Assembly: GCA_950295325.1 (NCBI GenBank)
Contig: OX485807.1
Span: 2,792,501-2,856,500 of the forward strand
Length of the DNA: 64,000 nucleotides
Origin: Polytrichum commune
Lineage: Eukaryota; Streptophyta; Polytrichopsida; Polytrichales; Polytrichaceae
Direction: 5' to 3'
Numbering within the stretch: position 1 is the stretch's first letter; each line of letters opens with the position of its first letter. The notes beneath the pieces were generated by a model. That model worked only from the letters and a program-made list of their open reading frames with translations. It did not search any database and was not told where the DNA came from. Below, in pieces: positions 1 through 64,000 of the stretch. The position numbers were made by a program, and so were the translations under genes.

Positions 1-887
1 AAGGTGTTCAATAGGATTCATGTTATGGGATTGTAAACTCCACGGCAATATGATGATCACGTGATCGTTAACCCACTTGATTGTTGACTTGTTGGTATGC
101 TTTGGATTGTTATCTTATTGGAGCATCCACTGCTCCGCTTCTTTTATGAACTTCGCAAGTGACATGTTCGAGTTGTTTTGTAATATCTTATAATAATGCT
201 CACTATTCATTTTTCCTTAATTGTGGTTTAGCTCTCTAATTCCCTCCCAACTCATGCAACCTCAAACCATGATGCTCCCTCCTCCATGCATCATGGTCTT
301 ACGAACCACATGATTGCTTAGGGGTTCCCCAAGCCTCTTCCAACACCACTTTCAATTGTTAAATTTACTTTTGAATGAAAGTACGAGTTTCCTCCACTGC
401 TCCTTTGTCCAATTTTGGTGTGTGTGTGTGTGTGTGTGTGTGTTTTGGTCCATTCATGCCTTACTTGTTTGTGAGGCTTCTTCTTCTTCTTCTTAATTGC
501 AAATTATAGTCCTTGGCACTTTGGTGTTATTCTTATTGTGTTAGGGGAAGTTGTGATATTTGAAACTTCTTGAAGAACCCTTTGACATTTTACTGCATTA
601 CTATGCTCTTATGATTGCACCAATTGTGCCATGTAACAATCATCCTCCTCACTAAGAATGCGTGAACACCTTGACCTTCCATTATCCTCCAGCTTTCTCA
701 TAGCTTCATAACATTTAATGATGCAACTAACTATGTTATTGTTCCTAGTTTCATGAATAATGTACAACAACTATGTTATTTAATATGGTGGGCAATAACA
801 TGTGCACAAATTTCTAAGGAAGTCTTGAGGACAGTGAAAGGGGGATTGAACCAAGGACCTTATGAATGCAAAGCAAAAATGTTAACA
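1..887. other. AT-rich spacer without a supported gene
   Basis: No open frame here has gene-like composition, splice context or a recognisable motif. It holds a TG dinucleotide run and a short TTC run near 480-495. I see nothing else. Confidence 0.6.
418..443. repeat. (TG)n microsatellite
   Basis: An uninterrupted run of about twelve TG units, followed by a short T run. It is an ordinary dinucleotide microsatellite. Confidence 0.95.
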
Positions 888-1313
888 ACATTAAATATGA
901 TATTTAGTGTCACATGATATTTTATGTCATTGTAGTAACTTTCATGGTGACAATTCTCATGAATAAGTGTACAAATTTGTCATGGATGATGGGTGATAAC
1001 TTTAAGTTCATCCATTGCCCAAAACCCTACTAGCAAATCAATTTCTTCACTTCCATATTTATTTTTGAAAGAGTATGCACCCTAAAATTTGTGTAAATAT
1101 TGTCATGGATGATTTAGATTTGGATGAAAGATCACATAATAAGTGACTGTAAATGCAACACTATATATCTATAATCCCAATTCTTTTTTACAAGGAATAA
1201 CAAATAATGTTGGGTTAACACTTGATGTTGGTGATAGGACACCAAGGGTTCCAATTATCATTGAGCAAGACAACTGGAATTGGTGACACTAAATATCATA
1301 TTTAGTGTAGTGA
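888..1313 (-). mobile_element. MITE family A, copy 1 (inverted orientation)
   Basis: Both ends carry the self-complementary terminal motif around ACTAAATAT..ATATTTAGTGT. Inside the right end lies a segment (TTGAGCAAGACAACTGGAAT and onward) that is the reverse complement of the left part of the copies near 6040 and 32455. Length is about 425 bp and there is no coding capacity. It is a non-autonomous DNA transposon of unassigned superfamily. The exact ends and target-site duplication are not resolved. Confidence 0.65.
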
Positions 1314-2119
1314 GTTATTGCATACTACAATGTTGATTGCTCCTGTAATTCAACAAAATTGAAGAGTTCCAAAAACAATGTAATGCCCCAAACTCATGTT
1401 TTTACCATCAATTGTTGCCATGTGAGTTCAATCATTGTAGAAATTGACGTGAGACTACTTCTATACTTTATTTAGACTATGTTGGCACCGTGTGATGTAC
1501 GGTTTTCCCATTTCCGAGAAAATGTCAAATTTGTATGTTTGTAAAGGGCATTTGCGTCACTTTTGGAAGTGATTGTAAGGTGTGTTATGGCCTTGTCCGA
1601 CTCCACAATCAATTTTGGCCTTTGGGTTGACTTGTTGTTTGTCTTGCTTGGTTATCAATTGCAAATCATTAAAGGTTGTTATTTCAAGTAGATAATGAGT
1701 TGAGTTGAAAATTTTGCAAAAAGTCAAAGTGATTTTTCTTTCTCGATCTCAAAGGTCCTCCCATATTGTGTCAAGTGTCGATTCAACTAGAACGATGTCC
1801 CACATCATCCAATCTTATTGTAACACAAGTCTTTTTGGCGTCCTCTCTTAACTACAAACCATGCCATATTATACCACTCAAATGGAGGTGTCCACTTAAG
1901 AAAAATGATCACATGAGACCCACATACCAAAGCATGAGATGTTATTCATTGTCTTTTTCTTACTTGGACCCCTGTATTTGATTTGTATGTAGTTTAATGA
2001 GGATCAAAGAACAAACACCATGAAGACACATGTTCAAAAGAAATTGGATTACGTCCTCAGATTTTGTGAACCACTCCACAGTTAATAGTGAAAAATATTA
2101 TTTGATGCCAAAATATTTG

Positions 2120-2182
2120 CGGGACTTGTGTTGAGAGTTGGGTCTAGCTTTTTGCTCAACCCAATTCTCAACACAAGTCTCG
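2120..2182. repeat. Inverted repeat / hairpin
   Basis: Two arms of about 24 bp (CGGGACTTGTGTTGAGAG.. and its near-perfect complement ..TCTCAACACAAGTCTCG) are separated by a short TAGCTTTTTGC loop. It could be the core of a small MITE or a foldback element. Confidence 0.7.
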
Positions 2183-2689
2183 AGCCTCGTTTCCAAAATA
2201 GTGATGCCATGTAGGCATCCATATCATACTTGGGACTTTGTGTGAAGTGGTAAATCCCAATCTCCATGCTCCCAACGATTGAGATTGCATGGATTGTCGT
2301 CAAGTGACTTGGGACTTAGGCCATGGGACTTGTGTGAACTGACCCTATAGTAGAGGCGCCTATTCCCGATCAAGACCCATTGGCAATATGTATGGTACCG
2401 AAGTTTTGATCATTTCCGGAACCAATAATACCATGGCACATGTCAATATTTTGAGTGCTAAATTGAGGAGAAATGAGTGGTTAATTAAAGTGGTTATGGC
2501 ACACTCTAGACATTGATAACATGTCTGGACCAACTTTTCACAGTAATTTCAAATTTAAGAAATAAAACAACCGAAAAAAATTGTAATCCTTCTTATATAT
2601 CTTCCTACATGGGAATTTTATTGCACTACTTCTCCAAATGTGGTGCGAAATCTCTTCAGTGATAGATTATGAGCGCCCTTACTCTAATA

Positions 2690-2810
2690 CTCCCTCCATC
2701 CCAAAATGATTGTCCTGCCCCCTGGAGTTTTATGGCCCAAAATAGTTGTGGGAGTTTCATGGAACATAAAACTCCATGGGGGCATGACAATCATTTTGGG
2801 ACAGAGGGAG
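2690..2810. mobile_element. Stowaway-type MITE
   Basis: This is a 121-bp element flanked by TA on both sides, the target duplication of Tc1/mariner elements. The left end begins CTCCCTCCATCCCAAAATGA. The right end is the complement of CTCCCTCTGTCCCAAAATGA, giving about 25-bp terminal inverted repeats with two mismatches. CTCCCTCCGTCCC is the textbook Stowaway terminus. The element is non-coding and very short; it would need a transposase in trans. Confidence 0.92.
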
Positions 2811-2812
2811 TA

Positions 2813-5800
2813 ATTCATAACAACGAGTTCTTTAAAACACAAGCTCTTTTTCTTTGGAGGGGGGGGGGGGGGGAGGGGGTTCCAAATTGAGAATTCAATT
2901 GCAGGAAGAACCTAAAATACAACCAACCCGACCGAAACATCGCAACCCGAGTGGAGATCGAGAAATAATGCTCATATGAGGCCTCTCCCACAACACAAGC
3001 TCTTTTCAACTTACATCTCAAGTTGACGACTCATAAATGATTCCCCCAATCGTCCTTAATTTGGGAGGAAGACGAAGGCACCTAGCATAAATTGACAAGG
3101 CGGGCGAACGCATTGGCGGAGAATGGGACGGGCTACTTGTCCCCGCCTTGGACCCAAAAGCCTAGTGAGTCCCATTCAAGTGCCTTTCCCACACCTTTTC
3201 ATAAAAGGTAGGGCCACTCCCGGGCCTGCCTGAAAAAACTTGGGTGCCCGCCTCTATGCAATGAACTGGCGGCCTAGGAATCTCCAAGCATTGAGGAACC
3301 CTCGCCACACCACATAGGACAATTGCCACCTCAACTTGGGCCTCAAAATTGAGGTGCGAGTGGGTCCCGGCTCCCTTGAAATTCAAGGACACTCTAACCT
3401 CCGTAGTATCACACACGTGGCAACCAAAGTGCGTGTGGTGATATTATGGAGTTTTGGAGTGTTAACATGGATGTGTGATAATATGGAATTAGTGTAGCAT
3501 GTGACATTGTGGAATAAGACAAAGTGCAACATTGTAATGTTGAAATTGATGATTTCGCACATGGAACATGGAGGATCTCTCAAACTTGCACATATATGCA
3601 AAACTTATGGTACGATCGGGCAGTCCAAGAAGTCGAGAACACTTTGTACATGACCTTGGTGCAAGGACCCGACATGGAGCAAATCAGGAAGATTGTAAGG
3701 AGGACGGTGGGGAGGATGATACAATTAGGGATCTACAAAACTTTGGAGACGATGGAAATTGGTTGGGTTCTCTAGTGGGTGGGCAACCGGATGTTCTTGT
3801 TTTGTGGTATAGTGAAGATATGGAAGCTTTGGATGTAGGAGGGAGGCATGCATGGCATTCAATGTGTGCTTTACGAAGGTGATGAAGAAGAATACGAATT
3901 TGATGATTTTTGGACGACAATAGTTGTGCGGTGGACTCCTAGTGTGTATGTATCCACATAAGTGAACCTTTTTGAGAAGTTGAATCTTCTTCTTCTTCTT
4001 CTTTGTTTGTTTTTGTTTTTGTTTTCGAATTTGAATTTGTTTTTGCCTTCAAGAAAAACTGCATTTGTTCAAATGGTGAAAGGGAACTTTGCTAACACTG
4101 CTAATTTATGTCATGTCATGTGTGGACCAGAACGAAATGATGATATTGAAATTTGTGCAAAAATTAGACATTGAAGACAAGAAGCTCATGCTACACTAAT
4201 CCCATTTTAAGAGAGAAAATAAGGACTTCACCTCGATCCGATCCATTTTCATGAATTTATAGAATATTCCTCAATTTAGCAAAGAACAATTGAAAGATGT
4301 CAACATGTAACCATATGGTCTTGGAAACACTAGGATATCGACCAATTATGTCCAAAATCCTCCCCGGATACTGAAAACCATGTATGTAGAATGGTCAAAA
4401 CTTGGACTCATAGATCCCCCTATAATGAGCATATAATATGGCATTACATCAACCCTTAGGCAAAAAGGATCCACTCTTTTCACATATTGATTGACGATTA
4501 TGAGGGACATACATTTTGCACGTTTGACCTCACCATAAATTCATCTCAAGAAACATACATGGAAAAGAAATAATAGTAAAGGGTCGTCAACCAAATGTAG
4601 ACATGAATGCAATTCACCTCGTCTACCTTTTCAAATTTCAAAGATACAGTGTTGCAAAGGTCAACAAATTTGTCCTTATTGATTTGAAGACAACCAACAC
4701 ATCAAATTCCTAACATAGACAAAACCCCAAGCATTTGATGAAGAATTCCACTATTCGTTAAGATATTTATAGAATCAAAAATCGGCATACAAAAACAAAC
4801 CTGGAAGTCACCACTGCTATCCAATGCATAAATAATTTCTTCTATATCTTCATCAACAATTGATGATTTTTTTTTGCAACAATACCAATTTTGTAGTGCT
4901 TGATCTCATATTCAAAACAACTTGGCTTCTAAGGATAGGTAGAAAGCACAATCAACATGGCTTGCATTTGAGATTAGTAAGTATCAACATTCACATTGAG
5001 TAATGCACGCACTTGTACGTATTCAACTCCTTAAAGAGCTTGCCACATTGGTGGATTGGATTGTTGAGAGATGTGCAACACATCTAAGGAGGAGAAGAGT
5101 AGGGTTCAAGATTAGGGTTTTAGGGCTTAGAACAAATCCTAGCATGGGAAATCTACAATTGCATAACACATGATCCATCTTCACATGTCAACTTCCCACT
5201 TGGCCCTCCTAGGCAATATGGCAAATCCATGCACAAACAATTCAACAAGTGGCATAAGAAGAAGAAGAAGAAGAATAAGAAGAAGACACTTCGCATATTG
5301 ACATGTGGCGCAATGTGACGGTGTGGGTTGACTTCTTTGGTGATATGCATAATGGAATACCCCATGATATAAGGGAGAGAAATGTGGCAATCAAGAGTGA
5401 GATTTGAACTAAGAACATCCTTATCCTAGGGTTTCGGGATATTAGAGAGTGAGTGACATTCCAGGGGTTGATATTACGGAGTCTAAGGTGTACGTAGTGG
5501 GGCTCCATTATATATCATCCATTGGATCATTTAATCCACCCCCATTCATACTACTTGGATGATTTATTCGAATATTTGTCGGATGGTGATCTTAAGTCAT
5601 TCTTTAAGATATTTTGTTGGATTTTTTTCTTCAAACTTCTTCATGCAATTTCTAGAATGGATTTTTATTATAAGTTAAACTTTTGGTAGAATTTTGCTTT
5701 GATGGACCTAAGTGTCACTTCAACATCTATGAAAAAATAAATCTTATGTACATTTTGGCAACCTTCGGTGAGGGTAAGTGGATGCTAACATAGTCAGTGC

Positions 5801-6036
5801 TATGAAGTTCCAAAACAACCGACCGTCGACAACACCGGCATGTTGAGTAGATGGCACGAGGATGGCATGGATATTAATGCATAAGCATAGGTGCAACATG
5901 CGGAGACGGTATGCGTCCAAACTCGTAAACATACATTGTTGTCAAGGTGCATTTGGAATTACTTTGATGTCCTATTAAGGGATTTGGAGGTACTTAGCAT
6001 TGCCCTAAACAAAAACAAGAAAGAAAGAAAAACTTA
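2813..6036. other. Spacer without a supported gene
   Basis: Open frames are short and lack splice-consistent continuation. A 15-G tract lies at 2859-2873. The segment 3520-3920 has a locally coding-like, acidic composition, perhaps an old transposon remnant, but no motif can be named. A GAA-rich run is near 5259-5280. Confidence 0.5.
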
Positions 6037-6385
6037 CTACATTAAATATTGTATTTAGTGTTACCAACTCTATTTGTCTTGCTCAACACGAACTGTAAAT
6101 TGCCCGTGTAGTGTCACCAACACTAAATGTAAACCTAACATTATTTATCATTCCATGTTAAAAAACAATGGGGGCAATATAGATGTGCAATGTTGTTATT
6201 ATTGCCACTTACCAAGTGACTTTTCATCCAAACTTCAACCCTCTATGATAATATTCCATTACAAAATTGTTAGGATGCAGAATGTACCAAAACTTTGTTT
6301 CAGTAATTAGGCATGGACTTCATCCAAAAAGGTACTACAATGACTTAAAATACCATGTGACACCAAATACAATGTTTTGTGTAGC
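6037..6385 (+). mobile_element. MITE family A, copy 2
   Basis: It starts with an ATTAAATATTGTATTTAGTG terminus, then TTGTCTTGCTCAACAC and GTAGTGTCACCAACACTAAA, matching the copy at 32452 in the same order. The right end carries ACACCAAATACAATG..TGTGTAG. Length is about 350 bp and it is non-coding. Confidence 0.7.
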
Positions 6386-7434
6386 TTGCATAAATGTGAT
6401 AGCCTTGGGGGGGGGGGGGCAGTGTGTTAAAAAGTTAAGGATATAGGTGCGAACAACCACTATTTTATAGGGGGGTATTACTTTCAATTCTCTTCTTTTT
6501 TCACATGCTATCATTATGTAAATTTCTACTTTGGGTTAATAAAAAAATGGCTTGCATTACTTATAATTCCAAATTACCTATTATTCCATACCCTATATTA
6601 CTCTTAACTCCATTTATAAATTTTAGCCCCCATGTTTTTAAAATACCCTATCATTTGTTCGCACGTATATTGCTATGTGAGCCCAAAATGGTGCCCACAT
6701 GTGGTGATTAACTCTTCGAAACCAATTTTAGTTTGACTTTGAGGTGTTATGATTATTCACAAAACATAAAAAGAGTGAAGTGTGGTGTGAATTTAGGTTT
6801 GGGCATTAGAATGTGTTGTGTAGTTATTTCAAGGTTTGATTTCAATAAGAGGATGCCTTGATTATGTGAGTAGGAGGTAAGGTGAAGCAAGGTGAGCTCC
6901 GCGGGTTAAATGCCCACTTTTGGATCCACCTTGGTAGTTTAGGAAGAAGGAAGCTTGGTGGATGGGGATTAGTCCCTACTTTGGAGGAGAGGATTAAAGG
7001 ATTGTGATTGGGGGTGCTAATCCTCTCACCCTATCCTCACCTCTCTCTCCCTCTCTCCCTCTCTCCCTCTTTGCTACTTAAGGTGTTTCTTCTCTCATTT
7101 GCCTCTCTCTCCATCAAGCGCTCTCAAGGGAGCAAGCTCTTAAAGAGCTTGGGCCACGTGTGTAGGTTATTAGTTTTAGTGGAGTTAATTAGTTAAGCTC
7201 TCCCTCTTAAGTCCTCTCAAGAGAGGTGAGCTCTTCGAGCTTGGGGCCACGTGTGTGGATTAGTTGATGATGTTAGGTAATTAGTTAGCTTATAAGTCGA
7301 AGAAGAAAAGAATTAGCAATTGTCCGATTAAACATCTTGAGGGGGCTACATCTAAGTGTATAGCTAAAAGGCTCGCATGTGGACCTTTGAGCAATTAGGT
7401 GATTAGAGTGAATTTAATTTGGCTTGATTGAGGT

Positions 7435-7935
7435 CAGGCTAAGCCTTGAGGCTGCTGGACTGTGGGTTCGGCAAGGCTAAGCCTGAAGCTGTTGGACTGT
7501 GACTTCGACAAGGCTAAGCCTGAAGCTGCTGGACTGGGGGTTCGGTAGGCTAAGCCTAAAGCTGCTGGACTGTGATTTCGACAAGGCTAAGCCTGAAGCT
7601 GCTGGACTGGGGGTTCGGTAGGCTAAGCCTTGAAGCTGCTGGACTGGGGGTTCGGCAAGGCTAAGCCTTGAGGCTGCTGGACTGTGATTTCGACAAACTA
7701 AGCCTGAAGCTGCTGGACTGGGGGTTCGGTAGGCTAAGCCTTGAGGCTGCTGGACTGTGATTTCGACAAACTAAGCCTGAAGCTGCTGGACTGGGGGATC
7801 GGTAAGGCTAAGCCTAAAGCTGCTGGACTGTGATTTCGACAAACTAAACCTGAAGCTGTTGGACTGGGGGTTAGGTAAGGCTAAGCTTGAGGCTGCTGGA
7901 TTGTGGGTTCGGTAAGGCTAAGCCTTGAAGCTGCC
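7435..7935. repeat. 36-41 bp minisatellite with alternating units
   Basis: About thirteen head-to-tail units share the core GCTAAGCCTGAAGCTGCTGG. Two unit types tend to alternate: one has GACTGGGGGTTCGGTAGG, the other GACTGTGATTTCGACAA. The array therefore has a dimeric higher-order period of about 75 bp. Several units differ by small indels (TTGAGG versus TGAAG). No continuous reading frame spans it. Confidence 0.93.
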
Positions 7936-7945
7936 CGATGAGGGA

Positions 7946-9565
7946 CTGATGTGAAGGAATTAGGCTGGTTATTGGGGGAGCCTAACCACATTGTATAACC
8001 CAAGAAACTAGTCAAGGCTGGTTCTAATTAACCGTACATTAGTATTTTTAGAAACTATTACATTAGGTGTTTAGACTTGGTAGTGCAAGTCAAGTAGTTA
8101 AGGCATTAGTTTAATTAGAATCACGTGTGGCCTCAAAGGCAATTGTAATTGTGATTAACCATTGAGGGAGTGTTTCTTCAACACTTACATCCTTTTTGGT
8201 AAAAATCGATCACTTATAAAAAGAATGGATAAAGAGGAATACTCTAGCAAGGGCAATGTGGAGGAAAGGGTGATCAAAGGCCAAAGGGAAATATCCTTGA
8301 GAACTTGTGTTGCCAAGGCCGCCGGTTGGACCCTAAAAAAGGCCAACGCGACCACGAGCCAAGAGGCTACTTCTAATAAACAAAGTGATTCACAATGACA
8401 TGAATGCTTAAGGACGTGAAGAAATAGATTTTCACGCTATACACACTACATGTGATTCTCAAGACCATCACCTGGACTAGGACGCTTAAGGGTGGTGGGT
8501 TTGGCCTCACATGCTACTCCAACCAATGACTACCCCCCCCCCCTGAGGTGATAGCTTAAATACTACCTTATTAGCTTACATGCTATTGCATACCGTAGTC
8601 CATGTAAACATCGTATTCACTAACATAGGTATTTAACTTTTTGATTCATCACTTTGAATAATGTAACTCAACATGGAATTCTATTTGGTCCCAACCAATG
8701 TGATGATGATACTTGGCAAAGGCATCAAAAGAGTATTATACTTTTATATACGAAACCAAAAATTGGAAACAAAGGTTTTTTTTTTGGTGTTTTTTGGCTG
8801 CACAAATTGAAAAATCAAATGCAAGGAAGTAACCCAAAAGATTGGAATCAAAGTCAACGAAGCTCCAAATAAAATTGATTCGTGCTTGTTTAAGGTAGAC
8901 GTGCCTAACCCGATTACTTGTCTTAATCAATACTTGTATTTGAGTGGTGTGTGGTTTGGCGTGGCTCCAAGAATGAATACCAAAACATGTTTAAAACATA
9001 CCAGAATGCATGGTCAGAGTATGACAATCATTCTAGACTCATAGCCAACATAATTGTGAGGGGACCTATATGACCGTTTAACAAACATGAGATTATATAC
9101 TTTGACAATGAATAAGCTATTCATGTGACCTCCAAAAGCATGAGAAAAGTGGGCATGGCCTCGATTCGGTAGTGCTAAACATCTCATACTAATCGCGTGT
9201 TTCATATTCTAGGAGAAGTGGGCTAGTTGAAATTAGTAACCGTTTAAGACCCGTGTACCTCATGTCTTGTGGGACGCCATTGCCAATGTGTGGCCAAGGG
9301 CATCTCAAACTTACTGAGGAGAAGTTTTTTTTAGCAGGGCAATGAGTGCCTACGTGCTAGACATAATTAATTGTGGCCAACAACTTTCATGATGTAATAC
9401 GTTATAATATCTTTCAGGGCAACCTTTTAGAGATATTTAGAATTTGGTTCTGAATAGCAAATGAAAGACATGTAGGTGAGTGTTGGTTGTGAATGATGAC
9501 GAGGATGACTTAAAAAAGTGACACGTGTAAGATGACAATGTAGATGTTTGGTGTTGTGAGTCTAA
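7946..9565. other. Spacer with dispersed repeat fragments
   Basis: No supported gene. It holds an 11-C tract at 8533-8543, one copy of dispersed repeat R (listed separately), and at 9020-9290 a segment similar to 40390-40690. The ORF at 8162-8398 is lysine-rich but has no recognisable domain or splice context. Confidence 0.5.
8892..8990 (+). repeat. Dispersed repeat R, copy 1
   Basis: It shares AGGTAGACGTGCC, TTTGAGTGGTGTGTGG and TGGCTCCAAGAATG with the copy at 40017. In reverse orientation it matches copies near 15108, 31676 and 35215. It is non-coding; element type unknown. Confidence 0.65.
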
Positions 9566-10093
9566 GGGCCGGTTTACACCATGGACCATGAAGTTGTCCC
9601 AAGGCCTTGTAAAATTTGTGATTGGTTGTTGAAGTTGTCCCGGGATCACTTCGGTTTACACCAAGGAAAAAAATTGTCAGAGTGATCATGAAGTTTGAGA
9701 TCTTCAAAAGACATATTTTAAGGTCCACATTATCCAATGACATGGAGTAATGGGTTTTGCGGTTGGAGAGGCAAAAGAGATGCTCTAGTAGAAGAAGAGC
9801 AGGGGCCTATGCCATGGAAATGCTATTATAATAAATTTTTTTGGGGAAGAGAAGATGAAGACAAGAGAAGACAAGAGAATGGTCAAACTTGATTTTCTTT
9901 TTCGAAACTGCCCTTTTTGGGCATATATTAAAAAAAAATTCATCACTTTCACTTTTTGGTGCATGGTCCACATTCGGTTTACACCTAGTGAGGGGCCCAA
10001 AGGCTTTGTAATTTGATATTTTTTAGAAGTCGGACCATGAAACAAGACCATCTTCCATGGTTCGACTTCATGATCCATGGTGTAAACCGGCCT
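9566..10093. mobile_element. Tourist/Harbinger-like MITE
   Basis: A 528-bp element with long terminal inverted repeats. The left end is GGGCCGGTTTACACCATGGA; the right end is the complement of AGGCCGGTTTACACCATGGA. The repeat continues through a further CATGAAGT. It is flanked by TAA (9563-9565 and 10094-10096), a 3-bp duplication typical of PIF/Harbinger elements. The GGTTTACACC motif recurs internally near 9652 and 9973, suggesting a nested or duplicated end. Non-coding. Confidence 0.88.
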
Positions 10094-11949
10094 TAATAAG
10101 CTTCAAGAATTTCTATCTTTGATTGTAGAGAGAGATCATGTCAACTAGAGGTCGGCGGGAAAGAGGGATGCTTTAGCCTTGATCATAGCCGCCCTTTGAT
10201 TGTATGAAGTAATCTAGACCATAGTATAGACATCATATGCATAATTGTTTGTAGTTGTTTTCTTTCTATTTTCTCAATAATGACCTCATAATCAATTGGG
10301 GAGAAAGTCAAGAAATATCAAAGAAGAACGGCTTGCTTATGAAACTTAAAGAAGAACATTCAACCAATGTGTAGGCCTGACAAAACTCTTCTCAAACTCC
10401 CTCCTTCAACATGAGTGTTTGAAAATCTCCTACATTTGGATGATTAATACCTATTTGGATGCCCATTGGCCACCCTGAAATGGTTTTGAAGGCCCGTTTG
10501 TTAGTTCCTAAACTTTGAGCACTTTAAACTCCACATCTAGAGATTGAATGCCAAATCCCAACCATGTAGTTGTTAAAGCATGTAGGTCCACAATACCTCA
10601 AAATGCTACAATTTTCCAAGTATCTCCAACAAGGTTCATTTAATGAGTTGTCAAAATAAGGGAGATTACCCCAAATTTTAAATTGAGACCCATACTTTGT
10701 TTGAGTATATTGAGTTCATAAATATACTATCAAAAAGATACCAAAGTTAACAATTACGTGCAACTTATAACACCCTCAAATGCCACATTTTGAGTTTTAG
10801 AGGACCCTTGCTATGAAGTGGACATCATCATATCAAACTATAATCTTTTGATAGAGGTAAATTAAAGGATAAAGAAATAAAAAAATGAGTGGTAGATATG
10901 GCCTCCAACAAATAACACCCTAAACCCCCTAAACAATCTGGTTTGAAAATTCTTCTTGGGTCTTTTATTAGGTCCAAATCAGATAATACTTTACCTATGG
11001 ACTTGAAATCTTACAACACCTAACCTACTACATAATATTAAAAAACAAGGGTCATATTAAATCAATAAAATTCACGAGCAACACATGCATTTGGGTTTCT
11101 TAGGCATCTACAAGTTAACTAAGGGATCATCCTTTGTCGATTGTGGGCCTACAAAACACGAAGATGAGATTGGGTAAGTTAGATAGGATGCCAACTGAAG
11201 GTTGGCATGAATAAGAGATGTTGCACCTTTTCATCATTTATGTAGACATGAGACATGTAAGAGTGAATACTACTATGTGATCATGGTACGAAGAATGTTT
11301 GGATAAGTTATTTTTGGCTGACCATGGTGTCAAGAGAGGAGAGGTTTTCGTGGGGTCGGGGGCTAGTTGGGAGAGGGGTTCGGTGTAAAAAACTATAGAC
11401 TTCAAAATCCAACCATAAAATATAGTTAAATGTAGATTATTTTTTTGGGCAAACTCTACTTCAATTGGCCCGTATATCTTCAAACATTATACCCTCTTGA
11501 AGATCGTGCATGTATGGTGTGAACTCGAGGTCTCCATGGAAACTTGAAAAGGGAGGCTTGTGAACTCTCCACTTAGAAAATGCCACGAATTTAGGGTTCC
11601 ATTGTAATCCAAAAATCCTTTTTGAACTAGATGCAAAATTGTTTGAAGTACCTAGAGGCATCCAAGCTCACATAAATTTCCATTCTGATTTTGAGATGAT
11701 AACGTGAAAATTTGACAGAGGGAGTAAAGTCAACTCACTACAAGATAGAGATATTCGACCCAAAGAGTATACATTATAATAGCAAGTCAAGTAGAATGGC
11801 TTGAAGTTGGACACATTCTCGGGTGCCGATGCTCATAAATTGAGGAAGGAATTTCATGAAACATGTGAATTTGATTTGACATGGATAACTGTTTGTACAA
11901 GATGATACCAATATCATCAGAAGCATATACTTTTGTTTATATATAACAT
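10094..11949. other. Spacer without a supported gene
   Basis: AT-rich with short, unrelated open frames only. A Stowaway-like half end (GACAGAGGGAGTA) occurs near 11715 without a partner. I see nothing else. Confidence 0.55.
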
Positions 11950-12210
11950 GTCAGCCACAGTGTCCGGGTATTTTTTTCAGCACAATCTGTCAAAATCCTA
12001 GTGTTTCCAAGTCCAACCAGTTACATGTTGTGATTTCTCTGTTTTTCTCCATTAATGTGAGGTACATTCCTAAGATTTTTTCTAAAAAGATTGGTAATTT
12101 TCCTGAAGTCTTGAACTTCAATCGGTTATTTTTCAAATTCAACTGGTTCATTTGTAATTAGTGGTCGGTTCTCTCTGTTCATTGGTCAACAAGCTTTTGA
12201 ATAGGTTTGA
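11950..12210 (+). repeat. Dispersed repeat S, copy 1
   Basis: It shares AGTGTCCGGG, TGTTTCCAAGTCCAACC, GGTTACATGTTG, GGTAATTTTCCT and a GTCGGTT..TGTTCATTGG block with the segment at 40155-40390, in the same order. A fragment also occurs near 47860. Class unknown. Confidence 0.65.
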
Positions 12211-12806
12211 CATTCTTTACAAGTTGTAATTCTAAGGGTGGGTGGGTTTGCACTTGGGTGCAAGACCAAAGAAATCTCAAAATCAAGCGATCTTATTGGA
12301 GCTCTACAACTACATTAGAGATGGGGTTTTCTTCCCTTATTATAGACAAGGGCGTCGCCAAGCCTAGGCCCGAGCAGGCCAAGCCTACCCTGGGTCTGAA
12401 AGGCCACTTGAAAGCCTAGGTCACATACAAATTAAGATTTTTCTTGAAAAAAATGCCTTGGATAAAAATTCGATTTCCCGAGCGGGCCTACCCTTCAAAT
12501 CAAGGCTGGCTACGCCCCTGATTATAGAATGTAAAATTAGGTAGTCTCAAAGCTTTCTTCCAATTGGATCATCAAGTTGATATTAGTTTATGTCTTATTG
12601 AGGCTACTACTCTCTATTACTCCAAGAAATTAGTCTTTATGACAACATCTCAATGTACTTCTCGTCCCATAAGTTTATTTCTTTGGTTTCCTTGACTTCA
12701 AAATCAACTTCATCTTCATTTCATTTTTTTGGTCCAGAGCAACAATTTGGACTCAAGCATATTACACTAGGGTCTAGGTCCAAGGTATGCAAAAATGAAG
12801 TGGGAT

Positions 12807-13753
12807 TACCGTAGTTTACTAGCAGGTTCGGCAACATGCTGCCTAATATTTAATTAAAGTTCAAAAAGTAGGTTCGACACCTAAAAATAGTATATTCATA
12901 TTTTCAGCAATTTTCTCTTTTAATTTTCAAAAATTCAGCCTAAACTCATTTTTAATTTTCTATTTAAGCTTATATCTTGTACATCTCTCTTGCATTGAAT
13001 GACAAGTAAGATGTGAGTGAAGAGTTGAGAATGCTCTGTGCTTTATGCAAGTAGAGTGGAGTTGTGTTCAACAATGCATATGGGATATGTAAACTTTGAG
13101 GTGAAGCACCTAGTTAGACTTCATTTTTATAACACGCATAACTTTTGCATAGAGTCTTCAAATGACATAAAATTTGTTGGAGGTGAAAGATTACTTGATT
13201 TCTAAACTTTTCTTAGACCAACAAAATTCCAAAAAAGTTGATCTTCTATGCACAAATGAGCTCCGAAAAACTGTTATGAACGCATTTTAATTTTTTGATC
13301 TTTACACGGCTGCAATGTTTTGTCCATATCTTTTGCGTAAAGACTTATTTTGACACAAAACTTGTTGGAGGTGGAAGAAGGATTGATTTCTCAACTTTTG
13401 TTAGTTGGACAAAATTCTATAAAACTTCATCTTCTATGCTCAATTGGACTCCAAAAATTTGTGTACAACACATTTGAAAAGCCTAACCTAGAGTCTTGCT
13501 ACTTCTTAACCCATTATCTTTGTGGACTAATGTAAGTGAGCTTGATTACAAAAGGAGCACCTTCTTTCCTTCAAAATTCACATATGCTTCCACTGCAAGT
13601 AAAACTCTAGTGAGAAGTAAAAATTGCTTACTTTTAGGCAATTTTGAAAAATAATTAATTTTATATTCGGCAAAAAATGCCAATAATATTCCAAAATTTT
13701 AGGCATTTATTTTTAGAATTATTTTGTGCCGAACCTGCTATTAAACTACGGTA
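12807..13753. mobile_element. 947-bp inverted-repeat DNA element
   Basis: The terminal inverted repeats are TACCGTAGTTTA(C/A)TAGCAGG continuing into TTCGGCA, 27 bp with one mismatch. Inside, a block of about 180 bp is tandemly duplicated (13130-13300 and 13310-13470): both halves carry TTGTTGGAGGTG and GATCTTCTATGC or CATCTTCTATGC. There is no transposase frame, so it is a non-autonomous element. Superfamily and target duplication are not certain. Confidence 0.85.
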
Positions 13754-16489
13754 ATGTGGCATCACTTATCGGCCTGTCAAATCTTGGTGGTCTCCACTCA
13801 ATTGAATTATTCCTCTTTGTTTAAGAAACCGTTCGTCAAGTTTGCGGTCCAATCATGAGTCCAACAGTAAGGTCCATGGAGAGGTGTTTTGGACCCCAAC
13901 TTTCTTGGACCGGACCCTAATAAACAAAACCCACCCTAAAGAATTTTTTAGCAGCCAGAGCTCGTGCCTCCTGAAACTACTTCTTCGAGACCGATTAATA
14001 ACCTTCAAAACTCCTCAGTTTAATAATTCACATTCGTCTATGCAATTCACTGGTGGTTTTTTTCTGCCAAAATTCAAAGAGTTGCGTAATTTTCAAATGT
14101 GGACCTCATAGCTCCTCTTGAACCTTACCAGAGTGGAGGTTGAGCTTCTTGAAGACTGATTACTAGACCTTTGGAAGCACCTCAGATAATTGATCAGTTT
14201 CCTTGGATGCAAATTTTCTGCATTCTCTTGTGCAATTCCAGCGTTGCTTGATATTCATCTGTAGACCACAGAGCTGAATCTCTTGAAGCTCTTTCAAAGT
14301 GAAGCTTGACCACTTGAAAAGTTCAAGATCAAACACGTGTTCTGAGCGTGCTGTTTAGAAGCGATCTTCAATCTGCAGCAACAACAAGCGCCAGGAAGGA
14401 GTCAACTACATCCTCTGTGGACGTCCCCGGGAGGAGTTTTCCTTGCCCTCACTGAGCAGCAGGTTTAAAGCTTCAATCACAATTTGTAACCTGTGGCTGG
14501 TTGCATCATGGCAGCCATAATCCTCAAATGAATCCTTTTGTGCATGATTTGCGCAGAATTGTTTTGCCACATAATTTAGCTTGTGAAGCTGAGATAAACA
14601 TTAGTGGATCATGAATCAATCGCAGCAATGTGAAACCATTGTTTCCTGATGTTAGGCTCCTAACCTTGGACATGGCAGGTGAAGGGGACAATGTAATGTA
14701 CACTATTTTAATCTAATTAGTATGGGTTATCATTCGAAGTTACGCGTTGCTATAACTTTTTGCTGATGTTATCATTTTTTACCAACTAAGTTATATCACA
14801 ATGAGATCTTTCGTAGACAGCAATTGAATATAAAACATTCCGCCTGTGAATCTCAGTTTCTGTAACATCGCCTAGAATTGAGTCCTGTATACAATCATCT
14901 GCAAGGTTGGTACGTGGGTGTTATTCAGTACGTTTTTCATGTCCTCCAACTTCCACTGACAAGATTGACAGAACAAAGCTTGGGTTGCATTAGCAAGTCT
15001 ATGATGAATCATAGCCCAAATTGGATTGAGAATTGGATCTCTCATGATTGAGTTATGGTTATCATAATTGCATCTTTGTTGATTCCTGAACTAAATACAT
15101 AGGTTCTCCCAATTGTGTTCACTATCGAGTGTGAAGACATAAAGCTTAGTCCAATCTCTTTTATAGATGTGTCTTTGTGGTGTTTGTTCTTTGATCTTCA
15201 CCTAACCACACACCAATCAAATATAGGCGTCCCTTTCAGAAAAGTACCTGAATAACACCCACATAACTTATACGATGTCAAGAAGGTGCAACATAGGTGA
15301 CAAACCAGAAACTCATATCCAAACAACCTTGGGATTCTGTTCACCAACATAACAATTAGCCCCAGGCAAGTGTGAACAAATGCATGCTTTTTCAGTCTTC
15401 CTAAGCTATTGCACAGAAATGGAACAAACTATGTCAAATGAGAATCTCACAAACAAAATATAAGGTTGATGCATTTACAGAAAATCCCACAAGCTGATGG
15501 CTTCAGGATGTGCATGACATTGCAGGACAACATATGTCCTGTGGATTTCACAGTAGCCACATACTTGAGGGCAACTTTCACCATGAATCTGGCAACATAC
15601 TCCATGTTCATCTTCTCTTTGTCCAGGGTTCATGCCCAAAACCCTTCAGATGGTGTACCTGCTCTCTAGAAAATTACCCAAACAATTTGCATTGCCAACA
15701 TTTTTTGTGTTTGAAGATATCTAGCTTATGTAAAGGTTTAGATCAATGTAATTTGTCATATATAATTTGCAGAAACTTTACTTAACACAACGCAGGTATA
15801 AAAGACTGAAGGAATAACGATCCTGACAAAAATATGAGCTCATTGTGACAACTCAAATCCAAGAGAAGTACGAACACAAATAGGCTATTGGACAAGAAAA
15901 CCTTCAGAGAGCTGATTTAGACTGTTATGGTACATACCACCAGGAAATCGCCTGGCTAGGTTTCTAATTTCTACACTGGTGCCACTCTTGGACTTTTGTA
16001 ACCAATCAAGGCTTTAAGAAATGGCTGCATGTGTAAAGGTCATCTCATGACCATCACCCCCACTGTACCACTCAAATCAATTCTCGTGAGTGAAAATCCC
16101 TACTCTTGTCTAAAATACAAACACCCACGCTACATGAGCCAGAAATGTTCACACATGTTTTGGCCAGAAACTCTCACTCGGGTCTGCTGTAACTAGTTCT
16201 ACCATCAGAAATGCACAGTATCAACTACAACCTGCAAATAGCAATGTTGTGCCACTTTTGTGCACAGCTAAGTGAAGGATAAATAAATGTACATGCTCAA
16301 TGCTGCAGTGATCTATTTTAATCAGCAGGCCAAACACCAGAGAGATCAATAAATTACAAACTCGTCCTAAACATAATGTCGTTTTGGAGTTACACCCACC
16401 ACACCTGGTCTTGAATCAGTAAATTTGTACCTGCTCCAAGAAATGTGTGCCAGTTAAACTCATGCTCCAACTTGCAACTTGCTCCAGTA
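13754..16489. other. Spacer without a supported gene
   Basis: The composition is less AT-rich at 14100-14700, which may be old transcribed sequence, but no frame on either strand joins across splice sites into a recognisable protein. A reverse copy of repeat R lies at about 15108-15245. Confidence 0.45.
15108..15245 (-). repeat. Dispersed repeat R, copy 2
   Basis: Contains CAATTGTGTTCACTATCGAG, AGTCCAATCTCTTTTA and CACCTAACCACACACCAATC, shared with the copy near 31676 and, more distantly, with 35215. It is the reverse orientation of copy 1. Confidence 0.65.
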
Positions 16490-16770
16490 CACTAAATAGT
16501 CCTATTAGTGTGGGTCAAAATAATTCTCTAGAACACACATTACTTTTCAACCCATGCCAAATCTCTAGTTTAGAATTAAGGTGGGCCACACTGATTTTTT
16601 TCTAGAAAATTGAAGTGGGTAACTATTTTATTTTATGCTACATTTGCCCTTAAACTAATACTCAAGGTTCTAGTCAGGATGGAAACAATGTGGGCCAAAG
16701 ACCCCAGAGACTTCCGACCAGCACCTTGAGTACATTATTTTTCCACCCACACTAATAGGACTATTTAGTG
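16490..16770. mobile_element. MITE family B, intact copy
   Basis: A 281-bp element with perfect 26-bp terminal inverted repeats (CACTAAATAGTCCTATTAGT continuing GTGGGT), flanked by TA on both sides, as in Tc1/mariner insertions. Perfect ends suggest a recent insertion. It lies just downstream of the SMR gene. A partial copy is at 31250. Confidence 0.92.
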
Positions 16771-16885
16771 TATTTGCGGATTCTCATATTCTTGACTATT
16801 TTATATTTGCAAGTGATTGATTTTACCAGCAGAGCGTTTTCTCCAATGTTCATGTGTAATACGTGAGAGTTTTAAAACAGCAGCA

Positions 16886-19387
16886 CTATCCACATGGTAC
16901 GATCACCCCGCAATGATTTTCCCCTAAGTGGAACAGTATAAGATGTAGAAAAGAAATAAAAAATAAAAAATAACAACTTAAGAAGCTGTCTAAGAGAAGG
17001 GGAGGGAGAGTACCCATTAGCTAATAGAAAGTTCTTTACTGCTGATGGGAGAGCAGGACCACCCTTACTATGCCGCCCAACACCTGCAATCACAAAGAGC
17101 ATAGCAAGCTTCAACAGATGTGTCTCTTTTGAATGACTAATGCCTTCATGCTCAAAACTTCATTTTAAAACCTATCACATTAGGGATCTTAGAGTTTAGA
17201 AACAACAAGGAAAACCAAGAATAACCTTTTAACCTAATGCACAACCGTAAGCAGTTTAGGGTTTAGGGTTTAAACTGCCTGCAGTAACTTATTCTAGATC
17301 ATGTTTTAATCTTGGCAGGTCAGAGAGATGAGACTGAGGATCACCAGTAATTACAGAAAGATCCTTCTTCACAAGACTTCTTGGAGCAGCTAAATACATA
17401 TAATGTTGATTTTCCCCAAAATGTCCCTTAGAACCCGATTCCTCTCCTTTCAAATCTCTTGACTGATCTGGCTCTCGTTGAGTGTGGCCGTAAATAAGAG
17501 ATGTATCCTTTGCCAACTCATTCTCAAGATTAGTGAGATGTTGTTGCAAAGCCATAACTGCTTCGGTTGCATGAAGACCATGTAAATCAATGGACCATAA
17601 ATTTGTCTCTGCATCTGTGAGTACAACAAAAAATGCATTGTGTCAACCTTCCATAAAGAAAATAATTCAGTTTATGTAATTACATCTTGTGCCAATGAAC
17701 TTATGCGTAATCTGGATGTAATCATTTATTTGATTACATTCATGCACAAGATGTCAGACTTCCATGTGTGGTGAGCAACGAACTGAGACAGATAAAAAAG
17801 AGCACACAAGGGTCATAAGTTTTTCTTCCCAACTAATCATCCCTCAAACCTCTGCAGAAATATATCAATCACAAACCAGAGTTTATGCCTCGTGCTCAGA
17901 TTGGTCAAGTAATGATTGAATACCACTAACCTGAATTTCTGGCCAGAAGAATTTCTTCAGCTGCTTGTGCATGTAACTTCTCCGCACTTTTCCAGTTTTC
18001 ACGTGCTTCTTGGGAGAATTGCTTTGCATGGACATGGTCTCCAGCCATAAATGCATTGTAGGCAGCCCGTGCATATTTATCCCTATTGCTGTACCACAAA
18101 TATCTCCAGTACGTCAGTTAGGATCCCCAGTACTGAATTTCTAAACCCAACTTGCTTCCAAGTTAAAGGAACCCACTTAAACAATGTTTTGACTGCCATC
18201 AATCCATTCATTTACATCATATTAACCCTTAAGGGATGTAGGGGCTCAATGTACAACATATCTACACAATTTCTAAAAACCTCACCAAGTCTTAAAAGCA
18301 TTTTTTATTTTTACCTGGGATTATGATTTTTATTTAGGGCATTCTCTTATGTCAAGGATAAAACTAAAAAATATACTCCTATGTGACATCGATGATCAAA
18401 ATACAAGGTATGAAGTTGTATCCAAGGGCCCTCATGCTGTATAGTTGAACCTAATTTTCAATAACATTAAGGTATTTTGCCAATGAGTCACAAAGTGCAC
18501 TTGAAGAATAAGTTGATTTTAGATAGGTTCACTTTTAAAATAAATTAACTAAAAATGGAAGTATGTAGCACAAATACACATCTTTGTGCACGGAGAGAGG
18601 CCTCTCGGACACTTAAGGGTTACAAAAACCATCGCACTGTTAAACAACTCACCCGCCCCCTTTTGCACTCCCAACTGACAGTTAAGTTGAAAAAAAGCAA
18701 CACAACAAAAAAATATTATTGCACATACACTGCTGACCAAGTAACAATAATTTTTTTTTAAATGCAACAAAAGACTCTGATTTCAGCGATGTACTAAAGT
18801 TCTTCCCACACGAACCGGCTCTTACGCAATGCTTCCCTTCGAAACTTCAAATACACATCATTTTCCTCACATTCGGTGGGTGCTACAGATGCATCCAATC
18901 CTGCTTCAGGAAGGTCCAAATTAGCATCATCATTGGCACCCAAGATTTGCTCATCAGAAGCTGCCTTTTTGGGTGACTCCGGGTGACCCATAGTATAAAG
19001 GTGCATGGATGCCAAATCTTCGTCTCCATTTACGGATTCGAGAACGTCCTGAATAAACATCAAGTCTGCCCAGCCATGCTCCTTTTTCAGCCTTGCAACC
19101 ACATCACCAGGACCTGGAATCCCGTTTTGAAAGCTTGTATTTTCAGGGAGTCCCAAAGGTCGGTGCTTGTTTTTCGTCACTACAGATGCAAAAGGAACAG
19201 TTGGCTTATTATAATGTTGCGGTTGCCGAGAATTGCTTGGTTGAAATAATGTCACATTACCTGCTCCGTGATGGAGAGCAGGGAAAGGGTCCACATCAGC
19301 AGCTGATGAGTCACGGTGCAAACGCGTAAGCGATGCCCATCCCTGTGGCCGACCACCCGATGATTCCTTTCTCTCCATGCCTATCAT
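16886..19387 (-). CDS. CUE-DUF1771-SMR domain protein (spliced gene)
   Basis: Plant small MutS-related protein. In this family the SMR domain binds or nicks nucleic acid, but the plant role is poorly defined. Exon A (19387-about 18810) encodes a GWASL/DPFP amino-terminal motif near residues 16-36 and a CUE-like stretch near 98-133 (HGWADLMFIQDVLESVNGDE), then the start of DUF1771 (DVYLKFRREALR). Exon B (18088-17931) continues DUF1771 (AFMAGDHVHAKQFSQEAREN). Exon C (17614-17345) opens SMR with LWSIDLHGLHATEA and ends in VITG. Exon D (17083-17014) gives GVGRHSKGGPALPSAVKNFL. Junctions B/C and C/D are phase-perfect and restore the SMR signature DLHGLHATEA..VITGVGRHSKG. Junction A/B fits only a weak GT donor, or there is a microexon. 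The last exon (about 16905-16886, GVIVPCG) is uncertain in phase. The start is MIGMERK or the MERK within it. Confidence 0.88.
17255..17271 (+). repeat. Interstitial plant telomere motif in an SMR intron
   Basis: Two consecutive TTTAGGG units plus a partial third, inside the intron between exons C and D. Short telo-boxes are common in plant genomes; this supports plant origin only. Confidence 0.85.
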
Positions 19388-20333
19388 AGGAGTATTTAAG
19401 ATATCAAATGCTCAAGTGCAGGCACTGCAAAAAAAATTCAAAAACATCATATTGTTTTGTAAGCATGATGTGCTAGATTACAGAAGGGAAAACAGGGATT
19501 TTTGAGTGATTAAGAGCCTACTGTGAGAACTTTTAAAAAGTAGAAGCATACCTTTTAAATTTTTCATTTTAAACTCAAAGCGTCTGAAGTACTCACAGAC
19601 TGATGAAAAGGAGAAGCAGTTGTGTAGATATCACTGATGGTTTACATGAGCTTCTGAATTAACTCATAAACATGGAATATGGCACTAGAGAAAATCTTAT
19701 TGCTGACTACTGTCAATCACATATGGTAGACATAATCCCCTTAAAAAGAATCTCCTATGTGGAAACAATGTGCAAGACACTCCAGAACATGAAAGGAAAA
19801 ACAGGAGGCTTGAAAGGACTCAAGATCCGAAGTACCCACAAACTAATGAAAAGGAGAAAAAGTTGTGGAGGTATCACTAACGGCTGAAATGAGCTTCTGC
19901 ATTAACTTAAAAACATTGAATGTGGGAAACCATCAAGTAAAGTAGAGAGAAAGTCTTATTGCTGAGTATTCCCAATCACTAGTGGTAGGCATATTTACCT
20001 TAGGGAATATTCTCTGTGGAAATAACGTGCATGACGTGCTAGAATATGGAAGGAAATAACAGGAAGCCTACTTCGAGCAATCTTTAAAATTTCAGCAAAT
20101 CTTCTACTTTAATTTTAACTCAAAATGTAATTGTGTTGACCAGGACTCCAATGGTCTGAAGTACCCACAACCTGATAGTCAAAAATGAAAAGGAGAAATA
20201 CTTGTCTAGGTATCAATGATGGTCAAATGAGCTTCTAGATTAACCAAAACCATGAAGGAGGGAAACTAGCAAGGAGAACAGGAAAAACCTCTTTTGCGGA
20301 GTATTCCCAATTACATAGCGTAGGAAAAATCAG

Positions 20334-21110
20334 CTAACCTGCGAAGGGCCATGACTGAAACTTAATGTAGAAAGAAGTTCAGGGTCGAATTCATACCCTT
20401 CATCATCATTTCGCAGCACACCAGGTTACGGTGATGAACCAACTTTTCTTAAAACAAAACACACGTCCAAATTTTGAAGGTCGAAAATATACGAATTCAA
20501 GGAAGACGTTGCGAACAGGTATTAGGATGACGCTACCCACAATTAATTTTGGCGGTCGAGACGAATTTCTGATTCGGGGAGGCCAGAAAAAAGAAGAGGT
20601 AGCTAGAGATTTCCCCAGTTCGAGAGTCACTAAGAAGGAGACACCACCTACACCATATTCCTGAAAGAAAGAAAAATCTCGCCCAAAACCCACAAAATTC
20701 ATTTGACTCTGTAACAACCAGACCATTCAGAACCTTTTTCTTAAGGAACCAACATACATATAGTAGCACTCCTTTAGCACTGGAGACCACCATCATTGAG
20801 CTCAAAGTGCCCACCAAGAATTTCATTTTTTAATTTAATTTTAAAGAAAAATCCTTACCTCGAATGTGCGCAATTTCTCTGTAATAGCTTGAACTCAAGA
20901 AAAATAAACAGGAGAATAGCATGATGGCTCGAAAAACTAGATTCCCACCTGGCCTTGGCCACAGACTGGGCATGAGAGCGGTTCCTGGAGGATCTCGGCG
21001 ATGACAAGTGGAGCGACGAGTGTCCATAGAAACCCTAGGTGGTGCTCCGAGAAAGCAAAAGGCATCTCCCATCCTCTCTCCGATTCTCAAACCCTAAAAC
21101 CCTGCCTCCT
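20334..21110 (-). promoter_or_regulatory. Probable 5' end of the SMR transcript
   Basis: Read on the minus strand, 21103-21089 carries AGGGTTTTAGGGTTT, a telo-box typical of plant 5' leaders, followed by an ATG near 21072 and a GT donor near 20950. A second stretch ending at a CAG|GTTAGC donor (20339) reads NDDEGYEFDPELLSTLSFSH with no in-frame ATG. These may be upstream exons joined to the exon at 19387, giving a longer amino terminus, or untranslated leader. Confidence 0.4.
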
Positions 21111-24100
21111 ATTGCCGCTCACTGAACAATTCAAAGCCTGAGAGTCACTTTGAGTGCAAACGCGCCTACCTCACCTCACCTGTGTACCACTAAGCTTAAG
21201 TTTTAGCATTGACAATCGAATAGAGTGGGCTCAATTATATTGTTGGCTGTTTACCGAGGGAAATTTCTCCATTTTCAAGATCATCTAAGGTAGAGGGTGC
21301 TAAAACCAACACCCCATGCATAAAGTAACACCATATACATTTCCCAACTGCCAACACTCTACTATCTTGAACCATTCCCAAGGAAAAGGAGTGCCCAGGC
21401 CCATAGAGTGACAGGTTTAGGTACCATTAGTGGCACCACCTCACATTGGGCCTTCACTACCTCCATATAAGGTAGGTAATGGGTTCCATTCTATGTGAGG
21501 CTAGTTCAAGGTGGGTTTAGGGTGGCTTGTCAGTGCCTATTCTAGCCATTTTATTCAAGAGAAGGGGGGGGGGGGGGGGCACATTCAGTTATGGGCATAA
21601 AGGGGGTTGATATCTTGGATGCTAGGGGACGGTTTTGCAACCAAATTGGGTGGGTCATGGAGGTGGCCATGTGACTTTGCATACCGCTACTAGTTGGGCT
21701 ACAATCTAGCTTGGGTCTAGTACCCAACTATGATGGGTTGAGGCTAGGCAATGAAGGTGGGGGTCCTCATCATATGCAAGGCCGTCATACACGGAGCCTA
21801 GGGATTGGATCAAAGAAGCTAAAAGTTTTGACTTTGAATATTCATCAATTATTCAATTGAGGCTATTTTTTTCTTTATACTTATTTTTAGCCCAAAGGCT
21901 GATATGATATTGTTTTAATATCAACCACGTAGCAATATGTATGTGCAATAGCTTAAAGTGTTGGCTTAAGCACCGTCTGCCTTAAGTAGGGTGATATGGT
22001 CACATTTCTTCCTTGATTGGACACTTGTATTTGAGTGAAATGTGGTCATCAAGGAGAAAATGCTTGTAGTTTTAAATCAACATTAAAAAGACATTTACTA
22101 TAGATCTTGGAACTTTGGAACGTCGAGGGCGTATGGCCGTTGATGCAATCACTATTCCAAAGTCTCCAAATGAACGGATGTCAACATTGGCATGTTGAGT
22201 AGACAATGCGGGGATGGCCCAAGAAATTCATTCATGTGCACAAGTGCAACAAGTTGGGACAACACAAGCCCAAATTTGTGTGTTACGACGATATTTGACT
22301 AGTCATATGTTCAAAATATAGCTACCGTTCTAGGGGGGATTCAAGGTTCATTTGTTAACACAATTGTGACCACTGACAAAGAAGGTGAATCTTCACTTTG
22401 ATTTTTGCTATGAATTCACATTTGCTAAGTTATTGAAACAATGCGTGATTTGATCCACCAACTAAATTAATTTGTAGAGTTGGAAGTGCCCACAATAGGG
22501 CTTCATTCATACCCACAAAGCTTATAACCTCCAATCTTAACCCTTAACTTTCCAAGCCTATGAAAGGGTTGTTTTGAGTGCATGCACGCAAGTATGGTAA
22601 AGTGTATAGCTTCTGATTTTTTTCTTAGTGTTAAGTGAAAGTGATTCGAAACTAAACATCAACTTCAAAATTTGTGAAAAAAAATCATAGAAATTTTTAA
22701 AACATATTGATTTACAAAGCCAAGTATTTATGATGAAAAAATAATTTCAAGAATATATATATATATAAAAGAAGAAAGTGCAAGTGGCTTGCAAGTAGGT
22801 GATACTGAACAAGTAATTGTCTAAAATATGATTTAAAAAATAAATTAATGGTTTTCTACAAAGTTTTTTGACCATGCCCTCAAGTAGATAATGAATTCAA
22901 GGAATATGGAAAAATTCAAATAATTTAAGGTCATGAAATCTACATCCAAAACTATAATTAATCATATGCTTTTGAACATCACTTTTAATGATAATTTTTG
23001 AAGATCTCAATTTTGTTAGTGACCACGTTTTCTAGTAGCTATTTGACACAATGGTCCCACATGACAAGCTTTATGAAATAAATTAACCATGGAAGCATAT
23101 ATGCATTACTACAAACCTTGATGAGTCATACACACATTGAAATCAAACAATTTGGGCATGTTCATGGCAAGAATCACATGGAGTAAGTCACAAACTATTG
23201 GTTGTTGCTACCGCTTGACTTTGTTTGTCCTTAAAACCCCGAAATCGGTCACTAGTTATTGGTGGCAATACGGTCCAACCATTGAAATGTGCGAACCTGA
23301 TAATTCCAAGCAAAAGGAGATGACTCTTGTGGTGACCCATGACAATGTAAAACACCCCCCCCCCCTTTTGAACAATGGGACCTTATCAAACTTTGTCTTC
23401 GATTGGGAGCATCAAATTATCCACTTGAATCGTATTTTTTGCATTAATATGATAGCCATGTTGTGGATGTTCACATTATGAAAGAAAATCTTCACAAAAA
23501 CACCATACACATGCACCACTGCATTCAAAGTGATAGATTACATCAACTACTGTAGCACCATAGCTGGTTTGTGCACCTCAAAATGAATATTTATTTATTT
23601 TTTGAAAAATAAGGTTCGTCAACTTAAAATATAATTTATGAAATTTCATCACTCCTATGATTTAAAATTATTTAATTCATTTTTTTTGGGTAAGGTCTAG
23701 CAATATTGGAAGTAGGCTGATGTTTTTTTCATTCATTTGTGGCGGCTTCTTGGCCTTAAACTTAAGTATCCACCTTAACCTTATTTAGTGTGGCTCTTGT
23801 TTGTCTTTGCACAATGTATGCATTAGGTCTTTTGTATGTATTTGTACTTTGACATGTGTGAGAAGAGTGTTAGAAATGGCACCAAAACAACGACGGGTTG
23901 ATTTTACTTTTATCCCTATTAACAAGGAGGAGAGGGAGATGGATATAGAAAGAGAGTTTGCCGCTTTGAGTGAGCAGGGCGCTGAGCCATTAACGCGTTA
24001 GCATGCAACCTCTTATGGTGCGTTGATGTGGTTGGAGCTTAGAAGAGTCCAAAATTTCCATTTATTAGTTTTTTCCCAATATATTTTTTCACTTATTCAT

Positions 24101-25884
24101 TTGATTGGGTTCATAATTTCCGGTTTTTTTGTTTTTTTATTTGGAAATTATTTTTGCACGAACTAACTATGGTGCTACAGTAATCCTCAACATGCTTATC
24201 ACCGCAAACAATAACCGAATGTGAATATAAGTTCACGAGATTAACATGCTTCACAATTGCATACATACAAAGGTCCAAATGTTGCGGGTTTGGAGCATTG
24301 TGGATAATAACCATTGCGCCAAATGTATCTCAAAATAGAAGTACGAACAACATTGCATTGATGTCACCCTTAGGCTCCTCAACTAACCCCTTAACCCTAC
24401 ATTACGTTTCAAATCGCCCAAGGATTGATTATACTTTTCCAATTTGCAATAGTGATTGGATGCACTATCATTGTCTTATTTAGTTTCCAAATTGCAACAT
24501 GAATACCTGAACTTTGCTACGAACTTTGCCATTGTTTCTTGAACAACTTCAAAATTACATTCTTTTTTATTTTAACACTCGTTTCCACTATTATGTATTA
24601 GTGTATATAGTCCTAATGTGTGACCATCTTGGTGATCAAATAGACTCACACCTTCCTCTTTGTCAATGACAAATTATGCTTGCAAGATGCAACTCATATT
24701 CACCCTCCAAGCTTGCTCCAAATCTAATTTCCCATTAGAAAAACAAAAACAAAAACAAAAACAAAAACAAAAAACTTGCTTTATGAAAGTATCCCGGTTG
24801 CAAATGCCCAACCTAGGTACTTCATTATCTCATAGTTTATGTATATACATGCGTCAAAGTTTCGGGGGGGGGGGGCTAATATTTTTTCTTTTTAAATATT
24901 CTATTTTTGTTTCCTCCACTTCTACTTTGCCCCTTTATCTTGCACCCTTTGGTAGTTTGAATATTTTTTAATTTATTTAGACTTAACCCTATGTTAACTC
25001 AAAAAGTTCTTCTTGTGAATGGTTCCAAATCACCTATACCACTTGCAACTAGCGTGGATTGTATGGGAGAGTCTGAACTGGATGACACGAATAGCCAAGT
25101 ACAAATCTTCATCGTGCACATCCCAAGAAAAACCCTCTACAAGGTTTATAACTTTGTACCATCCTAACACAATACCCTATATGTAGTTCTAAAAAAAAAC
25201 CATGATATTACATGGTATCATATAGTATTTCTAATGCAATATGCGACAAGGTTTGCCTCGAAAGTTCTCATGTTCCAACAAATCCTACAATTTCGGAATG
25301 CTACCTACATTTGCTATCATTGGTGCAAATTTGGGCAATCTCTGTACTCGTTTCCTCAACACTATCTCCAGTTCCAGTGATGGACAAATTTGTGCAATTA
25401 AAGGGAACCCTTGGATAAGCCTAGTAAAAGGTTTGATTGACTCAAATGATACCTAAGGATACGAGGATATGACAATTCAAAATAACATATCAGGGTGGGC
25501 TCTAGATAAACATCTACTAGAATTTGACTTAGATATGTTTGAAAGAAATTTACCATATGATATATAACTTGAGGTTTTATATGAACCTGGGTAATTAAAA
25601 TTCTTCACAATTTGATAGAGTAAATCTATTTACCTTTAAGATTGAATGCAAAGTGGGGTATTGAAATATATTCTTTAACCTTCATATTTTATCATAATTG
25701 TGCTAAAGTGGAATGTAGAATACAAAACTTGAATAATTCATGGACACCAAAATTTAGGAAATACAACTGCCTAATGTCAAAGTTTCAAAAAAAAAGTACA
25801 ACATAATGTTTCACTACATGTTTATGTACAAGTTCCAAGAAATAAACATTTTTGTTGAAATTGTACGTTTTCTCCCATTGTCAC
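21111..25884. other. Spacer without a supported gene
   Basis: AT-rich, with homopolymer tracts (16 G at 21564, 11 C at 23355, 12 G at 24864), an (AT)n run near 22755 and a (CAAAAA)n run near 24740-24775. The longest open frames show no motif or splice continuation. Confidence 0.5.
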
Positions 25885-27620
25885 TTAAAATTCAATCGCA
25901 CTGATAAGCAATTTGCCTAGACTTTGGCCTAGTGTAGTTGTAGTGAAATCTATATCCTCCTTTGTACATAACTTCTCCATGATTGCAAAGTCAAGGCAAA
26001 GCTTAACTACATTCTCCACATGGTCTTCAAATACCTCTTCTCCATGATGTAATATTTTTGCCTCATTATTAGTGATCACCAAGATGATCAAGACATTGAG
26101 GTACAAACACGGGTAGATCACTCCATTGTCAAGTTGAACACCACGTGCGACCAAAAAAAATCTTCTTTTGGTAAGTTGCACCACCAAAATGGGTCAAAAT
26201 TTTATCAATTTTTTTTCATGAGTAGATATACATAGTACCTATGACATAGTTAAAAGTGGTAACTAAATTCGATGATTTGTTTTTTTCATAAAACATACCG
26301 TTTCTAACTAGAGTGACACAGAATTGAACTAAAACAATTACTAAAAAAAATAAAGATGACTAAAAAATTCAAAAAGTTATACAAAAGATACTATCAATGG
26401 TTATGTATATGTAGAAAAAATATCATAAATTTTAAAATTATATATGGCATGTAATATAGGGGTAGCAAACTTTGTCCGCACGTGGTGTCAACTTGACAAT
26501 GAAGTGACCTCCCCGTGGGTACAAATCCATCACAACCCAAACATTTTTCATGATAAGAACAAGTTGATCTAATCCGTTGTTCCACAACGACATTGAGAAT
26601 TCCTACAATGGAAAATATTTGCTTAGCCTCAATTTGACTTTCCACGGGCTTTCCACAATACCCTAGATTTGATGAGTGAGGTCACCAACGATACGAAATT
26701 CGCCTTGTTTGCCTTCCGCCATTGCAAGGGATTCAGGAGCATGATTCAAGAGCAAGTTGTAGGTTGTGAAAACTGTTGAGCTTGCGTTTGCAACAACATC
26801 AAGCAAAATTCCATAAAGATCACCATTGGTGACATGATAGATGATGGATACCAACTCATCTTCATGTCAACCATAGAATTGACCACTTATCCATAGCTAT
26901 AGTAATTGATCAAATTTACATAAATTACCTTCACAAAAAATAGAGATTTCATCAACAATAAAATGAACAACTACATCAAACATTTGCTTGAGTGCGGCTC
27001 AAACTATTCATCATCGACCCACATCATTTATTGTGCAATTACTGAGTGCCAACTAAAGAGGGTTGCATCATATGACAAATCACGAAGACCACTCTAAGTA
27101 ACATGGCACAATTCCACAATGTCTTGGAGGTGCGGATAAGTTGATTGATGTGCCAAACACAATCAACAGCTAATGATAACCCACATATGATCATAGAGTT
27201 CTTTGCAGAGAACACATCAGGAACATGCAGTTTTTCATTCAAAGCATGTACACTTAGTCAGCTGCAATGGGAAATTAAAATATGTAAGTTTTCAGACCTT
27301 AATTTCTTGGTAAAAGTCGCATATGGTCTGGAAAGCCAATAAATTTCCAAGAATAAGTTCCTTGATGGTGTGCATGAATGATGAAGACAATGAATCGGCA
27401 AAATTCTCATTAGTCGACACCTAATTGTCAGAATCCATCTTCCTACATGAAGCCTTCTGGCATCTCCATAGACTCAATTGAATGAGTGAGCCAAAAACTG
27501 ATTTTTCTCCAAACTCAACAACCGAAGTGAAGCAAATACCTGAACAAACCCCTCCTTTGGGTACAATGTTGCAGGGCCTACCTGTATAATCACATGCACT
27601 TAGCTCGACAAATGACAAAC
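25885..27620 (-). other. Decayed coding-like segments, unrecognised
   Basis: Several minus-strand frames in succession (27618-27421, 27242-27039, 26854-26663, 26645-26394, 26187-25885) look protein-like. The 26645 frame has paired cysteines (CSYHEKCLGC..). Frame changes and stops separate them. I considered an old nucleic-acid-binding OB-fold/zinc-ribbon protein or a transposon remnant but cannot name a family. Intron-split coding is also possible. Confidence 0.25.
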
Positions 27621-28060
27621 ATAAATGCTATTTAATACGATAAATGAACGTAGATGAAATATGTATCTGCAAGAAATTACCTCAACGTTCTGAAAGAGAC
27701 CACAAGCAAAACCTCCTGAATGTTGGGAAAAAAATCCTATTGTTTTCATTAAACGAGGAGGATTTTTGCGTACCCACGAGACTTAATGTAGTGCATTCTT
27801 CGAGGAATTGTGATTGCCTGCATTAGATTGATCTATTGCACATCACCATCTGTTTTTATTCAAATCTTCTTTTGACACAATAACATGATTTTAAGTGCCT
27901 GGTTTTGTGAGAAGTGGAAGTGGTGCATTGGAGGTTGGGAAGGCTCTTCTTTCATCTTCTACGGCGAAACTTACTTGGACCTTAACATAATATTGTTTTT
28001 CACTTACTAAAATGTCCGGAGAATCAATACTATCATAAGGCTAGCACGATTTGTGAACCG

Positions 28061-28080
28061 CCACGTGTCCCCATTGGCCA
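28061..28080 (+). promoter_or_regulatory. G-box/ABRE plus CCAAT cluster
   Basis: CCACGTGTCC (G-box and ABRE core) is immediately followed by ATTGGCCA (inverted CCAAT). Composition becomes more GC-rich downstream, consistent with a transcribed leader running towards the SdpI-like gene about 1.3 kb away. Assignment to that gene is inference. Confidence 0.35.
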
Positions 28081-29401
28081 TCATTCAGGGAGAGCCATCG
28101 GATTTCGGCCGCCACGAAGACCACTTCAAATCTACCCATTCCGAACACTTGAGCACCCTTCCAGTTTCTGCGGGGAGTGACAAGTGGGGACCGCGGGAGG
28201 AAAAATCTCCGAGAGAAACCTCAGAATTACAACTTTGAGAAGAGCTTCGAAAATTTGATGACAAAGAAGAACACAACGCACGCAGGTGGAGCCCATGCAG
28301 GATGGGAGGCCCAGGTGAGCCGGAGGAAAGTGTATGACCAGATCTGGGGCTATGCAGGAACTTTTCCATTGCAGAATTGGCACTGGATTTTTGAGTGCAG
28401 GATGGGTAACAGGAAGTCGTGAAATTCACGTAATGGATAGGTGGATTTGTGGGGAAAAATGGCGATCGAGGTGCAGCGTCATGGAGGAAGAGTTCTGTGG
28501 GAGTTGAGGGGTTCGGTGATCACTGGTACGCCGGGGTTTTGGTAACGCGAAGGAGGGTTTCAGGCTTGTGGTTTGGAAGTAATTGTTGAGAACCTTGGAT
28601 TCACCAAGTTAGGAAGGATCTGAAGCTCAATACCCGTCCCAGAAAACTTTGCAAGGTTCGGACAACAGGTGCAGAATTTTTTTTATAACTCCAGCAGTTA
28701 AATGTGGTCTTGAAGCTGCAAAACAATCGATTGTGGCCCGGAGTTCAGCGAAGAGAAATTGGGTTTCATTGTGCAGCTGGTGCACAAAGTGCTCAATTGG
28801 CAGGGACTCCGCTGTATGAAGCTGGCAGGCGTGGGGAGCAAAACCTCAAAATGTTGCTGATCAATTCGTCAGGGAGCTTTAAGATAGTGGGAGGGAGAAC
28901 TTGGTGATTGGCGAAACTCTGAATTTTAAGCTTTACAAAAACCTCCTGCATGTTCGGGGGCTGCACATCAATTTTTCCACTTCAAGGATTTTAGCATCGC
29001 GAGCAAGTTTGGATTTTGACGTCAAGAGCGATCTGAAGTTACTCTTCGAATTCAAAGTACCTAGGTGCAGAATCCTCGTGGAAGAAACTTGAAACATGGA
29101 TTTTGTATAATGTCCATTATATTTTTGTGATAGTCCAGTGATGGGATTCTTGAGGCGAGAGTTCAAGGTGGCAACTGTGTTGGGCGAAGGTTTAGGGTTT
29201 AGCATGTGTTCATGAAGAGAGAGTCAACATCGATGTTATCCATAGTTATCTAAACTTGCTCCTTCAGATTTCTACCTGCAGCAACATCCTTCCCCATCAT
29301 TCTCAAGGAAGGATTAATTGATCGAATCTCAAGTTTTTATACTCAAACCTCATAGTAGCAAACATACTTGGCGAAGCATACAATTCACAATAACTCTAGG
29401 G

Positions 29402-30052
29402 ATGGGGTTCGTGACGCGAGGGTTAGAGGCGGGGGCTGTATTGAGCACCACATCATTCTTGGCGGGGCTCATAATGGTGGGATGGCTACCAGACACAGTG
29501 CAACTATGGGGAAACATCCCAATTCCTCGCATGCTAGCCATCCTCCTCATCCCCGTGTTAGCCACGACAATCTCTCTCTTCCTAGCACTCATCTCCTCCT
29601 GCGACCCGTATTCCCCCTCGCAATCCTCTACCTCTGGAGCTGCCATCGCCGCCGTGGTCGCCCTACCCCCTCTCTTTGCCCTCCCCTTGCAAGCCATCGC
29701 ACTTTGGGCGGGCCTCACCAACCACACCATTGGCACCACCCCGTTTGCCGTGCTCGCCAGCCTTCTCGCCTTCATCTTGGCCGCACTATTCAGACATGTG
29801 GAGCAGAACTACGTGGTTGGTATCCGCGACCTTTGGACCCTTCGAAGTGTGCGCGTGTGGGAGGACACCCATTTCGTGGCGTCGTTGGCGTTCGTAGCGG
29901 CCGGCAGTGCGGGCCTCGTGCTTGTGTTCTTCATACCGCAGGGAGTGTGGCAACTTGTTTTGATTGTTGGATTGTTTGCTGTCCCCACGGCACTCGCCGT
30001 CTTGTATTCTTATCTCATTCGAGAAGATCAATACCAGTATATTGTCAGGTGA
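29402..30052 (+). CDS. SdpI-like multispanning membrane protein, intronless
   Basis: A 216-residue protein from ATG 29402; an upstream in-frame ATG at 29318 would add 28 residues, but membrane helix 1 follows the later ATG closely. About six hydrophobic helices are visible (near 11-28, 43-66, 80-103, 112-132, 158-178, 183-203). Residues 140-157 read GIRDLWTLRSVRVWEDTH, the G-x-R-x-x-W-T-L-x-S-x-x-x-W-x-x-T-H signature of the bacterial SdpI/YhfL family, whose founder protects Bacillus against the SdpC peptide. The carboxyl end YSYLIREDQY also fits. No intron interrupts it, and the coding part is clearly more GC-rich than its flanks. Role in a plant is unknown; membrane location is safe. A bacterial origin is possible. 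Confidence 0.75.
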   Translation: MGFVTRGLEAGAVLSTTSFLAGLIMVGWLPDTVQLWGNIPIPRMLAILLIPVLATTISLFLALISSCDPYSPSQSSTSGAAIAAVVALPPLFALPLQAIALWAGLTNHTIGTTPFAVLASLLAFILAALFRHVEQNYVVGIRDLWTLRSVRVWEDTHFVASLAFVAAGSAGLVLVFFIPQGVWQLVLIVGLFAVPTALAVLYSYLIREDQYQYIVR

Positions 30053-30408
30053 TCTATACCAATTAGTATCATTTGTCATGCAAATCTTATGTAAATATTG
30101 CATTCCATCCATGCTCACTATAATCAAAGTGTTGTCATTGGCTTCTCATCAGTAACACATGTGCATTTGTTTCTTCAAATCTTGAGATTCAAACCTCTAA
30201 GTACCTAACATGGCCAATTGTGAGCTTCGAGGCATCATGAAGAGGAGTTTAAGGATAGTAGTTGTTATTTGTAGCCAATGTTATCAAAAGCGTCAACTTG
30301 TAAAATTAGAGAGATCTGTTACACTATACAATTGTATTGTTCTAAATCAATTGGATCAATACATGTATGAAAGTGAAGAGAGGAGAGATTTCAAGGGATT
30401 GGGGTAGG

Positions 30409-30650
30409 TGATGTTGATTGTTGGCTTGTTCGGCGTGCCCACAACATTGTCTGCTTTGTATTCTTGTCTCATTGGAGAGGATCAGTACCGGTACATCGTC
30501 AAGTGATAAGCACAAATTAGTATCATTTGTTGCAAACAAGACACATCTTCTGTACATATTGTATTTCATCCATGCTCAATGTAAATAAATTGGATTGTTG
30601 TCGATTGCTTCTTAACAATGATGCATGTGCATCATGATACTATGTTTATT
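30409..30650 (+). pseudogene. Decayed tandem copy 1 of the SdpI-like 3' end
   Basis: In one frame it reads MLIVGLFGVPTTLSALYSCL and ends with EDQYRYIVK and a stop, closely matching the last 30 residues of the gene at 29402. The 3' flank also matches (AAATTAGTATCATTTG, TTCATCCATGCTCA). The membrane helices upstream are missing, so it is a 3'-end duplication, not a gene. Confidence 0.8.
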
Positions 30651-30799
30651 GGTTAGATTCTTTGTTGGTTCCTTGCAAAACTTGCGGTGCTTTGTGGTTG
30701 ATGATACCAAAAATGTCACCATGTAAAATTATCACTCGCATTCCTCTATTGGAACAATACATGTGGAAAGGAATTTATATAGAGTTTTGCAAAAATTGT

Positions 30800-31010
30800 G
30801 GCAAACGGTGTTGATTGTTGGTTTGTTCAGCGTCCCCACTTGGTATTCCTACCTCATCAATAGGATCAATATCAATACATCGTTAGGTGATCAACACAAA
30901 TTCATCATCTTTCACAATCAAAACAAAATCACTTCTGTAAATTTCCAACCACGCTCAATAGCAATCAAATTTCATTGTTGATTGCTATTTGTGAGTGAAG
31001 CATTGCTTAT
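30800..31010 (+). pseudogene. Decayed tandem copy 2 of the SdpI-like 3' end
   Basis: Reads TVLIVGLFSVPTWYSYLI, then loses similarity through a small deletion, and the 3' flank again matches (GATCAACACAAATTCATCAT, CCACGCTCAATAG, GATTGCTATTTGTGAGTGAA). It is more diverged than copy 1. Spacing between the three copies is about 450 and 400 bp. Confidence 0.7.
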
Positions 31011-31249
31011 TATTATTTATATTGGTTTGAATCTTTGTTGGTCTCTTGGTTGTTTTTTCACCTATGGAGTCCAAATTGTATAGCACCTAAAATACTAGAA
31101 TATCAATAAATATGGATCAAGTTAAGGTGACAAATCCACCAAAAACGCATGTATTTTGGCACATTTGGGTTTCTTAAGCATTCAGGAGTTAAGGGTTAAT
31201 ACATGATGTCAAACATTGTGTTCAAGATGTTGCATAATTTTACTAAGTA

Positions 31250-31390
31250 CACTAGATTGTCCTATTAGTGTGGGTGAAAATGTAATGTGAAAATAATCAA
31301 TGTGGGCCACTCTAATTATCTACTCAAGGTGGAAATGATGTAAGCCCACAACCCTAGGTTTTCCCTATAGTCTTCCTAGAGATGTCATGA
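31250..31390 (+). mobile_element. MITE family B, truncated copy
   Basis: Begins CACTAGATTGTCCTATTAGT GTGGGT, matching the left end of the element at 16490, and continues with AATGTGGGCC.. and ..GAAATGATGTAAGCCC similarity. No matching right terminus is present. Confidence 0.7.
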
Positions 31391-31675
31391 TAAAAAGCTT
31401 TGTCAAATTGTACAAGTACTAAGTTACAAATAGAAGTAGTGTGTTTTCACCATGTATAACCGTATAAGGCACTATGTGGTTGTTATTTGGTTAGGTTTTT
31501 TTGTTCTCCATCTTCTCTTGATCAGATTTGGCGTCTTCAACTTTTTCTTGCATTAGTGACCTTATGATGAAACATCAACAAAAATCAAATTGAAAATCGG
31601 ACCTTCATTGATCTAGTTATGATTATCAAAAGTGCATGTTTCTTGATTCCTTAACATGATACATAAGTCCTCCCA

Positions 31676-31845
31676 ATTATGCTCACTATTGAGTGTGGAG
31701 TAGTTAATAAAAGTTGAAGACGTAGTCCAATCTCTTTTTAACATGTTTATTGTGGGTGTTTATTCTTTGATCCTCACCTAACCACACACCAATCAAACAT
31801 AGGTCTCTGAATAAGGAAAGTAATTGAATACCGTAGTACCTTTAC
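31676..31845 (-). repeat. Dispersed repeat R, copy 3
   Basis: Shares CCCAATTATGCTCACTATTG, AGTCCAATCTCTTTTT and CACCTAACCACACACCAATC with the copy at 15108 over its full length. Confidence 0.65.
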
Positions 31846-32451
31846 CACGTTGATTATTTATAGGTGAATGGTTATTATATTCTAGATTTTCAGATTTGGC
31901 AAGGACAAATCATGTTTTCCCATATTTATTTTTGAGATTTTTAAACACAATTTCCCCAAAATTTGGTTTTTCCTAAAAAATAGTTTCATCGAGGACCTAA
32001 AGTCAGAGATGGTTTATGGCCTTTATGATGAACTTTGAATTTGCTCAACCATTAAAGTTTCAACCCCTATTTTTGGGCATGTTCTATACATGTACATTTC
32101 TATGTACCACAATTGAACTGAAGAGGAGGATGGGTTGGGTATGGGTTGGCTTGGCTTCAAATTCGATGTGCATGCAAGAAAGAGAAGAAAAAATCCCACT
32201 TGTGTTAGTTGCCCATGATGACTCCCAAGTAAGTTAGTCACCGCAACACTTGGATGCTTGAGAATGAAAGGTGGTTGTGTGCACACACATAAAAAAATAA
32301 TTTCTTTCAAGAGGACGTCTCCTTTGCACTAAGTGCAATCACAAATTTGCATTTGAGCCATGTGGTTGGAGAGTACTTATACTTTTGTCATGGCATAGAT
32401 CACTTGTTTTTAATTCCTCATGTTAAATATCTTTGTCATGGGAGAATAATA

Positions 32452-32833
32452 CTACACTAAATAGTGTATCTAGTGTCATCAATTGTAATTGTCTTGCTCA
32501 ATACCAATTGTAAACTTCCCATGTAGTGTCACCAACAGTAAATGTAAACCTAGTATTATTTGTCATTCCTTGGGGAGAAAGAAAATTGGGCATAAATGTA
32601 GAATTACAATTGCAATTAATATCACTGACTAATTATTGTCATCCAAATTTCATTGCATAAATGTTAGGATGCATAATTTAGCATAATTTATTTCAATAAT
32701 TGGCATTTGGATGAAATGAAAGTAAGTTGGGATGACAATATTTTGTAAACTTACTCATAAGAATTGTCACTAAAAAACTTACCACAATGACATAAAATAC
32801 CATATGACACTAACTCCAATGTTAAGTGTAGTG
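32452..32833 (+). mobile_element. MITE family A, copy 3
   Basis: Left terminus ACACTAAATAGTGTATCTAG, then TTGTCTTGCTCAATACC and GTAGTGTCACCAACAGTAAA. The right end is AATACCATATGACACTAACT followed by GTTAAGTGTAGTG. Same order as the copy at 6037. Non-coding. Confidence 0.7.
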
Positions 32834-34280
32834 CTAACAATTAGGGGGGCCAATAAACTAGATTCTTGTTCAACTAGCAACAACTACAAAAGAATTTAGG
32901 AACCTTGTAAAGTATATCTTAATACAAGACTTGTATGTGTCTCCCACTGTTTCCTAGCTACATGCATCGCTCTCGTTTGATATGCCAAGTCTTGGGCAAT
33001 GAGTATAACGAGACAAAGAAACTATCATCATGTTTGTATCTCCTCTCCTACTGTTGAGTTGAACACGTTGATAAAATTGTCATCAAAGTGAGGGTTAAGC
33101 AACAATTTCAACATCAAGCTGTGAAAATTGGCAAATTTTGTGCAATCTCAAATCTCATGCGGTGACTTTAGCCTATGATTGTGTGACCAAGAAATTCTGA
33201 TTGCCTTCTTAGGTTGTGAATCGATTTTCGAATTGGCTTCTTTATATCATCAATTTGTAAGTCCGCATGTTTGGATTTGTGCAACCACAAGAAAGATAGT
33301 GGGCACATGTTTTGATGTTCTCTTAGTGGACACAATTGGAGATACTCATTTGCTCTAGCTACAGGAAGAGGCTATGGATCTTACATTTCATAGTATATCT
33401 TTGATTTTACTAGAAACCCTGACATTATTAAATGGTTGTTTTACCACTAAATTCCTTCGTTTGAGTTCATATAGAGTAATGTCATGAAAATGGTATTTTA
33501 TCATCATTTATTTAAACTATTCCTCCAAATGAACATGTAGGGGACAATTTTCACAACCCTCATGATACATGATGTCAATATTCAATTAAACAACAATTAA
33601 CGGTCTCAAATATTTGATTTAATACAATTCATAAAGTCTAATTAAATATACCCATCGTCATCAATGATTGGGTGGAGCATGGTGGAGCCCTTTATTTACA
33701 ATAATCTCCCGCTTAAGTATGCACTTTGAACCGGAGTCGTTGGAGTCGTTGGTACCTTGTGGTTGGTAGGTGCGTACTTTGTAGATTTCCATTGAACTAG
33801 AAGAAATGAGCGGTTTTAAAAATATTGATGATGCAAACAATGAAGACTATTGTGTTGGAGGATGTTGATGAAGTTCTAGAAACGATGCGAATTGAAGAAG
33901 AACCACCTATCAATGACGAAATCTAGACTATCGAGACATTTATGAATCTAAAAGTGCTACCAACTACAATGGCTTTGAAGCTCTACACAACATTGTCCTC
34001 GACATCAATGACCAGTTGCTTTGCTTTCATGTTCAAACATAAGTTGAATAGATGTATGATGAACTGCGACAATCATTTGAGACGTTTCAGCGAAACGTTA
34101 ACAAACTGACATTGAATGTCAAGTGCAAAAAAAACATTCATTTGCTGCAAATAACTTTGCATTGACATGTTCAAACAATAAAGTATGAACCCTGATTTTT
34201 GTCAAAAAAATTGCGCGCTTAACCGGGATGCGTACTTAAAGGGGTGCGTACTGTACTTAAGGGGGACATTACTGTAATTA
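32834..34280. other. Spacer with a decayed coding-like tract
   Basis: At 33838-34190 one frame reads EDVDEVLETMRIEEEPPI, then stops, and other frames continue with ETFMNLKVLPTTMALKLYTT. This resembles an eroded transposase-type tract but the family cannot be named. The rest shows nothing. Confidence 0.4.
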
Positions 34281-34283
34281 GTG

Positions 34284-34291
34284 CCACGTGG
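34284..34291. promoter_or_regulatory. Palindromic G-box
   Basis: CCACGTGG, the core of plant bZIP/bHLH light- and ABA-responsive elements, sits about 170 bp before the best candidate ATG of the DUF177 gene. Confidence 0.4.
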
Positions 34292-34351
34292 TAAAGGTTC
34301 TACAGCGGGTAACACCCGCATACGTTATAGTAAGTCAGGGAATATCAGTGA

Positions 34352-34720
34352 TTGTGTCCTCGGGAGCTTTATCCAGTCCGCCCCTTTCAAATTCCATCGT
34401 CGCCGCCCCCGACTGTGTTTTTCTGTGTGCAAGCTCCCACTTTTGCAAAGCGGGGGTGGCTATGGCGGACTCGCTGCTGCTGCTCCGAGGGGCCCTCCCC
34501 TCTTGCTTCCCACCTCGCCCGCGTACGCCTTCGCTCTACACACCCACTCACACAATCACGGCATTTCTGACCTTCTCACCAAATTTGGAAGTTACGTGCG
34601 GTTTTTGTGTCCTGAGTTATCATGCGGATGTGGTTGTTCTCTTTCCTTTCCTTTCCATTCGTTGCGGTTTGGTTCGATTAGAAGGATTAGGAGCTGAAAT
34701 TATATGACAGGATTGAAATT
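34352..34720 (+). other. Candidate first exon/leader of the DUF177 gene
   Basis: GC-rich block in an AT-rich setting. ATG at 34460 begins MADSLLLLRGALPSCFPPRP, rich in Ser/Arg/Pro and free of acidic residues after position 3, as expected of a chloroplast transit peptide. It stays open to 34707. How it splices to the first sure exon at 36124 (phase 0) is not resolved; an additional exon may lie between. A shorter ATG or pure leader sequence is possible. Confidence 0.4.
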
Positions 34721-35214
34721 TGCTTGCAATGGATCTTGGGTGAGAAGACATCATCCCGTCTGGGAGGCTCGTACTGCAGCCAAAAAGTGTGGAAGTTTTC
34801 GATGTCGATTTCGGATTAATTAGACAGAGCGTTTCTGTTTGTGAATTGGCGGCCCAAGTTGGCCACATTTCCTCTTTGTATAGAATCAGTTTCGACCGGA
34901 GTAAGTCATGTCTGGTGTCATTGTTGAGCTCACAAATTTGAAGGGAATCTTTGGTTCTATCGCACGAGTGGTGTGCCAAATTCTTCCTGGAGATCATTTC
35001 CACCCTGCATTTTAGGGTTTTAAGAGTGGACTTTTTGGGGTAAGGTAACGTGTCTTAAATGGTTAGTTGTTGTTGTTTTACCCGGATTCTCAACTTGGAT
35101 TTTAGAGTCAGGAATCTTCTTAGAACCGCGAATGTGATATGAGATTTTAGCAACAGTCTATGGAATTTACTGATCTCCCTGTTGCTGCTATGATCATCTA
35201 GGCCCCACCAATTG

Positions 35215-35375
35215 TGTTGAATATGGACCCTAGAATGGTGAACAAATTTTGAGCACGTAGTCCAATCTCTTTTAAAGACATGTCTTTTTGGTATCCATTC
35301 TCAGATCCACACCTAATCACACACAACTCAAATATAGGTGGCTGATTAAAATAAGTAACCGAATTAGGCACGTAC
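35215..35375 (-). repeat. Dispersed repeat R, copy 4
   Basis: Shares CAATTGTGTTGAATATGGAC-type start, AGTCCAATCTCTTTTA and CACCTAATCACACAC with the copies near 15108 and 31676. It lies in the presumed first intron of the DUF177 gene. Confidence 0.6.
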
Positions 35376-36123
35376 GCCTTGGCTTGTTGCATTGGGTTGT
35401 GCAATCTAGTAATGAATGAACGAGTGAGGTGTTGTGCAGTAGAAGGGCGCGCATTACAGGCATCCGATTCTTTTTGGTTGCGAGGACTCCCCAAAGAATG
35501 CCATCACATCGTTCGAGTGAACTGCTCAACTGGCAAGCACCCCCCAGAGGTTCAAATGCTCAATCTCTTCTTGATTTTACATCAATTGCACGACCCAATT
35601 GGGATGAGGTCCATGTACGGCTTAACTTTTTAAGCTCCCCATCCGAAGTCAACCCGATTCACAATTGCATTCTTCCAGTTGGAGCATACAAATAGGCAAA
35701 ATAAATTATTGAGAGATTCGGTCTTTTAGAAATGACCTAGATTCAATTACATACCATGCATATCTTTATCTGATGTTGTCACCGCCGCTGCTTCATTTTC
35801 GAGTCTATATGGAATCTCGTAACGGTCAATACAAGAATTAGAGGCCCCCCGAAGACTACTGCCTCTTTTCCGAAGGTGCCTTCCGCCTTGTAGTAGATTG
35901 TGTTAAATATTGTTTTCAGTTTCACACTCAAAGTAAAATTTGACTGTCATTACCTCTTTGGAGCTTGTATAAATTGTCACATAGACCATAGAAAGTATAC
36001 CGTTGGCTTTAAGGGTTAAGTCATAGAATTCTTCGTCGCTACTGAAATATGGGTCGTCCTTGTGATGGTTGCATCCAATTGAAAGTTCTGTGGCACTTGT
36101 TTTTCAAATTTTCTTTCATGCAG

Positions 36124-39100
36124 CCGCGGAAGGATTTCTCACACATTGAAGACGGAGCGTCGTCAAGGAAGGTGCCAAAATTGAAAAAAAAAAGAGGTGT
36201 GAGAGATGTTGCATTGATCACAGTGAAACGGAGCGACAGCAAGTGGAGTGATTCATGGCAATCACAACAAGCCACGACGTTGAGAGACCTCGATCTCGAG
36301 GACATGGCTATGAATTCTAGTTACAAACCTGGACAAGTCCCGGCCGATGCTGTGACTGTTGACTTGGCTGTTCAAAAGGTAGGTAAAATTACTCAATAGA
36401 GGAATTGAACTCCATGTAAAGTATGTATCTTAACATCTGTAAATTTGCGAAAGTACTCTTTGATGGTGTAATTGCATGTGTTCTTTTCTTCTCATTCTCA
36501 TCTTTTGTTCATGCCACAACTTAAAGCAGAACGTAAAGGTTATGTTCCAGCTTGTGTGTTGAGGGGAGGGCAGACTGGGTGGGGATTTTTTGTGCAAGCT
36601 CAAGTGCGAACGGCTACACAGCAACAATGCAACCGATGCATTAAGAAGTATTTGATGCCGGTTGGTAACCTGCCCTCACATGTAGAAGTGTATGAGTATA
36701 ATGGATTTTTGTAGATATTTCTTGTCCCACCTTCAATTTTTTCAGGTTCAGGTTCACATTCCATTTATAAGTTTCTCAAGGGTCGTTTACACTACACAGG
36801 TGGACGTGATAGTGATTGTGGTTAACCACCACAATCAACCACAACCACGATTTTTCCTCATGCACACTTGTCTTGTGAGAATCCTCGTGGTTGTGGTGGA
36901 CGGTGGGGACGCTCTTCTAAATCACAATCTATCTTCGGTTTAGATCTTGGGCTCAAGGGGAATTTAAATTGGTTAATATCCTTTTTGGTTTGGATCGTAG
37001 TGTCAAAGCGTTTGTCTCCTAAACTTTCTCCCTGGAACTTGATCTTAAGCTCTCTAGTGATGCCACATGTGCATGAACAACCACCCTTCACGCGGATGAG
37101 GGGGGTTGATGGGGTAAGGGTTGGTCGTGGGGGTGATTAGCATTTATAATGCCTTTTCCATGGAAATTAACTCAAAGAAAATAAAACACAACCACAACCG
37201 CCCCTAATATAAACGATTTTTCATATATACTTGTCTTTGTCCTGCTGAACACTTAACTCTTTTACTCTAGTCCTTGTACTCCATTTATTTCCATTGAGTT
37301 GCTTTCCCTGATGTGTTTACATATACTTAGTTAAAGCACCGTATTAAGCAGCCATCTTTTTAGACATATTGTGTTTATGAATGTCAGGTTAATGGATCTT
37401 TTCAAGCATGGTTGTCACCGACTCAAGATGTATTCGTGCATCCCCAAGGCACCGGAGCAGACAATGATGACCCAACGGTGAGCTATCTTGACTTCAGTAC
37501 AAGAAACTTGATACATCAGCTAGGAATGAGCTGATGCAAGTTTCTATGGATTTTTTTTCCCATTACTTGGCTCAACTCTGAAATCTTTCAAAACGAGGGT
37601 GCGATAAATTTGCAGAACGCTAATCGCTTCCCTCATGAAGAAAGTAAACAAATGTATCAGACGCTATTTGTTGCTGTGCCTGTTTGGTACCATAAATTGT
37701 AGAAGCCGATTCATTGTAGTGCCCTTAGGTTTCTGTCAAGAGCCCTTTGCATCACACCTAGAAGTGAGGATTCTCCCCTCCTACATCACATTGTACCTAT
37801 CCTTTTGCACCATTTCTTGCAAACTGACCTATTGGTGCGAGAAGAGAACAGGGAAGTCGTTTTTCAAGTGGTGCAATTTCCCAACATAGCGTGAGAGGTC
37901 GAAATGAATTCAATAGCTTGGGTGTCCGAAGAAGGAATAGTCTAGGTTTGCAATTCTCAGAATGTCGTCAATATTTCTCCACCTAAGGTAGACGTACCCA
38001 AAACCAGCAATGAACCTAAAACCAACACTTTGCTACCTTCGTCGTACATTTGAAGCCCTTGTCATACGCTTAAAAAGTGTTGGTTTTCAGGTTATATGTT
38101 GGTTTTGGATTTGGTGTACTCCTTTCATTGAGGTTATTATTTGAGGTTCAACCAAGCGCAGGTATGAGGTAGATGTCCACTTAGCTGAAGGTGTGCATAG
38201 CAAGTTGTTAAGAAATAGCTTGAGACGTTGAACATGGTTAGACCTTCTCTCCTTAACCGTGCTAACCTCTCACCAGCTCCGATTTGGTAACCCTTACATG
38301 CGCCATGGCCCTAGTAGACTTTTGCAATTTGTTAGCAGGGATTTATTCGGAGTGTGTGCTTTGCAACAGGTCATTTACTTCCCTCTTGGAGAAGAAACCG
38401 CGGACCTCACAGGAATGGTGCGGGACACCATCCGGTTGAGCCACTCTGCCAAGGTGCACATACTCGATCTTGCATGGATCATGTCCAAGAATATTGGAGT
38501 CAAAACTCCGGTTGAATTAATGGATAACTCTAATATTTTAGATGTATTCCAAGAAATATTCATCCTATGTATGGAATATACATGAATATACGCATTACCT
38601 CATAGCCCCTAATATAAATACTCCTTTATCACACATGGTTCATATCCCTACAAGGGAGTTGCCTCCCTAGTGGTTTGCACTCCACGATTGAAGCCCCGTT
38701 GGGGTAAGCCATCACCTGAAACGTTAAAATGTGTGCTGAAGGGTGGCTTAAACCCAAGTCCTTGACATGGATCCCACGGGAACTCCGAGGATTCACGACA
38801 TTCTGAGAATTGCAAACCTAGACTATTGATTTTTGGAGCACCGTGCCTCCTATTGACCACTCAAACGTAGTGGGGATATTTCCAGCCAACCTGTGGGAAA
38901 CCTAGGGGCTTGCTCTTGGGGGAGATAAGTGCAAGTTGGCTTGTCCTCACCCCATTCAAGTTGTTCATTTTGAGATCACATATAAAGTCTAAGGGTCAAG
39001 TTCCATGGGAGGGGGTGGCAAGCAATTTTGCATGTCTACAAATGCTCCCTTCCATTGTGGACCCCTTCCCCCCCCCCCCAAATCCATGCCCTCACAAGCT

Positions 39101-39718
39101 CTCGGGGTGGTATTGTGTGCAATGTGCACTTTCTCGTCATTTTTTTTTTGCCATTCACACGGTAGGGCCTCACAATTTGAGATCTTCTAGGGGGGGGGGG
39201 GGGGGGGGGTGGACCTTTAATGAACCTTAATGACCTCGTCCTCACCCATGGAGCCAAAACAATATTCTGGACCATGGTGTCCGGTTTGCTCCATGGAACT
39301 TGACCCTAATCAGACCAACTCAAAGATGGAACAACACCATAATTCACACCAGCGGCAACATCGGAGTCATCTTTCTTTTTGTATGTGTGTGCTGAAATTT
39401 CCGGATGTGTTGGCCAAGCTTGACAGAGTGGTTGTTTTGACTATAGGCAATCTGTTCAGAGGAGTGTGAGAAGCTTGGACCAAGGACATGGGAATGTAAG
39501 TATTTACTTTTATAAAACATTATTCTCAACGTATATTGGAATCTGAGCCTCTTCACACTTTGTTCGTCGTACAGGAAGAGGTGTGCGTAGATGGTAATGG
39601 TGATTTTCTGACCCAGTAACTTTTTGTGCTCCTTTCAGTCAGCGGGTCAGAGACACAAGTGGTTGACAGCAGATGGTTACCGTTGCTCGAGGCCAAGCAG
39701 AACCTTCAAAGGATGTAG
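36124..39718 (+). CDS. DUF177/YceD family protein, plastid-type (spliced gene)
   Basis: Plant relative of bacterial YceD; plant DUF177 proteins act in chloroplasts and promote 23S rRNA accumulation. Exons by frame and GT-AG sites: 36124-36382 (VKRSDSKWSDSWQSQQ, LRDLDLEDM), 36527 or 36530-36660 (QCNRCIKKY, the CxxC motif), 37388-37477 (FQAWLSPTQDVFVHPQGTG..DDPT), 38370-38453 (VIYFPLGEETADLTGMVRDT), 39447-39495 (ICSEECEKLGP, second Cys pair), 39639-39718 (VVDSRWLPLLEAKQ, then stop). Every junction is phase-consistent, and the joined DDPT-VIYFP and AK-AICSEECE match the family order. The first exon with a transit peptide is missing or uncertain (see 34352). Introns carry a MITE (36784), a foldback (37990) and poly-C/G tracts. 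No frame damage is seen, so it looks functional. Confidence 0.85.
36784..37215. mobile_element. MITE family C, copy 1 (inside a DUF177 intron)
   Basis: About 432 bp with ends CGTTTACACTA and, complemented, CGTTTATATTAGGGGCGGTT. Subterminal GTGGTTGTGG/CCACAACCAC repeats form further hairpins. The copy at 40990 shares CCTTTTCCATGGAA and the CATG-AACAACCACC blocks in opposite orientation. Confidence 0.75.
37990..38119. repeat. Foldback element in a DUF177 intron
   Basis: Left arm GTACCCAAAACCAGCAATGA..CCAACACTTT and right arm AAAGTGTTGGTTTTCAGGTT..GGTTTTGG..GTAC are imperfect complements of about 40 bp around a 45-bp loop. Likely a small MITE; no target duplication is clear. Confidence 0.65.
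39068..39209. repeat. Poly-C and poly-G tracts 110 bp apart
   Basis: Twelve C at 39068-39079 preceded by GTGGACCCCTT, and twenty G at 39190-39209 followed by TGGACC. They lie in the intron before the exon at 39447. The two tracts are complementary and could pair. Confidence 0.85.
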
Positions 39719-40016
39719 GGTATATTCCAAATTTGAATTAAATTCCAGATCTCACATACTCAGGTCAGTACATGGAAGGCACAGAAACTCTTTCATGCGA
39801 TTGTGGATTGCCAACCGTAGATGGGAAACTTGGCTCGTGCACCGACCTCTAGAGCATTACAACACCTTTTATTAAAAAGATGATGCAAGAGATCTTGCAA
39901 GAAACTCCTAGTGAAGCAAGCAGATGCTAGTCTACCAGAACTACCCATGAACTCGATACAAGTTTGCAAGCATACTTTGTACAGATGGAAATATTATATG
40001 ATTTAGCCTCATTCTG

Positions 40017-40125
40017 AGGTAGATGTGCCCAATTCGGTTACTTCTCTTAAGTCAGACACCTATATTTGAGTGGCATGTATGTGGTGTTGTGTGGCTCCAA
40101 GAACGGATATCAAAAAGACTTGTGT
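40017..40125 (+). repeat. Dispersed repeat R, copy 5
   Basis: Same orientation as copy 1 at 8892: GAGGTAGATGTGCCCAAT, TTTGAGTGGCATGTATG, TGGCTCCAAGAACGGATATC. Confidence 0.65.
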
Positions 40126-40154
40126 TTAACATCTATAATTGGTAAGACCTGTTC

Positions 40155-40690
40155 AGTGTCCGGGGAGATTCTTGGGCATATTCGGTTGATATCCTATTGT
40201 TTCCAAGTCCAACCGGTTACATGTTGACATCTTTCGGTTTTTCTTTATTAAGTTGGGGTAGATTCTATAAATTCCTCTAAAAAGATCGGTAATTTTCCTA
40301 TAGTCTTGAATTTCAACCAGTTATTTCTCAAACTCAGCTGGTTTGTCTGTAACTAACGGTCGGTTTTCTCCCTGTTCATTGGACCTGTATGACCATTGAA
40401 TGAGCAGAAGAATGTTCACTTTGATGATGAATAAGATATTCAGATGGGCTCGTATGGGAAACATGGCTATGGCCTCGATTTGGATTTGGCTAACCATCTT
40501 ATACCAATCATGTGTTTTATATCCTAGGAAAAGTGGGCTAGCCGGGAAAAGTAACCATCAAAGATCTATCTACCTGAGGCACTATAAGATGGCTCATTGT
40601 CGATGCACAGGATTCAAATTTTCCATGTGGTTTTTTTGTCACGAGGAGTGGTTGGTGCTACTGTTAAGTGAGTTGTTTGTCCCATACAAG
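40155..40690 (+). repeat. Dispersed repeat S, copy 2, with adjoining shared block
   Basis: 40155-40390 matches 11950-12210. 40390-40690 matches 9060-9290 (GACCTGTATGACC, ATGGCCTCGATT, AAGTGGGCTAG). The two blocks are adjacent here but apart elsewhere, so this copy may be the longer parent element. No transposase frame is visible. Confidence 0.55.
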
Positions 40691-40989
40691 ATTTGACGCG
40701 AGATACAACATAGCAAGGATAGTGCACTAGATGCAGGGCCTTTTTCGGCCTTTCAGCTAAGATAAAGTGCCTTATATGCTCTTATCCAAGTTCATATCTC
40801 ATTTTGTTGATCTCATTTTTCTTGTGTCCACCAGAAGGTATTTGCATGGACCACCCTCTCTCTCCAGGGACCTAAGGGGCCTAAGGAATATTGAAACCGC
40901 ACCCAGCATCTTTCAAAATATGTCACCCTTTTGTTGAGTGAATTGTGAGTATAGTCAGATTCAATCACGTGCATTTCAAAATCAACAGT

Positions 40990-41365
40990 CGTTTATACTA
41001 AGGGTGGTTGTGGTTGTGGTTGCGGTAATGCCTAGTGGTCATGGTTTTCTCTCTTTGATTCCACTTCCATGGAAAAGGCATAATAAATGCTAACCACCCC
41101 CACGCCCACCCCTTACCTCCATTAACCCCCTTACTATGCATGCCTAACCACCTTTGGGGTGGTTGTTCATGTTCATGTGGCATAACTGGAGAGCTTCAAG
41201 GCCAAGGTCCAGTGAGAGAGTTAAGGAGGCAACCACTTTAACATTGCAATCACAAAGCCAACATAAATAATAATCACTTTAATTTCCTCTTAAACCCAAA
41301 ACATGAACCCACGATAAATTGCGATTTAGAAGACCAACCCCACTATCAACCACAACCACAAGAAT
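40990..41365. mobile_element. MITE family C, copy 2 (inverted)
   Basis: Starts CGTTTATACTAAGGGTGGTT and carries GGTTGTGG repeats, CCATGGAAAAGGCATAATAA and GGGGTGGTTGTTCATG, the complements of blocks in the copy at 36784. The right end (CAACCACAACCACAAG) is less certain. Confidence 0.65.
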
Positions 41366-42501
41366 TCAAAAGCCAAAAGCCGTGACCATGAAATTGTGAG
41401 AACCCAAAAGAAAGTGTCCAAAGGCCGTCCCAACACACCTCCAAACTCATGTAGTGTGGTCAGTGGACCCTCAAGTGTAGTGTGAAGTCGTATTTGACCG
41501 GTCCCTCAACCAAATGCTATTTCAATGAATGTCTATTCACGCGGATCCTCACACATGATGAAATAGAATAAACCAACGGTTGTGAGCGTTCGGAGTGCCG
41601 TGGTCTCCCAGTTTTGTGTTAGACCTACCTCCAAGAGGTGGTTTTTGAAAACAGTCCAAGTGACCATGAAACATGATCCATTCGAAGCCATGTAGGAATC
41701 CATGTAGACTTCACATCCATCTTGCATTCACGTACTCCGTTGGTCCCTCAAGTGTAGTGTGAAGCGAACTTGGACCGGCTCCGTCTTTTCCACCAATGGG
41801 AGTGCTTGACGTGTAATGGTCACGGGCTCTCAGTCTCGTGTGTGAAGTGGCCCTAAGTCGACAAATGTGTTGCACGTAATTGGGTGCTGCTGCAGCCTTC
41901 ACTCTCATCTGTCCTCTATGAGTGGGGAAGGCTAAATCCCCTGTAGTAACGCACAGCTGGCTCACGTGTGGCCACCGTGGCATGTGGGCCCCGTGCCAGT
42001 GCCTAGCCCATTTGACCCCCCAGGGTTTAGGGTACGGTCGTACCTTGCTAACGCCCGAGACACTACGCAGTGTCCCGAACTTGAGTCGCCGGAACACTGC
42101 AATGCCGAAACACTAGTCCCATCCATCGCCATGCCATCCCCCTCATGCCCATGCCATGCCTGTGGGGCTCACCAATACGTCATCTCCTGTCAACCTAGTT
42201 TTCTTGCAGTCCGTCGTAGTACTCCCACTCTTGCTGATCAAGGTTCATTTTCTGTGGAAGTTGTGATTCTCACCTGTGTTGAATTATCCTTGCTTTTCCG
42301 GAATCTCTGATGTTGTCTTCAAGGAGGAAGTACTATGAATGATGCCACCTTGCAACTTACCTTCCCCTCCTCGCATGCAACGAAACCTCTTCAATGGTTG
42401 AAAACATCCGAATCTTCCATTACCACCTCAAAACACAAGAAACGACAACAAAACGATTCCTCCTCCAATACCCAGCCCAACCCTCAAAGCCTCGTCCTTA
42501 T
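41366..42501. other. Spacer without a supported gene
   Basis: A direct repeat GGTCCCTCAAGTGTAGTGTG (near 41463 with slight variation, and 41738) lies 275 bp apart. Composition is more GC-rich at 41880-42260, with open frames on both strands but no motif or splice support. Confidence 0.4.
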
Positions 42502-42696
42502 CTAGGGTTGAGTTGTTTCTGAAAGGTTTACCACTGCAGCTGGTGCTGCAATTAGCATTTCCTCGACCTCAGTAACAGTGATGGCTACCTCGACATTCAG
42601 GTTTGTTACTTCGGCCTCCAATTCCACATTACCAACTGTACATGATTCCTCATCATCCGTTCCTTTATCTACAGACGGTGTTACAGGGTCAGCCAT
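42502..42696 (-). CDS. Small acidic ORF, unrecognised
   Basis: 64 residues, acidic and valine/glutamate-rich (VELEAEVTNLNVEVAITVTE), possibly helical. It starts 55 bp from the divergent ATG at 42751, so it may be a separate gene or first exon off a shared promoter. It could also be chance. No family assigned. Confidence 0.3.
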   Translation of the reverse strand: MADPVTPSVDKGTDDEESCTVGNVELEAEVTNLNVEVAITVTEVEEMLIAAPAAVVNLSETTQP

Positions 42697-42750
42697 TACT
42701 TTCCATTCTTAGCGAAGCTTTCTTGTCGCACTTCCTTCTCCTCGGTGGCG

Positions 42751-44459
42751 ATGGAGACATTGCTGCGCTATGGCTCGGCCAAGTTCCTCCTCGACAACTC
42801 CTTCCTCCTTCAGGTAAGGGGAATGCTCCATTCTCTTATGGTGTTGTTGGGTTTCGTTGATTTCAGGCTCTATTGGGTTTTCTTTCGGTGATCTGGGTTG
42901 TGTTTTGGGTGTTCTGAGTTGGGTTTTGTACAATTCGTCTGTCACTCTCACCGGAAGCCGCGAAGAAACTCAACACGCTTTGAATTTGAATTTCATAGAA
43001 AGAGTTCTTTGAATTGTAGCTATCGTCACAACAACCCTCAACCCTGAATCCTGTCACTGAAATGCAAGAGTTCTACAAATCCTCGGCCATGATAACATTC
43101 TGAGGTTCGGGAGCCACATTTTCCTTTGGTCATCAGAGTCTCTTTCCTCATCGTCCGTTCCTTTATCTGTGCTACATTAGTTTACTGTCACTGGCTGCAT
43201 ACTGTGCATACATGAGTATGCAAGTGACAGTAAACTACTATGTGGTTTCTTTGTAGAGGTCCATGAAAGAGGTGAGTGATGGGTTACGTTATGATTTCGT
43301 AACGTACTAAGACACCGTAGTCAAAGAAAGTTAGTGACACTGCTAAATTAGTTCGCCTAAATTAATACATCTGTTTGATGATGTCTCTGGAACTCACACC
43401 TCGGATAGGCACATCATTTCATCGGAAAGTCAGATAAGGGACCGCTGTTAGAAAGATGAATTCTACGCTGCGGTGCAGATTCTTCACATCTTGACGTGCA
43501 CAGATGGACTACTTTGTAAGGAGTGGGATAACCATCGGCCTAGGAACAGGTCTCGCTTCGAGCATGGCTATAAAGTACATCGGTGAGAAGTGGCTCCCTT
43601 CGAGACATAATTGGTTCCAATGTAAGACTTGCCTCCAGCTGAAATAACGTCCAGTACGTGAGCTTCGTCTTGATCTTCGAGGGACTCTCGACAATTTCTG
43701 TTTTAAAGTGATGCTTGACAGCCAGGAGTCGTTATACTTTGAGTCCATTGACGAAGTTATTCGTAGTGTGGCTAGTGACTAATTGATCTGTCAAGTAGAT
43801 TCAGTTAATTGAATGGATGGTTTGCACTCACTTACAAGAATACAATACATGTCTGTCCATTCATTCAGGTCAAGTTCAGGTGCTTCTGCAGCAGCTCAGG
43901 CAGGAGTTCCCCTTGCTTCATTCGAAGAACAACCATAGGTCTGAACATTTTATATTCGTTCAGAGTCAGTCATATGATAATCTATAGACTTCGGTTATGA
44001 GGTAACGATGTTTGTTGAGATGTAGCCAGGATGTTTTTGCAATAACAGGCATGCAAGGAAAGAGAGTAGAGAAGATTTGCACCATTTTTCTTGAATGTTG
44101 CGTTGTGAGTCTGCTGAATTTTTGATCGTATGACCTGATGGATCGAGAAGAGACATTTTAATTTGGATGTGAAAGTTCTGCTTGTTACAGTAGGTATCTT
44201 GTTATGAGCGAACTACATTTGTTGAGATGTACCAAGGATATTCTTGCAATGACAGGCATGAAAGAAAGAGAGTAGAGAGGAGATGTGTTTTATTTCTTAG
44301 ATGTTGCATTGCGAGTGTGTTTATTCGAACACTTTTGTGAATGTTGAATTGCATGACACTTCTTGCAGCTGGATATTGCACTCGATGATGCAGATGCAGT
44401 ACAAGAAGGGATTCTCGTTGTAGTTGTAGGACGCAGGGAAGCAGAAGGCCGTCAGTGAA
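42751..44459 (+). CDS. Candidate spliced gene, product unrecognised
   Basis: First exon 42751-42813 reads METLLRYGSAKFLLDNSFLL plus Q and ends at a strong CAG|GTAAGG donor after a pyrimidine-rich leader. Further candidate exons bounded by AG and GT: 43869-43938 (QVQVLLQQLRQEFPLLHSKN) and 44370-44459 (LDIALDDADAVQEG, then stop at 44457). The phases of the later pieces do not join cleanly, so exon choice is provisional. It could be continuous with the exons at 46910-47485. I do not recognise the family. Confidence 0.4.
43178..43237. repeat. 60-bp near-perfect palindrome
   Basis: TAGTTTACTGTCACT and GCATACT are mirrored as AGTATGC and AGTGACAGTAAACTA around a short loop. A related single arm (GTAGTTTACTATCACTGG) occurs near 47148. 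It is a tiny foldback or MITE in an intron of the candidate gene. Confidence 0.85.
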
Positions 44460-45009
44460 TTGTAAAGGAGAAAGTAAGGTGTGCTGGCCAAATTCATATT
44501 CTCCTTGTACTTAATTTTGGAAAAATGTTCTGAGCTGTATGAATGATCCACAAAGTACGAATTAGTAAGTACATTGAATTTGAGGTATAAGAGAACACAC
44601 ATGCCATGTCTCGCTTTCACTTTCGAGAGTTTCCTTATACAACATATTTTATGTTCATTTTAAAACTGGCTTTGGACCACAGTGGTTGTTGTGTATCAAT
44701 GTTTTTCGCAAAGAAAATTAGTAACCTTAACTTGGATACTGCTACTTAAATTCTTCATCTGGAGGAGATAATCCAATACCAGTATGATGAACAGGCTATC
44801 ATGAAGGTTGCAAAGCAAATGGTATTCATAAGTGAGGAGAAACAGTTTGTCGGGAGCTTGGAGGCACATGTGAACATACTTTCAGTGTGCAAAGTTTTTT
44901 TTTTGGATTGAGTTGGTTAAAATAATTTATTTGCCATTCAGATCATAGTGTGTGTGCGTCTTTGTATAATGTGCAGCGTATTTCGCAATTTGCACTCAAG
45001 TTTGAACAT

Positions 45010-46830
45010 TTCACAAACACATCTGGCTACATTAAACTTCTAATAGTGGATGTGTTTGTGAAATCACATCAAATATCTGATTCAGATTCAGATTAATAAC
45101 CGATTTTGGATTTCGACCCAAATGTAAACATGAAATCTTACCTGGGATTCAGATTCCCATGTGTAACAGCTTCCCTGTTTGCTTCATCATATCTGTTTGT
45201 ATAATATTTGAATTCGAATTTGAATCTGAAGATATAAGGTGACAATGAGATGTGGACTAATAAGAGGTTGCCACTTGACTATGCTTCGCATTCATCTCAT
45301 GTAATCAAGAAGCTTGATGCTTCGAATTTACTCCTTGAAGTTAGTATAAGAAGAGGACGCCCTTACACATGCTCATAGAATGCTATGACTGAGGATCATA
45401 CAGGGCATTTCAGGATAAAATGAATAACCTGATACTAGGTAGCCTTGATGACAATCCACGCAAACTACTTGGAGACAAAGAGCACTGAGCATTCATCTCA
45501 AATTCTAAGCCCTGATGAGGCCTCGAAGATGCCAATGGACGAGGAAAACCCATCAACCAAAATTTCTTTCTGGAAACATAGGGGCTCTTCTCACCACCCT
45601 CCAAAAACAGCCACTCAACTTAACCGACCAAAATCCCCGCACCTCCATAGCATTCTTAACTGGTGTAGCGGGGTGTTCGCCCTATATAAGCATGTTGAAG
45701 AGCATACGCTAGGTGAGATTCTTTTCTTTTTAGCAAGGTATTTTAGTTGAATCTTGGTAGATGAGAGAAGGAGGCTTTGTCCGAAAATATACAGGTAACC
45801 ATGAGGTCATTATCGACTGATGAGAGAGCTTGGCACCTAACTAATCCTTGGTATTCATGGATATAATAAAAGACTTTGATGCTTGGATTTATTCTTGAAG
45901 CTAGAATAGAAAGCAAAAAAGAAGAAAATATCCTCACATATGCTTAAGAATGGTATAACTGAGGATCATATTGGCCATTCGAAGATAAAATGAATGGCAT
46001 AGCACTATGACTAACCCTTGTACAAGACACGACTCAATCTACTTGGAGACAGCTAGAGTAATGCACATTGATCTCAAATTCAAAGCCCATATGGGCGAGG
46101 ATATCCCCGTAACCAATTTTTTTTCTTCAGCAATACAGTGGGCTATTCTCACATCCCTTCTACACAAAGGCTTTCAAAAAACGCAATCAATTCTTATTTT
46201 TATTTTAAAACCGCTCAACTTGAGCAACCAATTGTCCGCACCCTATAGCACTCGGTGAGATTCTTTAGGGTGAGGTAGTTTAAGTTGAATCTTGGTGGAT
46301 GGGAGAAGAAGGCGTTGTCCGAAGCTAATAGGTGACAATGAGGTGTCGATGACTAATGAGAGGGCTTGTCACGTGACTAACCTTGAATGTATTTATGCAT
46401 GTAATGAAGGGCCTTGACACTTGCAATTTCATTCGTGATGAAGCTAGAGTAGAAAAGACAACGTCCTCACACATGATGCTTAAGAGTACTATGCAAAAAG
46501 ACTAAGAAAACAAACTCTACGATACCTGAAGAAGGAATCTCGGGGTGCCCCTCCTCCTCCTCCTTCCTCCTCCTGCTGCTGATGCTGTTACCAGAAGGCG
46601 CACTTAGAAATTCGACAGTGGGGTGTAGGGAAGGAGGACACAGAGTGCGGAAGCTCCACCATCGTCGCCCCCTGACATTCGAGACTTCATAGGATTTGTA
46701 GTGGATCAATGTGTTTGCTTCAAACTATCAGAAGTTTAATGTAGCCAGATATTTGATGTGATTTCACAAACACATCTGGCTACATCTGGATTCAGATTCA
46801 GATTCCCATGTATAACAACTTCCCTGTTTC
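45010..46830. repeat. Composite: ~540-bp tandem repeats between inverted repeats
   Basis: Three head-to-tail copies start near 45238, 45790 and 46323 (the third partial). Shared blocks include ACTGAGGATCATA, ATCTACTTGGAGACA, TTGAATCTTGGT and TGTCCGAA. Flanks 45010-45080 and 46745-46800 carry the inverted sequence CACAAACACATCTGGCTACA / TGTTTGTGAAATCACATCAA. Next to the right flank, 26 bp (ACTTCATAGGATTTGTAGTG and on) of the neighbouring exon are duplicated at 46683-46708. Non-coding. Confidence 0.8.
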
Positions 46831-46909
46831 CCATGTATAACATCAATGTGTTTGCTCTATCAAGAATTTGCAGCAGGTTTCTAACTTACTCTGATGGTGA
46901 CAATGTTAG

Positions 46910-47485
46910 GGCACTTCATAGGATTTGTAGTGGATCAATTGCCAAGACACCGCTTCCTACAAGTTGCCTGCCATTTGGAACGAAAAACAACAAATGGAAC
47001 TTATGAATTACTACGACTTGTTGAGGCAGAGCTACAGGCCTATACTTCCAATACGTTCGGTCGCATTGTAAGTATTCTTGCCTTGTAACAAATGTTCTTG
47101 TACGGAGGGTTGTTTTGTACTTGCATAGTCATGTATGCACAGTATACAGTAGTTTACTATCACTGGTTGCATGGTTGTTTGTAGTGCTACAAATCATGAT
47201 TCCTATGGCTCATGTTTGGGTCCAACAAAAACACATCAAGGTTAAAATGACTTCAAGAATAGATCATGAATGAAATGGGTGTACCAGTCATGATCTGCTC
47301 AAACTCACAATAACAATACAATGATGTAAATTTTGATTTTAGAGTGATAAGTCCATGTATTCGAATACCTCCTGATATTTTCCTTCCATCAATTGCAGGG
47401 TGCTCCTACCACTTCCATAGCCAATGTCAAAGGCAACTATAACTCATCTTCAAAGCGAAATGGACCTCGTGGTCGTTCAAGCTGA
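46910..47485 (+). CDS. Two 3'-terminal exons of an unrecognised gene
   Basis: Exon 46910-47067 begins after a TTAG acceptor and reads HFIGFVVDQLPRHRFLQVAC, then HLERKTTNGTYELLRLVEAE; it ends at ATT|GTAAGT. Exon 47399-47485 after AATTGCAG reads GAPTTSIANVKGNYNSSSKR and ends NGPRGRSS with a stop. The junction is phase 0 and both sites are strong. The first part looks helical; the tail is basic and serine-rich. Upstream exons are probably beyond the tandem-repeat composite, perhaps those at 42751-44459. No family recognised. Confidence 0.5.
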
Positions 47486-47999
47486 AGATAACATCTAGGT
47501 TTTCTTTTATTTTAATTTTTAAATCTAAGAGTTCATTGCGGATGTCATGTTATGAACCCATCTTTTCCCAGGCAAATTCCATTTCATGTGGGGTTATGCA
47601 GGCAATCCATATTTAGACTTCATTGCTTGCTTCCCAAGCTCCTTCCAAACTAGTGTATACTACACTCTTATCTCTAGAGTCAATTGCTCCGACACTAACC
47701 CAGTTTCAAGTGTACAATGTCCTCAAATTTGGCTCAACTGGACTTACGAAGTGACTTTCTATTGAATCCATTCTGAAAGCACCAATGAAGTTCTATAGGG
47801 TAAAGGTGTGAAATTAGCTCCTGTTTGAGACACATAGAGTGCACATATGAGTGTAACTTCAACCGGTTTATCTGCAACTAACTGCTGGTTCTACCCGGTC
47901 ATTGTCTAGGACTGCAATTGCGTCCTCTTATTGTAACCTGCTCTTTGACATTCCCAAAATACACAATCCAAATCTAGAGATTGCCCTCCCCATCCTGAC

Positions 48000-49409
48000 A
48001 TGATGGACATTGTACCAGTGACACTAAAAATTAAGATTTACGAACGAGTCTACAATGTTATATATCCAAGTCAGAAGAGAGTGCAAGATCTTATGTTGGT
48101 GTTTGCCACCCAATGTAAAGGGGCAATTAAGCCGGGGGCCAAGCGACGATTTTTCGTTTGTATTTATTGTGGTAAGGCAGACTTCTATAATAAGATGAGG
48201 CTCAACCAACACAAGTTTCAAGTAGGGTGCGAAAACGCTAAGTTTTCGGATGGAGTGCCTGCTCTTCTACTGTCCTATCCCGACTTCTTACATGGGCAAG
48301 GGAAGATGGTGGAGGTCATGCGCAAGGGAGCAGCCGATCAAGGTGCAAAGAAAAAAAAGGCGAAGGTGGGGGTTAGTTTTCATGTGGACACCTCTGAGAC
48401 GGAGGATGACAAAGATGCACCAGACCTTGGTGGTTCGCAACCCTTCAAGCAGTCAAATTCCAGTGTCACCGACAGCTACATAGACAACACGCACAAAATT
48501 GTTCCGACACCAACTGATTTGTTCTTCGGTGCAGCGCCCCCGAAGGGAGAGAAGGGGCCTTCACAAGGGAGAGAAAAGAAAGTATGTGCAAAGGGTGAGA
48601 GGACAAAGGACACACTGCAAATTGGACCTGTTAGAAAGAGCACGCAACTCAGTGCTACTGGTCGAGGTTGTTTTAAGGTATTTTCCAAGGTTCAAGATCC
48701 GGTCGTTCAAGTGTATAAAGGTAAGCGGGGCCAAAAAATTCCGGTAGAGGTTCAGAAATGGAAGACAAAAACAAGGGGAGTGTGCGTACAAGAGAAATCC
48801 ATTGTGCGCCAAAATCCTTTAACGGGGTTGTTGGGATCCACATGTGATATTCCAGTGTCACAACGTGTGCGCTCCTGTTTGAAACTGACGGAGGAGGCCA
48901 AGTATGCTGTAAATGACACATTGCATGAAGTATCTAAGGCTATTGATAATGTCCTCTTGGAAGTCCAACCTATTTCTTCTCCAAATGTGTCTCAGTTAAA
49001 TGATCGTGCTTGTGAAGGAGGGGTCCAAGAGATTACTCTACAAGACACTGTATCCAACATGACTTCGTGGGATGACAGGTGGGAACCCACTCCGGGACCT
49101 CTCATTTACTGGGCAGAAGGCAATGAGGCTCCGAAGCCATTTGCTTATCAACCGGGGATGGAAGCGATGTTCAATGTCCGCCGGAATGAGATGTTGCGCC
49201 AAGAAGCAGTTTATGTAGCTCAAGGAAAACAAAGACTTGAAGAAATTTTAAGTTCAAGAATACCGCCCTCGCTTCCCAAGCCTATGTCTATGCCCGGTTT
49301 GTACTACATTCGACAATTCGATGGTGAAGTGACACTACCTTGGTCTTGGAATCATCCAAATGGGAAGATTTTTCGTAGGAAGTGGGAGGAATCTTTTTGC
49401 ACTCAATAA
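48000..49409 (+). CDS. 469-aa single-exon protein with a C2HC zinc finger, family unknown
   Basis: Intact uninterrupted frame from ATG 48000; a second ATG follows at codon 2. Residues 54-77 carry C-x2-C-x13-H-x5-C (Cys54, Cys57, His71, Cys77) in FVCIYCGKADFYNKMRLNQH, a C2H2/BED-like finger with a final Cys. A basic KKKKAK patch (about 117-122), an acidic stretch (TSETEDDKDAPD) and a lysine-rich middle follow. The carboxyl third is Trp/Pro-rich (WDDRWEPTPGPLIYWAEGNE, LPWSWNHPNGKIFRRKW). Probably a nuclear, nucleic-acid-binding protein; function not known. It could be a transposon-derived or captured ORF, since a fragment of repeat S lies 90 bp upstream. Confidence 0.6.
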   Translation: MMDIVPVTLKIKIYERVYNVIYPSQKRVQDLMLVFATQCKGAIKPGAKRRFFVCIYCGKADFYNKMRLNQHKFQVGCENAKFSDGVPALLLSYPDFLHGQGKMVEVMRKGAADQGAKKKKAKVGVSFHVDTSETEDDKDAPDLGGSQPFKQSNSSVTDSYIDNTHKIVPTPTDLFFGAAPPKGEKGPSQGREKKVCAKGERTKDTLQIGPVRKSTQLSATGRGCFKVFSKVQDPVVQVYKGKRGQKIPVEVQKWKTKTRGVCVQEKSIVRQNPLTGLLGSTCDIPVSQRVRSCLKLTEEAKYAVNDTLHEVSKAIDNVLLEVQPISSPNVSQLNDRACEGGVQEITLQDTVSNMTSWDDRWEPTPGPLIYWAEGNEAPKPFAYQPGMEAMFNVRRNEMLRQEAVYVAQGKQRLEEILSSRIPPSLPKPMSMPGLYYIRQFDGEVTLPWSWNHPNGKIFRRKWEESFCTQ

Positions 49410-49611
49410 TTCTATGATCGTTTATAAGGATGTCTTTGGTGGTGGACTGCAAAGAAGGTGAGCACATATGCATCATGACCTTGTTTTCTTCATTTCTAAT
49501 ATGTATATAGATTCTTCTAAAATGATCATTGAGTTTCACAGAATCTCGAATTTATAGCCAAATATTTCTCAAACTCAAGTGGTAGATGTGCAATTATTCG
49601 TCAATTCTTGC

Positions 49612-49779
49612 AGTGTTACAACTTTAGTGTTACATATTCAGTGTTACAACCTCAGTGTAAGAAGTTCAGTGTTACAACTTTAGTGTTACAAGATCAGTGT
49701 TACAACTTCAGTGTTAGAAGTTCGGTGTTACAAATTTAGTGTTACAAGATCAGTGTTACAACTTCAGTGTTATAATTCT
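49612..49779. repeat. 14-bp minisatellite, 12 units
   Basis: Twelve consecutive exact-length units of AGTGTTACAACTTC type. Unit variants recur in the order CTTT, AGATC/TATTC, ACTTC, AAGTTC, giving a 56-bp higher-order period. It lies 200 bp after the zinc-finger ORF. Confidence 0.93.
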
Positions 49780-50796
49780 GCTGAAATGGAGTTTTGTAAT
49801 CAGCCCCAATGCATTAAATAAAGCCAGCACCAGTAGGACACTCAGGTTATCACATAAACCATCCCACAACCAACTTAAATCACAGTGAAATTAGAAGCAA
49901 ATGACAAGCAGACACATAAAATAGAATTAAGAGAAGAGGACAGAAGGCCAATTAGTATGTACAAGTGAAAGGATAGCATGACCTCCTTGGCCTACAGGAA
50001 TAACAGAAGCTTATGTGCATAACAAGGTGTTATACAATTGACATCAGGAAACATGCAGGTAGAGAATGTTACAAACCACATCAAACTGTTTGGAAAACTC
50101 CTTGAGAGGTTTGTGTCTTGGAAGTCAATGCAGCATCAGGCATTCATTAAAGATTTTGAGATTTGGAACCTGGGTTAGCTCACAAAAGCTGCAATGTCTC
50201 ATCCTAAAGACCTATATTCGAGAATGGGACATTCAAGTTCAAATTCCTTGCCTGCCTTGTCTGCTGCCTCCTTCAATCCGCATTACGGCATCGAGTTGAG
50301 CAGGTACAGTTTTCGATCACCATTTAGTCTCCGAAACCCCCTTGTGACATAAACCCCCTGACAGGTTTGTGTCTTGGAAGTCAGTGCAGCATCAGACATT
50401 CATTCAAGCTTTTGAGAATTGGAATTTTAATCCATCCAAATTACACATATGTGAGACATTTAATAGATATTCATAGATGAGGTTCCAAACATCCATTGTC
50501 AGAATAAACAACCCATTGTATAAGAATTCATCACAACATAATTGATGCAGAAGTAGATCCTTTCTTGACTTTTGTAGCTATGGATGTCCTTATAACTTTA
50601 TTCGAATAGGTAATTGTAGGTGAGATTCACAAAACCAGCAAATTGAAGCACGATTGGAACAAACCTGAAGAAGTTTGCCCTCTCCCTTCAGCTCATTGTA
50701 CCTAAAATAGACACATGACAGTGAGGAGTAGAATGTCAATCACCAAATTCTCAGTTTTGTGGGAAGGAACCTACAATCATATGCTTCAACAATGAA
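49780..50796. other. Spacer with a direct repeat
   Basis: A segment of about 75 bp beginning AGGTTTGTGTCTTGGAAGTC occurs at about 50107 and again at about 50365. Otherwise no gene is supported up to the LINE insertion point. Confidence 0.55.
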
Positions 50797-50810
50797 TTCC
50801 ATATTTTACC
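50797..50810. repeat. Left target-site duplication of the LINE
   Basis: TTCCATATTTTACC, identical to 63771-63784 at the other end. Confidence 0.95.
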
Positions 50811-52599
50811 GGTTGCGTTAAGTTACTTGCAAAGGGGGAAAGGAAGGAAAAGATCATGGACATTCAATATTAACCTACCTACGCTCAGAAGATATGAGGA
50901 GAATAGCGGCGGAGCGAAGCTCTGCCGAGGAGCGAGCTCGCAGCAAGCCCAGCTGCCTCCCCCACGATCCACTGCCGAGCAAGAGGAAGACAAAGAAGGA
51001 TGCGAAACGAAGAACGCCAACAACAGATCTGAACCAACAGACATCCAAACGACCAGCACAGCGAAGAGAGGCACAGAAGAAAGACAAGCCGACGAAGAAG
51101 ATCCAGGACAACACAAGCCATATACAAGATGCGCCAACATGCACAAACAAGAGAGCAGGAACCAAAGCAGAGCAAAGGCTCAAATCAAAGCCAGATCCAG
51201 ATCTAAGAGGAAGCAGAGGAAAAAGGAAAACACAAACTCTCAGCAGTAGGGTTCTGCTCTTTCTTATACAATGGGTGCTCATAAGCACCAACACTCTGTG
51301 TGTCTACACACACCACAATGGTCCCCCATCAATGCCTAAGCCCACAAAATCTCCACACAGCTGCCCCGCCCCAATACCAAGATCCATAATCTACACAACA
51401 AGCTACTCCTCTCTAACCTCCACTGGCCGGAACCCCACCATGTGAATGCCTACTCGCCCACTCAACAGAAGCGATCCCACATCAATAATCACCACCATTA
51501 GCTCCCCACTAAGCTACCAACCATCAAGGGCACCCCACACATCCTCTCCACCAAACTGTCTGTGTGTATACACAAAACCCATAACCTACCCACTCCCTCC
51601 CCAACTAACTCCATCAAACTACTCCCACAACCACCACTCAACATGGAGCGCCCTCCCCTCACTTCGCTGCACTCCTGCCTCCACAAATGCGCCCCGCCGC
51701 ACCCCAAGATCGCAACTGCGATGCTCTCCGAACCAGAGCACTCCTCCAATGCCACCCACCCCCAAGCACAAACACAATAAGGTCAACAAAGGCACTCGCA
51801 CCCACCAGCAAGAAACCACACAAAAGCAAGACCAAAAATATGACACTACACATCTTGTTAGCTTACCTCCAGCAGAGAACACTCCACACCAAGCTCCTCC
51901 CCCCGTGGCGATGCAAAACCCCTCGCTGCCAAAACTGCACCACCCCCGAAACACGTTGCCATTCCAAATAAAACAATGCGACCACACACAGCTCATACCA
52001 AGGCAGAATGCACCCACGAATCCACAAAAAACCACCATGTTACACCAATACATCCCATCCACCTACCCATCTAACCAAAAACCACAAAGAGCCGATCCCC
52101 ACAACAAGCCAAAACCCATAGCTACACCCCTGCACACACCCACAGCCAAAACGGCACTCCCTCCCACGATCCCAACCTACAAACAACCCCACTCCTCAAA
52201 TACCTATACAGCCAAAACCCTGCCACCACACACAACTCCCACCACTCCAGACAGCCCCAACCCAAACTCAGGCTCAAAACAAAGCAACAATCTAACAAAA
52301 ACAAAGCTACCACAGATCTCGCCGAAATTCAACGCCAGGCACCACCGAAGGCCAGGCAGATACACACCCACACCCTACCACAGCAAGAAAAGAAACAAAC
52401 ACCCCACCAAAAAATGCCCCTCGCCTCCTCCAAAAAGAATCGCAACACACCTGCACCCACAACCCGCCGATCTATCACCCAACCAGCCCAACCCACAGAC
52501 TCACCCTCAAATACCCCACCCTCCCACACACTTCCTCACTCATCTCCACCACTCAACATCATCCCCCACTCAGCTTCCCCACACAGCACCATCACCATC
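50811..52599 (+). other. LINE 5' leader and proline/threonine-coding tract
   Basis: 50880-51250 is GC-rich with overlapping frames of unclear meaning. Hairpins are visible: AGCAG..CTGCT (51242-51258) and GGTGCT-CATA-AGCACC (51274-51289). From 51446 a frame runs to 53173, mostly Pro/Thr/His/Asn; this follows from the C/A-rich composition and may not be translated. The promoter, if internal, should lie here. Confidence 0.5.
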
Positions 52600-54745
52600 T
52601 CCCAGCATGGCCTCCAAAGACACACTCATGAAACCTGATGCTAGATTAGAGATAGATTTGAGAAACAGGAGCCGGCGAACTCATAGCTCAGGCACCGAGG
52701 ATCGCCACCCACTTCCAACCGCAGAAACCACACCAGGACTACACAACGAGAAACTAGATAGTGTTGGTCACCACAGCAACGGCCTCGCACTCGCAACCAG
52801 CACCAAGACACCCACAGGAACGCTACTGGCACCGAAACGAGCAACGTCGGAGACACTCAGGAGGGGAGGGGCCGAGACAGGAGCAAACGACACACTGGGC
52901 ATCGGACAGGGAGGGGTCGTGACCGACGGCACAAGGGGGCCCGGACAGGGAGGGGTCGAGACCGGCAGAGCGAAGGGGCCCAGTACCAGAACAGGAGCCG
53001 AGAGTGAAAACGGACGACCACAACACTCAAGGACCAGAAGCAGGCGGGTGCTGCTCAGTGACTACGCACAAGACGCACTCCGACTCCACCAAATCCCACA
53101 ACATGAGGACCAAGGAGGCAATACCTATCATAGACATTGTATCACAAATGTGGCTTGGATTCCCTATCCATGAAGCCGTTGCCACCCAAAACGGCAAGGA
53201 AGTCATCCAGGAGTACCGCACCAACGACGATTTTGCACGAGTCGGCACTCCACCAAGTAAAGTCATCGAATTCATGACACTCCGAAGAGCCTTCCCAAGA
53301 GTGCCACAAATGCTCTACCCCAACGAGAGGCCGGATGCAGTGCCCGGCAACCACCTCCACTTACTCAACTTCCAAGACTAGAGAAGGTGGACCCCACCAC
53401 GGGCTTATCCGAAGGCTTCCAAGTCACCATCCGCTTTGACCATGGATTCAAAGGCATAGCTAGACAAGATGCTAGAGGAGCTTGTCTAGAGCGACTCCGC
53501 CAAATGGACATCCCCCTTGGAAAGGCCTACTCAAACCCGATTGACATAGGCCTGAATGCAATTACCAAGAATTGGGTGGGGTTCATTAAGATACACCTAC
53601 TACGACCACAACAAGACGGCCTAGCACTCCTTTAAGGTAGCCGAGCTTTTGTCATGGAGATGGAGGACGGCGAGAAGGTTATTGGGAAAGTGGAGAAAGG
53701 GTACGAGCTTGCCACCAAGGCCCGTAACCTCCGATTACACCTCAAAGGCGAGTCACTATGACACGAAAATGCATTCGACATCTTTGAGGCCATAGCAAGA
53801 GAAAGTTACTACACCGGTAAACAACATGAGTTTATGGGACTCACCAAGCCGGAGCTTGATAAGAACTTCGCATTTCTTACTCTCACTACAGAAGAGGCGC
53901 GGGACCTAGTACTAAAAGACGGACTCACTTTCAACCACGAAAAGTTACAAGTTAGCGTCACCCGGGATCGTGGCAATGGTAACCCATCGGAGCAATGGTA
54001 ACCCATCATAGTCGTCAACAACCTCCCTCAACGCGAACCTCAAACCGCCATCACGCGAGCCATAAAACAAGTCTTCGGGGCGGACAACATAGTGGGAGTA
54101 AGCTTTGGAGCCAACAACCAACCTCATACGGACAAGCATGCAGGATGGTACCACATTCAGTGTCTTAATGCCGCAGTCTACACCGAATGGCTCCATAAGT
54201 CCGCAATCTTGCTAGGAAGAAGGGTCGACTTCATACCACACCGGGGTAGCATCGACGGCTCCGACCCCAACAACACGGCCATACGTCTAGCCCAAGCACC
54301 CGTACGTGAGGTCATCGCCGACAAAATTCAAGCAATGAGCAATGCGGCCAACCCCAACCCGCTCATCACCGAAAAACACCTCAACAAAACCATGAAGGAC
54401 TTTGAAGAAAAACTTGACGAAAAGTTTGGCTCTCTAACCACAAACATCAACAACCATACAGACCGGAGGCTCAAGACCACTACGGCAACACTAGTTCACC
54501 ATACGACCCACCTCCAAGCGCTCCTCGGCACGATCGCCCACGAATTCCAACAATCTAACCTCCGTATGCAAGGGATAGTCAACGGACTATCCGCCGCCGC
54601 CCCGGAGATACTACAGAGAACCAACCCACCGCCACCACCCCAAGGTTACAACACGACCGCTCCACCGCTCCCACTCCAAGCTCCCCCGGGCTTCCACGGG
54701 AACCAACAAATGTCCCAAAAAGGCCCAAACACATTTAATGGATAG
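52600..54745 (+). pseudogene. LINE ORF1, RRM-like and coiled-coil, disabled
   Basis: Nucleic-acid-binding ORF1. The frame 53004-53381 (EAIPIIDIVSQMWLGFPIHE) shifts to the frame 53387-54745, which contains TAA at 53633, TGA at 53758 and TAA at 53999; the last follows a 16-17 bp tandem duplication. Around 54008-54230 IIVVNNLPQREP and GWYHIQCLNAA resemble RNP2 and RNP1 of an RRM. 54390-54500 is charged and helical (MKDFEEKLDEKFGSL), likely a coiled coil; the end is Pro/Gly-rich. Upstream, 52858-52985 holds imperfect ~40-bp repeats (GGGAGGGGTCGTGACCG). The true start is not resolved. The stop codon overlaps the ORF2 start as ATGGATAG at 54738. Confidence 0.7.
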
Positions 54746-56071
54746 TCACCCTATAGGCTACCTTCAATGGTTCATATTTGCTATATGTTTTGTTTTCCAC
54801 TATTTCTATAATAAAGGGTTCAAACCCATGAGTTGGCTACCTAACACGCCCCCCAAAGGCACTCTTACTATCGTCCAACAAATTGGTCCCCATAGGGCCA
54901 TAGTCCAAGAACACAATCCCACAAAACACTAGCAAACAAACATCTAAAACTAAACTACCACAAACGAAAATTATTAATACTTAGCCTCATACTCATAATG
55001 GGGCTAAGCCACCCAACTACTAACCACCAATCAAACCCCCCAAGACATACAACCCTTGGTCCACAAAACCAAACTCACAATATAACCACAAGAAGAGACA
55101 AGCTCCTCCCCATAATAACACATCTAAAACACATACCCATTATGGCCACCTATACACCTCCCTCACATACTCCACTCCCAAAAACATACAAGTTATTACG
55201 ACAAATACCCACCCAAACTACACTCCCATCCATCCAAAATTCATCTCCCACAATCACCCCCATCAACACACTAACACTATATCCACCACACCAATACCTT
55301 ATAAATAACACACTAACACCCAAACATCAATATACACATATTAGAGGAACACCTTATCCCCACCCCACCCACATATACATCATCAAAAACCTAACATATG
55401 TAGTGGACATTAACCCCACTACATCCCACAAATGGCCCCTACCCCCTACACATGGTATCTCCTACCTATTATATAACAAGAAAAACGAGACTCCTTCTCT
55501 CCCTTACATAACATACATTCACACACACTCCATCCACACTAACACCATGCATACATACCCGCCATACACCCCATACACTACATACCCGCCACTTGCCCAC
55601 CACACCGACCTTACACAAGAAATCACCACACACCCAATTAAACCCATTCTCCTAGATAAAACCTACAACACCAACCCACAAATGCCACTCACACAAGGAA
55701 AACCACTAATCCCCCATCGTTCGGGCCCAACTAAACACACAATAAATCCACAAACACTACCCACACCCTATAAGCACACCCCACACACACTCAAACCATC
55801 TAGCCACACACATAATATATATGTCACATCCACATACAAAAGGAACCTAATACCACACCACAAAATCACCACAACCCCTATAGACCCCCCAATACCCACA
55901 CCACCTCACCCCCCGCAACAACCACAATTCCAATACCCAAAACATATAGGCATACACCACACCACCATATACATCACATTCTACACAACCAAACACCCAC
56001 ACTACAAACACCCAACCATACACAAACTAACTGCATACATTAGAGACTTACACGCACTAATATTTCTTAGC

Positions 56072-56098
56072 GGTGATATACAACCTAACCCCGGACCA
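56072..56098 (+). other. 2A-like ribosome-skipping motif, first copy
   Basis: GDIQPNPGP preceded by ALIFLS, matching the D-(V/I)-x-x-N-P-G-P core of 2A peptides reported at the amino ends of several LINE ORF2 proteins. If active, translation would release the amino segment before the nuclease/RT part. Confidence 0.7.
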
Positions 56099-56715
56099 AT
56101 CTCACACATTACCAAAAACCTCCCCCAAGAGTACACACAAAGACAAAGACATTTTTTCATACCCAACTTTATGTATTGGTTCTTCTATTATTGCTATAAT
56201 AAAGAGCATACGCACAACATTTGGCAAACTTGGACACACCCCCAACACATCCACACTACTTACCAACAAACACCTCACCAAACTAATAACACAACCCAAA
56301 AAGATACAATATACCACAAAAAACCTTCAAAGTCCCCACACCAAACAAGAAAAACCATAACCTTAAGTATTATAATTACAATAATAATACCAAGCTACAC
56401 CACCGCTATCCATCAAATAAACCCCGCCCATACGAACAACTCACACCAACATCAACACACCTATAATTCACCCATATATAAAAGAACCCTACTAACACAT
56501 CACAAAATCACCTCCACCCCCATAGACTCCATAACACCTACATCACCTTACCCCCCCCCCAACAACTACAAGCTCACTATCCAAAATTCATTAACACACA
56601 TCACACTATTATATACATCACATTTTACATAACCAAACACCCCCACCATAAACACCCATCCTTATACAAACTAACCAAATATATTATAGACCTCCAAGCA
56701 CTCATACTCCTTAGT

Positions 56716-56742
56716 GGCGACATACATCCTAACTCTGGACCA
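56716..56742 (+). other. 2A-like motif, second copy, altered
   Basis: GDIHPNSGP preceded by ALILLS. The first proline of the NPGP core is serine, which should abolish skipping. This copy is continuous with the downstream endonuclease frame. Confidence 0.7.
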
Positions 56743-57339
56743 CCCATACATATAACTAAAGGTCTCCCCCGGGACTATACACAAAGACAAAAACATTACT
56801 TTATACCTAATACCACCTCACTTAAACCCTCATATACCCACCTAGAAAACTTATTCTCAACACATCTAACACAAGACTCGCCCAACCAAGAACTAACCAA
56901 CATACACCGTCACAAACCAATACTTTCACAACACCCACTACACTCCCAAATTTATGCCCTCATAATAACATATGGACCTACACCACAAATATGCGACCAA
57001 CAAATGGTTGAAGACATCGACCCCCGATGCCTCACCATCCTCAAAAGACTACAAAGATCCCCGGAATACACTTCCTTACACACACAACACTTACACACCA
57101 TCAACCACCACACACCACCTACTACCATAGCACAAACATACACACACATAAATGAAAAAATAGCCAAAGGGGAAACCATAACTATGCCTATCCTACAAAA
57201 AGAAATACCCCATATACCCCCACAAATCCTACTAGAGCTAAGCAAATGTACACAAACCATACATGGTTACCACCCCACACATGACATAATACACCCCAAC
57301 CTTAGCCCGAACACCAGCATAGACACGGACAATCACCAA

Positions 57340-58150
57340 ACTTCCACATTAAAAATAATTACCTAGAATACAGGGTGTATCAGCTCAAGTTTACCTGGAA
57401 TCCAAGAACTCGCACGAACAACACATAAAGACCCACATATCATACTCATCCAAGAAACTAAACTCCAAAAACTAAAATCCACAACATATATAGACAAAAA
57501 ATCCCCAAACTACAAAATTATATATAATAACTCAAACACCACAACACCAAACCAAAACAGATATTCTAGGGACAACCTGGCTAGAGGGGGTACCCTAACT
57601 ATGATACCTAAAACCATTCACACAAACGAAAATATCACCAAAATCCCCACACCTAGCACAATCTCACCATACCTACAAGTCATCACCATCAAAAATAAAC
57701 CAATCACCCCCATACTCCTCATAAATATGTACATGCCTACACACCCCCAAGACCTACACCTAATACAAGAAATCCAAAACTAAATCCAAAACTAAATCCA
57801 AAACTAAATCCAAACATTAGTACAAAATCACTCAATACACCACATCATACTAGGAGGTGACTTCAACCGAGACATCCTCCTTAAAAGACGGTCATCCAAC
57901 GGAATAACATCCCCTCCCAATCCACATGACCATAAATGGGCTCACTTCACACAAAGACTAGGACTCAAAACGATTAATAACCACGAAACATACACAAGGC
58001 AAGGGGGATACAATTACACCGCGACTAGCCACATTGATGGATTTTACTCTAATCTCCCAAACCACGCCTCCCTACAAAGCTACACAATCACTAACCTTAA
58101 CCAAAATTTTGACCATCACCCGGTCCAATTACAATTAGCCCCAAACACCA
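57340..58150 (+). other. ORF2 APE-type endonuclease domain
   Basis: Order of motifs: ILIQETKL (57444 on, catalytic Glu), GGDFN (57853-57867), SHIDGFYSN (58027-58053) and DHHPV (58111-58125, catalytic Asp-His). This is the complete apurinic-type LINE endonuclease set that nicks target DNA. The first motif is interrupted by TAG near 57364. Confidence 0.85.
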
Positions 58151-58979
58151 TAATTATAAAGACCAAACCAACACCTAACACCAATCCTAGGATCATCTAT
58201 CCTATATCCCCGATAAATATCCAAAACCTCCTAACAACCTTCCTAGATAAACAAAATCTTCAAATATTAAATCTCATAGACACATTACAACAAGACCAAC
58301 TCACTCAACCACAATGGGAAGAAGCCAAAATTAACTTCCAAAAAATCTTAAACTCTCTCAGCAATTGTGTTGAGCAAACATGCATGACACAACCCACACC
58401 CCTCTCCCCAACCGAGCCAAGATCCAAGGCGGATTCCTCCCAAGAAAGCAATAGAAAATTTGGAAATTACACCTCAAAATATATCACAGCATCCGCAAAG
58501 CAATACATGCAGTCTGCCACTACCACCACACACAATTACATAATCACCCCGACATAAAGACACTCCTCTCACTCCACAATGTCAACATCCCCCCCCCTCC
58601 CCACAAACAATGGATTGAGGACCTAGCCCATATAGGCCAAACGGCCAAAATAGATGCCTACAAAATTACCTCCAAACAAACCTCGATCAACTGCAAAATC
58701 GCCATCAAGAAATATAGAGCCCTACTCAACACCAAACCCAAAACTATCCACAAAAAGATCTTCCAACCATCAACCGAAAGCTCGTTGGATTGCATAAAAG
58801 ACTCTCACAATAACATACTTACCAAACCCATAGAAATAGCCAATGAAATATACCGCGTCCAACAAATATCATTTCAAAGACAAGCGCCCATTTGCGATGA
58901 CACCATAGACCACCCACACATATGCATGTGTGCCATACGAAAATATCCATGGTACTCATAAGACGGGATCATAATAGAC

Positions 58980-60115
58980 AAACGCGGACCTCAAAACCCA
59001 CAAATAAGCCTACAATTCACTAGAGAAATATATGACAATTGTGTAAAAAGATTAACCAAAGGTAAAACCCCCGGCCCGGACAACATCCCCAACGACATCA
59101 TCAAGATATTACCCCCACAATGCCAAACCTTTATATTCTTATTCTTCCTACATTTCTACAAACAACGGGAAATCCCAACTGCCTAGAAACACAGTAAAAC
59201 TATTTTACTCCATAAAAAAGAAGACCCTACCCAACTCAACAACTATAGACCAATAGCGTTAGTTAATACAATATATAAACTATATACTAGCACATTAACA
59301 ACCCTCCTTACAAACTACGGGAAAGAAACCGCATACTACACTTCAGTCAAGAAGGTTTCCGCCCACAACGTAATACCTCAAGGCAAATACAAACGCTAAT
59401 AGCCGCCCTCGAAGATGCACGACTCACGAATAAAGACATATATCTAACATACATAGACTTTAAAAACGCTTTTGGTTCTATAGACCACGCAAGACTCCTA
59501 GCTATCATGGCCGACCTAGGCTACCCCTTAGATGCCATCGAAATAGTAGGCAACATTTATAACCATTCTACCACCGCCTTCACGGATAACTTCTTCGGAA
59601 CTACACCTCCCATCAAAATTAACCGACGTACCATACAAGGTGACACCCTTAGCCCATATTTATTCATAATCTTTCTAGAACCACTCTTAAGATGGCTAGA
59701 GAAGGGCAATATGGGCTACCACTTTAGCACGTCCCCATCCACATACACCACATCGGCATATGCCGACGACCTAGCCATTATCACCGACAAAATTCAACAT
59801 ATTCAACCTCAAATAACTAAGCTCCAAAAATTCGCCGAATGGGCGCATATGAATCTCAACTTATCAAAATGCACCATCACCGGATGCCCTAACAAGTCCA
59901 AACTCAAACCTAATACCTTTAAAGCGTTCATCCAATCCCAAAACATTATGTATAAATCCAAAAACTTCCCAATCCTTATACAAAATGAGCCATCCACATA
60001 CCTAGGCATCCAACTAGTGCCATCCCTAAAATGGAATCTCCAAAAAGAACTCACCTTAAATAAAGCCAAACAACAAGGCAAACTACTCGCCGCCTCCCCG
60101 GCAAGCTTAAAATAA
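58980..60115 (+). other. ORF2 reverse transcriptase domain
   Basis: Motifs in order: GKTPGPDNIP (59061), NNYRPIALVN (59240), EGFRPQRNT, YIDFKNAFGSIDH (59452; first catalytic Asp), QGDTLSPYLF (59637), YADD (59759-59770, catalytic pair). A frame change falls between 59310 and 59350. Confidence 0.92.
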
Positions 60116-60304
60116 AAAATCAAAATCCTTAATACCGTCATAAAACCTCGGATTGCCTACGCATACTATGCGGTCCCCTTTTCAAAGCCCGATATTAAAA
60201 AACTTGATAAAATAATCAGTAAAATAACAAAAGAAACTTGCAACATACCAAAAAGTACAGCCAATATCCTCACACACCTACCACACGAAAACTTCGGCAT
60301 AAAT

Positions 60305-62180
60305 ATGACCTCACTACTCCCAGACTACATTCATTGTATAGGTCAGCAACTACTACAAGCCCTCAACGATCCAGGGCAACTAGGTACCATCTATCAAGGC
60401 CTAACCAAATACATATCCACTAAATATGGAGGTTCCCTACACCTACCTAAACTAAAACAACAAGCGTGCTCTAGGTCCCCTATAGCACGGACACTATTCC
60501 TACTCAAAAGAGAATATGAAATACATGTAACCACCAAAAACAAAACCTTCCCAGTCAAAAAAACCCCACTAGAAATAGCATGGAGAACCAACCCCATATA
60601 CAACACCCTCTTGGACCACTCTAAAATACAATCCCAAAAATACCTAGACAAACTTTATACATATGGCATAACCACTCTACCACAAATCTTAAACAAAACT
60701 AGCACATCCATCCTTACCCCCGAAGAATTCCGCATCACATACAAAAACGCACCCAAAACCATTAAGGCGGCACTACAACAAGCACAAACACTATTCTCTC
60801 AACCACAACAACCCGTACCCCAAAGAACACCCCAAACAACACAACACCCGACACAAACCACCGACCCCAACCTAAACCCAATATTTGGGAACGCCATACA
60901 TAAAATCATAAAAGAAAAAACTACCACAAGAAAGGACAAATGGGGAGCACAAGCCATCAAAAAAACATACTTATGCCAATGGCAGACCACGAACAACACC
61001 ACACATCAATGGCGCACAGAAGAAGACTTACTCCACCCGGACAACATATTTTTAAACCACAACCTATTAACCATCACACAATACCACACCGCAACCACAA
61101 CACAAAACACCACGAACACATATGTCAGTTACCTTACCAATACCCAAACAAAAGACACTAAGTTTATACATCCACCACTAACAATCACCAACCTCACACT
61201 AAACATCCATGAATGTAACCCCGACAAAGATATCATAACCAACAAACCGTCCATAACAACACACACATTAGGAGCAAATATATATGACCAAAAAGGAAAC
61301 TACATAGCTACCCTTACCCTCGAAAGGTTACATTGGCTATGGAACCAATTCTCTCATAACACCCTTCAACACCTCAAAAACTTCCTACAACCACCACCAC
61401 AAGATTTTGAAACAGAAATCCTATGGCTCCTACAAAGATACATAACTATACTCCCCAGGAAAAAGCCAAAAACTATCCAACCAAACAACCTACACCAAAC
61501 ACTACCCCCCGAAATCACCAAAACACTCATAGAATCCTTCCAAATTACACACTCATACTATTCATCCCCCCTCACTTGCCCTACCCAACTCACCCAATAT
61601 AACTCCCCACACACTCGAGACATACTATTTGGATCAATAGGCAAAGCAAACTCGGCTAAATGGACAGGGCATGGACTAGCGTTCCCCACGGACCACAATA
61701 CAACCCTCGAAGCCCTCCACTGGGCTAGAATGGCCGCTAAAGAGGATGCACAAACAATCACTATCCTAATAATAAACCACAAGGATTGGACACCACAACA
61801 AATACCACTAACAAACCCGGACATACACATCCTAGCCACAATCCCACCACATACTATAACATACAACCCCACGCCAGAATGGCCAAAATACTACCAATAC
61901 ACCGAACCATCCCTTACATCAATCATATGCGTACACAACCAAGGAACCATACTAAATAACACCCAAATACCAACCGCATTACAAAGAATACTCAAAAACA
62001 CTACACATACACACATAGACATCCACCCCATTAAACCCACACCCACACATTACAACGTTAAATTCTCTAACGCATGGAAAAATGCCCCTAAAACCACCCC
62101 CCTCCAAACCATAAACACCCACATAATACCCCTACCAAGCACATTCACAAACACATACCCCCTTAAATTCCACCCACAAC
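60305..62180 (+). other. ORF2 thumb and unassigned ~600-aa region
   Basis: Open without a stop for over 600 codons, though the rest of ORF2 is riddled with them. The first part (PKLKQQACSRSPIARTLFLL) is typical LINE post-RT sequence. Around 61556-61960 a distinct globular block reads SSPLTCPTQLTQY, DILFGSIGKA, EALHWARMAA, ITILIINHKDW. Its spacing loosely recalls PCIF1-type methyltransferases, but the catalytic NPPF is not present. I cannot assign it. Confidence 0.6.
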
Positions 62181-62185
62181 AGTGC

Positions 62186-62625
62186 ACATATACGGATGGA
62201 TCATTCATCCCCCCGACCAAAAACTCCGAAGGCCAAATAGAAGAAAACACTGCAGGATCGGGAGTATATAGCCCTAACAACAACACAAAAATCTCATAAA
62301 GATTACCAGGCTACCAAAACATACTTAGAGCCGAACTAAATGCAATTCTCATTGCCGTTAAAAATATACAACTCACTAAAATAGACACACACATATTTAC
62401 GGATAGCCTTAACAACATATACCTAATTAACAACCACATCCACCGCCCAACATCACAACACCACCACCCAGACAAACTACTCATAGCAGCAATAGTACGA
62501 CATATATACTGGACCCCACACAAAATACACATACATAAAGTACGGGCTCATACAGGCATCACCGGAAATGAAATAGCAGATGAACTAGCAAACGAAGGAA
62601 CTACCAAAGAAAAACCGGATACCAC
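62186..62625 (+). other. ORF2 RNase H domain
   Basis: All catalytic motifs are seen: YTDGSF (first Asp at 62195), RAELNA (Glu), FTDSLN (Asp) and RAHTGITGNEIADELAN (His and last Asp). The TAA at 62297 lies between the first and second motifs. RNase H would remove template RNA during reverse transcription. Confidence 0.9.
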
Positions 62626-62949
62626 CCCACGTATACACACTGCCCACTCGACCCCATACTGGCTAGCAGGCTGCCCAACAGCCACACACGACGGAGCCAT
62701 CCGTAACTTACGTACATTCATAACCAAAGAACACGAAACAAATGAAGCAAACCTAGCCAAACATAAATTCCCATACGTAGACAAATGGCTATCCAATACC
62801 CAAATAAACCAAAAACTCTCCAACCATTTTTGGCAAGACGAGAAAATCCCGGATACCCAAATCATCCAAATACTCAAATTCAGATACGCCCAATATATGG
62901 GTAACCACAGGAAAAACATATTTTGGCCTATCACACACCCAAACCCCAA

Positions 62950-63480
62950 TTGCATGCTATGCCATAAAAATGAACGTGACACATGGCCTCACCTACTATC
63001 CACATGTGAGCACCCATTCCTTAAAGGACTCAGAATTGCACGACACAACAAAGCAGTACATCTCATCGCCCAAACATTACAAGCCAACAAGAATACCAGA
63101 TTCTTTACACTAACAAACGCAGGTCACTTTAATAACCAACCACAAGAACAAACAGTACCGGAATGGCTGCTCCAATGCACTTGCCACCCAAACCCATGCC
63201 AATGCCTCGCCAAACTAAGACCAGACATCCTATGCATACTCGGAGCACCAAAACAAATACAACCACCTATATCACCCTCTCCCAAACATACGATCCAATT
63301 CATTGAATTCACATACTACCATGATAGATTCCCAGAACAAGCCATCACACACAAACATGCCAAATATGACCCACTAAATAACATCATCCAAAACAACGGT
63401 TGGAAAACCAACCCCCTCATAACCATCACGGCAGGAGTAAGAGGAGCCATACACGAACACTCCATTGAAAATCTCACAAA
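62950..63480 (+). other. ORF2 CCHC finger and restriction-like endonuclease domain
   Basis: CMLCHKNERDTWPHLLSTC (62955 on) is C-x2-C-x9-H-x4-C, the finger preceding the nuclease in R2-type elements. Then a CxCx4CxC cluster, RPD (63218-63226), IEFT (Glu at 63305) and KHAKY (63354 on). RPD..E-x-T..K-x-x-K-Y is the PD-(D/E)XK arrangement of R2/R4/Dualen restriction-like nucleases. This part of the frame is uninterrupted. Confidence 0.8.
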
Positions 63481-63616
63481 AATAAACATCCCAAAATCAA
63501 ACATCAAAAAATTGATGAAAGACATACACCAAAACGCCATCAAATACCTTACCTACTTAGTATTAAATAAAAGAAAACTAGACAACAGACAAAAACCCGT
63601 ACCCCCTCCTAATTAA

Positions 63617-63770
63617 AGATAGCTTGTTTGTATTAAAACCCTAGAGCCCACCTCCCCACAGGAGGCATAAAACCATACACTGCATCACGGAATACCGTGA
63701 TCAGTGCATGGCTAACGGGCTCGCATTCACGCTGGTATCATATACTAGCGTTACTTTTTCTTTTCTTTTC
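63617..63770 (+). other. LINE 3' UTR with three hairpins and TTTTC tail
   Basis: Hairpins: CCTCC-CCACA-GGAGG (63651-63665); a two-part stem CACTG..ATCACGG-AATA-CCGTGAT-CAGTG with one bulge (63678-63706); CGCTGGTAT-CAT-ATACTAGCG (63730-63750, one G-T pair). The tail TTTTTC-TTTTC-TTTTC runs to 63770. Such structures are plausible reverse-transcriptase recognition sites. Confidence 0.85.
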
Positions 63771-63784
63771 TTCCATATTTTACC
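63771..63784. repeat. Right target-site duplication of the LINE
   Basis: TTCCATATTTTACC, identical to 50797-50810. Confidence 0.95.
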
Positions 63785-64000
63785 AACAAAGATGACACTG
63801 GTAGTTTGGACATTATAGAACATTAGCATTTTTACTTGATAAAAGAACTACATCAATAGTAGAAAAATATATATAGCACTGTGTAATACAAATTCGATGG
63901 AGAGAGTATGCCATGTAACACTCAGATTTGACCGCGATTGCTGCTGATGGTTAAATCTCATGTAGTAGCTGGAGCTTTGATAGCTACACCTGTAGATCCA
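63785..64000. other. Flank after the LINE, nothing seen
   Basis: AT-rich host sequence that would have been continuous with 50796 before insertion. No gene visible. Confidence 0.6.

Follow-up and report, generated by a model that had tools for sequence, protein, structure and literature searches.

A large, recently amplified LINE, probably of the dual-endonuclease type, in Polytrichum commune

In the window analyzed here, a stretch of 64,000 nucleotides of Polytrichum commune DNA, a complete non-LTR retrotransposon of 12,960 bp occupies positions 50811..63770 of the + strand, on which all features described below also lie. These limits were assigned because an exact 14-bp repeat, TTCCATATTTTACC, flanks both ends as a target-site duplication (TSD; upstream copy, 50797..50810; downstream copy, 63771..63784), as a sequence-only reading of this DNA had proposed. 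Three other full-length copies were found, with lengths of 12,702–14,583 bp and TSDs of 12–14 bp; 12.7–14.6 kb is long for LINEs. TSD-like repeats of 10–14 bp occurred at the same two junctions in all 10 of the other copies examined at both ends (three long and seven short), and because of this recurrence, the terminal repeat of the window element is not a chance match. When the flanks of the seven short copies were shuffled, a repeat of at least 10 bp arose in 7 of 2,100 trials. For the long copy L008, the length of the 12-bp repeat is weak evidence in itself, since the same search gave 11-bp matches elsewhere, but the repeat still counts because it begins exactly where the tail ends. Insertion is dispersed: when ten loci were compared, they had no common flank beyond the element sequence. 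The family has hundreds of copies: one type of 3′-UTR pattern had 629 exact matches (control, 0), and pairs of copies were 99.4–99.7% identical; the family was amplified recently. The host signals (70 exon-wise GRAS matches, 28 exon-wise NAC matches, and plastid rbcL) agree with the streptophyte origin read from the letters, and most likely indicate a land plant.

The element has two ORFs. ORF2 contains, in order, an N-terminal region, a 2A-like peptide, an exonuclease III/AP-endonuclease-like (APE) domain, a reverse transcriptase (RT), a chromodomain-like segment, a CAPAM-like pseudo-methyltransferase domain, an RNase H domain, a CCHC finger, and a restriction-like endonuclease (RLE). In the window, ORF2 is broken into several reading frames, and this copy is therefore presumably dead; the earlier description of a “full-length LINE” holds for the DNA (50811–63770) and fails for the coding sequence. 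The search for intact copies was successful, with ORF2 uninterrupted from APE to RLE in 7 of the 13 sister copies fetched; from stop to stop, it measures 2,372–2,924 aa in L001–L003. The broken state of the window copy and its strongly skewed, A/C-rich composition (A 0.377, C 0.322, G 0.125) might suggest chance motif matches in a decayed A/C-rich repeat, an idea with virtually no probability left: it is refuted by the sister copies and their long frames, and Pfam E-values down to 1e-32 and invariant motif residues also contradict it. Within subfamilies (pairs with dS under 1.6), each of the six ORF2 domains tested gave a dN/dS far below 1: 0.07–0.16 for APE, 0.05–0.07 for RT, 0.04–0.31 for the chromodomain-like segment, 0.08–0.19 for the CAPAM-like domain, 0.04–0.15 for RNase H, and 0.08–0.12 for RLE, with an exception of 0.28 in the very young pair window/L004 (dS 0.065). 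Between subfamilies, where dS is near saturation, the values were 0.39–0.77 for the chromodomain-like segment and up to 0.36 for APE, 0.33 for the CAPAM-like domain, and 0.40 for RNase H.

All enzymatic motifs previously claimed (APE, RT, RNase H, CCHC, and RPD..E..K) were located in the window at the positions given. The interrupted APE domain (57352..58150, outer limits approximate) contains the motifs QETK (57451–57462), GGDFN (57853–57867), SHIDG (58027–58041), and DHHPV (58111–58125). In Pfam, its broken frames score 0.0085 and 0.18, and the sister copies L001 and L002 match Exo_endo_phos_2 (9.7e-8) and Exo_endo_phos (1.3e-5), respectively; L003 gave no APE model under E = 1. The catalytic residues and motif columns are invariant in the alignment of seven copies (A4). 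The RT, also interrupted (59061..60286; PGPD ... YADD, with YADD at 59759–59770), matches PF00078 (RVT_1) at 1.8e-26, and at 1.4e-32 in L001. The RNase H domain (62156..62629; TDGS at 62192–62203, RAEL, and DSLN), which is interrupted at about 62297, matches PF00075 at 4.9e-12 in the window and at 1.3e-14 in L001. The region with the CCHC finger and RLE (62753..63610) was characterized with hhalign and hmmsearch, and contains RHNK, RPDI (63218–63229), FIEFTY (63299–63316), KHAKY (63353–63367), and GVRG. The Cys and His residues of the finger (CMLC-x9-H-x4-C, 62951..63007) are invariant in alignment A1. Against R2 (9nl2/9nl3), hhalign aligned this region with a probability of 96.4, an E-value of 1.4e-9, and a score of 67, whereas 60 shuffled controls scored at most 21 (best probability, 1.48); the restriction-like nuclease suspected in the carboxyl domain thus found a profile match. 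With hmmsearch, the stretches matching R2 were collinear, each insignificant alone, and a plain search against solved proteins was insignificant (E 0.33). Homology to the R2 restriction-like endonucleases is supported by profile alignment and collinearity. Single-sequence structure models were uninformative (pLDDT 33 and 34).

On these alignments, both nucleases are real, and one element carries two unrelated endonucleases, as had been claimed. A single nuclease can be enough for a LINE, since the RLE of R2 cleaves both strands and L1 relies on its APE, and it is quite possible, if somewhat short of probable, that only one works here and the other is retained for DNA or RNA binding (e.g., APE nicks both strands and CCHC+RLE positions the complex, or the reverse). 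The dispersed insertion, as in APE-type LINEs, and the replacement of D by N in the RPD motif of L004 favor this reading, but in both nucleases the catalytic residues vary little or not at all between subfamilies, and the two have similarly low dN/dS.

R2 inserts site-specifically in 28S rDNA and has neither APE nor RNase H; plant L1 LINEs have APE and RT and insert at dispersed sites, where they generate TSDs. In a search with the RT profile of the sister copies, R2 was the best solved relative (9.6e-40; human L1, 3.4e-25), as it was for the CCHC+RLE region. The element shares these features with plant L1s, from which RNase H has also been reported (a passage in PMC4640811), but it differs from them in having an RLE and a tail that is not poly(A). 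It differs from R2 in carrying APE and RNase H and in its dispersed insertion with 10–14 bp TSDs. In the RT tree, which is unrooted, has only six reference rows (R2 and three host L1s), and carries a long-branch warning, the element's ten sequences group in one clade (100/100) on the R2 side (R2 support 90/90), and a branch supported at 100/100 separates them from the host L1s. Since plant L1-type LINEs (L070–L072) occur in the same host, and since modules recombine in this family, as seen from copies that share ORF2 and have differing ORF1, an ordinary plant L1-type LINE could have gained an R2-type C-terminal domain late, making the likeness to Dualen convergent. The few references, the long branches, and the 88 bits that R2Bm scores with the RT profile, fewer than two of the host L1s reach, leave some room for this origin. 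We nevertheless regard it as quite improbable, given the placement of the element RTs apart from the host L1s, the profile scores of two R2 elements (143 and 128 bits, against 60–99 for the host L1s), and the presence of CCHC and RLE in both main subfamilies, whose RTs are ∼62% identical. The RT thus groups apart from the host L1s tested and the carboxyl domain matches an R2 nuclease; neither result refutes the sequence-only reading.

Several features had escaped that reading. Upstream of APE, a tandem duplication (55827..56810; units 76–80% identical, spacing 642–644 bp) contains one 2A-like “ribosome-skip” peptide per unit: GDIQPNPGP (56072..56098), a motif type found in 11 of the 13 fetched sister copies, and the degenerate GDIHPNSGP (56716..56742). 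2A peptides were reportedly found in APE-type LINEs by Odon in 2013. A passage in PMC12846837 cites Odon 2013 for such elements, and another in PMC4981915 gives the 2A/StopGo core as D[V/I]ExNPGP and mentions 2A in non-LTR elements. As in those LINEs, the peptide lies inside an ORF; here, in contrast, the element is a dual-endonuclease one in a land plant. Six copies (L002, L005, L006, L008, L009, and L012) have the canonical core, whereas L001, L003, L004, L010, L011, and the window have H, K, or Q in place of its Glu. Ribosome skipping at this peptide would separate the enzymatic portion of ORF2 from the N-terminal leader.

Two further domains unmentioned earlier lie between RT and RNase H. 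For the chromodomain-like segment (60935..61051), the matches of profile A5 to the PDB were marginal (best E = 0.0077), and the top seven of the 12 matches were all CDY-family chromodomains; Pfam Chromo was likewise marginal (0.13 in the window, 0.12–0.13 in the window and L001) and was not listed for L002 and L003. The segment may serve as a binding module for chromatin. The second, a PCIF1/CAPAM-like methyltransferase domain with a degenerate catalytic motif (61175..61894), matches PF12237 (E = 1.2e-7), which corresponds to the CAPAM-like methyltransferase and not the WW domain (a passage in PMC7641849). This model was found in 9 of the 9 copies scanned, with E-values down to 6e-14 (L002, 2.9e-12). 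The domain aligned with zebrafish PCIF1 in hhalign (90.5%), with which it shares FGSxG and SP[LV]xC, and was insignificant against solved proteins in a plain hmmsearch (E 0.3); the proposed homology draws on profile alignment, Pfam, and collinearity. Unlike PCIF1/CAPAM, it sits inside a retrotransposon protein and has lost the catalytic Asn: where PCIF1 has NPPF, the window reads FPTD, and in 33 of 33 aligned copies the Asn is His or Phe, with variation at the other motif positions. The domain thus looks like a disabled RNA-cap methyltransferase, and it may act as a binding module that probably recognizes the m7G cap at the 5′ end of the element's RNA. Conservation of SSP[LV]TC and FGSxG and its low dN/dS would also suit an adenine methyltransferase that still works despite its altered motif and marks, for example, the RNA cap or DNA of the element; with the Asn absent throughout, such activity seems unlikely.

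A structured 3′ UTR, absent from the earlier reading, spans 63644..63753 and comprises a closed stem with two inner hairpins, followed by a terminal hairpin. The fold covaries: among 34 pairs compared in 16 copies, 15 show changes at both positions, and 96% of cells are paired. It is followed by a pyrimidine microsatellite tail, CTTTTTCTTTTCTTTTC (63754..63770); in the copies compared, the tail is (CTTTT)n or (CTAT)n.

The Dualen/RandI elements of Chlamydomonas, reportedly described by Kojima and Fujiwara in 2005, are said to carry a cysteine protease, which we did not treat as clade-defining. Pfam matches up to E = 1 included no peptidase, either in the ORF2 of three copies or in the ORF1 frames of three copies and one window piece. 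Strict membership in Dualen/RandI is not established, because of this result and because the references of the RT tree were R2 and host L1 sequences. Nevertheless, typed by architecture and compared with Dualen by description only (passages in PMC3636483 and PMC4640811), the family is probably a large, recently amplified land-plant LINE of the dual-endonuclease (Dualen/RandI-like) type. Like Dualen/RandI, it combines APE upstream of RT, RNase H, and a C-terminal RLE with CCHC in one protein, and its (CTTTT)n tail resembles the (CTTT)n or (ATT)n ends of the Chlamydomonas SINEs that pair with RandI (a passage in PMC3747384). It differs in its land-plant host, CAPAM-like pseudo-methyltransferase, chromodomain-like segment, and 2A-like peptide. 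The earlier statement that Dualen was described from green algae agrees with the cited part of a 2015 survey (PMC4438587), which gives green algae only, but not with LINE/Dualen repeats in cryptophytes (a passage in PMC12747079). The dual-endonuclease type is present here in an abundant land-plant family, with an architecture that resembles and goes beyond the type described mainly from algae.

Dual-endonuclease elements have been proposed as a link between RLE-bearing and APE-bearing LINEs (a passage in PMC4640811). In the mechanism inferred for the present element, one endonuclease, most likely APE, would nick the bottom strand; the RT would recognize the 3′-UTR fold, as in stringent LINEs, and target-primed reverse transcription would then be primed in the tail repeats. 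The other, most likely RLE, would nick the top strand 10–14 bp away and so set the TSD, and RNase H would clear the RNA. A more far-reaching scheme is doubtful but possible: this LINE would have kept both its ancestral RLE and an acquired APE as a working pair with one nick each, and would have made a cap-adenosine methyltransferase into a dead cap-reading module that selects capped full-length RNA, so that the element can still copy itself at 13–14.6 kb. If the dead CAPAM-like domain binds caps, retrotransposons would have a previously undescribed means of recognizing their own full-length RNA. Because the family has long open frames and near-identical copies, a plant laboratory could directly test why a LINE would keep two nucleases.

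Two fragments of ORF1 were also recognized in the window. The conserved region at 53261..53632 aligns with ORF1 of L003 at 56% identity over 91 aa and with those of L008 and L002 at 27–30%; it had no Pfam match under E = 1 and appears RRM-like by eye only. The C-terminal part at 54002..54745 is 46% identical to ORF1 of L003 over 256 aa and, again only by eye, appears coiled-coil-like.

The LINE occupies positions 50811-63770 of the window (12,960 bp, + strand). The 14-bp repeat TTCCATATTTTACC abuts it exactly at both ends, so that its borders are set by the target-site duplication (TSD), as the sequence-only reading had claimed. The motifs listed in that reading, those of an exonuclease III/AP-endonuclease-like domain (APE) before the reverse transcriptase (RT) and of a CCHC finger with a restriction-like endonuclease (RLE) at the C-terminus, were all located in the window in the order it gave. 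In this copy, ORF2 is split into several frames, all on the + strand: the APE lies in two pieces (57367-57783 and 57808-58557), the RT frame at 59291-60115 is followed by a frame at 60116-62299, and the last frame spans 62300-63616. Pfam matched RVT_1 (1.8e-26), RNase H (4.9e-12) and PF12237 (1.2e-7), and the broken APE frames reached only 0.18 and 0.0085. A 12-bp unit, AAATCCAAAACT, is repeated in tandem at 57770-57817, the site of the APE frame break in the window copy.

The assembly (407.8 Mb, 99.6% of it in seven contigs of 42-78 Mb) contained at least 141 matches to the RT piece of the window (141 scored among 1722 rough candidates) and at least 96 to the C-terminal piece (96 scored among 7646). 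There were 629 occurrences (304 + 325) of an exact pattern taken from the 3' UTR, and none of its reversed control. In a search of the assembly for intact copies, the APE, RT, middle region, RNase H and RLE stood in one uninterrupted frame in seven of the 13 sister copies fetched (L001, L002, L003, L005, L006, L008 and L009), a ratio that is no estimate of the intact fraction because the 13 were picked mostly for long open frames. ORF2 was split in L004, L007, L010, L011 and L012, and L013 had no frame of ≥ 250 aa. Measured from stop to stop, the ORF2 frames of L001, L002 and L003 were 2,372, 2,919 and 2,924 aa long. Four pairs of copies were nearly identical (L007/L001, 99.5%; L009/L008, 99.4%; L010/L003, 99.7%; L011/L003, 99.6%), and these sequences point to a recent amplification of the family.

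L009 aligned with L003 from L003 element position 6749 onwards, with identities of 87.5% through ORF2 and 80% in the 3' UTR; nothing upstream of that position aligned. The ORF1 proteins of L003 (with L017) and L008 (with L019) were only 30.5% identical, and that of L003 was 46-56% identical to the ORF1 pieces of the window. Taken together, these comparisons point to a swap of the 5' module between subfamilies.

Of the 13 fetched copies, 11 have a GDIxxNPGP-type motif upstream of the APE; it was not seen in L007, in which the fetched stretch starts near the APE, or in L013. It lies in the frame of the APE in L001-L003, L006 and L008-L012. The motif has its canonical Glu in L002, L005, L006, L008, L009 and L012, and H, K or Q replaces it in the others. 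The 2A consensus is given as (D/G/C/N)(V/I)ExNPGP, plus rare variants, in an excerpt of PMC12846837. Such a 2A-like peptide would cause a ribosome skip. The window and L004 each have two of these peptides, and those of the window sit in a tandem duplication at 55827-56810, the units of which are 76-80% identical.

We then compared the two nucleases among copies. In the APE alignment (seven copies), N6, E35, D162, N164, D221, D246 and H247, the catalytic residues of this enzyme family, were invariant. Pfam identified the APE of L001 as Exo_endo_phos_2 (9.7e-8) and that of L002 as Exo_endo_phos (1.3e-5), and gave no match under E = 1 for that of L003. The claim that the carboxyl domain is a restriction-like nuclease was borne out by hhalign, which aligned it to R2 over 210 columns (probability 96.4%, E = 1.4e-9, score 67.4; the R2 sequence letters were taken from the PDB search output), and the best of 60 column shuffles reached a probability of 1.48% and a score of 20.95. 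In a plain hmmsearch, the C-terminal profile found R2Bm chains alone (E = 0.33), across the CCHC/RHNK part. A profile from the RT to the C-terminus aligned with the R2 chains 9nl2, 9nl3 and 9dou at three collinear stretches: one in the RT, a second over CCHC/RHNK, and a third over K..KY..GARG, close to the C-terminus. R2Bm aligned at the first two, and the non-RT stretches were individually insignificant. Among 10 copies, the three Cys and the His of the finger, the P of RPD, the E of FIEFTY and K..KY were invariant, and the D of RPD was nearly so (N in L004). A structure model of the RLE region from the window sequence alone (pLDDT 32.8) was set aside.

Within subfamilies, dN/dS was 0.07-0.16 for the APE and 0.08-0.12 for the RLE, except for 0.28 in the RLE of the very young pair of the window and L004 (dS 0.065); only pairs with dS < 1.6 were listed, and the ratios are rough because most listed dS values exceed 1. 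The mechanism we propose combines directly observed facts (the anatomy, borders, low dN/dS ratios, 3'-UTR fold, copy number and near-identical copies) with known LINE biochemistry. In this mechanism, each nuclease would be assigned to one strand; that the APE makes the first nick and the RLE the second has, in our estimate, close to an even chance of being correct. The rival explanation, in which only one of the two nucleases is active, has to be weighed against the same residues and ratios, and we consider it almost as likely.

Between the RT and RNase H lies a PCIF1-type (CAPAM-like) domain. PF12237, which an excerpt of PMC7641849 classes as a CAPAM-like methyltransferase rather than a WW domain, matched nine of the nine copies scanned (best 6e-14). 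A zebrafish PCIF1 fragment aligned with the CAPAM-like profile in hhalign (90.5%, score 42.9; 100 shuffles, ≤ 18.3), and in a plain hmmsearch of the PDB, PCIF1 was the single match (E = 0.3). The aligned part stops at FGSxG, directly before the catalytic motif; in a by-eye continuation, zebrafish PCIF1 reads ANPPF there vs A[HF]P in 33 of 33 aligned copies (13 including the window, and 20 picked from the 150 places that were scored, out of 697 candidates, in the PF12237 search). Its dN/dS, 0.08-0.19 inside subfamilies and 0.28-0.33 when subfamilies are compared, speaks for maintenance of the domain. It may bind caps, and its being a cap-reading pseudoenzyme is a tentative reading to which we give about one chance in three. 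A structure model of the region from the window sequence alone (pLDDT 34.2) was set aside.

The chromodomain-like segment preceding this domain is less certain, because Pfam Chromo stayed under its cut-off and the between-subfamily dN/dS was 0.39-0.77 (0.04-0.31 within subfamilies). In a PDB search with its profile, CDY-family chromodomains were the best 7 of 12 matches (best E = 0.0077), and the segment could bind chromatin. A search of the assembly with the 99-aa zebrafish PCIF1 fragment (150 of 183 candidates scored) did not find the host's own PCIF1 gene, possibly because exons split it, and gave two weak places (E = 6e-4 and 1e-3); both are also on the PF12237 list, and one (L073) carries the element-type motif.

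For the RT profile, the E-values were 9.6e-40 with R2 (9nl2), 3.4e-25 with human L1 and 7.9e-24 with R2Bm. In an RT tree of 10 element rows, three R2 and three host L1 sequences, the element rows formed one clade, and the branch between them and host L1 had a support of 100/100; that of R2 was 90/90, and the program warned of long branches. This argues against a plain L1. Membership in Dualen, as proposed from the sequence, is beyond what a tree with R2 and host L1 as references can show. The same genome also contains plant L1-type LINEs with long frames of 1272-1418 aa (L070, L071 and L072). No relative was confirmed in viral_contigs, where two scans yielded 48 and 12 pattern matches, and Rfam at the gathering threshold found nothing in the window. 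With NCBIfam, the only additions for L002 and L001 were resemblances to RT, RNase H and exonuclease III, plus two names that are presumably spurious.

By architecture alone, the closest known type is Dualen/RandI, for which an excerpt of PMC4640811 reports both APE and RLE, and also RNase H, as in the element. In excerpts of other studies, Dualen/RandI is listed for green algae only (PMC4438587), LINE/Dualen is reported in cryptophytes (PMC12747079), and Dualen is placed in core-Reinhardtinia algae (PMC8226300). Excerpts of PMC12695648 name neither PCIF1 nor CAPAM. In the CC-licensed PMC literature, we found no report of a CAPAM-like domain in a retrotransposon or, among the titles listed, of Dualen in land plants; the element is therefore a known, Dualen/RandI-like kind of LINE in a form for which we found no earlier report on these two points.

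The host gene content was also examined. Contig C8 carries rbcL adjoining an accD-like ORF. The rbcL scored 1080 bits with 9chz, 1059 with 4hhh, 1030 with 3rub (presumably the tobacco chain) and 1026 with 1gk8 (presumably that of Chlamydomonas), and because the last two hardly differ, rbcL alone is weak for host placement. There were 70 exon-wise matches for GRAS and 28 for NAC, the latter resembling 14 two-exon genes. Land plants characteristically have large sets of GRAS and NAC genes, and the small size of the NAC set here suggests a bryophyte. Speculatively, the seven large contigs would match a moss with n = 7.

Two tail types were found at the 3' end: the subfamily of the window has (CTTTT)n, and L002, L003 and L008 have (CTAT)n. 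The (CTTTT)n-type 3' UTRs of 16 copies (nine of 20 newly fetched and seven earlier; near-duplicates, L052, which is without the first hairpin, and (CTAT)n-type copies were excluded) form a closed stem that encloses two hairpins and is followed by a terminal hairpin adjoining the tail. Both sides changed in 15 of 34 pairs, and pairing was kept in 96.0% of cells; shuffles gave 88.8%, with 0 of 500 reaching the observed value, and sliding gave 30-40%. Further pair types were less striking (28 vs 24.2; 11 of 500 as high). By eye, the (CTAT)n type shares only the terminal hairpin motif. We infer that this may be the recognised 3' fold that a stringent LINE would require.

Three more complete copies, L003 (14,583 bp), L002 (13,473 bp) and L008 (12,702 bp), for which the adjoining genome stretches were read, had TSDs of 14, 14 and 12 bp; for L008, the same search gave 11-bp chance matches, so its support is position plus length. 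TSDs of 10-14 bp also flank seven very short copies, each with 94-117 bp of element sequence, and shuffling their flanks gave repeats of ≥ 10 bp in 7 of 2100 trials. The flanks of 10 compared loci had nothing in common beyond element sequence, indicating dispersed insertion. The first TSD base was T, and the preceding base a purine, each in 10 of 11 insertions (window included). As a target preference, this is only a weak hint, because the tail consists of T and C, so that an adjoining T may be tail or target, and because the preceding base cannot equal the last tail base without lengthening the repeat.

The short copies (L040-L046, the seven starting at query base ≥ 21 among 40 scored 3'-UTR matches of 657 candidates) retain only the terminal 94-117 bp of the element and were also considered as SINEs; this reading was dropped, as their upstream parts are unrelated to each other and each has its own TSD, and they are interpreted as truncated insertions. 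Six of the seven have start points no more than 4 nt apart, all in the loop of the first 3'-UTR hairpin, which would fit a halt of reverse transcription or a cut in the RNA at this place. The element has a strong strand bias in base composition (A 0.377, C 0.322, G 0.125, T 0.175), which is reflected in the GC-skew drop of the window; L002, L003 and the stretch of L001 have a comparable bias, and L008 a weaker one. Upstream of the element, a 486-aa open frame at 47949-49409 contains, close to its beginning, a finger-like C..C...H..C stretch.
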